From positions 62,001 through 126,000 of the forward strand of contig NZ_LN849007.1 in assembly GCF_001243045.1 (NCBI RefSeq): a stretch of DNA of 64,000 nt, written 5' to 3'. Shown here one piece after another: positions 1 through 64,000 of the stretch (position 1 is its first letter; the number at the start of each line of letters is the position of its first letter). A program made the translations under genes and the position numbers. This stretch comes from Clostridium niameyense (lineage in GTDB: Bacteria > Bacillota > Clostridia > Clostridiales > Clostridiaceae). The notes beneath the pieces were generated by a model. It did no database searches. It saw nothing but the letters and a program-made list of their open reading frames with translations, and was not told the DNA's origin.

Positions 1-1
1 A

Positions 2-184
2 CAATATGAGTGGAGTTATTATGGAAAAGCTAGTATTTATGGAAGGCGTAAAGATGTAGAAAATACAGTAAAATATTTAAAAAAGGCTATAGAAATCTGT
101 CCAGATGTAAAAGAAGAGGCTAAACATGAGGCAGATTTTGACAATGTTAGGGATTCTAAAGAATTTAAAGATCTTATTAAATAA
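2..184 (+). CDS. TPR-repeat protein, C-terminal end (5' truncated)
   Basis: An open frame enters from the left edge and stops with TAA at 182-184, leaving 60 codons. The residues carry a helical repeat pattern (YGKASIYGRRKDVENTVKYL, then KKAIEICP) typical of a last tetratricopeptide repeat, followed by a short acidic/lysine tail ending in FKDLIK. The N-terminus and the rest of the protein lie outside the window, so no function beyond a likely protein-binding TPR scaffold can be given. It converges on the gene at 238-2250 and shares a terminator with it. Confidence 0.7.
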   Translation, partial: QYEWSYYGKASIYGRRKDVENTVKYLKKAIEICPDVKEEAKHEADFDNVRDSKEFKDLIK

Positions 185-187
185 GAA

Positions 188-233
188 AGTATCCACAGAT
201 AATTAACAAAGTTATTAACAATCTGTGGATACT
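188..233. terminator. Bidirectional terminator between convergent genes
   Basis: A perfect 13-bp inverted repeat (AGTATCCACAGAT at 188-200, complement at 221-233) lies between the stop codons of two convergent genes and is followed by a T-rich stretch. The arms resemble DnaA boxes by chance. Confidence 0.7.
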
Positions 234-237
234 TTTG

Positions 238-2250
238 TTATTTATATATTTCTTCAGTTATATTATATTTTTTACATTTTAATGACACAGTTCTATGAGT
301 TATACCTAAAGCTTTTCCGGCCTTATTAAAAGTTTTATACTTCTTCATTGCTAATGTTATTATTTCTTTTTCATATTCTTCTAAAGTTTTTAAGTTTCCC
401 TCACTAATATTAATATTAGTATTTTCATCATTTGCATCTGTATTATTTATATAAAAGGGTAGGTCCTTACAAGTTATTATAGATCCATCACACATATTCA
501 TAGCTCGCTCTATTACATTTTCTAATTCTCTTATGTTACCAGGCCAATCATACTGTTGAAGCTTTATCAGAGATTCCTTATTTATGCCGCTTATATTTTT
601 ATTTAGTACAGGATTTAATTTTTTGATGAAATCTTCTACAAAAAGATTTATATCCTGTTTTCTATGTCTTAAAGGTGGGAGTGATATATTCATTACGTTT
701 AATCTATAATATAAATCTTCCCTAAAGCTACCTTCTTCCATCATTTTTTCTAAGTTTCTATTGGTAGCAGCTATGATTCTTACATCCACCTTTTGAGTTT
801 TGATTCCTCCAATGCTTTCAAATTCTTTTTCTTGTAAAACCCTTAACAGTTTTACTTGCATAGATAACGGGAGATCACCTATTTCGTCTAAAAATATAGT
901 TCCTGTATGAGCTATATTAAATTTACCGGGTTTCTTTTTTACAGCTCCTGTAAAAGAACCTTTTTCATAGCCAAAAAGTTCACTTTCTAATAAATTCTCA
1001 GGTATGGCAGCGCAGTTAACTCTTACAAAAGGATTATTTTTTCTATTACTATTATTATGAATAGCTTTAGCTATAACTTCTTTACCAGTACCACTTTCAC
1101 CACGTATAAGTACAGTGGACGTAGAGTTAGAGGCCTTTTCAGCTATGATTAAACAATCTTTTAAGGAAGAATTCCAACCAATTATAGATTTAAAGGAACT
1201 ACATAAAGGCAAATGTCTATCCAACTCATCTTTATAATAATTAATTCTTTCTTCCGATTCTCTAAGTTTTGAAGATAAATCTTTCAATTCATCAACAGTT
1301 TTAGACATAGAGATAACACCTTTAAATACGTTATCTATAAATATTGGCTCTACATTAGAAAACATATCTATGCCATCTTTAGAGTGAAATATATTTTGTT
1401 GGGATAATTTGGTTTTGAAAACATTAGCTCTAATACCATTAGGTGATAATTCATTAATATTTTTTCCTATAACATTTTCAAGTTTTATAGAAAAATGTTT
1501 TTCATAGGATGGATTAATATAATTTATTTTTCCATTTTCGTCTAAAAAACAAATTAAATCATGAGATGCCTCTAATATTTTTTGAAATTTTTCATTTAAT
1601 TCTTTTATACCTACTAATTCAGAAATATCTTGGAATACTCCTATTGCTCCAAGCATTTTATCATTAAAATAAATAGGACATCTATTTACAATCACTATTT
1701 TATTATTTATATGTTGGGTTTTACCAATTTGTTGATTTTTATTTTTTACAACGTCTGGTAGTTGTGAACTAGGTATTATTCCAGTAACATTTTTACCTAT
1801 AATATTTTTTAATGGTTCACCAATTACTTTTAAAGCATAATCATTGGCCATAGTAATTTTACTATTTGTATCCACAATTAATATACCTATAGGTATATTA
1901 GAAAAAATTTGGTCGTAGGCTATTGTATTTTCCTCTATAATATTATCTAATTTAGAAATAGGAGAATCAATGTTAATATCTTTATTTATAAAGTTACATA
2001 GTTCTAACACGGCTTTTTCAGCTTTAGATGAATTATCAGGACAAGATATTTCTATAATCTCATCTTCTTTTATTTTTAAAGAAACTAATGCTAGCATGCT
2101 TATAGCTAAAGTATCTTTAGCATCTATCTTTTTAACATAAAGATTAACGTTATATTTAGTTTGTATTTCTGTAGTTTTATGAACTATCATAGCAGCAATT
2201 CTTGTATGTATTCCATTTTTAACGTGAACAACTATACTATTTTTATACAC
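238..2250 (-). CDS. Sigma-54-dependent activator with N-terminal HPr domain (HPr-PAS-PAS-AAA+-HTH)
   Basis: Enhancer-binding protein for sigma-54 RNA polymerase. Numbered from the preferred start, residues 1-90 are an HPr-like domain, about 105-215 and 220-320 are two PAS domains, about 350-590 are the AAA+ domain (Walker A GESGTGKE near 384-391, GSFTGA loop near 431-436, Walker B IFLDEIGD near 452-459), and the end is a Fis/TyrR-type HTH. A GTG at 2259 is possible, but AAGGAG abuts it directly. The GTG at 2250 has 8-nt spacing and puts the HPr histidine at residue 15 (NGIHTR), the canonical HPr position; a serine in SMLALVSL aligns by eye with HPr Ser-46. It is divergent from ptsI, so it probably activates ptsI and senses PTS phosphorylation. 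No D54-type response-regulator receiver domain is present. Confidence 0.9.
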   Translation of the reverse strand: MYKNSIVVHVKNGIHTRIAAMIVHKTTEIQTKYNVNLYVKKIDAKDTLAISMLALVSLKIKEDEIIEISCPDNSSKAEKAVLELCNFINKDINIDSPISKLDNIIEENTIAYDQIFSNIPIGILIVDTNSKITMANDYALKVIGEPLKNIIGKNVTGIIPSSQLPDVVKNKNQQIGKTQHINNKIVIVNRCPIYFNDKMLGAIGVFQDISELVGIKELNEKFQKILEASHDLICFLDENGKINYINPSYEKHFSIKLENVIGKNINELSPNGIRANVFKTKLSQQNIFHSKDGIDMFSNVEPIFIDNVFKGVISMSKTVDELKDLSSKLRESEERINYYKDELDRHLPLCSSFKSIIGWNSSLKDCLIIAEKASNSTSTVLIRGESGTGKEVIAKAIHNNSNRKNNPFVRVNCAAIPENLLESELFGYEKGSFTGAVKKKPGKFNIAHTGTIFLDEIGDLPLSMQVKLLRVLQEKEFESIGGIKTQKVDVRIIAATNRNLEKMMEEGSFREDLYYRLNVMNISLPPLRHRKQDINLFVEDFIKKLNPVLNKNISGINKESLIKLQQYDWPGNIRELENVIERAMNMCDGSIITCKDLPFYINNTDANDENTNINISEGNLKTLEEYEKEIITLAMKKYKTFNKAGKALGITHRTVSLKCKKYNITEEIYK

Positions 2251-2262
2251 ATATATCACTCC

Positions 2263-2279
2263 TTGATAAAAAGTATCAA
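2263..2279. promoter_or_regulatory. Palindromic activator site 1 (TTGATA-N5-TATCAA)
   Basis: First of three copies of one palindrome in the ptsI/regulator gap. It overlaps the ribosome-site region of the regulator mRNA, so binding here could also autoregulate the regulator. Confidence 0.6.
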
Positions 2280-2292
2280 AGTTGTTTATAAT

Positions 2293-2309
2293 TAGATAAA
2301 AAATATCAA
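2293..2309. promoter_or_regulatory. Palindromic activator site 2 (TAGATA-N5-TATCAA)
   Basis: Second copy, one base off the perfect palindrome. Its centre is 30 bp from the centre of site 1, close to three helical turns, which would favour cooperative binding on one DNA face. Confidence 0.6.
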
Positions 2310-2366
2310 TTATATTATATTATACCTTTAAAAATAATAATATACCATAAATAATAAAGATAAATA

Positions 2367-2383
2367 TTGATATTTTTTATCAA
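2367..2383. promoter_or_regulatory. Palindromic activator site 3 (TTGATA-N5-TATCAA)
   Basis: Third copy, perfect arms around five T. It lies about 124 bp upstream of the start point predicted from the sigma-54 promoter, a normal distance for a sigma-54 enhancer element. Confidence 0.6.
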
Positions 2384-2471
2384 TACCTATTTTTATTATT
2401 TAATATCTATTATAAAGATAGTGGAAAAAGAGTGTATAATATAAGAAAATGATAAAATAACAATAAATTTA

Positions 2472-2489
2472 TTGGCATGAATTTTGCTA
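2472..2489 (+). promoter_or_regulatory. Sigma-54 (-24/-12) promoter of ptsI
   Basis: TTGGCATGAATTTTGCTA has the invariant GG and GC doublets exactly 10 nt apart, matching the TGGCAC-N5-TTGC consensus. Transcription should start near 2499, about 60 nt before the ptsI ATG. The divergent gene encodes a sigma-54 activator, which supports the call. Confidence 0.8.
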
Positions 2490-2560
2490 AATAATATTTA
2501 TACATATTGAATTGTAAATAGAGAATAATAATTTTATAGATAAACAAGGAGGAAAACACT

Positions 2561-4177
2561 ATGAAAAGAGGTATAGCTGCTTCGAAGGGATATGCGATAG
2601 GAAAAGTTTTTTTAAAGGAAGATATAGATTTAGATATAGTTGCAAAAAATATAGATAATATAGAGGAAGAGAAAATAAGATTTAATGAAGCTTTAAATAA
2701 TACAAGAAAACAGCTTGAAAATATAAAAGAAAAAGCAGAAAAAGAAATGGGTAAAGATAAGGCAGCAGTTTTTGATGGTCATATTATGCTTTTAGAAGAT
2801 CCAGAATTTGTAGGTTCAGTGGAATCAAGTATAGAAAACAATAAGATAAATGCAGAAAAAGCATTAAAAGATGTAATTGATATGTATGCTTCAATCTTTG
2901 CTTCTATGGAAGATGAGTATATAAAAGAAAGAGGAGCAGATATACAAGATGTAGGTAAAAGAATAATGTTTAATCTATTAGGCAAGGTAGGAAATGGTAT
3001 GGAGGATCTAGAAGAAAATACTATAATAGTATCACATGATTTAACTCCATCTGATACTGCTCAATTAGACAGAAGTAAGGTTATAGCTTTTTTAACTAAC
3101 ATAGGAGGTAGAACTTCTCATAGTGCTATAATGTCTAGAACTTTAGAAATACCAGCAATTGTTGGAATGAAGGATATAACAAATTTAGTTGAAACTGGCG
3201 ATATAATTATAGTAGATGGTGTAGAAGGAGTTGCAATAATAAATCCAGATAAAGCAACTATAGAAAAATATGAAGGATACAAAAAGCAATTTGAAAAAGA
3301 AAAAGAAGAATTAAAAAAATTAATAAATGTTAAAACTGTTACCAAAAGCGGTAAGAATGTTGAAGTGTGTGGTAACATTGGTAAGCCTCAAGATGTAACT
3401 GCTGTACTAGAAAACGGTGGAGAAGGTATAGGACTTTTTAGAACAGAATTTTTATACATGGATAGGGACAGTATGCCTACCGAAGAGGAACAGTTTGAAG
3501 TTTATAAATATGTAGTAGAAAAAATGAGAGAGAAACCTGTTGTTATAAGAACATTAGATATTGGCGGAGATAAAAAATTACCATATTTACAACTTCCAGA
3601 AGAAATGAATCCATTTTTAGGATTTAGAGCTATAAGATTATGTCTTGATAAAAAAGAATTATTTAAAATTCAATTAAGAGCATTACTTAGGGCATCAGCT
3701 TTTGGTAATTTAAAAATAATGTTTCCTATGATATCATCTTTAAGTGAATTTTTACAAGCTAAAGATGTATTAAAAGAATGCATGGCGGAATTAGAGAAAG
3801 AAGGAAAAGCATTTAATGCAAATTTAGAAACGGGTATAATGGTAGAAATACCAGCTGCAGCAGTTTATGCAGACGAACTTGCTAAACATGTTGATTTCTT
3901 TAGTATAGGAACTAATGATTTAATTCAATATACACTAGCTGCAGACAGAATGAATGAAAAAGTTTCATATTTATATGATCCTATGCATCCAGCAGTATTA
4001 AGATTGATAAAGATGACAATAGATGCAGCTCATAAAGAAGGTAAATGGTGTGGTATGTGCGGAGAAATGGCAGGAGATGAAAAAGCTGTACCAACTCTTG
4101 TTGAGTATGGATTAGATGAGTATTCTATGAGTGCATCATCTATATTAAGAGCTAAGCAAATAATAATGAATAACTAG
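2561..4177 (+). CDS. ptsI: Phosphoenolpyruvate-protein phosphotransferase (PTS enzyme I)
   Basis: Cytoplasmic enzyme I transfers phosphate from PEP to HPr, the first step for every PTS sugar. The N-terminal swivelling domain has the phospho-accepting histidine in GGRTSHSAI (His-187), and the C-terminal PEP-binding barrel shows GEGIGLFRTEFLYM, FGNLKIMFPMIS and SIGTNDLIQY. At 538 residues it is about 30 shorter than the usual 570, ending just after the SASSIL motif; the catalytic parts are intact. AAGGAGG precedes the ATG. No ptsH lies beside it. It appears to be expressed from the sigma-54 promoter under the HPr-domain activator, and would energise the sorbitol and mannitol PTS systems further on. 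Confidence 0.96.
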   Translation: MKRGIAASKGYAIGKVFLKEDIDLDIVAKNIDNIEEEKIRFNEALNNTRKQLENIKEKAEKEMGKDKAAVFDGHIMLLEDPEFVGSVESSIENNKINAEKALKDVIDMYASIFASMEDEYIKERGADIQDVGKRIMFNLLGKVGNGMEDLEENTIIVSHDLTPSDTAQLDRSKVIAFLTNIGGRTSHSAIMSRTLEIPAIVGMKDITNLVETGDIIIVDGVEGVAIINPDKATIEKYEGYKKQFEKEKEELKKLINVKTVTKSGKNVEVCGNIGKPQDVTAVLENGGEGIGLFRTEFLYMDRDSMPTEEEQFEVYKYVVEKMREKPVVIRTLDIGGDKKLPYLQLPEEMNPFLGFRAIRLCLDKKELFKIQLRALLRASAFGNLKIMFPMISSLSEFLQAKDVLKECMAELEKEGKAFNANLETGIMVEIPAAAVYADELAKHVDFFSIGTNDLIQYTLAADRMNEKVSYLYDPMHPAVLRLIKMTIDAAHKEGKWCGMCGEMAGDEKAVPTLVEYGLDEYSMSASSILRAKQIIMNN

Positions 4178-4186
4178 TTATTATTA

Positions 4187-4218
4187 TAGTCATGGATAAT
4201 TATCCATGGCTATTTTTA
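4187..4218 (+). terminator. Terminator after ptsI
   Basis: CATGGATAAT/ATTATCCATG stem with adjacent CTA/TAG pairing, followed by a short T-rich run. Confidence 0.6.
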
Positions 4219-4314
4219 TATAGAATTTCATAGAAAGAAATGTTTATATGAATATACATAAATAGTATTTTTAGATATAATTAAATATATATACTAAAGT
4301 TTGGAGGTTTTAAA

Positions 4315-5055
4315 ATGAAAAAAAGTTATTTAAATAAAGCATATACTTTATTAGTGTTAGGATTAATTTCATTATTTTTATTATCTGGATGTGAAAACAA
4401 TAATTTAGCATCAAAAAATGCAGGTAGTGAAGATAATAAAAAACAGGAACAAAATGTAGAACAAAAACAAAATAAAGTGGAAAATAAAAATGAATATAAT
4501 AATAAACAAGAAAATGAAACTAAGGAAGAAAATGGTGGTAAAGCGGTTGCAGGGAGAAAAAAGCAAGTTAAGGATAAAAACTTTAATCCAAGTTTTAATA
4601 CACCATGGAAACAAACAGAGAACAAAAAATATTCAGTAACTATAGAAGGAAAGGGGGAATCAGCGCAAGAAGAAGGAATTGGAGAAGTTTACATAAAAGA
4701 TTCAGAAGGAGTTATGTGGAATTTGGATTTAAAGGATATAGAACCTGGTAAAACACCAAAGTATACAATGTGGTTAAACAATGAAAATCTAATGGTTATA
4801 ATAGGACAAGCTAATGGAACTGTTAACAAAGGTGGAAATTTATATAATATAAATATGAATACTAACAAGGTAACAACAATATATAAATCACATGACCATA
4901 AGGAAGAAGTTATATCTGTAAAAAGACAAAATGATTCTTTAGAAAAATTAGATTTAATATTATCTTTGAATGTTTATGAAGATGATAATTTAACAAAATC
5001 TCATGTAGATGAAGTTAAATTTTCCCATGATAAAATAAAGGAACTAATAAAATAG
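4315..5055 (+). CDS. Putative lipoprotein of unknown function
   Basis: Residues 1-26 form a lipoprotein signal with a hydrophobic core and lipobox LLSGC, so the mature protein should be anchored outside the membrane by the lipidated cysteine. Residues about 28-80 are a low-complexity linker rich in K, E, N and Q. The remaining 160 residues look like a compact beta-rich domain (KKYSVTIEGKGE, GVMWNLDLKDIEPG, NLYNINMNTNKVTTIY). I do not recognise the family. The ATG has a good GGAGG site at -9. It sits 32 nt before the TPR membrane protein and may share its transcript. Confidence 0.75.
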   Translation: MKKSYLNKAYTLLVLGLISLFLLSGCENNNLASKNAGSEDNKKQEQNVEQKQNKVENKNEYNNKQENETKEENGGKAVAGRKKQVKDKNFNPSFNTPWKQTENKKYSVTIEGKGESAQEEGIGEVYIKDSEGVMWNLDLKDIEPGKTPKYTMWLNNENLMVIIGQANGTVNKGGNLYNINMNTNKVTTIYKSHDHKEEVISVKRQNDSLEKLDLILSLNVYEDDNLTKSHVDEVKFSHDKIKELIK

Positions 5056-5087
5056 TTATTTATAATAATTAGGTGAGGAAAAATAAT

Positions 5088-6344
5088 ATGGATACAACGA
5101 ATAAATCAAAAAAATTATATTTTAAAGCTTTAGAATTAATTAATAAAGGATATATAGATAAGGCTTTAGACTGTTGTGAGAAAAGTATAGCTGTTGATAT
5201 AAAAAACTCTTCAGCTATAAATTTAAAAGGATTATTATACTATTTAAAGGGTGATTTAATAAGCGCAAAAAAGCTATGGAAGATGAATTATAGTAGCAAT
5301 AAAGATGAAATTGCACATAAATACTTAAATGGAATGAAATTTGATGAAAAACTTCTGAAAAAATATGCAGATGCAGTATTATTAAAGAAAAAATCAAGCA
5401 TAAGAGAAGCAATAGATTTATTTAAGCAGTGTGAAGAGAGTGATTTTAATAGTATAAATGTAAGTAATAATATATCTGAATGTTATTTAAAATTAGGAAA
5501 GTACACTGATGCTTTAGAATATAATAACAAGGTAATAGCTATAGATAAAAATAATGAATGTGGAAAAAATATTAGAAAAATTTTAACTAAGAGAAAAGTA
5601 GTGAAAAGTGATAGAAAAAAAATTTGCAAAATAGTTGTTGGTATTATTCTTATTATAAGCGTATTTACGTCTACATTAATGTTTACATTTAATAGTGAAT
5701 TTAAAAATAAATATTTAGGAAATATAAAGCTAAAAAAAGAACCTAAAAAGGTAACTTCAAAAAAACAGGTTCCGCAAAATAAATCTAAAAAAGTTGAAAA
5801 TAAAAGTATTAAAAAGGAATCAAATTTAAAGTTTAATGCAGATGAAGCAAAGGAAGGCTTAAATAAAAAAGATTATAATAAATTATATAATATATATAAT
5901 TATTGGAAAGACAAAGATTTAAATATAAATGATAAATCTATATTAATAAAGGTAGAGGATGTATTAAAAGAAGAAGGAATACAATATATGTATAATAATG
6001 CTTTGAATTTATTAAAAGATAATAAATTCAAAGAGAGTAATGAATGTTTATTAAAAGCATATAGTTTTGGGTATATTAATTATTTATATCCACATATAAT
6101 TTATTTATTAGGAACAAATTATGAAGCCATGGAAAATATCAGTGAAGCTATAAAATATTATGAACAATATGATAATAAATTTAATAAAGATAATTATGAA
6201 GAAGTAGTGTTGTATAAACTATGTATACTATATGAAAAGATAGATAATAATAAATCAAAAAATTACGCAAATAGATTAATTAACCAATATCCAAGTTCTA
6301 TATATAATAATTCAAATATAAAGAGAGTTCTAAATAATAATTAA
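5088..6344 (+). CDS. TPR membrane protein, unknown function
   Basis: Residues 1-170 contain tetratricopeptide-type repeats (ALELINKGYIDKALDCCEKS, ECYLKLGKYTDALEYNNKVI). One membrane helix follows at about residues 180-203 (CKIVVGIILIISVFTSTLMF), then a lysine-rich linker and a second helical repeat region, including a TPR near residues 345-380 (YLLGTNYEAMENISEAIKYY). The likely layout is a cytosolic TPR domain, one membrane span and an external TPR domain. A GTG at 5073 is open, but AGGTGAGG sits inside that extension and is correctly spaced for the ATG at 5088. The lipoprotein gene just upstream is a possible partner. It could be a scaffold, but nothing shows its ligand. Confidence 0.75.
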   Translation: MDTTNKSKKLYFKALELINKGYIDKALDCCEKSIAVDIKNSSAINLKGLLYYLKGDLISAKKLWKMNYSSNKDEIAHKYLNGMKFDEKLLKKYADAVLLKKKSSIREAIDLFKQCEESDFNSINVSNNISECYLKLGKYTDALEYNNKVIAIDKNNECGKNIRKILTKRKVVKSDRKKICKIVVGIILIISVFTSTLMFTFNSEFKNKYLGNIKLKKEPKKVTSKKQVPQNKSKKVENKSIKKESNLKFNADEAKEGLNKKDYNKLYNIYNYWKDKDLNINDKSILIKVEDVLKEEGIQYMYNNALNLLKDNKFKESNECLLKAYSFGYINYLYPHIIYLLGTNYEAMENISEAIKYYEQYDNKFNKDNYEEVVLYKLCILYEKIDNNKSKNYANRLINQYPSSIYNNSNIKRVLNNN

Positions 6345-6409
6345 GAATAAATTCTATCCTTAATGCAGAAAATTATATTATAGTAGTTTATTAATAGGAG
6401 AGAATTAAA

Positions 6410-7588
6410 GTGATAACAATTATAAAAAATGCAGTCATATATTCTCCTAGATATTTAGGCAAAAAGGATATTGTTATAGCTTCAAATAAAATAGAAGGAA
6501 TATATGATAACGTAATTATACCAAAGGACTTTTGTAATATTAATATAATAGATGCAGACAATAATATAGTAGTTCCAGGATTTATTGATCCTCATGTTCA
6601 TATAACAGGAGGAGGAGGAGAAGGAGGTTTTAGTACGAGAACCCCTGAAATAACTCTTTCCAAAATAGTAAGTTCAGGAATAACTACTGTGGTTGGTTGT
6701 CTTGGAACTGATAGTGTATGCAGGAGTATGGGAAACTTATTAGCAAAAGCTAATGGCTTAGAGGAAGAAGGTATAACATCATATATATATACAGGTTCCT
6801 ATAGCATACCAGTTGTTAATAGTATCACAGAAAATGCTAAGTCTGATATTATACTTATTGATAAGATTATAGGTATAGGAGAGGTAGCAATATCAGATCA
6901 TAGGTCATCACAACCAAGTTTTCATGACTTTATAAAAATCTGTGCTCAAGGTAGAGTAGGTGGATTGATTTCAGGAAAAGCAGGTATAATAAATGTTCAT
7001 GTTGGAGCAGGAAGAGCTGGCATAGAATATTTATTTGAGACTATAAATAATACTGAGATTCCAATGAGTCAAATAATACCTACACACATGGGAAGAAATA
7101 AAGAACTTTTTGAGCAGGGAGTAAAATATGCAAAACAGGGTGGATTTATAGATTTTACTACAAGCTCTGATATTAAGTCTTTAGAAGCAGGAGAAATCAA
7201 AGCAAGTACTGCACTAAAAATGGCATTAGAACAAGGTGTAGATATAAAACAATTACAGTTTTCTTCAGATGGTCAGGGAAGTTTACCTATATTTAATGAA
7301 AGAAGACAATTTGTAGGATTAGGTATAGGATCAGTAAAATCACTATATGAAGAGTTTAAAGATTGTGTAACTAAAGAAAATATAAAATTTGAGCAAGCAC
7401 TTCAAGTTGTAACTTCTAATGTTGCAGATCATTTAAAATTAAAGAATAAAGGATATATAGAAAAAAATAAAGATGCAGATATTGTAATATTAAATAAAAA
7501 TAATTTAGATATAGATATGGTTATGTGTAAGGGTAAAGTGTTTGTTAAAGAAGGAAATGTTATACAAAAAGGAGTATTTGAGAAATAA
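6410..7588 (+). CDS. iadA: Isoaspartyl (beta-aspartyl) dipeptidase, amidohydrolase family
   Basis: Binuclear-metal amidohydrolase that cleaves isoaspartyl dipeptides from damaged proteins. Motifs in order are GFIDPHVHITGGGGEGG (metal ligands His-62 and His-64), GEVAISDHRSS, INVHVGAG (His-197), IPTHMGR (His-226) and SSDGQGS (catalytic Asp, about 287). The spacing between residue 158, His-197 and His-226 equals that of Lys-162, His-201 and His-230 in the E. coli enzyme as I recall it. The bridging position, a carboxylated lysine there, is therefore glutamate (Glu-158) here. Length (392) is normal. The GTG start has AGGAGAG upstream. Confidence 0.93.
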   Translation: MITIIKNAVIYSPRYLGKKDIVIASNKIEGIYDNVIIPKDFCNINIIDADNNIVVPGFIDPHVHITGGGGEGGFSTRTPEITLSKIVSSGITTVVGCLGTDSVCRSMGNLLAKANGLEEEGITSYIYTGSYSIPVVNSITENAKSDIILIDKIIGIGEVAISDHRSSQPSFHDFIKICAQGRVGGLISGKAGIINVHVGAGRAGIEYLFETINNTEIPMSQIIPTHMGRNKELFEQGVKYAKQGGFIDFTTSSDIKSLEAGEIKASTALKMALEQGVDIKQLQFSSDGQGSLPIFNERRQFVGLGIGSVKSLYEEFKDCVTKENIKFEQALQVVTSNVADHLKLKNKGYIEKNKDADIVILNKNNLDIDMVMCKGKVFVKEGNVIQKGVFEK

Positions 7589-7594
7589 TATATA

Positions 7595-7623
7595 TTGACT
7601 TGTATATATAAATATATTAAAAT
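7595..7623 (+). promoter_or_regulatory. Sigma-A promoter of trxA
   Basis: TTGACT (7595-7600) and TAAAAT (7618-7623) with a 17-nt spacer. Predicted start near 7630, just upstream of the CsoR-like palindrome. Confidence 0.6.
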
Positions 7624-7636
7624 GTAAACAAATAAG

Positions 7637-7651
7637 TACCCTGGTGGGGTA
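7637..7651. promoter_or_regulatory. CsoR/CstR-like operator (TACCC-N5-GGGTA)
   Basis: TACCC-TGGTG-GGGTA is a G/C-rich palindrome in otherwise A+T-rich DNA, at about +8 to +22 of the predicted trxA transcript and immediately before its ribosome site. It has the geometry of copper- or persulfide-sensing CsoR-family operators. No CsoR-family gene is in the window. Confidence 0.45.
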
Positions 7652-7667
7652 TATAGGAGGAATAATA

Positions 7668-7985
7668 ATGGTAAATGAAATAAATGAAAATGTATTTTCA
7701 AAAGAGGTTCTAGATTCCGATATTCCTGTATTAGTAGATTTTTGGGCTACTTGGTGTGGACCTTGTAGAATGCTTGGACCGGTAGTAGAAGAAATTTCTG
7801 AAGATTTTAATGGAAAAGTAAAATTTGTTAAAATAAATGTAGATGAAAATCCAGTTATATCAACACAATATAAAATTTCAAGTATACCAACGCTTATGTT
7901 ATTTAAAGGTGGAAATGCAGAAGAAACTTTAGTTGGATTTAGGCCTAAAGAAGCTATAGCTTCAGTTGTAGAAAAGTACATTTAG
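7668..7985 (+). CDS. trxA: Thioredoxin
   Basis: Small cytoplasmic disulfide reductase with the active site WCGPC (Cys-30 and Cys-33) in the usual thioredoxin fold, including the cis-proline motif SSIPTLMLF. The ATG at 7668 follows AGGAGG with 7-nt spacing; an upstream GTG at 7644 would read through that ribosome site and through the operator, so it is rejected. The gene is paired with a thioredoxin reductase-like gene 64 nt downstream, separated by a terminator hairpin that should make trxA transcripts exceed reductase transcripts. Confidence 0.97.
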   Translation: MVNEINENVFSKEVLDSDIPVLVDFWATWCGPCRMLGPVVEEISEDFNGKVKFVKINVDENPVISTQYKISSIPTLMLFKGGNAEETLVGFRPKEAIASVVEKYI

Positions 7986-7996
7986 CAAAAGATGAA

Positions 7997-8030
7997 TTGA
8001 GAATAACAAGTTATGTTATTCTCAATTTTC
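7997..8030 (+). terminator. Intercistronic terminator/attenuator between trxA and the reductase gene
   Basis: Perfect 12-bp stem (TTGAGAATAACA / TGTTATTCTCAA) with a 5-nt loop and TTTTC directly after. No new promoter is obvious before the next gene, so partial read-through is implied. Confidence 0.65.
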
Positions 8031-8049
8031 TATATAAGGAGTGAGGAGA

Positions 8050-8907
8050 ATGGAAAAGAGATATGATATTGCCATAATAGGAAGTGGACCAGCCGGGTTA
8101 GAGGCAGCTATAAATGCTAAAATAAGAAATAAAGAAATAATAGTATTTGGTAGTCATGAATTAAGTTCCAAATTAGTTAAAGCACCTAAAATAAATAATT
8201 ACTTAGGTTTTTATAACGTCAGTGGAAAAGAACTAAAAGTAAAATTTCAAGAACATGTAGAAAATATGGGAATAAATATAGTTTATGAAAAAATAAATAA
8301 TGTTTATGCTATGGGAGAATATTTTGCTTTAATGGTTAATGAAAAAACTTATGAAGCTAAATCCATAATATTAGCTACAGGAATGGAATATGCTAAACCT
8401 TTAAAAGGAGAGGAAGAATTTTTAGGAAGAGGTGTAGGATATTGTGCAACTTGTGATGCTCCACTTTACAAGAATAAAATTGTGGCTATTATAGGATATA
8501 ATAAAGAATCAGAGGAAGAGGCTAATTTTGTTAGTGAATTAGTTTCAAAGCTTTATTATATACCTATGTATAAAGGAGAATATTCATTAAAAAGTAACAT
8601 AGATATAGTAAGAGATGCCCCTAAAGAAATTTCAGGACAAGAAAGTGTAGAGAGCTTAATTCTTAATGAAGGAGAATTAAAAGTAGATGGGGTATTTGTT
8701 TTAAAAGATAGTATATCCCCATCACAATTAGTTCCAGGTCTGGAGATGGAAGGAGAACATATAAAAGTTAATAGAGATATGAGTACTAATATAAGAGGGT
8801 GCTTTGCTGCAGGAGATTGCACTGGAAAGCCTTATCAATATATAAAATCAGCTGGTGAAGGTCAAGTCGCAGCTTTAAGTGCAGTAAATTACTTAAATAT
8901 AAAATAA
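8050..8907 (+). CDS. Flavin thioredoxin reductase, probably ferredoxin-dependent type (FFTR-like)
   Basis: FAD domain with GSGPAGLEA near residue 11 and GCFAAGDC near the end, and a redox-active CATC at 132-135, so it belongs to the low-Mr thioredoxin reductase fold and should reduce the upstream TrxA. The central domain lacks the NADPH signatures: the usual GxGxxA reads GYNKES near 149 and the HRRxxxR segment reads YIPMYKGEY near 170. That loss is the hallmark of ferredoxin-dependent flavin thioredoxin reductases known from Clostridium. The ATG at 8050 has AAGGAG with 8-nt spacing; the in-frame GTG at 8041 overlaps that site. Which donor it uses is inference from the missing motifs. Confidence 0.88.
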   Translation: MEKRYDIAIIGSGPAGLEAAINAKIRNKEIIVFGSHELSSKLVKAPKINNYLGFYNVSGKELKVKFQEHVENMGINIVYEKINNVYAMGEYFALMVNEKTYEAKSIILATGMEYAKPLKGEEEFLGRGVGYCATCDAPLYKNKIVAIIGYNKESEEEANFVSELVSKLYYIPMYKGEYSLKSNIDIVRDAPKEISGQESVESLILNEGELKVDGVFVLKDSISPSQLVPGLEMEGEHIKVNRDMSTNIRGCFAAGDCTGKPYQYIKSAGEGQVAALSAVNYLNIK

Positions 8908-8939
8908 AAATAATCCCTAAATTTAGGGATTATTTTTAT
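8906..8939. terminator. Bidirectional terminator between convergent genes
   Basis: Near-perfect palindrome AAAAATAATCCCTAAAT and its complement, with A tract and T tract on either side. It serves the reductase gene on + and the hydrolase on -. Confidence 0.85.
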
Positions 8940-8940
8940 T

Positions 8941-9477
8941 TTATATTTTAAAAAACACGTGGTTTCCTATTGCCTTTTTATTATGTTTTGATACGTTCTT
9001 CATCCATTTACAAGTAGCTATTTTAGGATTATAAAAAAATAGAGAATAATTTGTTGGATCATTACCTTTTAGAGCTTCCATCACTGCTGCATAACTGTTT
9101 TTATCTGGAATCTTGTTTATGTTTCCGTATTTATCAATACATGAAAACGCACCTTTTTCTTTTATAACTTGTTCAATAGTATTAGGAAATTTAGAATCTA
9201 CAGTTCTATTTAATATTACAGATGCTACTGCAACTTTACCTTCAAAGGGTTCACCGCAACTTTCGGCTTGAACTACTTGAGACATTAAGTAAATATCATC
9301 TTTTGTAATACGTATGTTTTTATTGGTGTATTTTACTACTTGAACAGAATCAGATTTTAGTTTAAAAGAATTTATATCACCAGTATTTACTGGTAATGAA
9401 GCAGCAAATACAAAATTAGTTTTACCTAAAAAAACTAATAAAAAAACTGTTAATAATAATGTAAAAAATTTTTTCAA
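8941..9477 (-). CDS. Secreted cell wall hydrolase, SleB-like
   Basis: Residues 1-25 are a signal peptide ending in AAS-type residues; the rest is a Hydrolase_2/SleB lytic transglycosylase domain (about 55-178). The probable catalytic glutamate is in VVQAESCGEP, followed by GKVAVASVILNR and the late SLFFYNP and GNHVFFKI motifs. Spore-cortex SleB proteins usually carry a peptidoglycan-binding domain that is absent here, so this could act on vegetative or spore wall. The start is TTG with AGGAGG at 7-nt spacing. A c-di-AMP riboswitch directly precedes the ribosome site, and c-di-AMP synthase is the divergent neighbour. Confidence 0.9.
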   Translation of the reverse strand: MKKFFTLLLTVFLLVFLGKTNFVFAASLPVNTGDINSFKLKSDSVQVVKYTNKNIRITKDDIYLMSQVVQAESCGEPFEGKVAVASVILNRTVDSKFPNTIEQVIKEKGAFSCIDKYGNINKIPDKNSYAAVMEALKGNDPTNYSLFFYNPKIATCKWMKNVSKHNKKAIGNHVFFKI

Positions 9478-9491
9478 TTTTATTCCTCCTT

Positions 9492-9605
9492 TTGCCGACG
9501 GGGTTAGCTGACGGGTTCGGAAAAGGCATAACCTACATAAAAATATGATTCACCCCAAAATTTGGTTTCCCCGTGTAAAAAACTTAGGCTATTGCTATTA
9601 TTCCC
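9492..9605 (-). promoter_or_regulatory. c-di-AMP riboswitch (ydaO/yuaA type)
   Basis: Read on the minus strand the segment contains the family signatures in order: ACACGGGGAAACC, TTTGGGGTGAATC, TTCCGAACCCGTCAGCTAACC and CCGTCGGC. This matches the ydaO-yuaA aptamer, which commonly precedes wall hydrolase genes and turns them off when c-di-AMP is high. The last aptamer strand ends within a few bases of the AGGAGG of the hydrolase, and no intrinsic terminator lies between them. Confidence 0.93.
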
Positions 9606-9731
9606 AATTTTTATTATTTAATACTAAAAAATTAATTAAAAAATTAATAAATTTATATTTTAAGTGATATAAAAATAATTAAATAGTGTATAATTTAGAA
9701 TGTATAATTAATTTTAAGGGGTGAGCTGTGG

Positions 9732-10580
9732 GTGGAATTTTTACAGATGGTTATAAATTCAATTAAAAACATTAGTATGTACTCTATACTAGATATACTA
9801 GTAGTTTCATATATCTTTTATAAAAGTTATATTTTAATTAAGGAAACTAGAGCAGAACAATTATTAAAAGGCATAATACTTATTATAATTTTAATACCTA
9901 TTAGTAGCTTATTACATTTAACTATGTTAAGTTGGATTTTAACAAAAACCATTACGATAGGAGTATTATCCTTTGTAATAATATTCCAGCCAGAAATACG
10001 AAGGGCATTAGAGCATATAGGAAGAAGTGCATTTAATGATAAACATTTATTAGAGGATGAAAAAGTTATGGAGGAAGTTATAGATAATATAGTGTTAGCT
10101 ATAGAAAATCTTTCTAAAGATAAAACAGGGGCTTTAATAGTGATTGAACAGTTCACAGGATTAGGAGAGATAATAAAGACAGGAAATAGATTAGATGCTG
10201 TAGTATCATCTGCTTTATTAGAAAATATATTTGTAGTTAATACACCGTTACATGATGGGGCCACTATTATAAGAAATGATAGAATTGTAGCAGCAGGATG
10301 TTTTTTACCGTTGACTCAAAATACAGATATAAATAAAAAATTAGGAACAAGACATAGGGCAGCCATAGGTGTATCGGAGATATCAGATGCAATAATTATA
10401 GTTGTTTCTGAAGAAACAGGAATTATATCCTTAGCTGTTAATGGTCAATTAACAAGAGGATATACTAAGGACAATTTAAAAGATATAATGATAAGAATAA
10501 TGAAAAAAAGAAAAGTTGAGGATATTAGTTTTAAGGGGCAGGTGGTAAAATGGGCGAAAAAAGTAAAAAAGAAAATCTAA
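9732..10580 (+). CDS. cdaA: Membrane diadenylate cyclase CdaA
   Basis: Makes c-di-AMP from two ATP. Three hydrophobic segments near residues 15-35, 42-62 and 65-86 are followed by a DAC domain with the catalytic DGA at 175-177 (TPLHDGATII) and GTRHRAAIG at 205-213. Length (282) is typical. GTG start with AAGGGGTG upstream; the ATG at residue 6 is a less likely alternative. It overlaps cdaR by 31 nt. The divergent gene is controlled by a c-di-AMP riboswitch, so ligand synthesis and a target sit back to back. Confidence 0.97.
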   Translation: MEFLQMVINSIKNISMYSILDILVVSYIFYKSYILIKETRAEQLLKGIILIIILIPISSLLHLTMLSWILTKTITIGVLSFVIIFQPEIRRALEHIGRSAFNDKHLLEDEKVMEEVIDNIVLAIENLSKDKTGALIVIEQFTGLGEIIKTGNRLDAVVSSALLENIFVVNTPLHDGATIIRNDRIVAAGCFLPLTQNTDINKKLGTRHRAAIGVSEISDAIIIVVSEETGIISLAVNGQLTRGYTKDNLKDIMIRIMKKRKVEDISFKGQVVKWAKKVKKKI

Positions 10581-11851
10581 TAGTGAAAATTTGCTGTATT
10601 ATAGCCTCTTTTGCTTTATGGTTATATGTATATAATGTGGAAAACCCTATTAAAGAGAGTAATATCATAGTACCTGTTAAAATTATAAATCAGACTAATG
10701 CTAAAGGGTTAGATTTAGCTATGGTTCAAGAAGAAGAAAGTACAGTGTCAATTACTATAAGAGGAAATGCATCAGATATATATTCTGTAAAACCAGAGCA
10801 GTTTAATTTAGAAGCGGATTTAAGTTCTTATAGTTTGAAAAAAGGTTTAAATAAGATACCAGTACAGGTAAAGAAAAGCCCTAAAAATATTAAAATAGTA
10901 AATGAAGATAATTTATGGACTAAAGTAATTTTGGATAAATTAAAATCTAAAAATGTTAAAGTAAATATAAAACTTATGGGAAAAACAAAAGAAGGGTATT
11001 TTCCAGTAACGCCTAAGGCTAATTTAAAAACAGCATTAGTTAGTGGTACAGAAAGTTCAGTAAATATTGTAAAAGATGTGGTAGCAGTTTGTAATATAAG
11101 TGAAAGTTCAAATTATATAAATAAGAAAGTTTTATTAAAGGCAAGAGATTCTAATGGTAACATAGTAAAAAATGTAGATATAGAACCTAGTTTTGCCCAG
11201 GTAGAAGTACCAATTGAACGAGTAAAAAGTGTAAAAGTAAAGCTTAATTTAAATGGAGATTTAAATAATAACAAGTATATAGAATCTATTATACCCACAG
11301 TTTCAGAAGTGAAAATTACAGGTAAAGATTCTATAATAAATAATATTGAATTTTTAAGCACAGAAATTATAGATATAAATAATATAAAAACAGAAAAAGA
11401 ATATATAAAGGCTAAGTTAATGCTTCCTAAAGGAGTAATACTAGTAGATAAAAACGATAGTGTAAATTTAAAAATCACTTTTAGAAAAAACAAAAATGCT
11501 GAAAAAAATAATCAGAATAATAAGCCAAATGGAAGTGTAGAGGGGAATATTATAACAAGAAATTTTGTTAAAGATATTGATATATTAAATTCACCAAATG
11601 ATAAAGATGTTTTACTAAGTAAAACTAGTGTTGAAATTGTGGTTAAAGGAAATGGTAGTGATATAAACAATTTAAATTCCAATGATATAAAATGTTTTGT
11701 GGATTTAAAAAATATAAACGAAGGTGAAAGTAATTTACCAGTAGTAGTTCAATTACCGGATAACATATATAAAGTTTCATCAGATCCATTAGATGTACAT
11801 GTTACAATTAAACCAAAACAGGAGGAGAACAATGCCGTTAAGAATCAGTAA
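10550..11851 (+). CDS. cdaR: CdaR/YbbR-domain regulator of CdaA
   Basis: One membrane helix at about residues 13-30 (IVKICCIIASFALWLYVYNV) anchors an extracellular chain of YbbR repeats, seen as recurring strands such as VPVKIINQ, KLNLNGDLN and EVKITGKDS. In Firmicutes this protein binds CdaA and tunes c-di-AMP production. A polar Asn/Lys-rich insertion near residues 310-330 separates the last repeat. The gene overlaps both neighbours, so cdaA, cdaR and the FAD oxidoreductase gene form one translationally coupled operon. Confidence 0.92.
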   Translation: MGEKSKKENLIVKICCIIASFALWLYVYNVENPIKESNIIVPVKIINQTNAKGLDLAMVQEEESTVSITIRGNASDIYSVKPEQFNLEADLSSYSLKKGLNKIPVQVKKSPKNIKIVNEDNLWTKVILDKLKSKNVKVNIKLMGKTKEGYFPVTPKANLKTALVSGTESSVNIVKDVVAVCNISESSNYINKKVLLKARDSNGNIVKNVDIEPSFAQVEVPIERVKSVKVKLNLNGDLNNNKYIESIIPTVSEVKITGKDSIINNIEFLSTEIIDINNIKTEKEYIKAKLMLPKGVILVDKNDSVNLKITFRKNKNAEKNNQNNKPNGSVEGNIITRNFVKDIDILNSPNDKDVLLSKTSVEIVVKGNGSDINNLNSNDIKCFVDLKNINEGESNLPVVVQLPDNIYKVSSDPLDVHVTIKPKQEENNAVKNQ

Positions 11852-13427
11852 TATAAGTTTATCTATAGATGAGGATATAAGTTTATTAAAGAAGAAAGCT
11901 GCAAGTAAATTAAAAATACCTGTGGATAGTATTTTAGAATTTAATATTTTAAGAGAATCTATAGATGCCAGAAGAAATAATATAAAATTTAATTATTCAG
12001 TAGAAGTTAGTTGCGAAAAAGAAAAAAAGGTGCTAAAGAAAATAAATTCTAGAGATGTAAAGTTAGAAGAACAACCATTAGAAGAAAATATTAAATTTGG
12101 TATAGAAAAAATGAAACATAGACCTGTTATAGTTGGTATGGGTCCCGCAGGTATGTTTGCAGCTTTAATTATGGCTCAAAATGGATATAAGCCCATTGTA
12201 ATAGAAAGAGGTGAATGTATAGAAAAAAGAACAGAAAGTGTGGGGAAGTTTTGGCAAGATGGAAAACTTAATACGGAATCTAATGTACAGTTTGGAGAAG
12301 GCGGTGCAGGAACTTTTTCCGATGGAAAATTAACTACACGAATTAAAGATACTAGATGTTCATTTATTTTAAATGAATTTGTTAAAAATGGTGCACCCAA
12401 GGAAATTATTTATTCTGGTAAACCACATATAGGTACGGATATATTAAAACAAGTAGTTAAAAACATAAGAAATAATATAATTTCTTTAGGTGGAGAAGTT
12501 AGATTTAGTAGTAAATTAGAAGATTTAATTATTAAAGAAGGTAAACTTAGGGCCATCATAGTTAATAGTGAAGAGATACCTTGTGATAATCTAATATTAG
12601 CTATAGGGCATAGTTCAAGAGATACTTATGAAATGCTTTATAAAAATTCTATTTATATGGAAAGCAAACCATTTGCGATAGGGGTTAGAGTTGAACATTT
12701 AAAAGAAATGATAGATATAAATCAATATGGAAAATATGCAGGTCATCCAAGGCTTAAAGCAGCGGATTATAGATTAACCTATACTACTAAAAATACTAAT
12801 AGAGCGGTTTATAGCTTTTGTATGTGTCCAGGTGGAATAGTTGTAGCAGCAGCTTCGGAAAAAGATAGACTTGTAACTAATGGTATGAGTTATTATGCTA
12901 GAGATGAAAGAAATTCTAACTCTGCTATAGTAGTTTCAGTATCACCTGAAGATTTTTCAGGAACTACTCCATTAAAAGGAATAGAGTTTCAAAGACAGTA
13001 TGAAAATCTAGCTTATAAAGTTGGAGGAAGCAATTATAATGCTCCAGTTCAGCTAGTAAAAGACTTTTTAGAAGGAAAAAAATCCTCTAAATTAGGAAAA
13101 ATAGAACCTTCATATAGACCAGGTTATGAACTTACAGATGTATCGTTATGTTTACCAAATTATGTATCTGAATCTTTAAGAGAGGGATTTGATAATTTTG
13201 ATAGGAAAATAAAGGGCTTTACAGATGAAAATGCTATAATAACAGGTATAGAAACTAGAACATCAGCGCCAGTTAGATTAAAGAGGACAGAAGATTTAGA
13301 AAGTATTTCATTATCAGGATTATACCCTGCGGGAGAAGGTGCTGGGTACGCAGGAGGCATAGTATCTGCAGCCGTAGATGGAGTAAAAGTAGCGGAAAAT
13401 ATTATGACAAAATTTGCTCCATTATAA
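11832..13427 (+). CDS. FAD-dependent oxidoreductase (COG2509-type dehydrogenase)
   Basis: After a roughly 90-residue N-terminal domain comes an FAD-binding motif VGMGPAGMFAALIMAQNG, with GGAGTFSDGKL and PAGEGAGYAGGI as further conserved flavin-protein segments near the middle and end. Members are annotated only as NAD(FAD)-utilising dehydrogenases; the substrate is not established. The ATG at 11832 has AGGAGG at 6-nt spacing and overlaps the end of cdaR by 20 nt; a longer frame from 11793 lacks a site. This family often sits with cdaA-cdaR-glmM in clostridia, so a link to envelope biosynthesis is likely but unproven. Confidence 0.88.
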   Translation: MPLRISNISLSIDEDISLLKKKAASKLKIPVDSILEFNILRESIDARRNNIKFNYSVEVSCEKEKKVLKKINSRDVKLEEQPLEENIKFGIEKMKHRPVIVGMGPAGMFAALIMAQNGYKPIVIERGECIEKRTESVGKFWQDGKLNTESNVQFGEGGAGTFSDGKLTTRIKDTRCSFILNEFVKNGAPKEIIYSGKPHIGTDILKQVVKNIRNNIISLGGEVRFSSKLEDLIIKEGKLRAIIVNSEEIPCDNLILAIGHSSRDTYEMLYKNSIYMESKPFAIGVRVEHLKEMIDINQYGKYAGHPRLKAADYRLTYTTKNTNRAVYSFCMCPGGIVVAAASEKDRLVTNGMSYYARDERNSNSAIVVSVSPEDFSGTTPLKGIEFQRQYENLAYKVGGSNYNAPVQLVKDFLEGKKSSKLGKIEPSYRPGYELTDVSLCLPNYVSESLREGFDNFDRKIKGFTDENAIITGIETRTSAPVRLKRTEDLESISLSGLYPAGEGAGYAGGIVSAAVDGVKVAENIMTKFAPL

Positions 13428-13508
13428 AAATTTCTTAAAAAAATTTATTTTATCAAAAATTTCTGATAGAATAGAAGAGTGATAACGTTTTACATTGGGG
13501 GATTTAGT

Positions 13509-14594
13509 ATGAATAAAAGAGGGTTATTATTGGTAGTTAATCCTGGCTCTACTTCTACTAAAATAGCAGTTTTTCAGGACTTAAAATGTATTTCATCAGA
13601 AAATTTATCACACCCTGTAGAAGAAATAAAAAAATACAATACTATTTATTCACAAAAAGATATGAGAGAAGCTGTAATTATTAAGTGGCTGAAAAAACAA
13701 GGATTTAACGTTCAAGATTTATGTGCAGTAGTAGGCAGAGGTGGACTATTACGTTCTATGCCAGGTGGTACATATAAGATAACGGATAAAATGCTTCAAG
13801 ATTTAAAGGCAGGATATCAAGGACAACATGCCTCTAATCTTGGAGGAGTTATAGCTTATGATATTGGATTAAGAGCTAACATACCGTCATTTATAGTAGA
13901 TCCTGTTGCTGTTGATGAATTAAAGGAAGAGGCTAGAATATCGGGAATGCCGGAAATTAAGAGAAGATCTTTAGTACATGCCCTAAATATAAAAGCTGTA
14001 ACTAGAAAAGTTTGTAAAAAATTAGACAAAGATTTTTATAATAGTTCTTTTATAGTTGCACACATGGGTGGTGGAATTTCTGTATCCCCTATATATAATA
14101 GTAAAATACTTGATGTAAATAATGCAAATGAGGAAGGTCCATTTTCCCCAGATAGAACGGGTGGACTACCTGTTAGAGATTTAGTAAAAATGGCTTATAG
14201 CCAAAAATATAATTATAAAGAATTAAAAGAAAAATTAGTAGGCTCAGGAGGACTAATAGCTTATTTGGGAACTAATGATGGAAAAACAGTAGATAAGATG
14301 ATTGAAGATAATGATAACAGAGCAGAATTAGTTTTTCAGGCTATGGCCTATCAAATATCAAAAGAGATAGGGGCCATGGCTACTGTATTAAAGGGAAAAG
14401 TAGATGCTATAATTTTGACAGGAGGCTTTGCATTTAATAAAAGATTTGTAAAATGGATAGAAGAAAAAGTTGGATTTATAGCAAATGTGGAGTTAGTTCC
14501 TGGAGAAGATGAAATGTTGGCTTTAGCAGAGGGAGCACTACGAGTTTTAAATTCTGAAGAAAAGGCAAAAATTTACGAGGAAGAGGTGTTTTAA
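13509..14594 (+). CDS. buk: Butyrate kinase (first copy)
   Basis: Acetokinase-family enzyme converting butyryl phosphate and ADP to butyrate and ATP, the final ATP-forming step of butyrate fermentation. It shows [12 protein letters not shown] at the N-terminus, GRGGLLRSMPGGTY, VAHMGGGISVSP and ILTGGFAF. The ATG at 13509 follows a GGGGG site; an upstream in-frame ATG at 13479 is unsupported. It is directly adjacent to ptb with no spacer, so the two are co-translated. A second, divergent paralog follows ptb. Confidence 0.95.
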   Translation: MNKRGLLLVVNPGSTSTKIAVFQDLKCISSENLSHPVEEIKKYNTIYSQKDMREAVIIKWLKKQGFNVQDLCAVVGRGGLLRSMPGGTYKITDKMLQDLKAGYQGQHASNLGGVIAYDIGLRANIPSFIVDPVAVDELKEEARISGMPEIKRRSLVHALNIKAVTRKVCKKLDKDFYNSSFIVAHMGGGISVSPIYNSKILDVNNANEEGPFSPDRTGGLPVRDLVKMAYSQKYNYKELKEKLVGSGGLIAYLGTNDGKTVDKMIEDNDNRAELVFQAMAYQISKEIGAMATVLKGKVDAIILTGGFAFNKRFVKWIEEKVGFIANVELVPGEDEMLALAEGALRVLNSEEKAKIYEEEVF

Positions 14595-15506
14595 ATGATT
14601 AAGAGTTTCCAAGAAATTATGGAGATGGCTAAAAATCAAGAAAGGAGAACAATATCTGTAGCAGTGGCCCAAGATAAACCAGTGTTAGAGGCTATAAAAG
14701 ATGCTAAAGAACAAGGGCTTGTTAATGCAATACTTGTAGGAGATAAAGATCAAATAGAAGAAATAGCAAAAGAAATAGGAATGAATTTAAATGATTATGA
14801 AATAGTTGATGAAAAGGATAAGAGAAAGGCTGCTCTTAAAGCAGTTGAAATCGTTTCAAGTGGAAAAGCAGATATGGTTATGAAAGGATTAATTGATACA
14901 GCTAATTTTTTAAGATCTGTTTTAAATAAGCAAGTAGGATTAAGAACTGGTAAATTAATGTCGCATATAGCAGTTTTTGAAGTTCCTAAACTTAACAAGT
15001 TGTTATTAATAACAGACTCTGCTTTTAATATGTATCCAGAATTTGTAGACAAAATAGATATTGTTAAAAATGCTGTTACTGTAGCTCATGCTATAGGAAT
15101 AGAAACTCCAAAAGTAGCACCTATTTGTGCTGTAGAAGTGGTCAACCCTAAAATGCAAGCTACATTAGACGCAGCTAATCTTGCTAAAATGAGTGATAGA
15201 GGACAAATAAAAGGTTGTATTATAGATGGACCATTAGCTTTAGATAATGCTATATCAGAAGAAGCTGCTGCACATAAGGGAATAAAAAGTCCTGTTGCAG
15301 GAAATGCAAACATTTTCTTAATGCCAAATATAGAAGCAGGAAATATAATGTATAAAACATTAAGCTATGCAGCAGATTGTAAAAATGCTGGTCTTTTAGT
15401 TGGTACTGCAGCACCAGTTGTTTTAACATCAAGAAGTGACAGCCATGAAGCAAAATTAAATGCAATAGCATTGGCAGCTTTAGTTGCTAGCCAATTAAAA
15501 AAATAA
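14595..15506 (+). CDS. ptb: Phosphate butyryltransferase (phosphotransbutyrylase)
   Basis: Converts butyryl-CoA and phosphate to butyryl phosphate for butyrate kinase. The 303-residue length and the motifs [45 protein letters not shown] and [14 protein letters not shown] are characteristic of this phosphate acyltransferase. It starts immediately after the first buk stop codon, with GAGGAAGAGGTG inside the end of buk as its ribosome site. Context with two buk copies makes butyryl-CoA the likely substrate, though branched acyl-CoAs are also accepted by relatives. Confidence 0.96.
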
Positions 15507-15540
15507 ATTACTACAGTATATTATGAGGGAGGAAGTTTAT

Positions 15541-16611
15541 ATGGGTTACAAATTGCTAATAATAAATCCAGGTTCAACATCTACTAAAATAGGAGTATAT
15601 GAAGATGAAAATCAAATCTTAGAAGAAACTTTAAGACACTCTTCAGAAGAAATTGAAAAATATGAAACTATATATGACCAATTTGAATTTAGAAAAGAAG
15701 TTATATTAAATGTTTTAAAAGAAAAGAATTTTGATATAAATGAGTTAAATGCAGTAGTGGGCAGAGGTGGTCTTTTAAAACCAATAGAAGGTGGAACATA
15801 TGAAGTAAACGATTTAATGATTGAGGATTTAAAAAAGGGTGTTCAAGGACAACATGCAGCTAACTTAGGCGGAATAATAGCTAATGAAATAGGAAAATCA
15901 CTTAATATACCTTCATTTATAGTAGATCCTGTAGTTGTAGATGAAATGAAGGATCTAGCTAGAATATCTGGTATGCCAGAGATAGATAGAAAAAGTAAAT
16001 TCCATGCATTAAATCAAAAGGCAGTAGCTAAAAGATATGCAAAAGAAAACAATAAAAATTATGAAGAATTAAATTTAATAGTAGCACATATGGGTGGAGG
16101 AGTATCTGTAGGTGCTCATGAAAAAGGAAAAGTTATAGATGTAAATAATGCTTTAGATGGAGAAGGACCATTTTCACCAGAAAGAACAGGTGGATTACCA
16201 GTAGGAGATTTAATATCACTATGCTACAGTGGAAAGTATACTTATGAAGAAATGAAGAAAAAGATAAGTGGAAAAGGTGGCGTAGTTGCATACTTAAATA
16301 CAAATGACTTTAGAGAAGTAGAACAAAAAGCTGAAAATGGTGAAAAAGATGCAAAATTAATAGTAGATTCCTTTATATATCAAGTATCAAAAGAAATAGG
16401 AAAGTCTGCAGCATGTCTATGCGGTAAAGTAAATGCTATACTTTTAACAGGGGGTATTGCTTATAGCAAGGTTATATCAAATGGAATAAAAGAAATGGTA
16501 TCTTTTATAGCACCAGTTGTTAGATACCCTGGAGAAGATGAATTGCTAGCTTTAGCCCAAGGGGGATTAAGAGTTCTAAAGGGTGAAGAAAAGGCAAAGG
16601 AATATAAATAG
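15541..16611 (+). CDS. buk: Butyrate kinase (second copy)
   Basis: Paralog of the gene at 13509 with the same acetokinase motifs ([49 protein letters not shown]). The ATG at 15541 has GGAGG at proper spacing; a GTG-type start at 15523 is upstream of that site. The pair differ at many positions, so this is not a recent duplication. One copy may prefer isobutyrate or other branched acids, as known for some second butyrate kinases, which fits the 2-oxoacid oxidoreductase operon that follows; that preference is inference. Confidence 0.95.
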
Positions 16612-16688
16612 TGAGAAAAATGAAATTTTAATAAAAACAACATTCAAAATATGATAAAATTATAACAATTAAAATTTTTAAAATAATC

Positions 16689-16718
16689 TTACCAAAACAA
16701 TAAAATTTGTGATATAAT
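16689..16718 (+). promoter_or_regulatory. Promoter of the 2-oxoacid oxidoreductase operon
   Basis: TTACCA (16689-16694) and extended -10 TGATATAAT (TATAAT at 16713-16718), spacer 18. Predicted start near 16725, giving a leader of about 144 nt. Confidence 0.6.
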
Positions 16719-16724
16719 GATTTT

Positions 16725-16855
16725 AGAAATTTGTTGAAAAATTTCTATGGTAACAGAAAAATGAAAGAGTTACTTCATTTTATATCTTTATACATAGGTC
16801 TCAATATATTTTTTTATAGCTTATGAAAATGATTACAAAATGAGGTAACTCATAA
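16725..16855 (+). promoter_or_regulatory. Structured 5' leader, candidate cis-regulatory RNA
   Basis: The leader begins with a hairpin AGAAATTT/AAATTTCT (16725-16746). A long-range stem follows, GAGTTACTTCATTTT (16767-16781) with AAAATGAGGTAACTC (16837-16851), pairing at 14 of 15 positions plus one A-G mismatch and enclosing about 55 nt. The 3' arm ends 6-7 nt before the ribosome site of the next gene. It matches no riboswitch consensus I know. Confidence 0.45.
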
Positions 16856-16868
16856 TTGGAGTGGTAAG

Positions 16869-17531
16869 ATGAGCAGAATAAGTGTTTTCACAGGACATTT
16901 TGGTAGTGGTAAAACAGAAATATCAGTAAATTACGCAAAAAAACTAGCAAGACAAGGTAAAAAAGTAGCCATAGTTGATATTGACATTGTAAATCCATAC
17001 TTTTGCTCTAGAAATTTAAAAAAAGAATTTGATGAGCTTGGTATAAAGGTTATAGCATCAGATCCAAATCTTATGAATGCAGAGCTAATGGTAGTTCCAA
17101 GCGAAGTTATGGCTGTATTTAATGACAAAAGTTATGAGGTAGTTATGGACATTGGTGGGGATGATCAAGGTGCTACGGTACTTGGTCAATATAACAGATA
17201 CTTTAGGGAAGAGGACTATGATATGTATTTTGTAATAAATAATAATAGACCTCTTACATCTACAACTGAAGATACAATCGAATATATTAAATCTATCGAG
17301 CATGCATCAAGATTAAAAGTAAATTATCTTATATCAAATTCAAATTTATCCTATGATACTACTGTGGATCATATTCTAAATGGAGACAAGCTTGTAAAAG
17401 AACTTTCAGAAAAGATAAATGTTCCATATAAGTATGTAGTTTGTGATAAGAAATTTGTAAACGATATACAAGGTAAGGTTCATGCTGAAATATTGCCTGT
17501 AGATATATATATGAAACCACCTTGGAGATAA
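16869..17531 (+). CDS. P-loop ATPase of the MinD/ParA type, linked to oxidoreductase operon
   Basis: Walker A is GHFGSGKTE near residues 8-16, followed by KVAIVDIDIVNPYF, the usual MinD/SIMIBI switch strand, and VVMDIGGDDQGA as the Walker B region. The family is seen next to ferredoxin-dependent 2-oxoacid oxidoreductase genes; a role in assembling or activating the enzyme (for example with iron-sulfur clusters) is a guess from context. It is the first gene of the operon, behind the structured leader, and ends 77 nt before the ferredoxin subunit gene. Confidence 0.82.
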   Translation: MSRISVFTGHFGSGKTEISVNYAKKLARQGKKVAIVDIDIVNPYFCSRNLKKEFDELGIKVIASDPNLMNAELMVVPSEVMAVFNDKSYEVVMDIGGDDQGATVLGQYNRYFREEDYDMYFVINNNRPLTSTTEDTIEYIKSIEHASRLKVNYLISNSNLSYDTTVDHILNGDKLVKELSEKINVPYKYVVCDKKFVNDIQGKVHAEILPVDIYMKPPWR

Positions 17532-17608
17532 TTATTTTATAATAAAATTTAGTGATAGCATAAATTTTAATAAATATACTACTTATTAAATCTTAAGGAG
17601 GGGTTGAA

Positions 17609-17818
17609 ATGCCAAAAGTAATATTTAGGGAAGAAAGATGTAAAGGCTGTGGTCATTGCATCAATGCGTGTCCTAAAAAAATAATAAGTTTCTCAGATAA
17701 ATTAAATATAAAAGGGTATCATCCCGCAACAATAGTTGATGAAAAGAAAGATGATTGTATAGCTTGTGCATCATGTGCAAGAATATGCCCAGATTGTGTA
17801 ATAACAGTAGAAAAGTAA
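17609..17818 (+). CDS. 2-oxoacid:ferredoxin oxidoreductase, 4Fe-4S (delta) subunit
   Basis: A 69-residue dicluster ferredoxin with CKGCGHCINACPK near residues 11-23 and CIACASCARICPD near 49-61, each able to hold one 4Fe-4S cluster. In four-subunit oxidoreductases this subunit carries electrons from the thiamine-diphosphate centre to free ferredoxin. AAGGAGGGG precedes the ATG, and the alpha gene follows after 16 nt. Confidence 0.93.
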   Translation: MPKVIFREERCKGCGHCINACPKKIISFSDKLNIKGYHPATIVDEKKDDCIACASCARICPDCVITVEK

Positions 17819-17834
17819 AAGGAGGGGTTATATA

Positions 17835-18905
17835 ATGGGTCAAAAAGTTTTAATGAAAGGTAATGAAGCTATAGGAGAAGCTGCCATCCAATCTGGATGT
17901 GAATGTTTCTTTGGATATCCAATTACTCCACAAACAGAAGTTGCAGCTTACATGTCAAAGAAGATGCCTAAAATAAATAAGACATTTTTACAAGCTGAAA
18001 GTGAAATCGCTGCTATAAACATGGTTTATGGTGCAGCAGGAAGTGGTGTAAGATGTATGACATCTTCAAGTTCACCAGGAATAAGCTTAAAATCAGAAGG
18101 AATTTCTTATATAGCTGCAGCTGAGCTTCCATGTGTTCTAATCAATATTGTTAGAGGAGGTCCAGGACTTGGAAGTATCCAACCTGCGCAATCAGATTAC
18201 TTCCAAGCAACAAAAGCAAGTGGACATGGTGATTTTAATATGCCAGTACTAGCTCCATCTTCAATACAAGAAATGGTTGACTTAATACAAGATGCATTTG
18301 ATATTGCTGATATATACAGAACACCTTGTATGGTTATGGGTGATGGAATGCTTGGACAAATGATGGAACCAGTTGAATTTAAGGAAAGACCTCATAAAGA
18401 TCTTCCTAAAAAAGATTGGGCAGCTAATGGATTACATGGAAGAAAGAAACACAACATAATAAATTCATTATATTTACAACCAGAAATATTAGAAAAGCAT
18501 AATGAACATTTACAAGAAAAATATAATACAATAAAAGAAAATGAAGTTAGATATGAATTATTTAATTGCGATAAAGAGTGTGATTTAATATTAGTTGCAT
18601 ATGGAACAACTTCAAGAATATGCAAAAACGTTGTTAAGTTAGCAGCAGAAGAGGGAATTACATTAGGATTAATAAGACCTATAACAATTTGGCCATTCCC
18701 ATTTGAAGCATTTGAAAAGACTATAGATAAAACAAAACATGGTTACTTATCAGTAGAAATGAGTTGTGGTCAAATGGTTTATGACGTTAAATTAGCAGCA
18801 AATGGAAGAAAACCAGTTGATTTCTATGGAAGAACAGGCGGTATGGTTCCAGATCAATCAGATATACTAGATAAAGTAAAAGCTATAGTAGGAGGTGTTA
18901 AATAA
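17835..18905 (+). CDS. vorB: 2-oxoacid:ferredoxin oxidoreductase, alpha subunit
   Basis: Starts with KGNEAIGEAAIQSGCECFFG and PITPQTEVAAYM, the pyrimidine-domain signature of KorA/VorB proteins, and ends with the transketolase-C-like segment LILVAYGTTSRI and GRTGGMVP. It pairs with the beta subunit to oxidise a 2-oxoacid to acyl-CoA with reduction of ferredoxin. Subunit size and order (delta, alpha, beta, gamma) suit branched-chain (VOR) or 2-oxoglutarate (KOR) enzymes; adjacency to two butyrate kinases favours 2-oxoisovalerate. Sequence alone does not settle the substrate. The stop overlaps the next ATG region. Confidence 0.92.
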   Translation: MGQKVLMKGNEAIGEAAIQSGCECFFGYPITPQTEVAAYMSKKMPKINKTFLQAESEIAAINMVYGAAGSGVRCMTSSSSPGISLKSEGISYIAAAELPCVLINIVRGGPGLGSIQPAQSDYFQATKASGHGDFNMPVLAPSSIQEMVDLIQDAFDIADIYRTPCMVMGDGMLGQMMEPVEFKERPHKDLPKKDWAANGLHGRKKHNIINSLYLQPEILEKHNEHLQEKYNTIKENEVRYELFNCDKECDLILVAYGTTSRICKNVVKLAAEEGITLGLIRPITIWPFPFEAFEKTIDKTKHGYLSVEMSCGQMVYDVKLAANGRKPVDFYGRTGGMVPDQSDILDKVKAIVGGVK

Positions 18906-19654
18906 TGTCTATTGTATATCAACCACCTAAAGCATTAATGGATGTTCCTACACATTATTGTCCAGGATGTACACATGGTGTTATTCATAAACTAGTTGCT
19001 GAGGCTATAGATGAACTTGGAATATTAGATAAAACTATAGGAGTTGCTCCAGTTGGATGTTCAGTTTTAGCATATAATTATTTTGCGTGTGATATGTTTG
19101 AAGCAGCACACGGTAGAGCTCCAGCAGTTGCAACAGGTATAAAGAGATCTCATCCAGATTCAGTAGTATTTACTTATCAAGGAGATGGAGATTTAGCTGC
19201 AATCGGAACAGCTGAAATCGTTCATATTGCAAACAGAGGTGAAAACGTTACAACAATATTTGTAAATAACTGTATATATGGTATGACAGGTGGACAAATG
19301 GCACCTACAACATTACCAGGACAAGTAACAGAAACTACTCCATATGGTAGAGATGTAAAATATGCAGGATACCCAGTTAGAGTAGCTGAAATGATAGCTA
19401 CTTTATCAGGAGCTTGTTATGTAGAAAGAGTATCAGTAGATACTGTTCCAAATATATTAAAAGCTAAAAAAGCTATAAAGAAAGCTTTCCAAAATCAATT
19501 AGAAGGAAAAGGATTCTCATTAGTAGAGGTATTATCAATTTGCCCAACTAACTGGGGACTATCTCCTCAAGAGTCATTAAATTGGTTAAGAGAAAATATG
19601 ATTCCATACTATCCTCTTGGCGTTAAGAAGGATATAACTGGGGAGGTGAAATAA
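18905..19654 (+). CDS. 2-oxoacid:ferredoxin oxidoreductase, beta (TPP-binding) subunit
   Basis: Carries the thiamine diphosphate site: HYCPGCTHGVIHKL near residues 17-30, and GDGDLAAIG followed by NNCIYGMTGGQ, the GDG-N25-NN magnesium/TPP motif. It begins one nucleotide inside the alpha gene and abuts the gamma gene, so the subunits are translated together. VSICPTNWG near the end is typical of the KorB/VorA group. Confidence 0.94.
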   Translation: MSIVYQPPKALMDVPTHYCPGCTHGVIHKLVAEAIDELGILDKTIGVAPVGCSVLAYNYFACDMFEAAHGRAPAVATGIKRSHPDSVVFTYQGDGDLAAIGTAEIVHIANRGENVTTIFVNNCIYGMTGGQMAPTTLPGQVTETTPYGRDVKYAGYPVRVAEMIATLSGACYVERVSVDTVPNILKAKKAIKKAFQNQLEGKGFSLVEVLSICPTNWGLSPQESLNWLRENMIPYYPLGVKKDITGEVK

Positions 19655-20185
19655 ATGGCATCACAACAAATAATATTTGCAGGTTTTGGTGGTCAAGGTA
19701 TATTATCAATGGGTAAATTCTTAGCATATGCAGGAATGGATTCAAACATGGAAGTTTCATGGTTACCTTCTTATGGTCCAGAAATGAGAGGAGGTACAGC
19801 TAACTGTTCAGTTGTTCTATCAGATACACCAGTAGGTTCTCCTATAGTAACAGCACCAGATACATTAGTTGTAATGAATAGACCTTCTTTAGATAAATTT
19901 GAAGATATGGTAGCTCCAGGTGGACTAATTGTATTAGATTCTAACCTAGTTGATAGAATGCCAGAAAGAAAAGACATAAAGGTTATAGCTATCCCAGCTC
20001 AAGATGAAGCTGAAAAATTAGGTAGCACAAAAATAGCAAATATGATTCTTTTAGGAGCTCTTGTAAAAGAAACAGGAATAGTTACTATGGATGAAATCAC
20101 TTCATCATTAAAAGACCATGGTAAAGAAAAATTCTTTGAATCAAATAAGGCTGCTCTTAAGGTAGGAGAAGGATACGCAAAATAG
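19655..20185 (+). CDS. 2-oxoacid:ferredoxin oxidoreductase, gamma subunit
   Basis: The 176-residue protein opens with IIFAGFGGQGILSMGKFLAYAG and has SWLPSYGPEMRGGTANCSVV, the KorC/VorC signature for the subunit that helps bind coenzyme A. It starts directly after the beta stop codon with GGGGAGGTG as ribosome site. It is the last gene of the operon, followed by a strong terminator. Confidence 0.94.
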   Translation: MASQQIIFAGFGGQGILSMGKFLAYAGMDSNMEVSWLPSYGPEMRGGTANCSVVLSDTPVGSPIVTAPDTLVVMNRPSLDKFEDMVAPGGLIVLDSNLVDRMPERKDIKVIAIPAQDEAEKLGSTKIANMILLGALVKETGIVTMDEITSSLKDHGKEKFFESNKAALKVGEGYAK

Positions 20186-20213
20186 AAAATAAGTTAATAT
20201 ATTCTTCTATAAG

Positions 20214-20250
20214 ACCAGTGAAGATTTGATATATCTTCACTGGTTTTTAT
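20214..20250 (+). terminator. Terminator of the oxidoreductase operon
   Basis: ACCAGTGAAGAT / ATCTTCACTGGT 12-bp stem with a 7-nt loop and TTTTTAT. Confidence 0.88.
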
Positions 20251-20281
20251 ATTCATATTAATATATGCTATACTTTAACTA

Positions 20282-20310
20282 TTGTTAGCAGTATTAAACT
20301 ATAATATAAT
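20282..20310 (+). promoter_or_regulatory. Sigma-A promoter of glmM
   Basis: TTGTTA (20282-20287), 17-nt spacer, TATAAT (20305-20310). Start near 20317, about 30 nt before the glmM ATG. glmM thus has its own transcript, unlike the usual cdaA-cdaR-glmM operon. Confidence 0.65.
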
Positions 20311-20346
20311 ATCTATGTGTATTTAAAAAATAGGAGTGATTTTAAT

Positions 20347-21699
20347 ATGAGTAGAATGTTTGGTACCGATGGAGTTAGGGGAGTAGCAAATAAGGAATTA
20401 ACATCAGAGTTAGCATATAAATTAGGAAAAGCAGGAGCATATGTTTTAACTGAAGGTGCTCATAGACCTAAGATATTGGTGGGAATGGATACCAGAATAT
20501 CAGGACATATGTTAGAAGCTGCTTTAGTTTCAGGAATATTATCCGTTGGAGCGGAAGCTATATGCGTGGGTGTAATACCAACACCAGCAGTAGCATATTT
20601 AACAAGAAAGTATAATGCAGATGCAGGGGTAGTTATCTCAGCTTCTCATAATCCAGTAGAGTATAATGGAATAAAGTTTTTTAATAAAAAAGGATATAAA
20701 TTATCTGATGAATTAGAAGATAAAATACAAGCATTGATAGAGAGTGAGTTTCAAGGAGTACCTGTTCTAACTGGTGAAAACATAGGAAGAAAAGTAGAAG
20801 ATGAAAATGAAGCTATTAGAGATTATATAGATTTTGCTAAATCTACTATAAAGGGAGATTTAAAAGGACTTAAAGTAGCATTAGATTGTGCCAATGGAGC
20901 ATCTTATATAACTTCTGTAGAAGCCTTTAAGGAGTTAGGAGCAGAAGTTCATGTAATAAACAATAATCCAGATGGCATTAATATAAATGAAAATTGTGGT
21001 TCAACTCATCCGAAGCAATTAATGAACTATGTAGTAGAAAATAAATGTGATATAGGTTTAGCTTTTGATGGGGATGCAGATAGATGCCTGGCTATAGATG
21101 AAAAGGGAACTCTAATAAGTGGAGATTTTATATTGGCCATATGTGGGGAACAATTAAAGCAAAAAGGTGAATTAAAGGACAATACTATAGTTATAACAGT
21201 TATGAGTAATTTAGGATTAGATATAGCGATGAAAAAGCAAGGTATAAAAACTATAAAGACTAAAGTTGGAGATAGATATGTACTTGAAGAAATGCTTAAG
21301 CATGGTTATAACATAGGTGGGGAACAATCAGGTCATATAATATTTACTGATTTTAATACAACAGGTGATGGATTAATAACAGCACTACATTTATCTTCTG
21401 TAGTTAAAGAAAGTGGAAAGACTTTATCTGAATTATGTTCAATAATGAAGGAGTTACCACAAGTATTGGTAAATGCTAAAGTTCCTAATGACAAAAAGGA
21501 TATATACTTAAAAGACGAAAAAATAAAAGATGAAATAGATAAAATTACAAGAAAAATGGACGGTTGTGGAAGGGTACTTATAAGACCTTCAGGTACAGAA
21601 CCTTTAGTAAGAGTAATGTTGGAAGGCGAAGATCAAAAGGAAATTGATAGTATAGCACATTCTTTAGCTAAATTAATAGAGAGTAAAGCTAATCAATAA
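20347..21699 (+). CDS. glmM: Phosphoglucosamine mutase
   Basis: Converts glucosamine-6-phosphate to glucosamine-1-phosphate for UDP-GlcNAc and cell-wall synthesis. The catalytic phosphoserine is Ser-100 in [12 protein letters not shown]; the magnesium loop is FDGDADRCL, and the phosphate-binding end is [12 protein letters not shown]. The 450-residue length is standard. The ATG at 20347 has AGGAGTG upstream; a frame extension to 20317 has no site. In many Firmicutes it lies with cdaA-cdaR and glmS; here it is 7 kb from cdaR and 13 kb from glmS. Confidence 0.97.
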
Positions 21700-21706
21700 T
21701 TTTTAA

Positions 21707-21746
21707 AAGGTAGTTTCAAGTTATTTGTAAACTACCTTATTTTTTT
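21707..21746 (+). terminator. Terminator of glmM
   Basis: AAGGTAGTTT / AAACTACCTT stem, then ATTTTTTT. The rest of the gap up to 22045 is A+T-rich and holds the SorC-gene promoter and palindrome. Confidence 0.85.
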
Positions 21747-21955
21747 AGTTTGGGAGTTAAATAAAAATTAAAATATTAAGAAAATTAAAAATGTAAATGA
21801 TTAAAAATATTAAAAATTAGCGTAAAACCATAAAATATTATAAAAATAAAAGCTAATCACTAGTATTTCTACAAAAAAAGACAAATTCTAAGTTTGATAA
21901 ACTAATACCCTTATTATATTATTATATTAAATCAAATGAACAAAATTTCACTTAA

Positions 21956-21984
21956 TGCACAAATGTGCAAAAGCTGTTTATAAT
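21956..21984 (+). promoter_or_regulatory. Promoter region with 14-bp palindrome upstream of sorC-family gene
   Basis: TGCACA-AA-TGTGCA (21956-21969) is a perfect palindrome that occupies the -35 position relative to TATAAT at 21979-21984. It is a good candidate operator for the SorC-family regulator encoded just downstream. Nothing else is evident between 21750 and 21950 beyond A+T-rich DNA. Confidence 0.5.
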
Positions 21985-22045
21985 ATAACAAGTGATTTGA
22001 ATCTATAATTAGGGTGAATAATTATGGAAGGATCGATAATAAACT

Positions 22046-23014
22046 ATGAAATATGATAAAAAAATTTTATATAAGGTTGCACAAATGTACTATATTGATA
22101 ATATGACACAATCTGAAATTGCTAAAAAGTTAGGACAATACAGAACAACTATAAGCAGAATGTTAAAGAAGGCTAGAGAAGAAGAAATCGTAACCATAAG
22201 CATTAAAAATAGTTCAGATGGATGTTTTGAACTTGAAAATGCTTTAGAGAAAACCTTTAAATTAAAAGAAGCTATAGTAGTCCCAACAGATAAAAATGAA
22301 GCTGAAAGTATAAGACTTAAAAAGATAGGTCAAGCTGGAAGTGAATTTTTAAAAAGGATAATACAAGATGGTGACACAGTAGGGTTTGCTTGGGGACGTT
22401 CTGTGGGAGTTATGTCTAATGAATTAAGAGATTGCAAGAAGGTGTCAGCTAATATAATACCTCTTGTAGGTGGTCCCCCAAGTGATATGGAAAGTAGATA
22501 TCATGTTAATACAATACTATCTAAAGTAAGCAGTGAATTTAATGCTAAAGGATATTATTTATATGCTCCCGCAATAACTGCTAAAAAGGAAACTAAAGAA
22601 GCTATTATGCATGATAGTAATTTAAAAGGGATACTAGAGTTGTGGAATAGGGTTAATAAAGTAGTAGTAGGAATAGGAGCACCACTTAAAGGTAACAACT
22701 TAATTTGGAGTGGTTACTTTGGAGATGATGATATAAAGCTTCTTAAGGATGTTAATGCTATTGGAGATATATGTTCAAGATTTTTCGATATAAATGGAAA
22801 TACTGTAGATGACAAAATTAAAGATAGAATAATAAGTATAGAAATAGAAAAATTAAAGAATATGGAATATTCAATAGGTATAGCAGAGTCAGAAGAAAAA
22901 ATTTGGTCAATATTAGGGGCTTTAAGAGGAAATTTTGTAAATGTTTTAATAACAAATAACGAAACAGCACAAAAAGTTTTAGATTTAAATGAGCAATTAA
23001 AAAATAATAAATAA
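22046..23014 (+). CDS. SorC-family sugar-responsive transcriptional regulator
   Basis: N-terminal HTH at about residues 5-55 (YKVAQMYYIDNMTQSEIAKK, TTISRMLKKAREE) followed by the SorC sugar-phosphate-binding domain (GFAWGRSVGVMSNEL, GGPPSDMESRYH, VVVGIGAP, GDICSRFFDING). It heads the sorbitol-type PTS operon and probably controls it, with a phosphorylated sugar or polyol as effector. The ATG at 22046 has GGAAGGA at a long spacing; a 10-codon frame opening at ATG 22024 overlaps this start and could couple translation. Confidence 0.92.
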   Translation: MKYDKKILYKVAQMYYIDNMTQSEIAKKLGQYRTTISRMLKKAREEEIVTISIKNSSDGCFELENALEKTFKLKEAIVVPTDKNEAESIRLKKIGQAGSEFLKRIIQDGDTVGFAWGRSVGVMSNELRDCKKVSANIIPLVGGPPSDMESRYHVNTILSKVSSEFNAKGYYLYAPAITAKKETKEAIMHDSNLKGILELWNRVNKVVVGIGAPLKGNNLIWSGYFGDDDIKLLKDVNAIGDICSRFFDINGNTVDDKIKDRIISIEIEKLKNMEYSIGIAESEEKIWSILGALRGNFVNVLITNNETAQKVLDLNEQLKNNK

Positions 23015-23050
23015 ATATAAATTTTTAAGGGTTGAAGGGAGTCTTATAAA

Positions 23051-24100
23051 ATGGAAGGAAAAATGAAAGCAGTAGCATTACACGCAATTAAGGATTTAAG
23101 ATATGAAGATGTGGATATACCTAAAATAGGAGAAGATGATGTATTAGTTAAAGTAAAATATGTAGGTATTTGTGGATCAGATATGCCAAGAGCTATGGTA
23201 AGTGGAGCATATCACTATCCAACAATAACAGGACATGAATTTTCAGGAGAAGTTGCTGAACTAGGACAAAATGTTGAAAATTTAAAGGTAGGACAAAAAG
23301 TTACAGTAGCACCACTAATACCATGTGGTACATGCGAATTCTGTAAGAAAGGTGAATTTGCTTTATGTGAAACTTATCAATTCTTAGGTTCAAGAAATGA
23401 TGGTGGATTTGCAGAATATGTAAGAGTGCCAAAAGCAAACATATTACCAATCCCAGAAGGACTAGATTTAGAAACAGCTGCAGGAATAGAACCAGCATCA
23501 ATATCCTATCAAGCAGTTAGTAAGACAAATATAAAAGTTGGAGATACAGTAGCAGTAGTTGGATGTGGACCAATAGGACAATTTGCTATACAATGGGCAA
23601 AAATATTTGGGGCATCTAAAGTAATTGCTGTAGATGTTTTAGAGGACAAACTTCAATTAGCAAAGGAGTTAGGAGCAGACGTTATAGTAAACAGTAAAGA
23701 ATGTGATGCAGTTGAAAAAGTATTAGAAATTACAAATGGTGGAGTACAAGCTGTTGTAGAAACTGCAGGAATTAAATTTACAGAAGAACAATCAGTTCTT
23801 ATGTGTAGAAAACATGGAAGAGTAATTTATCTTGGAATTTCTCACGATGAATTAAAATTTAGTGCTAAAACACTTGATAGAATAATGCGCGGAGAAATAA
23901 CACTACAAGGTTCATGGAATTCATATTCAGCTCCATTCCCAGGAATTGCTTGGAGTGCTACACTAGATTTCATGAAAAAAGGACAAATAGTGTTTAAACC
24001 AATGATATCTCACAAAATTAAGTTAGAAGAATTACCAGAGTATTTCTTTAAGATGTTCAATAAAGAAATTAACTACAATAAGGTTTTAGTTGAAATTTAA
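23051..24100 (+). CDS. Zinc-dependent alcohol dehydrogenase, galactitol-1-phosphate 5-dehydrogenase-like
   Basis: Medium-chain dehydrogenase of 349 residues. Catalytic zinc ligands are in GICGSDMPR and ITGHEFSGEV; the structural zinc lobe is CGTCEFCKKGEFALC; the NAD(P) motif is AVVGCGPIGQFA. LGSRNDGGFAEYV and GSWNSYSAPFPG match my memory of E. coli GatD better than sorbitol dehydrogenase. The likely reaction is oxidation of a hexitol phosphate to a ketose phosphate. It lies between the regulator and the sorbitol-type PTS genes, alongside a separate SDR dehydrogenase, so its true polyol is uncertain. Confidence 0.85.
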   Translation: MEGKMKAVALHAIKDLRYEDVDIPKIGEDDVLVKVKYVGICGSDMPRAMVSGAYHYPTITGHEFSGEVAELGQNVENLKVGQKVTVAPLIPCGTCEFCKKGEFALCETYQFLGSRNDGGFAEYVRVPKANILPIPEGLDLETAAGIEPASISYQAVSKTNIKVGDTVAVVGCGPIGQFAIQWAKIFGASKVIAVDVLEDKLQLAKELGADVIVNSKECDAVEKVLEITNGGVQAVVETAGIKFTEEQSVLMCRKHGRVIYLGISHDELKFSAKTLDRIMRGEITLQGSWNSYSAPFPGIAWSATLDFMKKGQIVFKPMISHKIKLEELPEYFFKMFNKEINYNKVLVEI

Positions 24101-24114
24101 TAGAGGGTGAATTT

Positions 24115-24519
24115 ATGTTTATAAAAATAGTAATTGTTATTGGACTTGCTTGGCTTTTACAAATAGGATTAGGTTTTTTACAATTTAAAGATTTTAATAA
24201 AAATTTTAAAGAAATGCGTAAAAAAGGAAGAGTAGTAATAGGAAAAAATAAAGGCCGTTTCAAAAGAGGATATATGATACTTATTTCTATAGATGAAGAT
24301 TGTTGTATATTAGAAAGTAGAGTCATGAAGGGCATTACTATTTTGGCTAGATTTAAAACTATGGAGATTCTAAACGGTGAGAATCTCCATAGTATAAACC
24401 CAGATATATTAGAAACTATAGATAAACAAATAATTTTATCCATTAAGAATGGAATTGAAAATTATAATAATTACTACAAAGAACAGGAGGAGATAAATAA
24501 GGGTGTAGCTCTTCAATAA
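24115..24519 (+). CDS. gutM: Glucitol operon activator GutM
   Basis: A 134-residue protein with an N-terminal hydrophobic helix (FIKIVIVIGLAWLLQIGLGF) and a basic stretch including GKNKGRFKRGYM, typical of GutM/SrlM proteins found inside sorbitol PTS operons. In enterobacteria GutM acts positively on the operon; its mechanism is not clear. Position between the dehydrogenase and srlA, 14 nt after the former, supports the call. Confidence 0.88.
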   Translation: MFIKIVIVIGLAWLLQIGLGFLQFKDFNKNFKEMRKKGRVVIGKNKGRFKRGYMILISIDEDCCILESRVMKGITILARFKTMEILNGENLHSINPDILETIDKQIILSIKNGIENYNNYYKEQEEINKGVALQ

Positions 24520-24584
24520 TATAACTTTAACTATAAAATTTTTAATGAATTTAATAAAAAATTTAACTAAAGGGAGAGGAAGTT

Positions 24585-25130
24585 ATGGATTTTTTAACTA
24601 ATCTAGCTAAAGGTTTTATTGGTTTATTTCAAGAGGGTGGAAATACTTTTGTAGGAATGGCAAAAGGAATAATACCTACGTTGATTATGCTTTTAGTTGC
24701 TATGAATGCTTTAATAAGAATAGTTGGACAAGAAAGAATAGAGAAATTAGCAAGAAAAAGTTCAGCTAATCCACTTACAAGATATTTATTATTACCAGTA
24801 ATAGGAACATTTTTCTTTTGTAACCCTATGACGTTATCTTTAGGAAAATTTTTACCAGAGAAATATAAACCAAGTTATTATGCAGCATCATCATATTCTT
24901 GTCATACAATGAATGGTTTATTTCCTCATATAAATCCAGCGGAATTATTTGTTTTTTTAGGTATTGCAAATGGAATAACTCAATTAGGATTATCTACAAC
25001 AGATTTAGCAGTTAGATATTTTCTAGTAGGTATAGTTACAAATTTCTTCAGAGGATGGATAACAGATTTTACAACTTCTTATGTAGAAAAGCAACAAAAG
25101 GTTAAGTTATCTACTGAACTTAAATTCTAG
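24585..25130 (+). CDS. srlA: PTS glucitol/sorbitol transporter subunit IIC
   Basis: Membrane permease subunit of 181 residues (E. coli SrlA has about 187). Hydrophobic segments include [20 protein letters not shown] and [40 protein letters not shown] is characteristic. It forms the translocation channel with the IIBC subunit encoded 13 nt downstream. Confidence 0.94.
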
Positions 25131-25143
25131 GAGGTGTAATTAA

Positions 25144-26163
25144 ATGGCAAATTATAGAGCAGTAAAAGTTAATGCAGGAAATGGCGGATTTGGAGGACCA
25201 CTTACAATAGTTCCAACAGAACAAAAAAATAAAATAGTTACTATAACTGGTGGAGTTATATCAGAAGTAGCTAAAAAGATGGAAGAACTTACAGGTTGTG
25301 AATTAATAGACGGATTTAAAACAAAAGTACCAGATGAAGAAATTGCCTGTGTAATAATAGATTGTGGTGGTACTTTAAGATGTGGATTATATCCTAAAAA
25401 AGGAATACCAACAATAAATTTAATGCCAGCAGGTCCAAGTGGTCCATTATCTCAATATATTAAACCACACATATATGTATCTTCAGTAAAAGCTAAAAAT
25501 GTAGAATTAGCAGATTCAAATGAAGTTTCTGAAAACGTTTGTGCAGCAAAAGAAGAAAAAGAGGTAAAGGAAACAAAAGAAGTTAAAAAACCAAAATATG
25601 ACACAACAAAGAAAATAACTCAACAATCAGATAGAGGAATAATGACTAAAATAGGAATGGCTCTTGGTAATTTCGTAGGAATGTTATATCAAGCTGGTCG
25701 TGAAACTATAGATACTGTTATAAAAACTATATTACCATTTATGGCATTTGTATGTATGTTAATTGGTATTATATTAAAATCAGGTATAGGTGACGCTTTT
25801 GCATCAGTATTATCACCACTAGCAGGTAGCTTACCAGGATTACTATTACTGTCAGCTATATGTTCATTCCCATTCTTATCACCATTTTTAGGACCGGGTG
25901 CAGTTATAGCTCAAGTTATAGGTGTTTTAATAGGTGTTGAAATAGGTAAAGGTAACATACCACCACATTTGGCATTACCTGCACTATTTGCTATAAACTC
26001 TCAAGCAGCTTGTGACTTTATACCAGTAGGATTAGGCCTTGCCGAAGCTGAACCAGAAACAGTAGAGGTTGGTGTACCAGCCGTTTTATATTCAAGATTC
26101 TTAACAGGTCCAACAACAGTATTTATAGCATGGATTGCAAGCTTTGGACTATATTCTAAATAA
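25144..26163 (+). CDS. srlE: PTS glucitol/sorbitol transporter subunit IIBC
   Basis: N-terminal IIB domain (about residues 1-115) with [11 protein letters not shown] and the phosphorylation-site region [17 protein letters not shown], then a charged linker rich in K/E, then a membrane domain ending in [20 protein letters not shown] and [20 protein letters not shown]. This matches E. coli SrlE throughout. It phosphorylates incoming hexitol using phosphate relayed from EI, HPr and IIA. The linker is longer and more charged than in E. coli. Confidence 0.95.
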
Positions 26164-26171
26164 TAAGATTG

Positions 26172-26212
26172 AAAAGAGAATAAAGGATTGAATTCTTTTA
26201 TTCTCTTTTATA
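26172..26212 (+). terminator. Hairpin between srlE and srlB, possible partial terminator
   Basis: AAAAGAGAATAAA / TTTATTCTCTTTT 13-bp stem followed by a weak T-rich run. It splits the operon and may lower or stabilise transcripts on either side. Confidence 0.5.
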
Positions 26213-26297
26213 ACATTTTAATTTAATATAAATTTGAAAATAAATTAATTTTAATTTGATATAGAGAAAATATAATTTAAAATTTGGAGGAGATTTT

Positions 26298-26663
26298 ATG
26301 AAAACTATATATAATACAGTAGTAAATAAATTAGGAATAATGGTTGAAGAATTTTATGGGGAAAATATGATAATTTTATTTAAAGACAATGCTCCAGAGG
26401 AATTAGCGGATTATTGTGTTCTTCATGGTGGGAATGAATTGTCAGAAGAGATAAAATCAGGAGACATATTTAAAATTGATGATGCAGAATATAAGGTTAC
26501 AGCTGTAGGTGATGAAGTTTATAAGAACTTAAAAGATTTAGGACATATCTGTATAAGATTTGATGGAAGTGAAAGTGCTGAATTACCTGGAAGTTTATAT
26601 GTAGAAAAGAAAGATATAACACCAATAAATGAAGGTTCTAAGTTACAAGTTATTAGATTATAA
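26298..26663 (+). CDS. srlB: PTS glucitol/sorbitol transporter subunit IIA
   Basis: A 121-residue soluble IIA component. ELADYCVLHGGNELSEEI holds the likely phospho-histidine; GDEVYKNLKDLGHICIRFDG and ELPGSLYVE are family motifs. It passes phosphate from HPr to the IIB domain of SrlE. GGAGGAG precedes the ATG. Confidence 0.93.
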   Translation: MKTIYNTVVNKLGIMVEEFYGENMIILFKDNAPEELADYCVLHGGNELSEEIKSGDIFKIDDAEYKVTAVGDEVYKNLKDLGHICIRFDGSESAELPGSLYVEKKDITPINEGSKLQVIRL

Positions 26664-26698
26664 TATTTATTAAAATTTAATGATAACGGGGGAAAATC

Positions 26699-27484
26699 AT
26701 GAAATTTAAAGGTGAAGTTGTACTAATAACCGGTGGAGCTCAAAGTTTAGGAGAGTATATAGCAAATAGATTTGCAAAGCAAGGTGCAGATGTGATAATT
26801 GCAGATATAAATTATAATAAAGCACAAGAAGTTGCTAAAAGTATAAGTAAGGAACATAAGGTTAAAGCTATAGCCATAGGGGTAGATATAACAAAGGAAC
26901 CTGAAGTTCATAATATGGTTAAAGAATCTATCAAAGCTTTTGGTAAAATAGATATTTTAGTTTGTAATGCAGGGGTAGTTTATAGTACAAAAATAACAGA
27001 GTTTTCTAAAGAAAAATGGGATCATATATTAAATGTAAATTTAACAGGATATTTTTTATGTGCAAAAGAAGTATCAAAAGAAATGATTAATAGGAAACAA
27101 GGTGTTATAATAGAGATAAACTCTAAATCTGGCAAGAAAGGCAGCTTACATAATTGTGCTTATTCTGCTTCAAAGTTTGGATCTATAGGATTAACTCAAA
27201 GTTTAGCCTTAGATTTAGCTGAAGATGGTATAAGAGTAAATGCAGTTTGTCCTGGAAATTTATTAGATTCACCTATGTGGGTAAATGGTTTATACGAGCA
27301 ATATGCTAAAAAATTAAATATACCTAAAGAAGAAGTTAGGCAGGTTTATGTAGACAAGGTACCTTTAAAAAGAGGATGTTCCTATGAGGATGTAGCTAAT
27401 ATGGTATTATTTTTATCTTCTAATGAAGCAGCATATATGACTGGTCAATCTATAAATATTACAGGCGGACAAGAAATGAGATAA
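26699..27484 (+). CDS. srlD: Sorbitol-6-phosphate 2-dehydrogenase, SDR family
   Basis: Short-chain dehydrogenase of 261 residues: NAD motif TGGAQSLGEYIA near residue 10, NAG in LVCNAGVVYS, and catalytic Ser/Tyr/Lys in NSKSGKKGSLHN...YSASKFG. GQSINITGGQEMR closes the protein as in SrlD. It oxidises sorbitol-6-phosphate to fructose-6-phosphate, feeding glycolysis. The match to SrlD plus the sorbitol PTS makes this assignment firmer than for the dehydrogenase at 23051. Confidence 0.9.
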   Translation: MKFKGEVVLITGGAQSLGEYIANRFAKQGADVIIADINYNKAQEVAKSISKEHKVKAIAIGVDITKEPEVHNMVKESIKAFGKIDILVCNAGVVYSTKITEFSKEKWDHILNVNLTGYFLCAKEVSKEMINRKQGVIIEINSKSGKKGSLHNCAYSASKFGSIGLTQSLALDLAEDGIRVNAVCPGNLLDSPMWVNGLYEQYAKKLNIPKEEVRQVYVDKVPLKRGCSYEDVANMVLFLSSNEAAYMTGQSINITGGQEMR

Positions 27485-27510
27485 AATAATGAATATTTAG
27501 GAGAGAAGTT

Positions 27511-28158
27511 ATGCTAAAATCAATAATATTTGATATGGACGGTGTAATTATAGATACGGAACCGTTATCTTATAAAGCAAGTAAAACTTTAGTAGGAAAT
27601 TACAATAAAGAATATACCTATGGGTTTCATAAAACGTGTATGGGACGTAGTATGTTTGAAGTTATGAAAATGACAAAAGATCACTATAATTTACCCGGAG
27701 AAGTATATGAATTATTAGAAGAAAGAAATAAAGTATATTCTAAAATTGCTATGGAAGAGTCAAAGCCAATAGATGGCATATTTCAATTATTAGATTATAT
27801 AAAAGTTCATAATATTGATTGTGCAGTGGTAACAGGTAGCGATAAAAAAATAGCTGAAGCTATGCTAAACAAATTAGGAATAATAGAATATTTTAAATTT
27901 ATTCTTTCAGGTGATGAAATGGAAAAATCTAAGCCGGATCCATGGCCATATAATGAGGCTATGAAAAGGTTAAGATCTAATAGTAGTGAAAGTATTATTT
28001 TAGAAGATTCTGTAAACGGTATAAAATCAGCTTTAGCAGCTGGTTGTAGGGTTATTGCAGTAAATAGTATATGGGAAGATAAAAGTGAAAAAGGAATAAT
28101 ATCTTTTGAAAAAGATTTAAGGGCAGTACATAAAATTATAGAAGATTTAATAATATAG
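27511..28158 (+). CDS. HAD-family hydrolase (phosphoglucomutase/phosphatase-like)
   Basis: Starts with the HAD motif I FDMDGVIIDTEP (Asp-8 and Asp-10), has VTGSDKK as motif II and LSGDEMEKSKPDPWPY plus ILEDSVNGIKSALAAG as motifs III and IV. The cap type and 215-residue length suit beta-phosphoglucomutase-like sugar phosphatases. Its place in the sorbitol operon suggests a hexitol phosphate or ketose phosphate as substrate, perhaps to relieve phosphosugar build-up. Confidence 0.88.
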   Translation: MLKSIIFDMDGVIIDTEPLSYKASKTLVGNYNKEYTYGFHKTCMGRSMFEVMKMTKDHYNLPGEVYELLEERNKVYSKIAMEESKPIDGIFQLLDYIKVHNIDCAVVTGSDKKIAEAMLNKLGIIEYFKFILSGDEMEKSKPDPWPYNEAMKRLRSNSSESIILEDSVNGIKSALAAGCRVIAVNSIWEDKSEKGIISFEKDLRAVHKIIEDLII

Positions 28159-28179
28159 TTTTAAAGAGGGGGAATTAAT

Positions 28180-28857
28180 ATGTTAATACTTTTGGATACA
28201 GCTGATTTGGAATCTATAAAATACGCTAATGATATATATCCATTAGATGGAGTAACAACAAATCCTACTATAATTTCTAAAGAAAAAAAAGATTTTTTAA
28301 CTATATTAAAAGATATAAGGTCTGCTATAGGGGAGAAAAAAATGCTTCATGTACAAGCTGTAGGTACTAAAGCAGAAGATATTGTAGAAGAAGCTAAATA
28401 TTTAAACGAGAAAATTGGTGGGAATCTATACATAAAGATACCTGTTAATGAGCAAGGAATAAAAGCTATGAAAATGTTAAGCAAGGATGGTTATAAAATT
28501 ACAGCTACAGCTATATTTACGGCACAACAAGCATTAATGGCAGCAAAAGCAGGTGCTGAGTTTGTAGCACCTTACGTAAATAGAATAGATAATATAATGG
28601 GAAATGGAATAGGTGTTGTTTCTGAAATAGTAACTATATTTGATAATTTCCATATTGATTGTAAAGTTTTAGCTGCAAGTTTTAAAAATACAGAACAAGT
28701 TCATAATGCTTGCTTAGTAGGGGCACATAGTGTAACTGTAAATGAAAATATTATAAAACAGTTAATATATCATCCATTAACAGATACAAGCGTAAATAAT
28801 TTTATAAATGATTGGGAAAAACAATACGGAAAGAATGTAAAGACTTGTGATATTTAA
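28180..28857 (+). CDS. Transaldolase / fructose-6-phosphate aldolase-like protein
   Basis: TalC/FSA-type barrel of 225 residues. DGVTTNPTIISKE is the family opening motif, and the Schiff-base lysine is Lys-86 in YIKIPVNEQG, matching Lys-85 of E. coli FSA as I recall. Later motifs are TATAIFTAQQALMA and YVNRIDN. It either transfers dihydroxyacetone units or cleaves fructose-6-phosphate; the short form does both in different organisms. It ends the operon. Confidence 0.88.
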   Translation: MLILLDTADLESIKYANDIYPLDGVTTNPTIISKEKKDFLTILKDIRSAIGEKKMLHVQAVGTKAEDIVEEAKYLNEKIGGNLYIKIPVNEQGIKAMKMLSKDGYKITATAIFTAQQALMAAKAGAEFVAPYVNRIDNIMGNGIGVVSEIVTIFDNFHIDCKVLAASFKNTEQVHNACLVGAHSVTVNENIIKQLIYHPLTDTSVNNFINDWEKQYGKNVKTCDI

Positions 28858-28885
28858 TAGGATGCATACAAAAAAATAAAATTTT

Positions 28886-28932
28886 AAATATAAAAAAGAA
28901 TTAAGAAAAAATCTTAATTCTTTTTTATATTT
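28886..28932 (+). terminator. Terminator of the sorbitol-type operon
   Basis: Perfect 21-bp stem (5' arm 28886-28906, 3' arm ending in TTTTTTATATTT) around a short A-rich loop. Confidence 0.88.
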
Positions 28933-28937
28933 AAAAA

Positions 28938-28958
28938 TGTCATTAATGCATAATGACA
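28938..28958. promoter_or_regulatory. Palindrome upstream of mtlR promoter
   Basis: TGTCATTA-ATGCA-TAATGACA, perfect 8-bp arms, 20 bp upstream of the predicted -35. Candidate activator or repressor site. Confidence 0.45.
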
Positions 28959-28977
28959 GTATAGCATTAAGTAATCG

Positions 28978-29037
28978 TTGAAATTAAGCCATTTTTCTTA
29001 TATCATTTAATTAGATATGAAACAAAAGTGCACTTTT
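28978..29037 (+). promoter_or_regulatory. Promoter and downstream palindrome of the mannitol genes
   Basis: TTGAAA (28978-28983), 17-nt spacer, TATCAT (29001-29006). A perfect 14-bp palindrome AAAAGTG/CACTTTT lies at 29024-29037, at about +12 to +25, where a repressor could block initiation. Confidence 0.5.
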
Positions 29038-29068
29038 TACTACAAAATATTACCTAGGAGAGATATAA

Positions 29069-31150
29069 ATGAACGAGTTAGATGGTAAAACAGTAGACAT
29101 ATTAACTCTCTTAATTGAACAAGAAAATCCAATAGCAACTAGGTATATTGCTGATAAATTAAATATTAGTTCTAGAACTGTCTTAAGAAAAATACCTTCA
29201 GTTGAAAAACATTTAAAAAAATATAACTTAAATTTGATAAAAAAACCGGGATTTGGTATGCAGATTAAAGGTTCTGCAGAGCAAAAGGATAAATTAATAA
29301 AATCATTAAAAAGTAATAGCTTTAAAAGAAAATATTCCCAAGATGAAAGACAGCTATATATATTAATAGAGCTATTAAAAAGCAAAGAGCCTATAAAGAT
29401 TTATAAATTTAAATCCGAATTGAATGTAACTGAAGGAACAATAAGTGTAGATCTTAATAATATTGAAAAGCTTCTTAGAGAATACAATATAAATTTAATA
29501 AGAAAACAAGGCTTAGGAGTTTATATTGAAGGTAGGGAATCGTCTTTAAGAAAAGTAATGATGAGAATTATATACCAAAGTGGTTTTGCTAAAGAAGTAT
29601 TAGATAATTTAGGGAGTCTTATAAAAAGAAAAGTTACAGATGAGGAAACAATAACTACAAATATAAAAAATCAGCTGTTAAATGAAGTTGATAAAGAAAC
29701 TGTAGAAAAAATAGAGAGAATAGTTTACGATACAAAAATTGACTATAATTATCAATTGAATGAAAATCAGTACATAGCTTTAATTGTACATATAGTTCTT
29801 GTAATTCAAAGAATTAAAGCAGGAGAAGCAATTACTATCAATAAAGATTTTTTGGAAAAGCTGAAGAAAAAAGAAGAGTTTAAATTAGCACAAGAGATAG
29901 TGTATAAGATAAAGCAAGCATTCAATATTGAATTTCCAGAAGATGAAGTAGGGTATATTACTATGCATCTTATAGGATCAAGAAAGTATTTTTCAGAAGA
30001 AAACGAAACAGAAGACGATTTTTTTATAGAAAAATATAGCATAGTAAAGTTATCTAGGAAGATTATAAAGTTTGTTCAAGCTGCTATGAATGTAAACCTT
30101 ATGAAAGATGATAAATTACTAATAGATTTATCAATGCATTTAGAAACAGCTATAAGAAGACTAAGTATGAACATGGATATAAGAAATCCATTGTTAGAGC
30201 AGATAAAGACTAATTACTCCCATGTATTTAATGTTACTAAAGATGCATGTAAAATAATTGAAGAAGAATGTGGATTTAGGGTATTAGATACAGAAATTGG
30301 GTATATTGCGCTTCACATAGGAGCAGCTTTAGAGAGGTTAAAAACTTATAATTATAAAGTAATAGTTGCATGTTCAAGTGGTATAGGAACATCTAGGTTA
30401 CTATCATCAAAATTAGAAAAAGAATTTTCAAATTTGAAAGTAGAGGATACTGTTTCAGTAATAGATATAGAAAGAGGAAACGTAGATTTTAGTATATGTG
30501 ATTTTATTGTATCTACTATAGAGTACTCTTTTAATGATAAACCAAGTATTACAGTAAATCCCCTATTGCTAGAAGAAGATAAAATAAAAATACTTAAAAC
30601 TATGGATAAAGTAAAAAATATAAACTTCAATAGTAAAAAGTATGTTAAAACAAGTGATTTTAAAGTGGATTTAAAGAAGAAAATAAACTTTGGAAATGCA
30701 ATTATAAATATTTTAAATAATATAAAGTATTATGATGATATTTGTGTTAAAAATCTTGATGAATTAATAGATAAAATAACTCAATTGCACATGAACAACC
30801 ATGATAATTATAAGGAACTAAATAATGATATAAGAAAAAGGGAAGAATTAGGACATTTTATATTAGAGGAAACTAATACAATATTTATACATTGTAGAAG
30901 TAATGCAGTGAGGGATGTTAATATAGGATTTATAAAATTAAAAGAACCATTTTTTATGGAAGAAAGTCTTATAGAGCTTGTAATAATGGAATTTGCACCT
31001 AAGGAAATTGACAGTGAATATATTGAATGTATTAGTAAAATAAACCAAGAAATTTTTAAAGATACTTTACTAAAAAATATGTGTAAGAAGGAAATATGTG
31101 ATTATATAAATAATATTTTAAAGGATTTTTATAATAGCATAGAAGTTTAA
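29069..31150 (+). CDS. mtlR: PRD-containing PTS regulator of mannitol genes (MtlR type)
   Basis: A 693-residue BglG-family activator with two N-terminal HTH segments (about 1-65 and 90-155), PRD1 (conserved His-241 and His-300), PRD2 (His-357 and His-416), an EIIB-like domain with Cys-435 in ACSSGIGTSRLL, and an EIIA-mannitol-like domain with His-608 in IFIHCRSNAV. These are the sites through which HPr and the mannitol EII control activity in B. subtilis and G. stearothermophilus MtlR. It is directly upstream of mtlA, 19 nt away, and should act on its own operon promoter. Confidence 0.93.
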   Translation: MNELDGKTVDILTLLIEQENPIATRYIADKLNISSRTVLRKIPSVEKHLKKYNLNLIKKPGFGMQIKGSAEQKDKLIKSLKSNSFKRKYSQDERQLYILIELLKSKEPIKIYKFKSELNVTEGTISVDLNNIEKLLREYNINLIRKQGLGVYIEGRESSLRKVMMRIIYQSGFAKEVLDNLGSLIKRKVTDEETITTNIKNQLLNEVDKETVEKIERIVYDTKIDYNYQLNENQYIALIVHIVLVIQRIKAGEAITINKDFLEKLKKKEEFKLAQEIVYKIKQAFNIEFPEDEVGYITMHLIGSRKYFSEENETEDDFFIEKYSIVKLSRKIIKFVQAAMNVNLMKDDKLLIDLSMHLETAIRRLSMNMDIRNPLLEQIKTNYSHVFNVTKDACKIIEEECGFRVLDTEIGYIALHIGAALERLKTYNYKVIVACSSGIGTSRLLSSKLEKEFSNLKVEDTVSVIDIERGNVDFSICDFIVSTIEYSFNDKPSITVNPLLLEEDKIKILKTMDKVKNINFNSKKYVKTSDFKVDLKKKINFGNAIINILNNIKYYDDICVKNLDELIDKITQLHMNNHDNYKELNNDIRKREELGHFILEETNTIFIHCRSNAVRDVNIGFIKLKEPFFMEESLIELVIMEFAPKEIDSEYIECISKINQEIFKDTLLKNMCKKEICDYINNILKDFYNSIEV

Positions 31151-31169
31151 AATAAAGTGAGGGAAAAAG

Positions 31170-33059
31170 ATGAGTGAAAATGCTATAAAAGAGAAAAAAG
31201 ACGTTAGAATAAGAATTCAGGAATTTGGAAGATTTTTAAGTGGTATGGTTATGCCAAACATAGGAGCATTTATAGCTTGGGGATTGATAACAGCTTTCTT
31301 CATACCTACAGGTTGGATGCCTAATGAAAACTTAGGTAAAATGGTAGGACCTATGATAACTTATTTACTACCTTTATTAATAGGTTATACTGGTGGTAAA
31401 ATGGTAGGAGGAATCCGTGGTGGTGTAGTAGGTGCTATATCAACTATGGGAGTTATAGTAGGTGCTGATATACCAATGTTTTTAGGAGCTATGGTTGTTG
31501 GACCTTTAGGTGGATTAGTAATTAAGAAGTTTGATGATAGTATAGATGGTAAAGTAAAGCCAGGATTTGAAATGTTAGTTAACAACTTTTCAGCAGGAAT
31601 CATAGGAATGATTTTAGCAATCATTGCTTACCTGGGAATTGGACCAGTAGTTTTAAGTTTAAATCATGTATTAAAAACTGCTGTTGAATCTATAGTTAAA
31701 GCAAGATTATTACCTTTAATATCAGTATTTGTAGAACCAGCAAAGATATTATTCTTAAATAATGCAATAAATCATGGAGTTTTAGCACCAATAGGTGTAC
31801 AAGAAGCTAAAGAAGTTGGAAAATCAATATTCTTTTTAGTAGAATCAAATCCAGGACCAGGATTAGGTATATTATTAGCTTACTTAGTATTTGGTAAAGG
31901 TTCAGTAAAACAATCTGCACCAGGAGCTATAATAATACACTTCCTTGGAGGAATTCACGAAATTTATTTCCCATATGTTTTAATGAATCCAGTATTACTT
32001 CTTGCAGTAATGGCTGGAGGAGCAAGTGGAATGTTTACATTCATGATTTTCAATGTAGGTCTTGTTGCGACACCATCACCAGGAAGTATATTTGCATTAC
32101 TTGCAATGACACCAAAGGGATGTTTCCTTGGAGTATTAGCAGGGGTAGCTGTGGCTACAATAGTATCTTTCCTAGTAGCATCTATCTTCGTAAAAGCATC
32201 AGCAAAAAGACAAGATAACGATGATTTTGAAAAAGCAGCTTCAAAAGTAAAAGAATTAAAAAATAAAAAAGAAGAAAAAGAAGATGTAACAGTTAGCGGT
32301 ATTATTAAAAAGATTGTTGTAGCATGTGATGCAGGTATGGGATCAAGTGCTATGGGAGCAAGTAAACTTAGAAAAAAGGTACAAGATGTAGGATTAAATA
32401 TAAAAGTTATAAACTATGCTATAAATGATATTCCAGATGATGCAGATATAATTATTACTCATAAGAACTTAACTGATAGAGCAAAAGCAAAGGCTCCAAA
32501 CAAAAAGCATATATCTATAGATAATTTTATAGCAACCCCTGTATATGATGAGTTAGTAGAAGAGCTAAAAAAGTCTCAAAATACAAATAATAATATATCA
32601 GAATCAGCTAATAAAAAAGATAATTCAGAAGTGAAAAATATATTAGAAAAGAAAAACATTAAATTAGGATTAGAAAGTGTAAGTAAAGCAGAAGCTATAG
32701 AAGCGGCAGGGAAATTACTGGTAAAAAGCGGATATGTAAAAGAAAATTATGTAGAGGCAATGCATGAAAGAGAAACTGTTTTAAATACTTATATAGGAAA
32801 TGGTGTAGCTATTCCTCATGGAGTATCAAAAGCAAAAGAAGAAGTTTTAAAATCAGGTATAGTAGTATTACAATATCCAGACGGAATAGACTATGGAGAT
32901 GGAAATATAGCTTATATGGTAATAGGTATTGCAGGAAAAGGAAATGATCATTTAACTATATTAGCTAATATAGCATCTGCTTTAGAAGATGAAGCTTTAG
33001 TAAAAGAACTAGCAAGTAGTAAAGATGTAGAAAAAATATATAATATATTGTTACCTTAG
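31170..33059 (+). CDS. mtlA: PTS mannitol transporter subunit IICBA
   Basis: Full-length fused mannitol permease (629 residues; E. coli 637). The IIC domain spans about 15-345 with the [10 protein letters not shown] motif near 260-269; IIB carries phospho-Cys-386 in [10 protein letters not shown]; after a polar linker (470-490) IIA carries phospho-His-550 in AIPHGV. It imports mannitol and releases mannitol-1-phosphate. Keeping all three domains in one chain is less common in Firmicutes, where IIA is often separate. Confidence 0.96.
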
Positions 33060-33108
33060 GATAAAATTTAATAAAAAACAAAAGGTGGCTACTAATAGGA
33101 GTGATATT

Positions 33109-34263
33109 ATGAAAAGAGCTATTCAATTTGGAGCAGGAAATATTGGAAGAGGTTTTATAGGAAGTTTATTATCTTTTTCAGGATATCATGTTACATTCGC
33201 AGATGTAAATGAAGATATTATAAATAAGATAAATGAAAAACAAGAATACTTTTTAAATATTGTAGGAGAAGAAGTTGAAAATATTTGTGTTAAAAATGTT
33301 TCAGCAATATCATCTCTAGATAATAATTTAATAAATGAAATACAAAATGTAAGTATTATTACTACGGCAGTAGGTCCCAATATATTAGATAGAATAGCAC
33401 CTACTATAGCATTAGCTATAAAAGAAAAGATTAATACTTGTAATAAGGAATATCTTAATATAATAGCTTGTGAAAATATGGTAGGAGCCTCAGAACATTT
33501 GAAAGAAAAAGTTTTAGAAAAGTTAAATGAGGATGAAATAAACTTTGTAGAAAAATATATAGGTTTTGTAAATTGCGCAGTGGACAGAATAGTTCCACCT
33601 ACCAGCAAGGAAAAAGGTGAAATTACAGATGTAACTGTAGAAGAATTTAAAGAGTGGATTGTAGACAAAACTCAATTTAAAGGAGAAATACCTAAAATTG
33701 AAGGAATGGAACTTACAGATAATTTAATGGCTTATGTAGAAAGGAAGATATTTACCCTAAACACAGGTCATGCTATAACTGCATATATAGGTTATTCAAA
33801 AGGATATGAAACTATAAGAGAGAGTATATTAGATAAATCTATAGAAGATGTAGTAAAATCAGCAATGAAAGAAAGTGGAGAAGTTCTAATTAAGAAATAC
33901 GGATTTGATATAGAAAAACACTATAAATATATAGAAAAGATACTTGGAAGATTTAAAAATCCTTATTTAAAAGATGAGGTTGTTAGAGTAGGAAGACAAC
34001 CACTTAGAAAATTAGGAAAAAATGATAGATTAATAAAACCACTTATGGGAACTATAGAGTTTAAAACTTCAAATGAAAATTTAATTAAGGGTATTGCAGC
34101 TGCACTATGCTATGATTTTAATGGTGATGAGCAAGCTATAGAAATTCAAAATACTATAAAAGAAAATGGAATAGAATCAGCAATAGAAAAAATTACAGGC
34201 CTTGATAGAAATTCTAATGAGGTAAAATTGATTATTAAAGAGTTTAATAAAATAAAAAAGTAA
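33109..34263 (+). CDS. mtlD: Mannitol-1-phosphate 5-dehydrogenase
   Basis: Oxidises mannitol-1-phosphate to fructose-6-phosphate. NAD motif FGAGNIGRGFIG near residue 6, ACENMVGASEHL and VDRIVPPT in the middle, and the catalytic-lysine region RKIFTLNTGHAITAY typical of polyol-specific long-chain dehydrogenases. The ATG at 33109 has AGGAGTG upstream; the longer frame from 33085 covers that site. Length 384 is normal. Confidence 0.96.
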   Translation: MKRAIQFGAGNIGRGFIGSLLSFSGYHVTFADVNEDIINKINEKQEYFLNIVGEEVENICVKNVSAISSLDNNLINEIQNVSIITTAVGPNILDRIAPTIALAIKEKINTCNKEYLNIIACENMVGASEHLKEKVLEKLNEDEINFVEKYIGFVNCAVDRIVPPTSKEKGEITDVTVEEFKEWIVDKTQFKGEIPKIEGMELTDNLMAYVERKIFTLNTGHAITAYIGYSKGYETIRESILDKSIEDVVKSAMKESGEVLIKKYGFDIEKHYKYIEKILGRFKNPYLKDEVVRVGRQPLRKLGKNDRLIKPLMGTIEFKTSNENLIKGIAAALCYDFNGDEQAIEIQNTIKENGIESAIEKITGLDRNSNEVKLIIKEFNKIKK

Positions 34264-34289
34264 TTAAAAAGTAGATAAAAAAGTTATAA

Positions 34290-34345
34290 AAGGCATATTC
34301 TCTAAGGAAAATGTAAAATTTATAGAGAATATGCTTTCCCTATTT
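34290..34345 (+). terminator. Terminator after mtlD
   Basis: GCATATTCTCTA / TAGAGAATATGC 12-bp stem with an 18-nt loop, then TTTCCCTATTTT. Confidence 0.65.
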
Positions 34346-34436
34346 TAACAAAGTTTATGATTCCGTTTACATTTTCAATTTTATTATAAAAAGCAAAAAA
34401 ATCAATAGAATAGCTATAAAAAGAAGGTCAATTAAG

Positions 34437-34465
34437 TTAACAAATAGATATAAACATGATATAAT
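34437..34465 (+). promoter_or_regulatory. Promoter of glmS
   Basis: TTAACA (34437-34442), 17-nt spacer, extended -10 TGATATAAT (TATAAT at 34460-34465). Start near 34472, about 24 nt before the ribozyme cleavage site. Confidence 0.7.
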
Positions 34466-34489
34466 GTACTAGAAAGAAAGTTAAAACAT

Positions 34490-34658
34490 ATAAAAGCGCC
34501 AGAACTGAGCATATAGCTTAGTTGACGAGGAAATAGGATTATCGAAAATTCGGCGGATGTCCTATGGGATCTCACAGCCCAAGAAGCTATAATAAATATT
34601 AGAAGTGATTCTAAGAACAAAAAAGCTTTAGTGAGAACTTTCTTCTTAAATATAATAA
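34490..34658 (+). ncRNA. glmS ribozyme (glucosamine-6-phosphate riboswitch)
   Basis: Contains the conserved core in order: AAGCGCCAGAACT, GTTGACGAGG, TTATCGAA, TTCGGCGGATG and a 3' double-pseudoknot region. Self-cleavage is expected between A34495 and G34496. Bound glucosamine-6-phosphate acts as cofactor; the cut mRNA is degraded, giving feedback control of glmS. Confidence 0.95.
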
Positions 34659-34682
34659 CTTAAATTTAAGGAGGATTTTTTT

Positions 34683-36509
34683 ATGTGCGGAATAGTAGGA
34701 TATGTAGGATTTAGAAAGGCTAGCGATGTAATCGTGGATGGATTAACAAAGTTAGAGTATAGAGGATATGACTCTGCTGGAATCGCTGTTAATGATGGAG
34801 AAAAACTTGAATATCAAAAATATCAAGGAAGATTAAATGTTTTAAGTGACAATTTAGAAAAAAAACCTATAGAAGGAAAAATAGGAATAGGTCATACAAG
34901 ATGGGCAACTCATGGAGCTCCATCTAATGTAAACTCTCATCCACATTTAAATATGTCAGAAACTATAGCATTAGTTCATAATGGAATAATTGAAAACTAT
35001 ATGGAAATAAAGGAATTCTTAATTTCTAAAGGAGTAGAATTCAGATCAGAAACAGATACTGAAGTAATAGTACATTTAGTAGATCATTATTATGAAGGAG
35101 ATTTATTACAAGCAGTATTTAAAACAGTAAAGAAATTAAGAGGAGCGTATGCATTGGGTGTTGTTGCTAAAGACAATCCAGATGAATTAATAGCTGTAAG
35201 AAAAGACAGTCCATTAATAGTTGGAATAGGTGAAGATGAAAACTTTATAGCATCTGATGTACCAGCTATATTAAAATATACAAGGGATGTATATTTCTTA
35301 AATAATGGTGAAATAGTTAGCTTAAAGAAAGATAAAATTACAATTTATAATGAAAAAGAAGAAGAAATTAAAAAGGAACCTTTCCATGTAATGTGGGATG
35401 TAGAAGCAGCATCTAAAGCTGGATATGATCATTTCATGTTAAAAGAAATATTTGAACAACCAAACGGAATGAAAGAAACTTTAATTAGAAGATTAGATGA
35501 AAATGGAAAGATTAAATTAGATGATATAAAATTAAATAAAGAAGATTTAGATAATATAAATAAAATATATATAATAGCTTGCGGAACTGCATATAATGCA
35601 GGAATTATAGGAAAATATGCAATAGAAAAATTTGCAAAGATTCCAGTAGAAACAGATGTAGCATCTGAGTTTAGATATAGAGAACCATTTATAGATGATA
35701 AGACATTAATTATTGTAGTAAGTCAATCAGGAGAAACAGCAGATACATTAGCAGCATTAAGAGAAGGAAAGGAAAAGGGTGCTAGGGTGCTTGCAGTTAC
35801 GAATGTCGTAGGTTCTTCTATTGCTAGAGAATCAGACGATGTATTCTATACTTGGGCAGGACCTGAAGTAGCAGTTGCATCAACTAAAGCATATACAACT
35901 CAACTTGTAGCTTTCTACATGATTGCTTTAGATATGGCTCTTAAAAAGGGAACAATTACAGAAGAATTCTATAATCATACTATAGAAGAATTAAAGACTA
36001 TGCCAGAAAAGGTACAACAAATATTAGATCACCATGATGATATAAAACAAATAGCTAAAGATTTAAAAGATAGCGAACATGCTTTTTATATAGGAAGAGG
36101 ATTAGATTATAATCTTTCACTAGAAGGAGCTTTAAAAATAAAAGAAGTTTCTTACATGCATGCAGAGGCTTTTGCAGCTGGAGAATTAAAGCATGGAACT
36201 ATAGCTCTTATTGAAGAAAATACTCCAATAATAGCTACAATGACTCAAAATAATTTATTTGAAAAGAGTGTTTCAAATATAAGAGAAGTTAAAGCAAGAG
36301 GAGCACATATTATTGCAATAACTCAAGAAGGCAACAAAGAAGTAGAAAAGGTATCAGATAAGGTTATATATGTACCTAAAACAGATGATTTATTACAAGC
36401 TGTAGTTGCAATAATCCCTCATCAATTACTTGCATATTATGCTGCAGTAGAAAGAGGTTGCGATGTAGATAAGCCAAGAAACTTAGCTAAATCAGTAACA
36501 GTTGAATAA
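34683..36509 (+). CDS. glmS: Glutamine-fructose-6-phosphate aminotransferase (isomerising)
   Basis: Makes glucosamine-6-phosphate from fructose-6-phosphate and glutamine. The N-terminal glutaminase begins MCGIVGY with catalytic Cys-2 and has HTRWATHG and HNGIIEN; two SIS sugar-isomerase domains show IIACGTAYNAG, SQSGETADT and the C-terminal DKPRNLAKSVTVE. Length (608) is standard. AAGGAGG precedes the ATG. Its product feeds glmM. Confidence 0.98.
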   Translation: MCGIVGYVGFRKASDVIVDGLTKLEYRGYDSAGIAVNDGEKLEYQKYQGRLNVLSDNLEKKPIEGKIGIGHTRWATHGAPSNVNSHPHLNMSETIALVHNGIIENYMEIKEFLISKGVEFRSETDTEVIVHLVDHYYEGDLLQAVFKTVKKLRGAYALGVVAKDNPDELIAVRKDSPLIVGIGEDENFIASDVPAILKYTRDVYFLNNGEIVSLKKDKITIYNEKEEEIKKEPFHVMWDVEAASKAGYDHFMLKEIFEQPNGMKETLIRRLDENGKIKLDDIKLNKEDLDNINKIYIIACGTAYNAGIIGKYAIEKFAKIPVETDVASEFRYREPFIDDKTLIIVVSQSGETADTLAALREGKEKGARVLAVTNVVGSSIARESDDVFYTWAGPEVAVASTKAYTTQLVAFYMIALDMALKKGTITEEFYNHTIEELKTMPEKVQQILDHHDDIKQIAKDLKDSEHAFYIGRGLDYNLSLEGALKIKEVSYMHAEAFAAGELKHGTIALIEENTPIIATMTQNNLFEKSVSNIREVKARGAHIIAITQEGNKEVEKVSDKVIYVPKTDDLLQAVVAIIPHQLLAYYAAVERGCDVDKPRNLAKSVTVE

Positions 36510-36542
36510 TATAAATTATTATATACAAAGCATAGAGATCAG

Positions 36543-36574
36543 GGAAAATTAGGGCATCCTAATTTTCCTTTTTG
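36543..36574 (+). terminator. Terminator of glmS
   Basis: GGAAAATTAGG / CCTAATTTTCC with a GCAT tetraloop and TTTTTG. Confidence 0.88.
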
Positions 36575-36594
36575 TTTTGGAAAGGTTGGTAGAA

Positions 36595-36762
36595 ATGAAA
36601 AAAGATTTAAGAGAATTAAAATTTATAGTGCTAAATTATTTAGCATGTCTTTTAATATTTTTTATAGGTTTTAAATTTTTTAAGTTAAGAACTAATATGA
36701 AAAATTATATAATATTAGGATTAGTATATGCATGTATAGCACAATTTTTTTATAAAAAATAA
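36595..36762 (+). CDS. Small membrane protein, unknown
   Basis: A 55-residue frame with a charged N-terminus (MKKDLREL) and two hydrophobic stretches (FIVLNYLACLLIFFIGFKFF and YIILGLVYACIAQFFY), so probably two membrane helices. The ATG at 36595 has a weak AAAGG site. It lies right after the glmS terminator, so expression would rely on read-through or a hidden promoter. No family recognised. Confidence 0.45.
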   Translation: MKKDLRELKFIVLNYLACLLIFFIGFKFFKLRTNMKNYIILGLVYACIAQFFYKK

Positions 36763-36787
36763 ATTATATTTAATATTAGTAACTTTT

Positions 36788-36822
36788 AGGCTAAGGGAAA
36801 AACTTAGTCTTTTTATTTTAGT
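36788..36822 (+). terminator. Weak terminator after small membrane protein
   Basis: CTAAG/CTTAG stem with an A-rich loop, then TCTTTTTATTTT. Confidence 0.45.
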
Positions 36823-36942
36823 TATTTTTATAAATGGGTAAATTAATTAAATATATTTGTGAATTTATAGATTTTATTATTACAGATACTGTATAATCAT
36901 AGTAATATATATATAATTAAACTAGAAAGGAAAGTAAATAAA

Positions 36943-37722
36943 TTGGATATTATTACTGTAGACAATGAAAATATAAATAAGGAACATATATGCTGTGCTA
37001 TTGCAGATAAAAAAGGAGAATGTCAGGTATCATCAAAGAAATCTTGGATGAGAGAAAGATTTAAAGATGGATTGGTTTTTAAAAAGGCAAATATAAGAGG
37101 AAAAGTTTTTATTGAGTATATTCCAATTGAAAAAGCTTGGTGCCCTATTAGTGGTAAGGATTACATGTTTATTAATTGTTTATGGGTTTCTGGTAAATAT
37201 AAGGGACAAGGAATTTCTAATATTTTATTAAATGAGTGTATTTTAGATTCTAAAAATAAAGGAAAAAAAGGATTGGTTATTTTAACTTCAAATAAAAAAA
37301 GACCTTATTTATCAGATAAAAAATATTTAGAACATAAAGGTTTTTTGTTGGCAGATAAAGCGGAACCTTATTATGAATTAATGTATTTACCTTTTTATAA
37401 AGATATACCAAAACCTTATTTTAAGGATTGTACAAAGACAGGAATAATAGATGAGAAAGGATTTGTTTTATATTACACAAATCAATGTCCTTTTACGGCT
37501 AAATATGTTCCAATAATTTATGAAATAGCTAAGAATAACAATATTCCTATGAAAGTTATAAAATATGAAATAACAAAAGAAGCCCAAAATGCTCCTAATC
37601 CATTTACAACCTATAGTTTATTTTATAATGGGAATTTTATAACTAATGATATCTTAAATGAAAAAAAGTTTGATAAAATTATTCAAGAAAAATATATTAT
37701 GAATAATGAACTTTTAAAATAA
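36943..37722 (+). CDS. GNAT acetyltransferase fused to YoaP-like domain
   Basis: Residues about 1-150 are a GNAT fold; the acetyl-CoA loop is VSGKYKGQGISNILL near residues 86-100. Residues about 155-250 are a YoaP-type thioredoxin-like domain, with LYYTNQCPFTAKYVP and a conserved APNPFTTYSLFYNGNF segment. The CPF motif has a single cysteine in the thioredoxin-like active-site position. Substrate unknown. The TTG start has AGAAAGGAAAG at a fitting distance; no in-frame ATG precedes it. Confidence 0.82.
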   Translation: MDIITVDNENINKEHICCAIADKKGECQVSSKKSWMRERFKDGLVFKKANIRGKVFIEYIPIEKAWCPISGKDYMFINCLWVSGKYKGQGISNILLNECILDSKNKGKKGLVILTSNKKRPYLSDKKYLEHKGFLLADKAEPYYELMYLPFYKDIPKPYFKDCTKTGIIDEKGFVLYYTNQCPFTAKYVPIIYEIAKNNNIPMKVIKYEITKEAQNAPNPFTTYSLFYNGNFITNDILNEKKFDKIIQEKYIMNNELLK

Positions 37723-37730
37723 TATCTACT

Positions 37731-37760
37731 AAAGGAGGTTTTAATCCTCCTTTATATTTT
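37731..37760. terminator. Bidirectional terminator between convergent genes
   Basis: AAAGGAGG / CCTCCTTT 8-bp G/C-rich stem, overlapping the last codons of modC and followed by a T-rich stretch on +. Confidence 0.65.
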
Positions 37761-38394
37761 TGTTAGATAACTCTCCATCTTTTATAGAAATTATTTTATC
37801 AGCTAGAAGTTTTGCTTCATATTTATTATGGGTTACAAGTAAGGTTGTAATTTTAAAATTCTTTTTATAATCTAAAAACTCTTTATATACTATTTCCTTT
37901 GTATCTTCATCTAGAGCAGAAAAAGGCTCATCTAAAAGTAATATTTCAGGTTTTATTGAAAGTGCCCTTGCAAGGGCTACTCGTTGTTTTTCTCCACCAG
38001 ATATTTCATTTGGCTTTCTCTTTTTTAAATGCTCTATTTTAAAAATATCCATAAGATAATTTACATACTGAAGATTATATATTTTCTTATTTTTAACTCC
38101 AAATAAAATATTATTTTCTATGGTCATATGGGGAAATAAAGCATAGTTTTGAAAAACATATCCTATATTTCTATCTCTAATTGGTAGGCTTAATTTATCT
38201 TTTGATGAAAAAACCACTTTATCTTGTATCTTAATAAATCCACTATCAGGGTTTATTATTCCGGATATACAATTTAAAATTGTAGTTTTACCTGAACCAG
38301 AATGTCCTTTTAAGGCTACAACTTCATTTTTAAGTTTTAATGTACAATCTAAATTAAAATAATCTAATCTTTTGTGTATATCTAAATATAACAT
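37741..38394 (-). CDS. modC: Molybdate ABC transporter ATP-binding protein
   Basis: ABC ATPase with Walker A GHSGSGKTT near residue 30, signature SGGEKQRVALARAL, and Walker B EILLLDEPFSALDE. It ends at residue 217 directly after the ATPase core, so it lacks the C-terminal TOBE (molybdate-sensing) domain of enterobacterial ModC (about 350 residues). It lies 2 nt after modB and powers the ModABC importer. Confidence 0.9.
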   Translation of the reverse strand: MLYLDIHKRLDYFNLDCTLKLKNEVVALKGHSGSGKTTILNCISGIINPDSGFIKIQDKVVFSSKDKLSLPIRDRNIGYVFQNYALFPHMTIENNILFGVKNKKIYNLQYVNYLMDIFKIEHLKKRKPNEISGGEKQRVALARALSIKPEILLLDEPFSALDEDTKEIVYKEFLDYKKNFKITTLLVTHNKYEAKLLADKIISIKDGELSNKNIKED

Positions 38395-38396
38395 AA

Positions 38397-39074
38397 TTAT
38401 CTCCTAGGATTTTTAATATAATCTCTTTTTTTGAGCCACGAGTTTAAGAAAAATACTAATGAAAAACTAAAGAGTGTAACTACTAATAAAAGTGTATTTG
38501 CAACTTTTTTATAACCATTATCTACTGCAAAATAAATTGCAGTTGGGATAGTTTGAGTTTTCCCTGGAATATTTCCTGCAACCATTAAAGTAGCTCCAAA
38601 TTCACCAAGGGCTCTTGCAAAAGATAAAACTATTCCACTTACTATACCGGGCCAAGCTAAAGGTAAGCTTATTTTGAAAAATATTATAATTTCATTAGCT
38701 CCAAGAGTTCTAGCTGCATTTTCATAATCCACATCTATATTTAAAAAACCGGCCTTACAGCTTTGAAACATTAAGGGTAATGATACTACAAAAGAAGCTA
38801 TACAAGCTGCTATAGGTGTAAATATAATATTAATATTAAAAATATTATGTAAAAGCTTACCTAAGAAACCTCTTTTATTCATTAATATAAGTAATCCGTA
38901 GCCTGTTATAGTAGGGGGCATAACCATTGGTAATATTATAATGCTTTCTAATATATCTTTTAGTTTAAAATTATATTTTGTAAATAATCTTGCTAAAAAA
39001 GTCCCAATTAAAAAGGTAAAAACAGTAGATATAATTGAAATTTTTAATGATAATATTATAGGTTTTAAAATCAT
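38397..39074 (-). CDS. modB: Molybdate ABC transporter permease
   Basis: A 225-residue membrane permease with about five to six hydrophobic helices; the EAA loop is ENAARTLGANEIIIFFKISLP, ending in SFARALGEFGATLMVAGN, the typical ModB/CysT permease segment. It pairs with ModC and receives the anion from ModA. Translation is tightly linked to modA (5-nt gap) and modC. Confidence 0.94.
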   Translation of the reverse strand: MILKPIILSLKISIISTVFTFLIGTFLARLFTKYNFKLKDILESIIILPMVMPPTITGYGLLILMNKRGFLGKLLHNIFNINIIFTPIAACIASFVVSLPLMFQSCKAGFLNIDVDYENAARTLGANEIIIFFKISLPLAWPGIVSGIVLSFARALGEFGATLMVAGNIPGKTQTIPTAIYFAVDNGYKKVANTLLLVVTLFSFSLVFFLNSWLKKRDYIKNPRR

Positions 39075-39079
39075 AGTTT

Positions 39080-39877
39080 TTATTTATCAGCCTTTTTTAT
39101 TGGAACAAATTTATGAGATTTAAAAGTTTTTTGCCCATTTTCACTTTTCAAGTATTTTATTAATTTTTTGGCAGCTTCTTTATTTTTACTATTATTAATT
39201 ATTGCTACAGGATACACAATAGGTTTATGAGCTTTATCTTCTATAATTTCAGCAACATAACTTTCTTTTAAAACTGTTGAATCACTTTCAAATACAATTC
39301 CTGCTACGGCTTCACCGTTCTCTACAAACTGAGCTACTTGTTTCACATTTTTTCCAAAGACTAAATTATCCTTTAATTTATCATATAAATTATAATATTC
39401 TAAAGTTTGTTTGCCATATTTACCAGCTGGTACTGATTCGGGTTCTCCCATAGCAACTTTATCTTTACTACTGATATTTTTTAAGTCATTAATATTTTTG
39501 ATTTTATCTTTGAATTCTTTTGAAACTATTAGTACTAAATTATTTTTAAGTAAGTCTTCTCTACTATCTTTATCTATTAAACCTTTTTGTTGAAGCTTAT
39601 CCATCTTATCTTTTGATGCAGATATAAAAACATCTACCGGAGCACCTTGTTCAATTTGTTTTTGTAGTTGTCCTGAGGATGCGAAATTTAAATTAACAGT
39701 AGAGCTATATTGTTTTTCATAGCCTTCTTTTAAATCATTTAATGATTCAGTTAAACTTGCAGCTGCTGAAACTGTTAATTTTGATTCTTTAGACTTCGTA
39801 GATTGTTTTGCAGTACCACAACCTACTAATCCAATAACCATAAAACTAGTTATTATAGCAGTGATAATCTTTTTCAT
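39080..39877 (-). CDS. modA: Molybdate-binding lipoprotein
   Basis: Signal with lipobox GLVGC (Cys near residue 20) and a ModA fold: VSAAASLTESLNDLKEGYEK, NFASSGQLQKQIEQGAPVDV and ISASKDKMDKL, where the first serines normally bind the oxyanion. Length 265. AAGGAG lies before the ATG. Tungstate cannot be excluded as ligand. Confidence 0.94.
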   Translation of the reverse strand: MKKIITAIITSFMVIGLVGCGTAKQSTKSKESKLTVSAAASLTESLNDLKEGYEKQYSSTVNLNFASSGQLQKQIEQGAPVDVFISASKDKMDKLQQKGLIDKDSREDLLKNNLVLIVSKEFKDKIKNINDLKNISSKDKVAMGEPESVPAGKYGKQTLEYYNLYDKLKDNLVFGKNVKQVAQFVENGEAVAGIVFESDSTVLKESYVAEIIEDKAHKPIVYPVAIINNSKNKEAAKKLIKYLKSENGQKTFKSHKFVPIKKADK

Positions 39878-39915
39878 AAAAATTCTCCTTTAAAACTATT
39901 TATAAATATAAATTT

Positions 39916-39944
39916 ACTATAGCATATACATATGTATTTTTAAA
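39916..39944 (-). promoter_or_regulatory. Possible modA promoter with palindrome
   Basis: On the minus strand TATAGT (39916-39921) is a possible -10 with a poor TTTAAA 17 nt upstream. The spacer holds a perfect palindrome ATACAT/ATGTAT (39926-39937), a place where a regulator could act. Evidence is weak because the DNA is A+T-rich. Confidence 0.3.
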
Positions 39945-40045
39945 TATATAAATAGATTAGATTTAATAATTGGTATTTATAAAAAATATCATATCAAAAA
40001 TGTTTACTAGGAAAATGGTTAATGATATATAAAGGAGAATTAATA

Positions 40046-40127
40046 ATGTATAGTAGAAGCAGTACAAAGTGAAGATAAAAAAGTGCTAGAAAATTTAAAT
40101 AGTGCTATTGATAAATTCATTAAATAA
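40046..40127 (+). pseudogene. Remnant of a small coding gene
   Basis: AAAGGAG and ATG (40046) open a frame that stops after eight codons, while a second frame from 40053 to the TAA at 40125-40127 encodes a natural-looking, helix-rich end (EDKKVLENLNSAIDKF). This looks like a start region joined to the last 24 codons of a gene after internal deletion. The parent family is not recognisable; a small regulator of the neighbouring transporter remnant is possible. Confidence 0.4.
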
Positions 40128-40145
40128 TATTTGAGAGGTATTTAT

Positions 40146-40481
40146 ATGAAAAATAAAGAATATAAAGCTATTTCATTTGCTATATTAGCAGCATTATTGT
40201 ATGCTATAAGTTCACCTATATCCAAACTATTTTTAAAAGAAATTCCACCTACACTAATGACAGCTTTCTTATATTTAGGCGCAGGGGTTGGAATGGGTAT
40301 ATTTGGATTTATGGGAATTTATTTTGCATCCACAGAGTAGCATAATCATAAGCATATACACCATTATGTGACTCATGAACATAGTCATAGTCATGATGAT
40401 CGTCATCATACTCATGAGGAATGTATTCATTTTCATAAACATACTCAAGATATTCATCATAGTCATGCTCATACTGTATAA
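40146..40481 (+). pseudogene. EamA/DMT-family transporter with His-rich tail, internally deleted and interrupted
   Basis: ATG 40146 encodes an EamA N-terminus (SFAILAALLYAISSPISKLF, then LMTAFLYLGAGVGMG) that runs after about 54 codons straight into what looks like the end of the last helix (FMGIYFASTE), then TAG at 40338-40340. The same frame continues to TAA at 40479-40481 as a histidine-rich tail (HNHKHIHHYV, EHSHSHDDRHH). Intact relatives have about 300 residues and end in ASTE plus such a tail, so some 200-250 residues appear lost, and a lysine codon probably became TAG. Confidence 0.75.
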
Positions 40482-40579
40482 CGGAGAATTAATTATTTTA
40501 CTAAGTAGTAAAATATATTTATAATAAATTATAGGAATTAATAAAATGAATTTATAGTAATAATGGAGGTAATTAAATT

Positions 40580-41014
40580 ATGTTAGATTTAAGAATAAAG
40601 AAAATGTCAGAAGATGCAATAATACCTAAGTATGCTCATAAAAGTGATGCAGGAATGGATTTATATTCCATAGAAGATAAAATTATATTGCCAGGAGAAA
40701 GCGAATTAATACATACGGGAATAGCAATACAACTTCCTAAAGATACAGAGGCACAAATTAGACCAAGAAGTGGACTTGCATTAAAACATTCTATAACAGT
40801 TTTAAATACACCAGGTACTATAGATGAAGGTTATAGAGGAGAAATTTGTATTATACTTATAAATCATTCTAAGAAAGAGTTTAAGGTAGAAAAAGCAATG
40901 AGAATAGCTCAGATGGTAATAAAGCCAGTATTAAAGGTTAACGTAATAGAATCTATGGATTTAACTAATTCAGATCGTGGTGAAGGTGGATTTGGTTCTA
41001 CGGGAACTAAATAA
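40580..41014 (+). CDS. dut: Deoxyuridine 5'-triphosphate nucleotidohydrolase
   Basis: Trimeric dUTPase of 144 residues that keeps uracil out of DNA. The five motifs are visible: [44 protein letters not shown] and the C-terminal [15 protein letters not shown] precedes the ATG. Confidence 0.96.
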
Positions 41015-41037
41015 TTAAAATTTTTAGATATAAAAAG

Positions 41038-41088
41038 TACATCTTAAATGTTAGTTATAAAAGCTAATGTTTAAGATGTATTTTTTAT
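41038..41088 (+). terminator. Terminator of dut
   Basis: ACATCTTAAA / TTTAAGATGT stem extended by TTAG/CTAA, then ATTTTTTATT. Confidence 0.8.
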
Positions 41089-41193
41089 TATTGGCATTTG
41101 ACATAAACAAAATATGGTGATACAATAATGGCAAATGCTAATAACTCATTAATAATTTTAATTAATAATAAATAATTTTAGGAGGAATAAAAT

Positions 41194-41577
41194 ATGAAAA
41201 TTGCAATTTCTTCAAAGGGTAAATCTATGGAAGATTTATTAGATTTAAGATTCGGCAGATGTGAATATTTTCAAATACATGATATGGATAATGATGAATT
41301 AAAAGTTGTTAAAAATGAAGGTGCTATGTCTGGTGGCGGAGCAGGAATAGTTGCAGCTCAGCAATTAATAGATGAAAAAGTAGATGTAATAATTACAGGA
41401 AAGCTAGGGCCTAATGCTTTTAAATTAGTAGATGCAGCCAATATTAAAGCTTATAGTTGTGAAGGTATCTCTATCAAATCTGTTTTAGAAAAATATAAAA
41501 ATAAAGAATTAAGTAAATTAGATACAGCAGGACCTGAACATAATGGAATGGGAAACGGATTTAAGGGAGGAAGGTAG
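41194..41577 (+). CDS. NifX/NifB-like dinitrogenase iron-molybdenum cofactor domain protein
   Basis: A 127-residue NifX-like domain: MKIAISSKGKSMEDLLDLRFGRCEYF at the start and GPNAFKLVDAANIKAYSCEG in the middle, ending in a Gly/His tail. Such proteins bind metal-sulfur clusters or precursors; most non-nitrogenase members have no proven role. It forms a four-gene cassette with two ATPases and a second NifX-like gene. The next gene starts just after its stop. Confidence 0.87.
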   Translation: MKIAISSKGKSMEDLLDLRFGRCEYFQIHDMDNDELKVVKNEGAMSGGGAGIVAAQQLIDEKVDVIITGKLGPNAFKLVDAANIKAYSCEGISIKSVLEKYKNKELSKLDTAGPEHNGMGNGFKGGR

Positions 41578-41578
41578 T

Positions 41579-42409
41579 TTGAATATAGCAGTTTTAAGTG
41601 GAAAAGGTGGAACAGGAAAAACTACCATTTCAACTAATCTTGCTTTAGCTTTAAAAGCAAACTACATAGATTGTGATGTAGAAGAACCTAATGGATTTTT
41701 ATTTCTAAAACCTGAAATTAAAAATAAAGAAAAAGTTATGGTTGAATATCCTTTTATAGAAGATGATAAATGTATTTCTTGTGGGGAGTGTGCAAAGGCT
41801 TGTCAGTTTAATGCATTAGCAAAGGTTAATAATGACATTATGTTATTTCAAAAGTTATGCCATAGTTGTGGTGCTTGTGAAGTTGCCTGTAGAAATGGTG
41901 CTTTAACTTATAAAAAAAGAGAAATAGGAATTATTGATAAAGGCGAGATTAAAGGTTTAATTTGTAGTAGAGGTATATTAAATATAAGTGAGCCTATGGC
42001 AGTGCCTATTATTAGGCAGTTACTTAAAAATTTACCTAAAGGTATAAATTTAATAGATTGCCCCCCAGGAACTTCTTGTAATGTGGTAAATTCATTAAAG
42101 TATGTGGACGCAGCTATATTAGTTACAGAGCCTACGGAGTTTGGATTACATGATTTAAAACTAGCAGTAAAACTTGTACGAATGTTTAAAATACCTTTCG
42201 GAATAATTATAAATAAAGATACAGGAGAAGAAAACATAACAAGAAAGTATTGTCATAATGAGAAAATAAATATAATAGGAACTATTCCCTATAGTAGGGA
42301 TGTAGCAAGAATTTATTCTAATGGAGAGATGCTTTATAAAGAAGATAAATATAAAAATATTTTTGATTCTATAGTGTTAAGGTCTAAGGAGGTGCTAGGA
42401 TGGAGCTAG
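41579..42409 (+). CDS. MinD/Mrp-family ATPase with inserted ferredoxin domain (first copy)
   Basis: Deviant Walker A SGKGGTGKTT near residues 7-16, then two 4Fe-4S motifs inserted after about residue 60 (CISCGECAKACQ and CHSCGACEVACR), then the ATPase core resumes (NLIDCPPGTSCNVVNSL). This layout is known for cluster-handling ATPases beside NifX-like genes. The start is TTG at 41579 with GGGAGG upstream, one base after the NifX stop; a frame from 41543 overlaps the NifX gene. It overlaps the second ATPase gene by 10 nt. Confidence 0.9.
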   Translation: MNIAVLSGKGGTGKTTISTNLALALKANYIDCDVEEPNGFLFLKPEIKNKEKVMVEYPFIEDDKCISCGECAKACQFNALAKVNNDIMLFQKLCHSCGACEVACRNGALTYKKREIGIIDKGEIKGLICSRGILNISEPMAVPIIRQLLKNLPKGINLIDCPPGTSCNVVNSLKYVDAAILVTEPTEFGLHDLKLAVKLVRMFKIPFGIIINKDTGEENITRKYCHNEKINIIGTIPYSRDVARIYSNGEMLYKEDKYKNIFDSIVLRSKEVLGWS

Positions 42410-43248
42410 TAGTTTTAAGTGGAAAAGGTGGAACTGGTAAGACTACTATATCAACAGCATTATCTGAACTTTTTAAAGATGTAGTAAGGATAGATTGTGA
42501 TGTGGAGGCCCCTAATTTTTCTCTTATATATAAAGGAGAAGATATAAAGAAGCAAGACTTTATAGGTGGAAAAAAGGCTTTTATAAATAAAGAAAAGTGC
42601 ATAAAGTGCGGTAAGTGTGAAAGTATATGCAGATTTAATGCTATAGAGAATTTGAAAATAGACGATTTTGCTTGCGAAGGATGTGGAACGTGTACATTAA
42701 TATGTCCAACAAATGCCATAACCTTAGAAGATGAAAAGGCAGCAGATATATTCATTACAAAAATAGATAAGGGAATTATCTCAAGAGCAGAAATGGGTAT
42801 TGGAAGTGATGGATCAGGTAAACTTATTACTTCCATTAGAAAACTTGGTAAAGATTTTAATGAGGATAATAGATTAACTATAATAGATGGTTCACCTGGT
42901 ATTGGATGTTCCGTTATAGCATCTATTACAGGTAGTGATGCTGCACTAATAGTAACAGAGCCTACTAAGTCTGGGTTAGAAGATTTAACGAGAGTAGTTT
43001 CATTATGTAAACACTTTGGAATATTTACTATGGTGTGCATAAATAAATATGATATAAATGAGCAAATCAGTATAGAAATTAAGAAGTTTATAGATAAGGA
43101 AGAATTAAAATTAGTAGGAGAAATTCCATATGATGATATGGTTATGAAGTCTATAAATGAATTAAGACCTATAACTAAGTACAAAGAAAGTATAGCTAAT
43201 AATGCAATAAATAATATGTATTGTAATATAAAAAAATTAATATTTTAG
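42400..43248 (+). CDS. MinD/Mrp-family ATPase with inserted ferredoxin domain (second copy)
   Basis: Tandem paralog of the upstream gene: SGKGGTGKTT near residues 6-15, iron-sulfur motifs CIKCGKCESICR and CEGCGTCTLICP, then IIDGSPGIGCSVIASI. The pair probably forms a heterodimer, as suggested by overlapping genes, conserved order and divergent sequence. ATP use and cluster transfer to the neighbouring NifX-like proteins is an inference from family and context. Confidence 0.9.
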   Translation: MELVVLSGKGGTGKTTISTALSELFKDVVRIDCDVEAPNFSLIYKGEDIKKQDFIGGKKAFINKEKCIKCGKCESICRFNAIENLKIDDFACEGCGTCTLICPTNAITLEDEKAADIFITKIDKGIISRAEMGIGSDGSGKLITSIRKLGKDFNEDNRLTIIDGSPGIGCSVIASITGSDAALIVTEPTKSGLEDLTRVVSLCKHFGIFTMVCINKYDINEQISIEIKKFIDKEELKLVGEIPYDDMVMKSINELRPITKYKESIANNAINNMYCNIKKLIF

Positions 43249-43259
43249 GAGGAGTTAAA

Positions 43260-43616
43260 ATGAAAATTGCAATTGCAAGCGAAGGAAAATATGTAAGTGG
43301 GCATTTTGGTCATTGTGAGGGATTTACAGTTTATAATTTAGAAGGAAATAATATTTTGAAAAGTGATTTTGTACAAAATCCAGGACATAAACCAGGATTT
43401 CTACCTAAGTTCTTACATGAATTAGAAATAAATGTTATAATTGCAGGAGGCATGGGTGCAACAGCACAAGATTTATTCACACAAAATAATATAGAAGTTG
43501 TTGTTGGAGCAGAAGGTTTATGTGAAGATATTATTGAAAAGTATATAAGGGGAGAATTAAAATCTACAGGTAGTATATGTACAGAACATCAACATGAAGG
43601 ACATTGTAACGAATAG
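43260..43616 (+). CDS. NifX/NifB-like protein with His-rich tail
   Basis: A 118-residue NifX-type domain (MKIAIASEGKYVSGHFGHCEGF, AGGMGATAQDLFTQNNIEVV) ending in CTEHQHEGHC, a potential metal site. It differs from the first NifX-like protein by the HFGHCEGF motif, which resembles the cluster-binding form. AGGAGG precedes the ATG, and the gene closes the cassette. Confidence 0.87.
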   Translation: MKIAIASEGKYVSGHFGHCEGFTVYNLEGNNILKSDFVQNPGHKPGFLPKFLHELEINVIIAGGMGATAQDLFTQNNIEVVVGAEGLCEDIIEKYIRGELKSTGSICTEHQHEGHCNE

Positions 43617-43628
43617 ACTAATTTAAAG

Positions 43629-43682
43629 TCCTATGTAAAGTATTTCTATAAATAGAGATACCTTATATAGGATTTATTTTTA
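43629..43682 (+). terminator. Terminator after the NifX/ATPase cassette
   Basis: Long imperfect stem (TCCTAT...ATAGGA, about 19 bp with wobble pairs) followed by TTTATTTTT. Confidence 0.65.
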
Positions 43683-43783
43683 TATTTTATAAATTTTTAT
43701 ATTAGCATTTTAAATAAATTCGATATAATAGTATAATGTTATATAACAAATAATATTTCTTATTTATATAAGGAGGAAAAAAT

Positions 43784-44221
43784 ATGCCAAGGCCAATAAA
43801 AGTAAGAAAGGTAGAACGTTTTCCACAAAGCACTTATTTTATTCCTTTAGGTAAACAAAAATGTGAAATAGAAGAGGTAGTCTTAAAAGTAGAAGAGTTA
43901 GAAGCTATGAGACTCAAAGATATAGAAGGATTAAGTCAAGAGGAATGTGCTGAAAAAATGGGTATATCCAGACAAACCTTTCAGAATATAATAGATGCCG
44001 CCCGAAAAAAATCAGCTATAGCATTAACAGAAGGTAAGGCTATAAATATAAATGGAGGTAACTATACAACAAAACATTGTTTATTTAAATGTTTAAGTTG
44101 TAATAATTTATACGAAATAAAATATGAACAAGATAGAAAAATTTGTCCAGAATGCGGTTCGAGTAATGTGGTATGTAATAAAAGAACAGGATTTTGTCAT
44201 AAATGGTGCAAGAAAATATAA
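43784..44221 (+). CDS. DUF134-family protein (putative HTH DNA-binding, zinc ribbon)
   Basis: MPRPIKVRKVERFP and the sigma-factor-like HTH (LSQEECAEKMGISRQTFQNI, residues about 50-70) are typical of DUF134. The C-terminal third has two CxxC pairs (CLSC and CPEC) forming a rubredoxin-like zinc ribbon, then CNKRTGFCHKWC. The family usually sits with NifX-like genes, as here, and is a likely regulator of them; this has not been shown by the sequence. Confidence 0.88.
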   Translation: MPRPIKVRKVERFPQSTYFIPLGKQKCEIEEVVLKVEELEAMRLKDIEGLSQEECAEKMGISRQTFQNIIDAARKKSAIALTEGKAININGGNYTTKHCLFKCLSCNNLYEIKYEQDRKICPECGSSNVVCNKRTGFCHKWCKKI

Positions 44222-44225
44222 AATC

Positions 44226-44296
44226 TCCACATCTTAATGGTTGTTTTATTAAGATGTGGATAAATTTCTTTTATTGTTAAAAATAAAAGAAATTTA
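44226..44296. terminator. Two tandem hairpins, bidirectional terminator
   Basis: TCCACATCTTAAT / ATTAAGATGTGGA (44226-44260) directly followed by TAAATTTCTTTTATT / AATAAAAGAAATTTA (44261-44296). The second touches the last codon of the minus-strand gene. Confidence 0.75.
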
Positions 44297-45448
44297 TATA
44301 CCATTTAATATTTTATTAATAGATTTTAGAGTATAATCTATTTGTTCCTCTGTATTAAAATGACCAAAACTAAAACGTACAGTACCTTGAGGGAAAGTAT
44401 TTAAAGTTTTATGAGCAGAAGGTGCGCAATGTAGACCACATCTTGTCATTATATTATAATCATTAGAAAGCATTAATGCTATTTGTGCATTATCCTCTTT
44501 CATAAAGTCTAAAGATACCACAGCAGTTCTATTTTCAACACCATTCAACCCTATAATTCTAACATTTTTAAGATTTTTAGCTTTTTCTATAAACTTTTTA
44601 GTTAAATATAGTTCTTTTTCTCTTATGGATTTTATACCTATTGTACCTAAATATTTTAAAGAAGCGTTCAAACCATAAATTCCTGGTATATTCATAGTTC
44701 CACTTTCATATTTATCAGGCATATACTCAGGTTGAAGTTCATGCTCTGAAAGACTCCCAGTACCACCTTCTATTAAAGAATCTACAAGAGGTAATAAATT
44801 ATCATTTATTATAAAACCTCCAATACCTTGAGGCCCTAGAAGTCCTTTATGTCCTGTAAAAGCTATAGCATCAGCATTTATTTTTTTAAAATCTATATCA
44901 AAAAAGCCAGCTGTTTGAGCTGTATCTATTATAAAAAATAAATGTTTTTGTTTACAAATATTACCAATGGATTCAATAGGTAGAGTTGTACCACAGACAT
45001 TAGAGGCATGAGTCATAATTATAGTTTTAGTATTGGATTTTATAAGCGGAATTACATCATTAGGATTTAATTCACCTTTATCATTACATTGAATTCGAGA
45101 GATTTCAATACCATTTTTAGATAAGGAAGTTAATGGTCTCATTACTGCATTGTGTTCCATAGAGGAGACTATTACATGATCACCTTTTTTTAATAGTCCT
45201 TTTATCAATAAATTTAAACTTTCAGTAATATTTTTCGTAAAAACAACGTTTTCAGGTTTATGAAAATTAAATAAGTCACAGATTAATTCTCTAGTTTCAA
45301 AGACGATATTTTCTGCAATTAAAGAATTGCTATAGACACCTCTATTTACATTACAACCTATATTTTTTATATAAGTACAGACAGCATCAGCAACTCCTGG
45401 AGCCTTTGGAAAAGATGTAGCACCGTTATCCAAATAAATACCTTTCAT
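44294..45448 (-). CDS. Cysteine desulfurase-family PLP enzyme
   Basis: Class V aminotransferase fold of 384 residues: YLDNGATSFPKAPGV at the start, SSMEHNAVMRPL, PLP lysine in FTGHKGLLGPQG, and the mobile catalytic cysteine in TRCGLHCAPSAHK. It probably releases sulfur (or selenium) from cysteine or selenocysteine as an enzyme-bound persulfide or selenide. It sits divergent from yedE, a TusA-like gene and a DUF3343 gene, so its sulfur or selenium probably passes to those carriers. Not NifS/IscS of the isc type, as no iscU is near. Confidence 0.9.
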   Translation of the reverse strand: MKGIYLDNGATSFPKAPGVADAVCTYIKNIGCNVNRGVYSNSLIAENIVFETRELICDLFNFHKPENVVFTKNITESLNLLIKGLLKKGDHVIVSSMEHNAVMRPLTSLSKNGIEISRIQCNDKGELNPNDVIPLIKSNTKTIIMTHASNVCGTTLPIESIGNICKQKHLFFIIDTAQTAGFFDIDFKKINADAIAFTGHKGLLGPQGIGGFIINDNLLPLVDSLIEGGTGSLSEHELQPEYMPDKYESGTMNIPGIYGLNASLKYLGTIGIKSIREKELYLTKKFIEKAKNLKNVRIIGLNGVENRTAVVSLDFMKEDNAQIALMLSNDYNIMTRCGLHCAPSAHKTLNTFPQGTVRFSFGHFNTEEQIDYTLKSINKILNGI

Positions 45449-45646
45449 AATTATCCTCCTAACAGTATATTTAATTATTAAAGTGTTTATAAAAATATTT
45501 AAAAATGTGTATGATTTTTTTTTATAATTGATTGATCTATTATAAATAAAATTAATTTAACAGATTATGGGTTGTCTGATAAAATGAAATTGGCATAGTA
45601 CAATAATTCAATATCATAGTAACAAATAAAAAGGAGGATGTAAACA

Positions 45647-46735
45647 ATGGAAAATAAAAAAGGTATTATATTTTCTGGGGCTATAGTTGGTATCATATCA
45701 GTTTTATTAGTTTATTTTGGTAACCCAGTAAATATGGGCTTTTGTATTGCTTGTTTTATAAGAGATACAGCAGGTGCATTAGGATTACATAGAGCAAAAA
45801 TTGTTCAATATATAAGACCAGAGATTATTGGTATGGTATTAGGTGCCTTTGTAATGGCTGTATCTAAAAAAGAATTTGACACAAGGGGAGGATCTTCTCC
45901 ATTCATAAGATTTATATTAGGTTTTGTAGTAATGGTAGGGGCGTTAATGTTTTTAGGATGTCCTTTAAGAATGGTATTAAGACTAGCAGGTGGAGATTTA
46001 AATGCTATATCTGGACTTATAGGATTTATAGTGGGGATTGCTATAGGAATTGTATTCTTAAATAAAGGATTTAGTTTAAAGAGAAATTATAAATTAACTA
46101 AAATGGAAGGCTATGCTTTTCCAGTATTAAACATAGCACTTTTTATATTATTAATAACAGCACCTGCTGTAATACTTTTTAGTAAAAAAGGACCAGGAGC
46201 TGCCCATGCACCAATTGCTATTGCTCTAATTGCAGGATTAGTTGTTGGTATATTAGCTCAAAGAACTAGATTATGTATGGTTGGTGGAATAAGAGATATT
46301 ATAATGTTTAAAGATAGTTATTTAATTTCAGGCTTTTTATCAATATTTGTTTTTGCATTAATGGGAAACTTAATTATAGGTAAATTTAAATTAGGAATAG
46401 CTGGACAAACTGTTGCACATACAGATGCTTTATGGAATTTTATAGGTATGGTACTTACGGGATGGGGTTCTATACTATTAGGTGGTTGCCCAATGAGACA
46501 GCTTATACTTTCAGCAGAGGGAAATATAGATTCTGTAATGGCTGTATTGGGAATGTTTGTGGGAGCAGCTTTTTGTCACAATTTTAGTTTGGCAGCTAGC
46601 CCTAAAGGACCTACTGCAAACGGTAAAATTGCTGTAATTTTAGGATTTATACTTGTACTTGCTGTATCTTACATTAATATAGATAAGGATATTAAACTAA
46701 AAGTAGAGGGGGATGTTAACATTGATGCAAATTGA
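45647..46735 (+). CDS. yedE: YedE-family membrane transporter (sulfur/selenium)
   Basis: Polytopic membrane protein of 362 residues with two halves, each having a conserved cysteine-containing motif (GCPLRMVLRLAGGD and GGCPMRQLILSAEGN). YeeE/YedE proteins import thiosulfate or are linked to selenium metabolism; this one is of the selenium-associated kind judging by neighbours TusA-like and DUF3343. AAGGAGG precedes the ATG. Confidence 0.9.
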   Translation: MENKKGIIFSGAIVGIISVLLVYFGNPVNMGFCIACFIRDTAGALGLHRAKIVQYIRPEIIGMVLGAFVMAVSKKEFDTRGGSSPFIRFILGFVVMVGALMFLGCPLRMVLRLAGGDLNAISGLIGFIVGIAIGIVFLNKGFSLKRNYKLTKMEGYAFPVLNIALFILLITAPAVILFSKKGPGAAHAPIAIALIAGLVVGILAQRTRLCMVGGIRDIIMFKDSYLISGFLSIFVFALMGNLIIGKFKLGIAGQTVAHTDALWNFIGMVLTGWGSILLGGCPMRQLILSAEGNIDSVMAVLGMFVGAAFCHNFSLAASPKGPTANGKIAVILGFILVLAVSYINIDKDIKLKVEGDVNIDAN

Positions 46736-46928
46736 TGCTAGAGGAGTATCTTGTCCTCAACCAGTTTTAATGACTAAAAAGGGATTAGGAGCACATCCAG
46801 AAGGAATAGATGTTATAGTAGATAATGCTACAGCTAAAGGGAATGTGGAAAGATTCATGAAAAAAAGTGGATATAATGTTAAGATAGAAGAAAAATCAGA
46901 AGATTATATTTTGTCTGCAAGGAAGTAA
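46725..46928 (+). CDS. TusA/SirA/YedF-like sulfur carrier
   Basis: A 67-residue TusA-fold protein with the conserved thiol in DARGVSCPQPV (Cys near residue 10), then VIVDNATAKGNVERF. It overlaps the end of yedE by 11 nt. Starts at 46713 (ATG), 46722 (TTG) and 46725 (ATG) are open; AGGGGG at 46707-46712 is too close to the first, so a start at 46722/46725 is preferred, and MQIDARG fits the family. It carries persulfide or selenide sulfur. Confidence 0.88.
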   Translation: MQIDARGVSCPQPVLMTKKGLGAHPEGIDVIVDNATAKGNVERFMKKSGYNVKIEEKSEDYILSARK

Positions 46929-46932
46929 TTGT

Positions 46933-47169
46933 ATGGAATGTATAGCAATATTTTTTACTCATTCAGGAGCCATAAAATATAGTAGATATTTAAATAAGAT
47001 TGGTATAAAGAATCAAACTATGCCAGTACCAAGAAAACTAAGTTCTAATTGTGGGATAGGTGTTAAGTTATTTTATAAGGGGAATATTAAAAATATAATA
47101 ACAGATGACATAGAAAAAATATTCATAGTAAGGGATAAAACATATGAATGTGTTTACTATTGTGAATAA
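46933..47169 (+). CDS. DUF3343 putative sulfur/selenium carrier-like protein
   Basis: A 78-residue protein: ATFFTHSGAIKY-like start (AIFFTHSGAIKYSRYLNK), MPVPRKLSSNCGIG in the middle with a conserved cysteine, and a Cys near the end. DUF3343 members occur with YedE and YedF genes in selenium-using anaerobes. It follows the TusA-like gene by 4 nt. Confidence 0.88.
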   Translation: MECIAIFFTHSGAIKYSRYLNKIGIKNQTMPVPRKLSSNCGIGVKLFYKGNIKNIITDDIEKIFIVRDKTYECVYYCE

Positions 47170-47179
47170 TTTTGATAAG

Positions 47180-47213
47180 ATAGCAGTAATATTTTTTATT
47201 ACTGCTATTTTAT
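47180..47213 (+). terminator. Terminator after the YedE operon
   Basis: ATAGCAGTAAT / ATTACTGCTAT 11-bp stem around a T-rich loop, then TTTATG. Confidence 0.7.
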
Positions 47214-47312
47214 GTTATATAGTTTTAATTATCACATATAATACAAATTAGTTGGATTATTATTTATTAATGTATTATTATATTAATAACAATAATAAAA
47301 GGAGTTATAATA

Positions 47313-48149
47313 GTGAAGAAGAAAAAATGGACTATAGGTAAAACTATAAAAATTCTGATATATAGATTTTTTGATGATGAAGTATTGGCTTTATCTTCAC
47401 AATTAGCTTATGGACTTATTATTTCAGTCTTTCCATTTTTAATGTTTTTAATAACTTTGGTAGGATTTTTGCCTATTCAAAGTGAAGATGTGCTTATAGG
47501 TATGAAGCAAATGTTACCACAAAATGCATATGTACTATTACATAACACAGTAGTAGAAATTGTAGATACCCAAAATGGAAATTTGCTTTCTTTAAGTTTA
47601 ATTATAACTATATGGGCATCCTCAGCAGGATTTAGAGCTGTTATAAGGGGGCTTAATAAAGCCTATGATGTGGAGGAACATAGATCTTTTATTAAAGTTT
47701 TATTTATTACAATCATAAGTACATTTGGTTTAGCTTTAATACTTATTATGAGTATTATTTTTCTTGTATTTGGCAGAGCTATAGGTCAAAAAATTTTATT
47801 TAAGCTAGGATTTTCTTATGAATTTAAAAGAATATGGAATATATTTAGATATGTAGTAATGTTATCAACCACTACATTTATTTTTGCAGCATTGTATTAT
47901 TATACACCAAGTAGAAGATTAAAATGGAGAGAGGTTTTTCCTGGAGCTATATTTGCAACTATAGCATGGATTATAGCATCTATAGGATTTTCTTTTTATG
48001 TAGATCACTTTAATAATTATTCTAGACTATATGGCAGTATAGGAACTGTAATAGTATTCTTAGTTTGGCTTTATTTAACTTCTATAATAATTATTATGGG
48101 AGGAGAAATAAATGCAGTAAATGCATTAAAAAAGAAAGAGACATATTAA
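47313..48149 (+). CDS. YihY/BrkB-family membrane protein
   Basis: A 278-residue polytopic protein with about six hydrophobic helices. ALSSQLAYGLIISVFPFLMF at the N-terminus, SLIITIWASSAGFRAVIRGLNKAYDV and the C-terminal YGSIGTVIVFLVWLYL are family markers. These were once called ribonuclease BN; that activity belongs to another gene, and their actual role is not settled. GTG start with AAAAGGAG upstream. Confidence 0.92.
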   Translation: MKKKKWTIGKTIKILIYRFFDDEVLALSSQLAYGLIISVFPFLMFLITLVGFLPIQSEDVLIGMKQMLPQNAYVLLHNTVVEIVDTQNGNLLSLSLIITIWASSAGFRAVIRGLNKAYDVEEHRSFIKVLFITIISTFGLALILIMSIIFLVFGRAIGQKILFKLGFSYEFKRIWNIFRYVVMLSTTTFIFAALYYYTPSRRLKWREVFPGAIFATIAWIIASIGFSFYVDHFNNYSRLYGSIGTVIVFLVWLYLTSIIIIMGGEINAVNALKKKETY

Positions 48150-48173
48150 GTTTAAAATTTTATTAAAAATAAG

Positions 48174-48202
48174 TTGCTTTATTTGAAGTTATACTGTATA
48201 AT
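48174..48202 (+). promoter_or_regulatory. Promoter of the SAM-riboswitch transcript
   Basis: TTGCTT (48174-48179), 17-nt spacer, TATAAT (48197-48202). Start near 48209, about 18 nt before the aptamer. Confidence 0.65.
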
Positions 48203-48226
48203 AATCCTCAAAAGTGAATATTGTTT

Positions 48227-48333
48227 CTTATCCAGAGAGGCGGAGGGACTGGCCCTACGAAGCCCGGCAACCACTAAAATTATTATAGATTTTAGACGGT
48301 GCCAATTCCAGCAGGTTTAACCTGGTAGATAAG
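48227..48333 (+). promoter_or_regulatory. SAM-I (S-box) riboswitch
   Basis: P1 arms CTTATC (48227-48232) and GATAAG (48328-48333) enclose the family core: CCAGAGAGGCGGAGGGA, CTGGCCC, GAAGCCCGGCAACC and GGTGCCAATTCC. S-adenosylmethionine binding favours the terminator downstream. Confidence 0.96.
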
Positions 48334-48346
48334 ATGTTAAGAAATC

Positions 48347-48381
48347 AACTTCTTGCCTTTTATCTGCAGGAAGTTTTTTTA
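48347..48381 (+). terminator. Riboswitch-controlled terminator
   Basis: AACTTCTTGC / GCAGGAAGTT stem with TTTTTTT, 13 nt after the aptamer. It is the expression platform, cutting transcription before the transporter gene when SAM is high. Confidence 0.88.
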
Positions 48382-48410
48382 TTAGCTATTTATAGAATGG
48401 AGGAGTAATT

Positions 48411-49739
48411 GTGAAGAAAAATAATTTATTAAGGGGAAATCCTCTTGCATTAATACCACTATTAGTATTTTTAGTTTTGTATGTTATTATAGGAATAATT
48501 TCAAAAGATTTTTATGCTGTACCTATGAGTGTTCCTTTTTTAATATCAGCTATGTTTGCATTGTTAATGAATAGAAAGGAATCCATTAATAAAAAATTAG
48601 ATGTATTTTGCAAAGGAGCAGGAAACCAAAATATAATTTTGATGTGTCTTATATTTATTTTGGCAGGGGCTTTTGCACAAGTAGCAAAAGATATGGGAGC
48701 TGTAGACTCCACTGTTAATTTAGGACTTAGTATACTTCCAAGTAATATATTAATTGCAGGAGTTTTTGTGATAGCTTGCTTTATTTCTTTATCTATAGGA
48801 AGTTCTATGGGAACTATTGTTGCATTAGCACCTATGGCAGTAGGAATTTCGCAAAAAACTGGTATAGTATTAGCACTAGCTCTTGGAGCTGTTGTAAGTG
48901 GGGCAATGTTTGGAGATAACTTATCTATGATATCTGATACAACTATAGCAGCGACAAGAACTCAAGGGTGTGATTTAAAAGATAAGTTTAAAATGAATAT
49001 ATTTATTGTATTACCGGCAGCAGTAATAACAGCTATAATATTTGCTATAATAACTTATAATAAAAGTACAGTGCTGCAAGGAAATTATAATTATTCCTTA
49101 ATGAAGGTATTACCATATATATCAGTTTTAATATCTGCATTATTAGGTGGAAATGTAATAGCAATACTACTAGGAGGAATAGTATTTTCAGGTGTCATAG
49201 GTTTAGTTTATGGATCATTTAATATAATAGGATTATTTCAATCTATGGGAAAAGGAATTGCAGGAATGACAGAATTAGTTATCATATCATTAATCATAGG
49301 AGGTATGGTTGAACTGATTAAATATAATGGAGGAATAGACTATATATTAAATTTAATAAAGAGCAAAATAAAAACAAAAAAGGGAGCGGAACTTGGTATA
49401 GCTTTATTGGTAAGTTTAGTAGATATATGTACTGCAAACAATACTATTGCAATAGTTATGGCAGGACCTATAGCTAAAGATATAGCAGATAAATTTGATG
49501 TGGATCCAAGAAAAAGTGCCAGTTTATTAGATACATTTTCTTGCTTTTGTCAAGGACTAATACCTTACGGTGCTCAACTTTTAGCAGCAGCGGGAGTTGC
49601 TAAAATATCACCTTTTGATATAATACATTATCTATATTATCCATACTTAATGGGAATTTCAGCTCTTATAGCTATAGCTTTTGGATTGCCTAGATTAACT
49701 AAGAAAAATTCTACAGATATTATTAGCAATATTGATTAA
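48411..49739 (+). CDS. metT: NhaC-family transporter, probable methionine transporter (MetT-like)
   Basis: A 442-residue membrane protein with about 11-12 helices of the Na+/H+ antiporter NhaC superfamily (SLSIGSSMGTIVALAPMAVG, GAVVSGAMFGDNLSMISDTT, CTANNTIAIVMAGPIA). Relatives controlled by SAM riboswitches have been proposed as methionine importers, and that is the likely role here: low SAM opens the switch and raises uptake. A sodium/proton exchanger remains a less likely option. GTG start with GGAGGAG upstream. Confidence 0.85.
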   Translation: MKKNNLLRGNPLALIPLLVFLVLYVIIGIISKDFYAVPMSVPFLISAMFALLMNRKESINKKLDVFCKGAGNQNIILMCLIFILAGAFAQVAKDMGAVDSTVNLGLSILPSNILIAGVFVIACFISLSIGSSMGTIVALAPMAVGISQKTGIVLALALGAVVSGAMFGDNLSMISDTTIAATRTQGCDLKDKFKMNIFIVLPAAVITAIIFAIITYNKSTVLQGNYNYSLMKVLPYISVLISALLGGNVIAILLGGIVFSGVIGLVYGSFNIIGLFQSMGKGIAGMTELVIISLIIGGMVELIKYNGGIDYILNLIKSKIKTKKGAELGIALLVSLVDICTANNTIAIVMAGPIAKDIADKFDVDPRKSASLLDTFSCFCQGLIPYGAQLLAAAGVAKISPFDIIHYLYYPYLMGISALIAIAFGLPRLTKKNSTDIISNID

Positions 49740-49759
49740 TAAGTAATAAAAATAAAAAG

Positions 49760-49794
49760 AATTCTAATACTACAAGTATTAGAATTTTTTTATT
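49760..49794 (+). terminator. Terminator after metT-like gene
   Basis: AATTCTAATACT / AGTATTAGAATT 12-bp stem, three-base loop and seven T. Confidence 0.88.
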
Positions 49795-49822
49795 TAAATT
49801 TTTGTTAGTAGAGGATGATTTA

Positions 49823-50425
49823 ATGAGTAAGGGAAATGGTATTAAAAAATTTTCAAATAATTTTTCGGATTTTTTATCAGATGTAATCGTGGAGAAAATG
49901 AGAATATTCATTTTAGATGGCAGCTTTAAAAAAAAATTTAATGAAGATATGAAAAAAATGATTAAAGAAATGAAAGGTAGTGAAAAGGAAAAAATCGATT
50001 TAATTATAATGTTTAATACAGATGGAAATATAGCAATAATAGATGAATTTATAATAGCAAAAATTATATATAATGATTACGAAAATTTAATGAGATTATA
50101 TTATAGAATATCTTCTTTAAATAAACTAATTAAAAATCTATTAATGGGAGATAAAATTATTAAGGAAAGTTTTATAAAAGTTTCTTATAAAGTTTTCTAT
50201 AATTCATTAATAAAAATATACAGTGAATTAAAATGTAGAAAAGATATAATAGTTAAATATAGATTAAAATATAATCTTGTAAATTATAATAAAGAAGATA
50301 TATCAATAATAGTACTGATTATTTTAATATTAGAAGAAATATGTTTTCAATTTAATTTGGATTATATTACCATAGAAAAAATCATAAATAGCATGATAAA
50401 TGTTAAGACAAATAACGACTATTAA
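49823..50425 (+). CDS. Hypothetical protein, 200 residues
   Basis: An alpha-helical, lysine/isoleucine-rich protein with no signal peptide. The first 60 residues are polar and basic (FKKKFNEDMKKMIKEMKGSE); the rest has amphipathic helices and one hydrophobic run near the end (ISIIVLIILILEEICFQF). A TTG at 49802 is open, but the ATG at 49823 has AGAGGATG upstream. Very low G+C, like its surroundings. I do not recognise a family, so no role is offered. Confidence 0.6.
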   Translation: MSKGNGIKKFSNNFSDFLSDVIVEKMRIFILDGSFKKKFNEDMKKMIKEMKGSEKEKIDLIIMFNTDGNIAIIDEFIIAKIIYNDYENLMRLYYRISSLNKLIKNLLMGDKIIKESFIKVSYKVFYNSLIKIYSELKCRKDIIVKYRLKYNLVNYNKEDISIIVLIILILEEICFQFNLDYITIEKIINSMINVKTNNDY

Positions 50426-50627
50426 TGACAAAAAAATATAACTAACTTCTTATATTAATAGTAATATAAAAATATGAAAACAAAAAAATAACTATAAATG
50501 AAAGTAGATAATCAATAATGTCAAGATAATGAATATAAAAAAAACTTATATTATCATTAAATGACAGATTTCTAAAATCAAATGTGTTAGCATATTCTTA
50601 TAAACTTTTCAGTTAGGGGGATATGTT

Positions 50628-50984
50628 ATGAAAGGAGAAATTGAAGTACTAGTTAAAAAACAACATTTTGACAATAAGGAATATGTGTATTATTATAAAC
50701 TGCTAAAAAATGATATTTACCTTTCGTATGAATATGACAATATAAAATTACAATCCTATGGAATTGAAATTGAAAGGCAAGACTTTAAGGGAAAAAATAT
50801 GATAAATATAGAAAAAGATAAAATAAAAAACATAAGTCCATATAGGTATAAAGTACATAATTTATTAAAAATGCTTTACGAAAATTCAGTATCACCTATT
50901 CATTTAATAGACATAGTTTCAAATTATGTTGATGAATATGTTTTTGATTATGATTATGTTTCTAAAAATGTATCACATATATAA
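50628..50984 (+). CDS. DUF6514-family protein
   Basis: A 118-residue protein with YYYKLLKNDIYLSYEY, YGIEIERQDFKGKNMINIEK, ISPYRYKVHNLLKMLYENSV and SPIHLIDIVSNYVDEYV, the pattern of the small clostridial DUF6514 family as I remember it. Function unknown; members are often under sporulation or stress control, but I see no clear box here. Upstream a 200-nt A+T-rich gap contains an imperfect hairpin near 50525-50565. AGGGGG site before the ATG. Confidence 0.65.
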   Translation: MKGEIEVLVKKQHFDNKEYVYYYKLLKNDIYLSYEYDNIKLQSYGIEIERQDFKGKNMINIEKDKIKNISPYRYKVHNLLKMLYENSVSPIHLIDIVSNYVDEYVFDYDYVSKNVSHI

Positions 50985-50990
50985 ATTTGG

Positions 50991-51016
50991 AGAGGATTAA
51001 AAATCCTCTTTTTTCT
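50991..51016 (+). terminator. Terminator after DUF6514 gene
   Basis: AGAGGATT / AATCCTCT 8-bp stem with TTTTTTC. Confidence 0.82.
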
Positions 51017-51067
51017 TTTAAATTATAAATCAATGTTTTAATATATAAAATAAGGGAGGTGCTTTAT

Positions 51068-51442
51068 TTGGTATTAGGTGTAGGTATAGATATTATTGAA
51101 ATAAGGCGTATAGATTCTGCTATAAAAAGAAATAAAAATTTTTTAGATAAATTATTTACTGATAAAGAAATAGAGTATTTTAAGTCAAGAAAATTGAGAA
51201 CGGAATTTATAGCAGGGAGATTTGCAGCTAAGGAAGCTATATCAAAAGCTTTAGGTACAGGTTTTAGAGGATTTAGTCTAAAAGATATAGAGATACAAAA
51301 TGATGATTTAGGAAAACCAATAGTTTATCTTAAAAATAATGCACAAAAGAAAGCAAATAGTTTTGGAAAATACAAAATTCATCTAAGTATTTCGCATAGT
51401 GAGGATAATGCGGTAGCTTATGCATTAATGGAGGTGTTTTAA
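51068..51442 (+). CDS. acpS: Holo-[acyl-carrier-protein] synthase
   Basis: Transfers phosphopantetheine from CoA to acyl carrier protein. GVGIDIIEIRRI at the start (magnesium-binding aspartate), TEFIAGRFAAKEAISKALGTG and IHLSISHSEDNAVAYAL are the family motifs. A GTG at 51059 is open, but AAGGGAGG overlaps it; TTG at 51068 has 8-nt spacing and gives MVLGVGIDI. The gene abuts nnr without a gap. Confidence 0.96.
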   Translation: MVLGVGIDIIEIRRIDSAIKRNKNFLDKLFTDKEIEYFKSRKLRTEFIAGRFAAKEAISKALGTGFRGFSLKDIEIQNDDLGKPIVYLKNNAQKKANSFGKYKIHLSISHSEDNAVAYALMEVF

Positions 51443-52942
51443 ATGAGAATAGCTTCATGTGAAACAATGAAAGATATAGATAATTATTGTATAAATAATT
51501 TAGGAATAAAAGGTGTAATTTTAATGGAAAATGCAGCACTTAAAGTAATAAAAAATGTATCTTTAGATAAGAACAGTTTTACAATAGTATGTGCAAAAGG
51601 TAATAATGGTGGAGACGGTTTTGCTGTAGCTAGACATTTATATATCTTAGGTAAAAAAATAGAGGTGTTTTTTATAGGTTCTGATGAAAATATGAGTGAT
51701 GATTGTAAAATTAATTATAAGATATTAAAGAATTTAAATATTAAAGTAAACAGAGTTAAAAATATAGAAGATTTGTCTATTATGAAAGATAGTATAGAAA
51801 ATTCAGAAGTAACTATTGATGCTATATTTGGTACAGGGCTTAAAAGAGATGTTAGGGGCATATATGATTCCACTATATCTATTATAAATGAAAATAGTAG
51901 ATACACTTTGTCTATAGACGTACCATCAGGTATGGATAGTGATACTGGAAAGGTAAGAGGAAATTGTATAAAGGCTAAAAAAACAGTAACTTTTCAATTA
52001 TATAAAAAGGGTTTTTTAAATTATGATATAGATGACTACATAGGGGATATAATTATAGAAGATATAGGTATTCCTAACGAAGTAGTTGATAAATTTTGTA
52101 ACAATGAATCAATTATAGATGAATATATAATTAAGAATAAAATTAAAAAAAGAGATAAATATGCACATAAAGGAGACTATGGTAGAGCTTTAATTTTTGC
52201 TGGAAGCAGTGGATTTGCTGGAGCTGCGTACATATCAACCCAATCAACAGTTAAGTCAGGAGCAGGCCTAGTCACACTATGTTGTAGTGAGGATGTTAAG
52301 AACATATTAAGTACTAAGCTAACGGAGGCAATGACTATAAATATAAATGAAAAAGAGAGATTGAACAATCTAGTAAGTAAAAGTAACTGTATAGCTATAG
52401 GACCAGGAATGGGTAATAATAAAAAAACAGAAGAAATATTCTTAGAAGTTATAAAAAAATGTGATTGTCCTATGGTTATAGATGCAGATGCTATTAATGT
52501 ATTAAAAGATAATTTAAGTATTACCAATTATGCTAAAGATAAATTGATATTAACTCCTCATTTTGGGGAATTTTCTAGGCTTTCAGGATATACTATAAAA
52601 GAAATAAGGGAAAATAGATTGTCTATATCTAAAGATTTTGCCCAAAAATATGGAGTTATCTTGGTGTTAAAAGGATACAATACAATAATTACAGACGGTG
52701 AAACTTTATTTGTTAATCCAACAGGGAATAGTTCTATGGCATCTGGGGGTATGGGAGATTGTCTAACTGGTATAATAACATCCTTTATAGCTCAAGGATA
52801 TGAACCATTAGAAGCAGCTTATTTAGCAAGTTACATACATGGATATTGTGGAGATAAGTTATCTAAAGATATGTTTTGTGTAGATGCTACTAGTATTTTA
52901 AATTATATTCCTTATGTTTTAAAAGAATTTGAAAATGTGTAA
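51443..52942 (+). CDS. nnr: Bifunctional NAD(P)H-hydrate epimerase / ADP-dependent NAD(P)H-hydrate dehydratase
   Basis: Repairs hydrated NADH and NADPH. The epimerase half (residues 1-210) has VCAKGNNGGDGFAVARHL and IDAIFGTGLKRDV; the kinase-like dehydratase half (about 230-495) has KGDYGRALIFAGSSGFAGAA, AIGPGMGNN, LTPHFGEFSRL and SMASGGMGDCLTGI. Starts directly at the acpS stop codon. Common order in Firmicutes is acpS-nnr-(alr)-mazEF. Confidence 0.95.
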   Translation: MRIASCETMKDIDNYCINNLGIKGVILMENAALKVIKNVSLDKNSFTIVCAKGNNGGDGFAVARHLYILGKKIEVFFIGSDENMSDDCKINYKILKNLNIKVNRVKNIEDLSIMKDSIENSEVTIDAIFGTGLKRDVRGIYDSTISIINENSRYTLSIDVPSGMDSDTGKVRGNCIKAKKTVTFQLYKKGFLNYDIDDYIGDIIIEDIGIPNEVVDKFCNNESIIDEYIIKNKIKKRDKYAHKGDYGRALIFAGSSGFAGAAYISTQSTVKSGAGLVTLCCSEDVKNILSTKLTEAMTININEKERLNNLVSKSNCIAIGPGMGNNKKTEEIFLEVIKKCDCPMVIDADAINVLKDNLSITNYAKDKLILTPHFGEFSRLSGYTIKEIRENRLSISKDFAQKYGVILVLKGYNTIITDGETLFVNPTGNSSMASGGMGDCLTGIITSFIAQGYEPLEAAYLASYIHGYCGDKLSKDMFCVDATSILNYIPYVLKEFENV

Positions 52943-53032
52943 TTTATATATGTAAGGCTTTTGTAATATATAAAGATTATTAAGAATAATATTATTAATG
53001 AATTAAAAGAGAATTTATTTGGAGGGCCTTGC

Positions 53033-53647
53033 ATGAAAAAGTTAATTTTAATATGTTCAATTATAGCAGTAACACTATCTGTTTTTCTATTTATACATTT
53101 TAATAAAGAGGGAAGTTATGGTGAAAGTATAGATTTTTTAAAAAATTTAGATAGTTATAGATGTAATGTAGAAATACAAATAAAAAATGATAAACAAAAT
53201 ATCAAATTCAAAGGAAAACAATTTTACAATAAAGATTTAGGTTATAGATTTGAAATAAATAAGGATAGAATTTTGTTATATAAGAAAAATAAAATATTTG
53301 TTAAAGATTTGGTAAATGGAGTAAAATATAATACAGATAGAGAATTTGATAAACTTTATAAATTAACTTTTATAGGAGAATATATAAATCTTTTATATAC
53401 TAATGAGGAAATAAAGGTAGATATACGTACAGTAAATGATATTAATTACGAAGTTATATCACTTATTATACCAGGCAACAATAGAAATTATGAGAAAGCA
53501 GATCTGTTTGTAAATAAAAAAGATAATATACCTACAAAACTTGTAATATATGATAAAAAAAATCGTATAAGGGTTACTGTTAATTATAAAAATTTTGTAC
53601 CTAACAGTGATGATGGTAGTAGTATATTTGAACCTAGTAAATTTTAG
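53033..53647 (+). CDS. GerS-related/LolA-like envelope protein
   Basis: An N-terminal membrane/signal segment (residues 3-23, LILICSIIAVTLSVFLFIHF) without lipobox cysteine, then a beta-rich domain (SYRCNVEIQIKNDKQNIKFK, VKYNTDREFDKLYKL, RNYEKADLFVNKKDNIPTKL) resembling GerS/LolA folds found between nnr and mazEF in clostridia. GerS supports germination in C. difficile, but this is only a relative. An alanine racemase gene often present at this place is absent. Confidence 0.72.
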   Translation: MKKLILICSIIAVTLSVFLFIHFNKEGSYGESIDFLKNLDSYRCNVEIQIKNDKQNIKFKGKQFYNKDLGYRFEINKDRILLYKKNKIFVKDLVNGVKYNTDREFDKLYKLTFIGEYINLLYTNEEIKVDIRTVNDINYEVISLIIPGNNRNYEKADLFVNKKDNIPTKLVIYDKKNRIRVTVNYKNFVPNSDDGSSIFEPSKF

Positions 53648-53763
53648 ATATTATACATAAATTATAAGAAGTTTCAATGAATTACATTTATGCTTTTTAA
53701 AATTTCGCATGTATAATTATATATATATATTCTAAGGTGAAATTAGGAGGTATTAATTAATAT

Positions 53764-54081
53764 ATGGCAGCAAAAAAAGTAGTTATAAATATATCTCAAA
53801 CACTATATAACGAATTTGATGAGGCTTTAAAACAAGATTCTAAAAAAAGTAGTGAATTTTTTAGGGAAGCTATAATATTATATATAAAGGAAAGAAAAAA
53901 ATTAAACCAACTAGAACAAATGAAAAAAGGATATATAGATATGGGGGAAATAAATAGGAGTTATTCAGAAGCAGGATTTATGGAAGATGTAGAAGATTTA
54001 ATAGAATATGAGCAGAAGCTTTCGGAGAGTGATTTTCCAGATGACAAATATAGTAAAAAGAGGAGATATATTTTATGCTGA
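53764..54081 (+). CDS. Ribbon-helix-helix antitoxin, NdoAI/MazE type
   Basis: An N-terminal RHH fold ([35 protein letters not shown]) for DNA binding, followed by a flexible acidic tail that would wrap around the toxin. Overlaps the toxin gene by 41 nt. It binds and neutralises the MazF-type nuclease and represses its own operon in relatives. The tail ends in KKRRYILC, longer than in B. subtilis NdoAI. Confidence 0.88.
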
Positions 54082-54391
54082 TTTAAGTCCTGTAGTAGGA
54101 TCAGAACAGGGGGGAGTAAGACCAGTTATTATTATTCAAAATGATATTGGTAATAAGTACAGTCCCACAGTAATAGTAGCAGCTATTACTTCACAGATAA
54201 ATAAGGCTAAGTTGCCTACGCACGTTGAAATATCTTCAGAGGAATATGGATTAAATAAAGATTCAGTAGTATTACTTGAACAAATAAGAACATTAGATAA
54301 AAGAAGATTAAAGGAAAAAATAGGACATATGTCTGATGAAGATATGGAAAAGGTTAATAGTGCACTTTTAGTAAGTATAGCTTTGGGATAA
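54041..54391 (+). CDS. ndoA: Endoribonuclease toxin, MazF/NdoA (EndoA)
   Basis: A 116-residue MazF-fold nuclease: [20 protein letters not shown] (RNA-binding loop), [20 protein letters not shown], and [13 protein letters not shown] with the conserved Thr/Arg pair. It cuts mRNA at short sites in relatives. The ATG at 54041 follows GGAGAGTGA; an upstream frame from 54008 lies inside the antitoxin gene. It is chromosomal and core-located in Firmicutes. Confidence 0.94.
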
Positions 54392-54416
54392 GGGGTTTTC
54401 CTCTTATCCTAAGTTT
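54385..54416 (+). terminator. Terminator of mazEF
   Basis: GGATAAG / CTTATCC 7-bp stem that includes the ndoA stop codon, followed by TAAGTTTTT. Confidence 0.6.
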
Positions 54417-54581
54417 TTATGATGTAAATATTATAGAATTATTGATATTTATGATAAAAAAATGCGATTAACTTTAATAAAATGTATACTATATGCTTTT
54501 AATGTATATATAAAAACATATTTTTATGTTAAAATAATATAGTAAGGATGGGTAATTTAAAAAGTACTTGGAGGTAAAAGT

Positions 54582-55406
54582 ATGGAAAAAAACGTAGTAC
54601 AGCTAAAAGAAATAGCTAAACAAATTAGAAAAGATATAGTCTATATGTTAACTGAATCAGGTTCAGGTCATCCAGGTGGTTCTTTATCTGCAGTAGAGAT
54701 ATTAACTACCTTATATTTTAATGAGATGAACGTAGATCCTAAAAATCCTAGAGATTTAGGAAGAGATAGGTTTGTTTTATCAAAAGGTCATGCAGCACCA
54801 GTATTATATAGTGCTTTAGCTAGAAGAGGATTTTTTAGTGTAGATGAGTTAAAGACATTAAGAAAGTTAGGCTCAATGCTTCAAGGACACCCAAACATGA
54901 ATGATGTTCCAGGAGTAGATATGTCTACAGGATCTTTAGGTCAAGGTATTTCTGCAGCAGTAGGTATGGCTTTAGCAGGAAAGTTAGATAAAAGTAATTA
55001 TAGAGTATATGCTCTTTTAGGAGACGGAGAGCTTGAAGAAGGTCAAGTATGGGAAGCAGCAATGGCAGCAGCTCATTATAAATTAGATAATTTAACAGCA
55101 TTTGTTGATTATAATGGATTACAAATAGATGGTCCATGCACTGAAGTTATGTCAGCGGTTCCAATAGCTGATAAATACTTAGCTTTTGGATGGAATGTTA
55201 TAGAAATAGATGGTCATAACTTTGAAGAAATTTTAGAAGCTATAGATAAGGCTAAATCTGTAAAAGAAAAACCAACTATTATTATATGTAAAACAGTAAA
55301 AGGTAAAGGTGTATCTTTTATGGAGAATCAAGTAGGCTGGCATGGAAAAGCTCCTAGCACAGAAGAATTTGAAAAGGCCGTTGTTGAAATAGGAGGTGAA
55401 AACTAA
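54582..55406 (+). CDS. Transketolase, N-terminal subunit
   Basis: Half of a split transketolase, 274 residues. It binds thiamine diphosphate and magnesium through [15 protein letters not shown] and NGLQIDG, and has [26 protein letters not shown] and [14 protein letters not shown]. It acts in the non-oxidative pentose phosphate pathway together with the C-terminal subunit, whose ATG overlaps its stop by one base. Confidence 0.96.
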
Positions 55407-56347
55407 TGAGCAATAAAATAGCAACAAGAGAAGCGTACGGAAAAACATTAGCAAAATTAGCAAGTGAAAACCCTAAAATAGTAGTTTTAGACGCGGATCT
55501 TTCTAAATCTACTAAGACAGCAGAATTTAAGAAGGTTTGCCCAGAAAGATTTATAAATATGGGTATAGCTGAAGCTAATATGATGGGAGTTGCAGCAGGA
55601 TTATCAACTTGTAATAAAATTCCTTTTGCTAGTACTTTTGCTATGTTTGCTACAGGAAGAGCTTTTGAACAAATAAGAAATTCTATTTGTTATCCTAAAT
55701 TAAATGTTAAAGTTTGTGCAACTCATGCAGGAATCACAGTAGGAGAAGATGGTGCATCACACCAATCCGTTGAAGATATTTCTTTAATGAGAAGCATACC
55801 TAATATGACAGTGGTTTGTCCAAGTGATGCTGTAGAAACAGAAGCAGCAATAAGAGCTATAGCAGAATATAATGGACCTTGTTACGTGAGATTAGGAAGA
55901 TCTGGGGTACCAGTTATAAATGATAATAAGGAATATAAATTTGAACTTGGTAAAGGTGTTCAATTAAAAGAAGGAAAGGATGCCACTATAGTAGCCACAG
56001 GAATAATGGTGAATGAAGCTTTACAAGCATCAGAACTTTTAGCTAAAGAGGGAATAAATGTAGCAGTTATAAATATACATACTATTAAGCCTTTTGATAG
56101 AGAAATAATTACAAAAGCTGCTAAAGATACAGGATTAATAATTACAGCAGAAGAACACAATATTATAGGTGGACTAGGTTCAGCTGTATGTGAGACAGTA
56201 AGTGAAACTTCTCCAGTGCCTGTATTAAGAGTAGGAATAAAAGATACATTTGGAGAAAGCGGAAAACCTGATGAATTATTAAAAGCTTATGGATTAACAG
56301 CAGAAAATATTATAGAAGCTGTAAAGAGAGGACTAAAGCTTAAGTAA
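55406..56347 (+). CDS. Transketolase, C-terminal subunit
   Basis: Supplies the pyrimidine-binding and C-terminal domains: VVLDADLSKSTKTAEF, NMGIAEANMMGVAAGLST, FAMFATGRAFEQIRN, GASHQSVEDISLMRSI and TAEEHNIIGGLGSAV. At 313 residues it matches split transketolases of clostridia. It is translated with the N-terminal subunit. Confidence 0.96.
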   Translation: MSNKIATREAYGKTLAKLASENPKIVVLDADLSKSTKTAEFKKVCPERFINMGIAEANMMGVAAGLSTCNKIPFASTFAMFATGRAFEQIRNSICYPKLNVKVCATHAGITVGEDGASHQSVEDISLMRSIPNMTVVCPSDAVETEAAIRAIAEYNGPCYVRLGRSGVPVINDNKEYKFELGKGVQLKEGKDATIVATGIMVNEALQASELLAKEGINVAVINIHTIKPFDREIITKAAKDTGLIITAEEHNIIGGLGSAVCETVSETSPVPVLRVGIKDTFGESGKPDELLKAYGLTAENIIEAVKRGLKLK

Positions 56348-56366
56348 TAATTTAAGTTTAATCTTT

Positions 56367-56400
56367 AAAAGGGTTGGTGCTATCTCACCTTCCCTTTTAT
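56367..56400 (+). terminator. Terminator of the transketolase operon
   Basis: AAAAGGG..GGTG / CACC..CCCTTTT stem with a two-base internal loop, then ATAACTTTT. Confidence 0.65.
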
Positions 56401-56430
56401 AACTTTTAGGGATTAAAGGAAGATGGTATT

Positions 56431-56769
56431 ATGGGGGACTATGTAAAAGATATTTTAAAATCATTAAAACTATCAATTTTATTATTTATAATAGGGTTTG
56501 TTTTAGGAATATTAATAGGGGTTATACTACACCCAAAAACTTTTACTTCTATACTATTATGGGGTTGTCGGATTGTACAGTATATATCAATTTTTGGTAT
56601 GGCTATAGCAGGTATATCTTTTACTAAGCAAGATTTGCTAAAACCACTTAACTATGAAAATCAATGGAAAAATTATTTTAATAAATTAAATTTATCTTTT
56701 GTAATATTGTTTATGAGTGTGTTCTCTTTAATATTATCTTATTTAGTTGAAACTATAATTTTATATTAA
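56431..56769 (+). CDS. Small membrane protein, unknown
   Basis: 112 residues with three hydrophobic segments: LSILLFIIGFVLGILIGVIL, WGCRIVQYISIFGMAIAGI, and LSFVILFMSVFSLILSYLVE. A charged loop between the second and third is probably cytosolic. It is 17 nt from the YitT-type gene and may belong with it. No family recognised. Confidence 0.65.
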   Translation: MGDYVKDILKSLKLSILLFIIGFVLGILIGVILHPKTFTSILLWGCRIVQYISIFGMAIAGISFTKQDLLKPLNYENQWKNYFNKLNLSFVILFMSVFSLILSYLVETIILY

Positions 56770-56786
56770 TTTGGAGGTGCATTCTA

Positions 56787-57641
56787 TTGAAGAAATTTAA
56801 GGAGTATTTTTTTATAACATTAGGAGTGATTTTGGTAGCTATAGCTATACAATTTTTCTTTGCACCTAATGATATAGCAGCAGGTGGAACTACAGGTATA
56901 GCTATAATTATTAATGCTCTTTTCCCAGCAATACCTAAAGGATTTATTATGATCATAATGGAGATATTCTTATATATAATAGCATTTATTTTTATAGGAA
57001 ATAAATTTGGAGCAAAAACTATATATTCAGGTTTTACCCTTGCAGGTATCATATGGGTTTTGGAGAAAATCAATCCTAATCCAATACCAATAACTAATGA
57101 TTTATTACTAACATCTATATTTGGAACTTTAATATCCGCAGTAGGAATGGGAATTGTATTTAATCAAAATGCTTCTACAGGTGGAACTGATATAATAGCT
57201 AAAATAATTAATAAATTTTTCCACATAGATATTGGAAAAGCATTATTAACAGTAGATCTTTTAGTTACTATTTCAGCAGCAGCTTATTTTGGAATAGAAA
57301 GAGGTATGTATTCTCTTTTATGTGTAATAATCAATGGATTTGTAATAGATTCAGTTATAGAAGGATTAAATATGTCCAAGCAAATTATTATAATAAGTAA
57401 GAAACATGAAGAAATAAGCAAATTTATAATAAGTGAACTAAACAGAGGATGTACAGTTTTCCATGGAGTAGGGGTTTATACAAAGGATCCTAGTTATATA
57501 TTATATACGGTAATAAATAGAAAAGAATTTATAAAACTAAAAACATATATAAAGGAAATAGATAATAAAGCTTTCATTTCAGTAAATGATGCTCATGAAG
57601 TATTAGGAGAAGGATTTAAGGATATTATAGAAGAAGCTTAA
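56787..57641 (+). CDS. YitT-family membrane protein (DUF161/DUF2179)
   Basis: A 284-residue protein with an N-terminal membrane part of five to six helices (FFITLGVILVAIAIQFFFAP, AAGGTTGIAIIINALF, GMGIVFNQNASTGGTDIIA) and a C-terminal DUF2179 domain of about 80 residues (KHEEISKFIISELNRGCTVF, YTVINRKEFIKLKTYI). Role unknown, possibly transport. TTG start with GGAGGTG upstream. Confidence 0.9.
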   Translation: MKKFKEYFFITLGVILVAIAIQFFFAPNDIAAGGTTGIAIIINALFPAIPKGFIMIIMEIFLYIIAFIFIGNKFGAKTIYSGFTLAGIIWVLEKINPNPIPITNDLLLTSIFGTLISAVGMGIVFNQNASTGGTDIIAKIINKFFHIDIGKALLTVDLLVTISAAAYFGIERGMYSLLCVIINGFVIDSVIEGLNMSKQIIIISKKHEEISKFIISELNRGCTVFHGVGVYTKDPSYILYTVINRKEFIKLKTYIKEIDNKAFISVNDAHEVLGEGFKDIIEEA

Positions 57642-57663
57642 ATCTTAAATTAAACAATAAAGG

Positions 57664-57735
57664 AAACTCTCTATATATGAAACTGACAAAATAAGGTAAA
57701 TTATTTTGTAATGGTTTTATAATAGGGAGTTTTTT
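57664..57735 (+). terminator. Complex terminator after yitT-like gene
   Basis: Outer stem AAACTCTCTAT / ATAGGGAGTTT (57664-57674 with 57722-57732) with an inner hairpin CAAAATAA / TTATTTTG (57687-57708), then eight T. Confidence 0.7.
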
Positions 57736-57849
57736 TTACATTTTACAATAATTTAATTTTTAAATTTTACTTTTATTATGATATAATGTTGATAGTTAAT
57801 TTTATATAACTATAGGTAAATAAAAAGCTCGAAATAAGGAGAGATATAG

Positions 57850-58536
57850 ATGATTGAATTTAAGAATGTAAATAAAGTATATAACGGAAATAAATATGCA
57901 CTATCAGATATAAATATAAATATAGACAAGGGAGAATTCGTATTTTTAGTTGGACCTAGTGGAGCAGGTAAATCTACTTTTATAAAACTTTTATTAAAGG
58001 AAGTAGACCCAACTTCTGGGAAAATTATAGTAGATGACACAGAAATTACTTCCTTAAAGAGAAAAGAAGTGCCTTACTATAGAAGAAAGATAGGAGTAGT
58101 TTTCCAAGATTATAGGCTTATACCTTCATTAAATGTATATGAAAATGTAGCTTTTGCAATGAGAACTATAGAAGCTAGCCCTAGAGAAATAAAAAAGAAG
58201 GTTCCAATTGTTTTATCTCTAGTTGGTTTATCAAATAAATATAAAGCTTTTCCACATGAGTTATCAGGAGGAGAACAACAAAGAATATCTTTAGCAAGAG
58301 CTATAGTAAACAACCCTTCCATATTAATTGCGGACGAGCCTACAGGAAATCTTGATCCAGAGACATCTCTTGGAATAATGGATATTTTAAATGATATAAA
58401 CCATGCAGGTACAACAATAGTTATGGCTACTCATGCAAAGGATATTGTAAATAAAATGAGAAAAAGGGTTATTGCCATAGAAAAAGGTGTCATAGTAAGT
58501 GACAAAGAAAGAGGTGTTTATATATATGAAGATTAG
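57850..58536 (+). CDS. ftsE: Cell division ATP-binding protein FtsE
   Basis: ABC ATPase of 228 residues with Walker A GPSGAGKST near residue 37, signature LSGGEQQRISLARAI and Walker B ILIADEPTGNLDPE. With FtsX it controls extracellular peptidoglycan hydrolases, at division in E. coli and during elongation in B. subtilis. It overlaps ftsX by 11 nt. AAGGAGAG precedes the ATG. Confidence 0.96.
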   Translation: MIEFKNVNKVYNGNKYALSDININIDKGEFVFLVGPSGAGKSTFIKLLLKEVDPTSGKIIVDDTEITSLKRKEVPYYRRKIGVVFQDYRLIPSLNVYENVAFAMRTIEASPREIKKKVPIVLSLVGLSNKYKAFPHELSGGEQQRISLARAIVNNPSILIADEPTGNLDPETSLGIMDILNDINHAGTTIVMATHAKDIVNKMRKRVIAIEKGVIVSDKERGVYIYED

Positions 58537-59416
58537 TACTGTTAAATATTTTGTTGTTGATTCTTTAAAAGGACTTAAAAGACATAAAACACTAAGCACC
58601 GCATCAGCAGCTACAGTAGCAGCAACTTTATTTATTTTTGGTATATTTATTTTATCTATGATGAATGTAAAAGAGCTTATTAAAGATGTAGAATCTAAAG
58701 TTGAAGTTAGAATTGTGTTGAAAAATGATATAACTCGTGATCAAGATAAAGAATTAAAAGAAAAAATAAGTTCTATAAGTGGTGTAGAAAAAATTACATA
58801 TGAAACTAAAAACGATGCACTACAAAAGTTTAAAGGTCAATTGGGAGAAGAAAATAAATCTTTAGTTCAAGGATTAGATAAGGAAAATCCATTACCAAAT
58901 TCTTATATTGTTAAAGTAGGAAGGCCAGAGATAGTTTCCACTGTAGTAAAGAATATTAAGGGTATGAAGGGTATAGATGAAATAAAAGACGGTAGAGAAA
59001 TTGTAGATAAGATAACTAGAATAACTACAACAATGAAATGGATAGGAGTAGCGCTATTCTTAGTTTTAATAGGAGTTTCTTTATTCCTTATAGGCAATAC
59101 TATAAAGATAACTGTTTATTCAAGAAGAAGAGAAATAGGAATAATGAAATATATAGGAGCAACAGATTGGTTTATTAGATGGCCATTTATATTTGAGGGT
59201 GTGATTATAGGTATATTAGGCTCAATAATTTCTATAGCAGTACTTTATTACTTATATAAATTAGCTTATAATAAAGCAACAGCAGGACTATTCTTTATGA
59301 AATTATTAGCTCCAAATTTTGTTTTGACAAATATATTATGGATATTTATATTAGGCGGAATAGTAATAGGAGCAATAGGAAGTATATTATCTATAAGAAA
59401 GTTTTTGCAAGTATAA
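58526..59416 (+). CDS. ftsX: Cell division membrane protein FtsX
   Basis: A 296-residue protein with four hydrophobic helices: one near residues 20-45, then an extracellular loop of about 130 residues, then three at the C-terminal half (WIGVALFLVLIGVSLFLIGN, GVIIGILGSIISIAVLYYLY, LWIFILGGIVIGAIGSILSI). The ATG at 58526 has AGAGGTG; an upstream frame from 58499 is rejected. FtsX binds FtsE and a wall hydrolase partner. Confidence 0.95.
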   Translation: MKISTVKYFVVDSLKGLKRHKTLSTASAATVAATLFIFGIFILSMMNVKELIKDVESKVEVRIVLKNDITRDQDKELKEKISSISGVEKITYETKNDALQKFKGQLGEENKSLVQGLDKENPLPNSYIVKVGRPEIVSTVVKNIKGMKGIDEIKDGREIVDKITRITTTMKWIGVALFLVLIGVSLFLIGNTIKITVYSRRREIGIMKYIGATDWFIRWPFIFEGVIIGILGSIISIAVLYYLYKLAYNKATAGLFFMKLLAPNFVLTNILWIFILGGIVIGAIGSILSIRKFLQV

Positions 59417-59448
59417 TTATTGTACATTAGTAAAAATTAAGAATAAAA

Positions 59449-59505
59449 GCATGCACAGTTTAAGAAAAACTTGTATAATATTTTCTTATAAACTGTGCAT
59501 GTTAA
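59449..59505 (+). terminator. Terminator of ftsEX
   Basis: CATGCACAGTTT / AAACTGTGCATG with further AAGAAAA/TTTTCTT pairing, then TTAATTTT. Confidence 0.75.
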
Positions 59506-59594
59506 TTTTATAAGGAAATTTTGTTTTATATTACTTCTTAATGTATTATATTTATAATAGTATTTACATTAACATATTTAAAGAGGTGGATAAT

Positions 59595-60800
59595 TTGAAA
59601 GAAAAGAAAAAGTGGATATGGTGGACTGTAGTTGTTCTAATAGTAACTAACATTTGTACATTTTTATTAAGTAATTTTATACCGTTATACTTACCTAAAG
59701 GTAAGGTTATAATTGGTGCAAAACAGTATGAAGATATAGTAAAGTATCAAAGGGTATTCTTAATTAGGAATCAGATATATAAATACTACGATGGAAAAAT
59801 AAATGAAAATGATATGGTAGAGGGTGCAGTAAAAGGGATGACGGCAGCACTTAAAGATCCATATACTGTATTTATGAGTGCAAAGGAATACAAAGAGTTT
59901 AATGATCAAACTGAAGGGAATTATAGTGGTGTAGGAATTCAGCTACAAGCTAAGGAAGATAAAATAATGGTAGTTTCAGTATTTGACGGATCTCCTGCAA
60001 AAGAAGCAGGAATTTTACCTAAGGATGAAATACAAAAGGTTAATGGTACTAGTGTATCTGGTAAAGAGATAGATAAAGCTATAACATTAATGAAGGGTAA
60101 AGAAGCAACAGATGTAAATCTTCAATTGTTTAGAAAAGATAAAGGTCAATATACTGTAAAATTAAAAAGAAAGAAAATAAATATACCTACTGTTAAAGAG
60201 GAAATGATAGGCAATAATATAGGTTATATTCAGGTTTCTATGTTTGATGAAAAAACTTCAGATAATTTTAAAGCTGCGTTGGATACTTTAAAATCTAAAG
60301 GTATGAAATCATTAATTATAGATTTAAGAGGAAATCCAGGGGGAGTACTAAATGAATGTATAAAAATGGCTTCAAATTTTATACCTAAGGGCAAAGTTGT
60401 AGTTTCCACAGTAGATAAATACGGGAATAAAAAAGAGTATAAATCAAAAGGTGGAAATTATGGAGAAATACCATTAACTGTACTTGTAGATGGCGGAAGC
60501 GCTAGTGCTTCAGAAGTATTTTTAGGAGCTATAAAAGATTATAACTTAGCAACAGCTGTAGGTGAGAAAACTTTTGGAAAAGGAGTAGTTCAAACTTTAC
60601 TAGAAACAGGAGATGGAACAGCGCTTAAAGTAACAATTTCTAAATATTATACACCAAAAGGAGTAAACATACATCATATAGGTATTAAACCAGATGTAGA
60701 CATAAAGTATCCAGATGAATTAAGAAAAAAACCGTATGATAGAAAGTTAGATCCTCAATTTAAAAAAGCTTTAGAAATGGCCGAAGATAAAATCAAATAG
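59595..60800 (+). CDS. S41-family C-terminal processing protease (CtpA/CtpB-like)
   Basis: One N-terminal membrane anchor (residues about 7-28), then a PDZ domain (about 95-170, IMVVSVFDGSPAKEAGILPK) and the serine protease core with LRGNPGGVLNE, the nucleophile region DGGSASASEVFLGA, and the lysine in GEKTFGKGVVQ. It lies outside the membrane. Position after ftsEX matches B. subtilis CtpB, which processes a sporulation regulator. The frame extends to ATG 59541, but only the TTG at 59595 has a ribosome site (AAGAGGTGG). Confidence 0.92.
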   Translation: MKEKKKWIWWTVVVLIVTNICTFLLSNFIPLYLPKGKVIIGAKQYEDIVKYQRVFLIRNQIYKYYDGKINENDMVEGAVKGMTAALKDPYTVFMSAKEYKEFNDQTEGNYSGVGIQLQAKEDKIMVVSVFDGSPAKEAGILPKDEIQKVNGTSVSGKEIDKAITLMKGKEATDVNLQLFRKDKGQYTVKLKRKKINIPTVKEEMIGNNIGYIQVSMFDEKTSDNFKAALDTLKSKGMKSLIIDLRGNPGGVLNECIKMASNFIPKGKVVVSTVDKYGNKKEYKSKGGNYGEIPLTVLVDGGSASASEVFLGAIKDYNLATAVGEKTFGKGVVQTLLETGDGTALKVTISKYYTPKGVNIHHIGIKPDVDIKYPDELRKKPYDRKLDPQFKKALEMAEDKIK

Positions 60801-60821
60801 TATTTTTGTTTTATATTTTAG

Positions 60822-60850
60822 GGTTTAGTCAGATTTTTTCTGACTAAACC
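60822..60850 (+). other. Intercistronic RNA hairpin
   Basis: GGTTTAGTCAGA / TCTGACTAAACC perfect 12-bp stem around TTTTT between the protease gene and the PDZ membrane protein gene. It has no trailing T tract, so it is a processing or stability element or a weak terminator. Confidence 0.55.
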
Positions 60851-60878
60851 ATGATTATGGAGAGGGGAAATCATTTTA

Positions 60879-62174
60879 ATGAACATATTACTGCATACTT
60901 TAAGAACAGTAGCTTATGCTTTAGTTGAACCATATTTTGCAATAATATTGTTTTTAGTAGCGTTATTTTTATATAGAAAAAATAGAAGAACTTGTATTAT
61001 GCAAAAAATGATAATTGGTCAAAAAGTTAATACCCCTTTAGAATTAACCATATCTCAAATAGTTATGGGGATTTTTGGGGGAGTTTTAGCTAGCTTAATA
61101 ATGTCATATCTGGGCATATTTTTTAGTGAAGATTCTTCTATAGATTTAATTTTTATAGTATCTTTAATTTTTATGTTTTTTAATCCTAGATTTATATGTT
61201 TTTCTTATTCAGGGGCAGCATTAGGAATTACTAGTTTAATTATGTCTCTTTTGTCAAAAACATTGAATCTACCTGTATTAGATGTTTTAAAGATAGATAT
61301 ACCATCATTAATGGCTATGATATCTATACTTCATTTTGTGGAGGGAATACTAGTTATGATTGATGGTAATAGAGGATATATTCCTGTATTTACTAAAAGG
61401 GAAAATAAGATAATAGGTGGGTTTGCATTTCAAAGGTATTGGATATTACCTATAGCTTTATTTATTATGATGAACCCTGAAACAGCATCTAATTTCTTAG
61501 TATTAAAACAAACTATGCCTCGTTGGTGGCCTATACTTGGGACTTCTTTTTCTAAATCAATTTTAGCTACTGCAATTATAACTCTTCTGCCTTTTTACGG
61601 AGTTGTAGGATATAATGGTGTTACATTTACTAAAGCTAGAAGGCAAAAGGTTATTAATTCTGGTCTTCTTATAGTATTTTATAGTTTACTTTTATTTATA
61701 TTTTCTCAATTGGCCTTTAGAAATATTTTCTTTAAGGTATTTGTTTTAATATTTGCTCCAATAGGACATGAAGGGGTTATAATTATACAAAAATACTTGG
61801 AGGCTAAAGGAAAACCCAAGTACGTAAGTACGGAGGAAGGGATTATGGTTTTAGATGTAGCTAAGGATTCAGTAGCAAATAGAATGGGAATAAAAAGTGG
61901 AGATTTATTATTAGAAGTAAATGATAAATCTATAAATAATGAAGAGGACATAGTCAAGTCTATAGAAGAAATGTATGGTCATATAACTTTTAAGATAAAA
62001 AGTGGAATGGGAATATTAAAGACAGTAACTCATGGAAGGATAAACTCTTATGACAAACTAGGTATTGTATTTGTACCTAGGGCAGTTCCAGAACAATCTA
62101 CAGTTATAGGAGTAAACGATAAAAAATTTAAGGAGATATTAGATAAAATTAAAAATAAAGATAAGGATGAATAA
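60879..62174 (+). CDS. Polytopic membrane protein with C-terminal PDZ domain (MinJ-like by synteny)
   Basis: 431 residues: about seven to eight hydrophobic helices in residues 1-300, then a cytosolic PDZ domain (about 315-400, [20 protein letters not shown] and [20 protein letters not shown]). Gene order ftsE-ftsX-ctp-this gene matches B. subtilis ftsE-ftsX-ctpB-minJ, where MinJ bridges DivIVA and the Min system. Sequence resemblance cannot be judged here, so MinJ is a positional call. GAGAGGGG before the ATG. Confidence 0.78.
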
Positions 62175-62175
62175 T

Positions 62176-64000
62176 ATGGGTGAATTTAAAGTGGTTTCTA
62201 AATTCAAGCCTACAGGAGATCAACCTAAGGCCATAGAAAGTATATCAGAGGGTATAAATAATAAGAATAAATTTCAGACTTTAATAGGTGTTACAGGTTC
62301 TGGAAAGACATTTACTATGGCAAATATTATAGAAAAAGTACAAAAACCTACTCTAGTATTGGCACATAATAAAACTTTGGCGGCTCAATTATGTTCTGAG
62401 TTTAGGGAGTTTTTCCCCAATAGTGCAGTAGAATATTTTGTGTCTTACTATGATTATTATCAACCAGAAGCATATGTTGCACAAACAGATACTTACATAG
62501 AGAAGGACGCTTCTATAAATGATGAAATAGATAAACTAAGACACTCAGCTACTGCGGCTTTATTTGAGAGAAAAGATGTTATAATAGTTTCCTCAGTTTC
62601 ATGTATATATGGATTAGGAAATCCAGAAGAATATAAGAAATTAACTATATCCCTTAGAGAGGGAATGGAAAAGGACAGAGATGAAATAATTAAAAAACTT
62701 GTAGAAATACAATATGAAAGAAATGATGTAAACTTTGTTAGGGGAACTTTTAGAGTGAAGGGTGATGTGTTAGACATATTCCCAGCAGGGTCTAGTAATA
62801 AGGCTATAAGAATAGAATTTTTCGGTGACGAAATAGAAAAAATAAAAGAATTTGATGTTTTAACAGGTGATATTATAGGAAAGTTAAAACATGTAGCTAT
62901 ATTTCCCGCATCACACTTTGCTACATCAAAGGAAAGAATAGAAATAGCTATAAAAAAGATAGAAGAGGAACTAGAAGAAAGGGTAAAAGAGCTAGCGGAC
63001 AATGACAGAATTTTAGAAGCACAAAGATTAAAACAAAGAACAAATTTTGATATAGAGATGATGAGGGAAGTAGGGTATTGTACAGGTATAGAAAACTACT
63101 CTCGTATATTGGATGGAAGAGCCAAAGGTACACCACCACAAACTTTAATTGATTACTTTCCTGATGATTTTTTATTGTTTATAGATGAAAGTCATGTAAC
63201 ATTGCCACAGGTTAGAGCAATGCAGGCAGGTGATAAATCAAGAAAAGATTCATTGGTAAACTATGGATTTAGGCTTCCTTGTGCTTATGATAATAGACCT
63301 CTTACCTTTGGAGAATTTGAAGAAAAGCTAAATCAAGTAGTATTTGTAAGTGCTACTCCAGCTAAATATGAATTAGAACATTCAAATAATATAGCTGAAC
63401 AAGTAATAAGGCCTACGGGGCTTTTAGATCCTGAAATAATTGTAAAACCTATAAAGAGTCAAATAGATGATTTATATAGTAATATACAGAAAACTATAAG
63501 TAATGGATTTAGGATATTGGTAACTACATTAACTAAAAAAATGGCAGAAGACTTAACAGACTATTTAAAAGATATAGGAGTAAAAACTCGTTATTTACAT
63601 TCTGATATTGATACTATTGAAAGAATGAAAATAATTCACGATCTTAGAGCAAGAGAGTTTGATGTTTTAGTTGGAATAAACCTTTTAAGAGAAGGATTGG
63701 ATATACCTGAAGTAGCATTAGTAGCTATATTAGATGCAGACAAAGAAGGGTTTTTAAGGTCAGAAACATCATTAATTCAAACTGTAGGAAGAGCTGCAAG
63801 AAATTCCGAAAGTAAAGTTATTATGTATGCAGATACTATAACTAAATCCATGAAAAAAACTATAGATGAGACAAATAGAAGAAGAAATATTCAAATGGAA
63901 TATAATAAAGCTCATGGAATAATCCCTAAAACTATTATAAAAGAAATAAGAGATGTAATAAAAATAAGTGATATAGCAGAAGAGAAAACACAATATGATA
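62176..64000 (+). CDS. uvrB: UvrABC excinuclease subunit B (3' truncated by window)
   Basis: Nucleotide excision repair helicase that loads on damage with UvrA and positions UvrC. Visible are Walker A GVTGSGKT at residues 38-45, the beta-hairpin [19 protein letters not shown]-type motif II region ([16 protein letters not shown]), [21 protein letters not shown] and QTVGRAARN. The window ends at codon 608; the usual protein is about 660 residues, so only the C-terminal UvrC-binding segment is missing. ATG at 62176 with AAGGATG upstream, 1 nt after the previous stop. Confidence 0.97.

Follow-up and report, generated by a model that had tools for sequence, protein, structure and literature searches.

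The window analysed here, a stretch of 64,000 nucleotides from Clostridium niameyense, carries ptsI, which encodes enzyme I (EI) of the PTS, opposite a divergent gene for a regulator that is very probably a dedicated activator of ptsI. The regulator joins an HPr domain to two PAS domains, a AAA+ sigma-54 interaction domain and a Fis-type HTH, and its HPr domain resembles an internal meter of how actively sugar is taken up. Dozens of Clostridium-family bacteria keep ptsI beside such a putative HPr-bearing activator. The gene pair is a concrete candidate for a ptsI with its own activator, whose sensor copies the ptsH product (Table 1).

Table 1. Features of the regulator-ptsI locus (positions in the window)
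Feature	Position	Strand	Basis or remark
HPr-PAS-PAS-AAA+-HTH regulator	238..2250	-	670 aa from GTG 2250; ORF, Pfam, start by alignment with relatives
Fis-type HTH	259..384	-	PF18024 (HTH_50) 37.5 bits, cut-off 27
AAA+ sigma-54 interaction domain and lid	421..1185	-	PF00158 248 bits, PF25601 93 bits
GSFTGA loop (GAFTGA motif)	943..960	-	sequence
PAS 2 (absent in L074-L079)	1297..1590	-	Pfam, lengths and sequences of L074-L079, model
PAS 1	1618..1917	-	Pfam, model
HPr domain, residues 4-89	1984..2241	-	PF00381 (PTS-HPr) 40.3 bits, cut-off 23; HPr element order in model
Ser51 codon, aligned with HPr Ser46	2098..2100	-	kept in 71/71 ptsI-type HPr domains
Arg17 codon	2200..2202	-	71/71
His15 codon, equivalent of HPr phosphorylation site	2206..2208	-	kept in 71/71 ptsI-type HPr domains
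Shine-Dalgarno-like AAGGAGTG of regulator	2257..2264	-	sequence; normal spacing to GTG 2250; touches palindrome 1
Palindrome 1 (candidate operator), TTGATAAAAAGTATCAA	2263..2279	.	exact TTGATA-N5-TATCAA; conserved
Palindrome 2 (candidate operator), TAGATAAAAAATATCAA	2293..2309	.	TAGATA-N5-TATCAA, 1 mismatch; 30 bp from palindrome 1
Palindrome 3 (candidate operator), TTGATATTTTTTATCAA	2367..2383	.	exact; centre 99 bp upstream of -24 GG
-24/-12 promoter of ptsI, TTGGCATGAATTTTGCT	2472..2488	+	full match to consensus used; 0/200 shuffles as good
ptsI, PTS enzyme I	2561..4177	+	TIGR01417 720.6 bits, cut-off 341.7

Open reading frames and Pfam matches, the latter mapped for the regulator on frame 238-2259 (minus strand), bear out the domain order and the divergent arrangement given in the original prediction, and three EI domains were matched on the ptsI frame. 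Of the 71 aligned sequences, 64 have a Met where the regulator has its predicted GTG start. Because translation starts there, the HPr histidine is residue 15, the arginine residue 17 and the equivalent of Ser46 residue 51; the start, His15, Arg17 and a serine aligned to Ser46 had all been anticipated. The proposed search for the same arrangement in other genomes found EI across the gap from the regulator in 67 of 71 relative loci, a count that takes in L074, where the EI frame is interrupted. At three of the four exceptions (L040, L054 and L072) the contig end was reached, and the fourth (L053) is an additional regulator copy, the genome concerned having one at ptsI as well. EI gave a single match in 68 of the 70 regulator-bearing genomes.

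The regulator has the features of a sigma-54 activator (bEBP): an AAA+ domain with a Walker A motif (GESGTGKE) and a GAFTGA loop, a Fis-type HTH and, judged from sequence, a -24/-12 promoter with upstream candidate operators. The A-to-S change in its GAFTGA motif is also known from LevR of Bacilli, as noted by Francke 2011 in the part available. Sixteen Pfam families were matched, among them Sigma54_activat, AAA_lid_14, HTH_50, PTS-HPr and two PAS stretches; the Fis model HTH_8 scored 19.7, below its cut-off of 22. An N-terminal HPr domain above the Pfam cut-off places the protein among the HPr-domain sigma-54 activators. An AlphaFold2 model built from a 54-row alignment (mean pLDDT 82.4, pTM 0.44) arranges the elements of this part as in HPr (strand 2-7, helix 16-33, strand 38-41, helix 52-57, strand 65-70, helix 75-91), with His15 directly preceding helix 1. 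HPr is present in every ptsI-type protein with a readable N-terminus; PAS 2 is absent in six relatives (L074-L079) and PAS 1 apparently in L072. A different input could come in through the PAS pair. In a phage collection, 68 records matched the regulator, none over 80% of the query, and among the 20 matches listed all fall outside the HPr domain.

A sigma-54 activator controlling ptsI through the palindromes, the core of the original prediction, is well supported at the level of sequence. The -24/-12 promoter that it placed before ptsI was recovered, and with scoring at a 5-base spacer such a promoter points towards ptsI in 65 of the 67 gaps, where at most 1% of 200 shuffles match the best site; the same shuffle criterion was reached in the reverse direction in 1 of the 67. 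Sigma-70-like sites were found in 60 of 66 gaps against 58.9 expected from shuffles, counts that are uninformative because the DNA is so AT-rich, and a basal sigma-A promoter may further exist at ptsI. Three copies of TTGATA-N5-TATCAA had also been claimed: those at 2263 and 2367 are perfect, but the copy at 2293 has one mismatch. Three palindromes with at most one mismatch thus lie in the window gap, where 0.08 would be expected. Over the whole window, palindromes with up to two mismatches showed no enrichment (15 seen versus 16.6 expected in shuffles), and therefore the case rests on the cluster in the gap and on the relatives. There the signal is strong: 193 palindromes with at most one mismatch occur in the 67 regulator-ptsI gaps, window included (1.2 expected), they recur in 66/66 other gaps measured, and 3 were found outside gaps in 462 kb. 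The usual arrangement is a pair about 30 bp apart beside the regulator start, with a third closer to the promoter.

Two or more exact palindromes lying together are found at ptsI (13 genomes). Genome-wide counts at one mismatch, among the matches listed, were 66 versus 67 and 39 versus 33 in the reversed-pattern control for two genomes, and 88 versus 62 for a third (G116). In G116 a second ptsH also bears palindromes and a -24/-12 promoter, and in G092 both elements occur at paired ptsH and ptsI genes that neighbour rpoN. Both elements together were found at just 1 of 27 free ptsH genes read, and free ptsH genes are mostly not predicted targets.

The sigma-54 gene was found in 68 of the 70 genomes with the regulator. 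In the two where the search did not find it, the regulator also lacks GAFTGA and the gap has no recognisable -24/-12 promoter; these are the sole two exceptions to the promoter among the 67 gaps. Both genomes retain the palindromes, the HPr motif and the ptsI neighbour, and this lineage is a chance to study, as a natural experiment, the switch of an activator to another sigma factor. Against sigma-54 control of ptsI stands that the main texts of two papers on sigma-54 in C. beijerinckii make no mention of ptsI (PMC6510779, PMC7017808).

Across 71 ptsI-type rows, five HPr-domain columns and no others are invariant: G13, H15, R17, A20 and S51. Two residues of HPr are lost: Pro18 is replaced by I, V, F, Y or L in 71/71 rows, and the Lys that precedes Ser46 in 27/27 free HPr rows is replaced in the regulator domains. 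Phosphotransfer may be weak because of these two losses. Free HPr is also present in each of 24 genomes tested.

We propose that the regulator would bind the palindromes via its HTH, assemble as an AAA+ ring, loop to sigma-54 polymerase at 2472-2488 and open the promoter; by occupying palindromes 1 and 2, which adjoin its start codon, it would also repress its own expression. His15 of the HPr domain would be the acceptor for phosphate donated by EI~P, making the protein a reader of EI charge. With little EI~P, either because sugar is flowing or because there is too little EI, the domain would be unphosphorylated and the activator would work; as EI~P accumulates, the domain would become phosphorylated and the activator would turn off, a negative loop on EI. 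We infer both the phosphorylation of the HPr domain by EI and its sign. Phosphate on His15 is probably the input of the regulator and, given that input, we lean towards the unphosphorylated form being active and the phosphorylated form off. The explanation as a whole, in which a ptsI activator, an HPr gauge of EI charge and a negative loop are combined, is one that we favour with moderate confidence. We know of no activator for which phosphorylation by EI itself has been demonstrated. Only tentatively do we suggest that an HPr-domain activator phosphorylated directly by EI sets the amount of EI, acting as a single-gene homeostat for the overall PTS capacity of Clostridium and its kin, and that in one lineage it outlived sigma-54 by switching to the main sigma factor. 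If the loop is real, EI charge would set the EI level, and hence how much phosphate every PTS sugar can draw on.

The same circuit could run with the opposite sign, His15 phosphorylation activating the regulator and ptsI rising when EI~P and HPr~P are plentiful (no PTS sugar, high PEP). This is doubtful but deserves weighing, as PRD regulators are, according to the consulted part of a review, generally stimulated when P~His-HPr phosphorylates them (Mitchell 2016, PMC4706839). However, charged EI would then drive up the amount of EI, making the loop a positive one for a gene that in C. beijerinckii is reported to be highly expressed throughout fermentation, dropping 2- to 3-fold at solventogenesis (PMC3395874, in part).

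Control through His15 in the favoured sense also has to be set against an input at the Ser46 equivalent, with HPr kinase/phosphorylase marking the domain at fast glycolysis and His15 carrying little weight. The serine is invariant in all 71 ptsI-type rows and HPr kinase is present in 24/24 relatives tested. Moreover, in a ccpA mutant of C. acetobutylicum ptsI falls, and the available text of that study reports no CRE found (PMC3507653), a dependence on ccpA that would suit this input. We nevertheless consider it unlikely, given that His15 and Arg17 are equally invariant, that the dha branch described below keeps the Ser in 18/20 proteins versus the His in 20/20, and that the Lys before the Ser is replaced. 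The ccpA result does indicate that other inputs to ptsI exist; the negative loop, if real, might itself bear on that drop without a CRE. A distinctly unlikely alternative makes the HPr domain a docking site, where free EI binds and keeps the activator inactive without phosphotransfer: the domain retains HPr-like helices 1 and 2, and without Pro18 the balance could shift from turnover towards binding, yet docking alone would need no invariant His. That the true signal, whether redox or a metabolite, is sensed by PAS, with the HPr domain left as a structural relic, is very unlikely, for although PAS domains occur in 357/387 one-component activators of Clostridiales according to the part of Nie 2019 consulted (PMC6615313), it is PAS and not HPr that some relatives lack among proteins with a readable N-terminus, and the invariance falls on phosphorylation sites.

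The regulator has a sister branch (L080-L099) in which dhaK lies within about 1.3 kb downstream in 20/20 cases, with a -24/-12 promoter between. These proteins have the domain order of the window protein and a related palindrome, for example TTGGTA-N5-TATCAA. DHA kinase takes its phosphate from EI/HPr. The window protein falls on a branch separate from the dhaK-linked proteins, and no dhaK match (E 1e-10) was found in window positions 1-9000 or in the searched stretches of the 71 ptsI-type loci; on these two grounds we rejected its identification as a plain DhaQ. The DhaQ regulon of Clostridiales described by Nie 2019 (PMC6615313) fits the sister branch, and in the part available that study counts PTS-HPr among activator domains and its Table 1 reads 'DhaQ: dhaKLM, ptsI'. 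The ptsI listed there could be a dha-linked EI such as the one we found at L140.

PrdR (NF041552) is the best NCBIfam match of the regulator, but was rejected as its identity because the score of 504.4 bits is below the cut-off of 795 and the best stretch (residues 218-666) excludes the HPr domain. LevR and CelR are likewise sigma-54 activators that read PTS phosphorylation, a reading that for the window regulator is our proposal. They carry a pair each of EII and PRD domains (Francke 2011, in part), whereas the window protein has none and adjoins ptsI, not an EII operon; identity with them was rejected, as PRD and EII are absent among the 16 Pfam families matched. With free HPr (ptsH) the regulator domain has the fold, His15, Arg17 and Ser46 in common, but it lacks Pro18 and the Lys before Ser46 and is fused to a regulator. 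The claim that the layout was undescribed does not hold. HPr-domain sigma-54 activators of Clostridia, which likewise combine an AAA+ sigma-54 activator with HPr as its signal domain, are noted in the available part of Francke 2011 with reference to a 1999 letter (Reizer 1999), and the HPr tree legend of Comas 2008 (PMC2405797) includes 'rocr'-labelled entries from C. perfringens and C. acetobutylicum. Unlike the window regulator, those activators appear in that part of Francke 2011 without a stated target, operator or link to ptsI. What is new here is the separate ptsI branch, its candidate operator, the linked loss of sigma-54 and the invariant putative active site.

The layout expected of the regulator was recovered by Pfam, which found its five domains in the predicted order, with ptsI lying across the gap. 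The regulator likely starts at GTG 2250, rather than at GTG 2259, because 64 of the 71 sequences in the alignment carry a Met at that column and AAGGAGTG is suitably spaced. From this start, as originally predicted, the HPr histidine becomes residue 15, the arginine residue 17, and a Ser is aligned to Ser46 of HPr. The predicted -24/-12 element before ptsI was also found. Of the three TTGATA-N5-TATCAA copies predicted in the gap, however, only two are perfect.

Features of the window
Feature	Position	Strand	Remarks
Regulator (670 residues)	238-2250	minus	HPr, PAS, PAS, AAA+ sigma-54 interaction, Fis-kind HTH
ptsI	2561-4177	plus	divergent from regulator
Palindrome	2263		in gap; perfect
Palindrome	2293		in gap; one mismatch
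Palindrome	2367		in gap; perfect
-24/-12	2472-2488		in gap; TTGGCATGAATTTTGCT
TPR-like gene	5073-6344		near regulator-ptsI unit
c-di-AMP riboswitch	9478-9600	minus	84.8 bits; within 8941-10580
glmS ribozyme	34484-34638		well above Rfam cut-off
SAM riboswitch	48225-48335		well above Rfam cut-off

TPR-like genes also occur at loci L001 (2259-3536) and L053 (4035-5279), the latter beside a regulator copy without ptsI; the similarity was judged by eye, and the Pfam check covered the window copy. The c-di-AMP riboswitch leads one ORF, presumably cell-wall-hydrolase-like, and faces another that resembles the c-di-AMP synthase CdaA.

A first scan of genome contigs found 11 loci. Among these are three full-length Clostridium relatives (54-58% identical), all of which face ptsI across the gap and have palindromes and a -24/-12 element. 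A second search, of 206 genomes of the same family with at most five candidates scored per genome, identified 71 loci of the ptsI-type branch in 70 genomes. Enzyme I (EI) is encoded across the gap at 67 of the 71 loci, a count that includes L074, where the EI frame is interrupted. Three of the remaining four run off the contig, and the fourth, L053, is the additional copy of a genome that also carries L078, which adjoins ptsI. The 70 ptsI-type proteins of sufficient length for comparison, window included, form 58 clusters at 90% identity, and therefore these counts reflect more than near-copies.

Palindromes with up to two mismatches are not enriched in the window alone (15 found vs. 16.6 expected), so it is the relatives that decide whether these putative operators exceed chance. 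Palindromes with no more than one mismatch number 193 in the 67 measurable gaps (window included), compared to 1.2 expected from shuffles, and no gap holds fewer than two when two mismatches are allowed. Elsewhere in these loci there are 3 with at most one mismatch in 462 kb. Exact palindromes in 13 genomes number 49, with 24 at ptsI and the other 25 single, compared to 36 for a control pattern; clusters occur at ptsI only. Spacing between the first two palindromes is mostly 28-33 bp, or some three helical turns; a third is nearer the promoter. The first (at most one mismatch) lies within 30 bp of the regulator start in 45 of 67 gaps and within 60 bp in 60, a proximity suggesting that the regulator may repress its own gene. 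In 65 of the 67 gaps, no more than 1% of 200 shuffles equal the -24/-12 element facing ptsI; in the reverse direction this holds for one of 67. By this comparison, the regulator, putative operator, predicted promoter and ptsI are shown to be one conserved unit.

The best evidence is provided by two exceptions, G104 (locus L071) and G105 (L070), the only two of 70 regulator-bearing genomes that yielded no sigma-54 gene. Across the whole family, sigma-54 falls below the cut-off in 35 of 206 genomes; a draft assembly lacking the gene counts for less than a closed one. Among uninterrupted regulators (a comparison that leaves aside the interrupted L073), only those of L071 and L070 have the GAFTGA motif replaced, by VEKNTNGNNN and VEKNINGNNN. 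Their gaps lack a recognizable -24/-12 element, the best sites being no better than shuffles, and hold two palindromes each. Both loci retain the HPr motif and the divergent ptsI. In this lineage ptsI is preceded by TGCTATAAT, which on visual inspection resembles an extended -10. Because the two regulators share 94% identity, these cases represent one event. Read this way, the sigma factor, the activator loop and the promoter would have been lost jointly while operator and sensor stayed, and the regulator seems to be an activator that has switched sigma factor. Separately, the regulator of L073 (G178) has a broken reading frame, and in this genome the sigma-54 match falls in two separate frames, while ptsI is open; the cause is either recent decay of both genes together or errors in the assembly.

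Only five columns are invariant over 71 HPr domains: G13, H15, R17, A20 and S51 (the Ser46 equivalent). The chance of the three named sites falling among these is 8e-5 if all 92 columns are treated as equal, a guide only, since columns are unequal. Pro18 is retained in none of the 71. No HPr-less ptsI-type protein was found among those with a readable N-terminus. The second PAS domain is missing from six proteins (L074-L079; confirmed by Pfam for L074), which amounts to two changes on the tree, a single origin also being possible; the first is apparently missing from L072, whose N-terminus falls off the contig. Free HPr and HPr kinase were each present in all 24 genomes tested, and EI gave a single match in 68 of 70.

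We infer that the regulator binds the palindromes, loops the DNA and activates sigma-54 polymerase at the ptsI promoter. With less certainty, phosphorylated EI would phosphorylate His15 and thereby turn the activator down, so that EI would be made when its charged form is scarce. His15 phosphorylation might instead have the opposite effect on the activator, the Ser46 equivalent might be an input of the regulator, or the HPr domain might serve only for docking.

A separate sister branch (L080-L099) is supported by 100% SH-aLRT in a quick tree, for which the program warned of long branches. In all 20 of its loci dhaK lies within approximately 1.3 kb downstream of the regulator and a -24/-12 element follows the regulator gene; 16 have a related palindrome (up to two mismatches, a count with no shuffle control behind it). 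Class-wide, in 341 genomes, four further full-length HPr-bearing matches were among those listed, all at dha clusters. One of the four (L140, 538-7013) carries dhaK, dhaL, a dhaM-like gene, ptsI, ptsH and an HPr-domain regulator in one run. DHA kinases of the dhaK type draw phosphate from EI and HPr, which means that the genes guarded by each branch rely on phosphate from EI. Among 27 free HPr genes read, palindrome and -24/-12 element occur together only at a second ptsH in G116 (L102, 1480-1746), which adjoins an adenylate-kinase-like gene. In G092 (L052, 1998-8025), the regulator is followed by rpoN, ptsH and ptsI, with palindromes and a -24/-12 element before ptsH.

The original prediction knew of no described regulator with this layout, which does not hold: Francke 2011 (PMC3162934) already notes HPr-domain sigma-54 activators in Clostridia, citing Reizer 1999. 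Likewise, Comas 2008 (PMC2405797) includes two 'rocr' HPr sequences, from C. perfringens and C. acetobutylicum, and Nie 2019 (PMC6615313) lists PTS-HPr domains and 'DhaQ: dhaKLM, ptsI'. No experiment on an HPr-domain sigma-54 activator was found in the open-licence literature searched. The kind of protein is therefore already known, and its link to ptsI has, at least in part, been published as a prediction. Within the reach of that literature, our analysis adds the separate ptsI branch, its putative operator, the linked loss of sigma-54 and the invariant active site.
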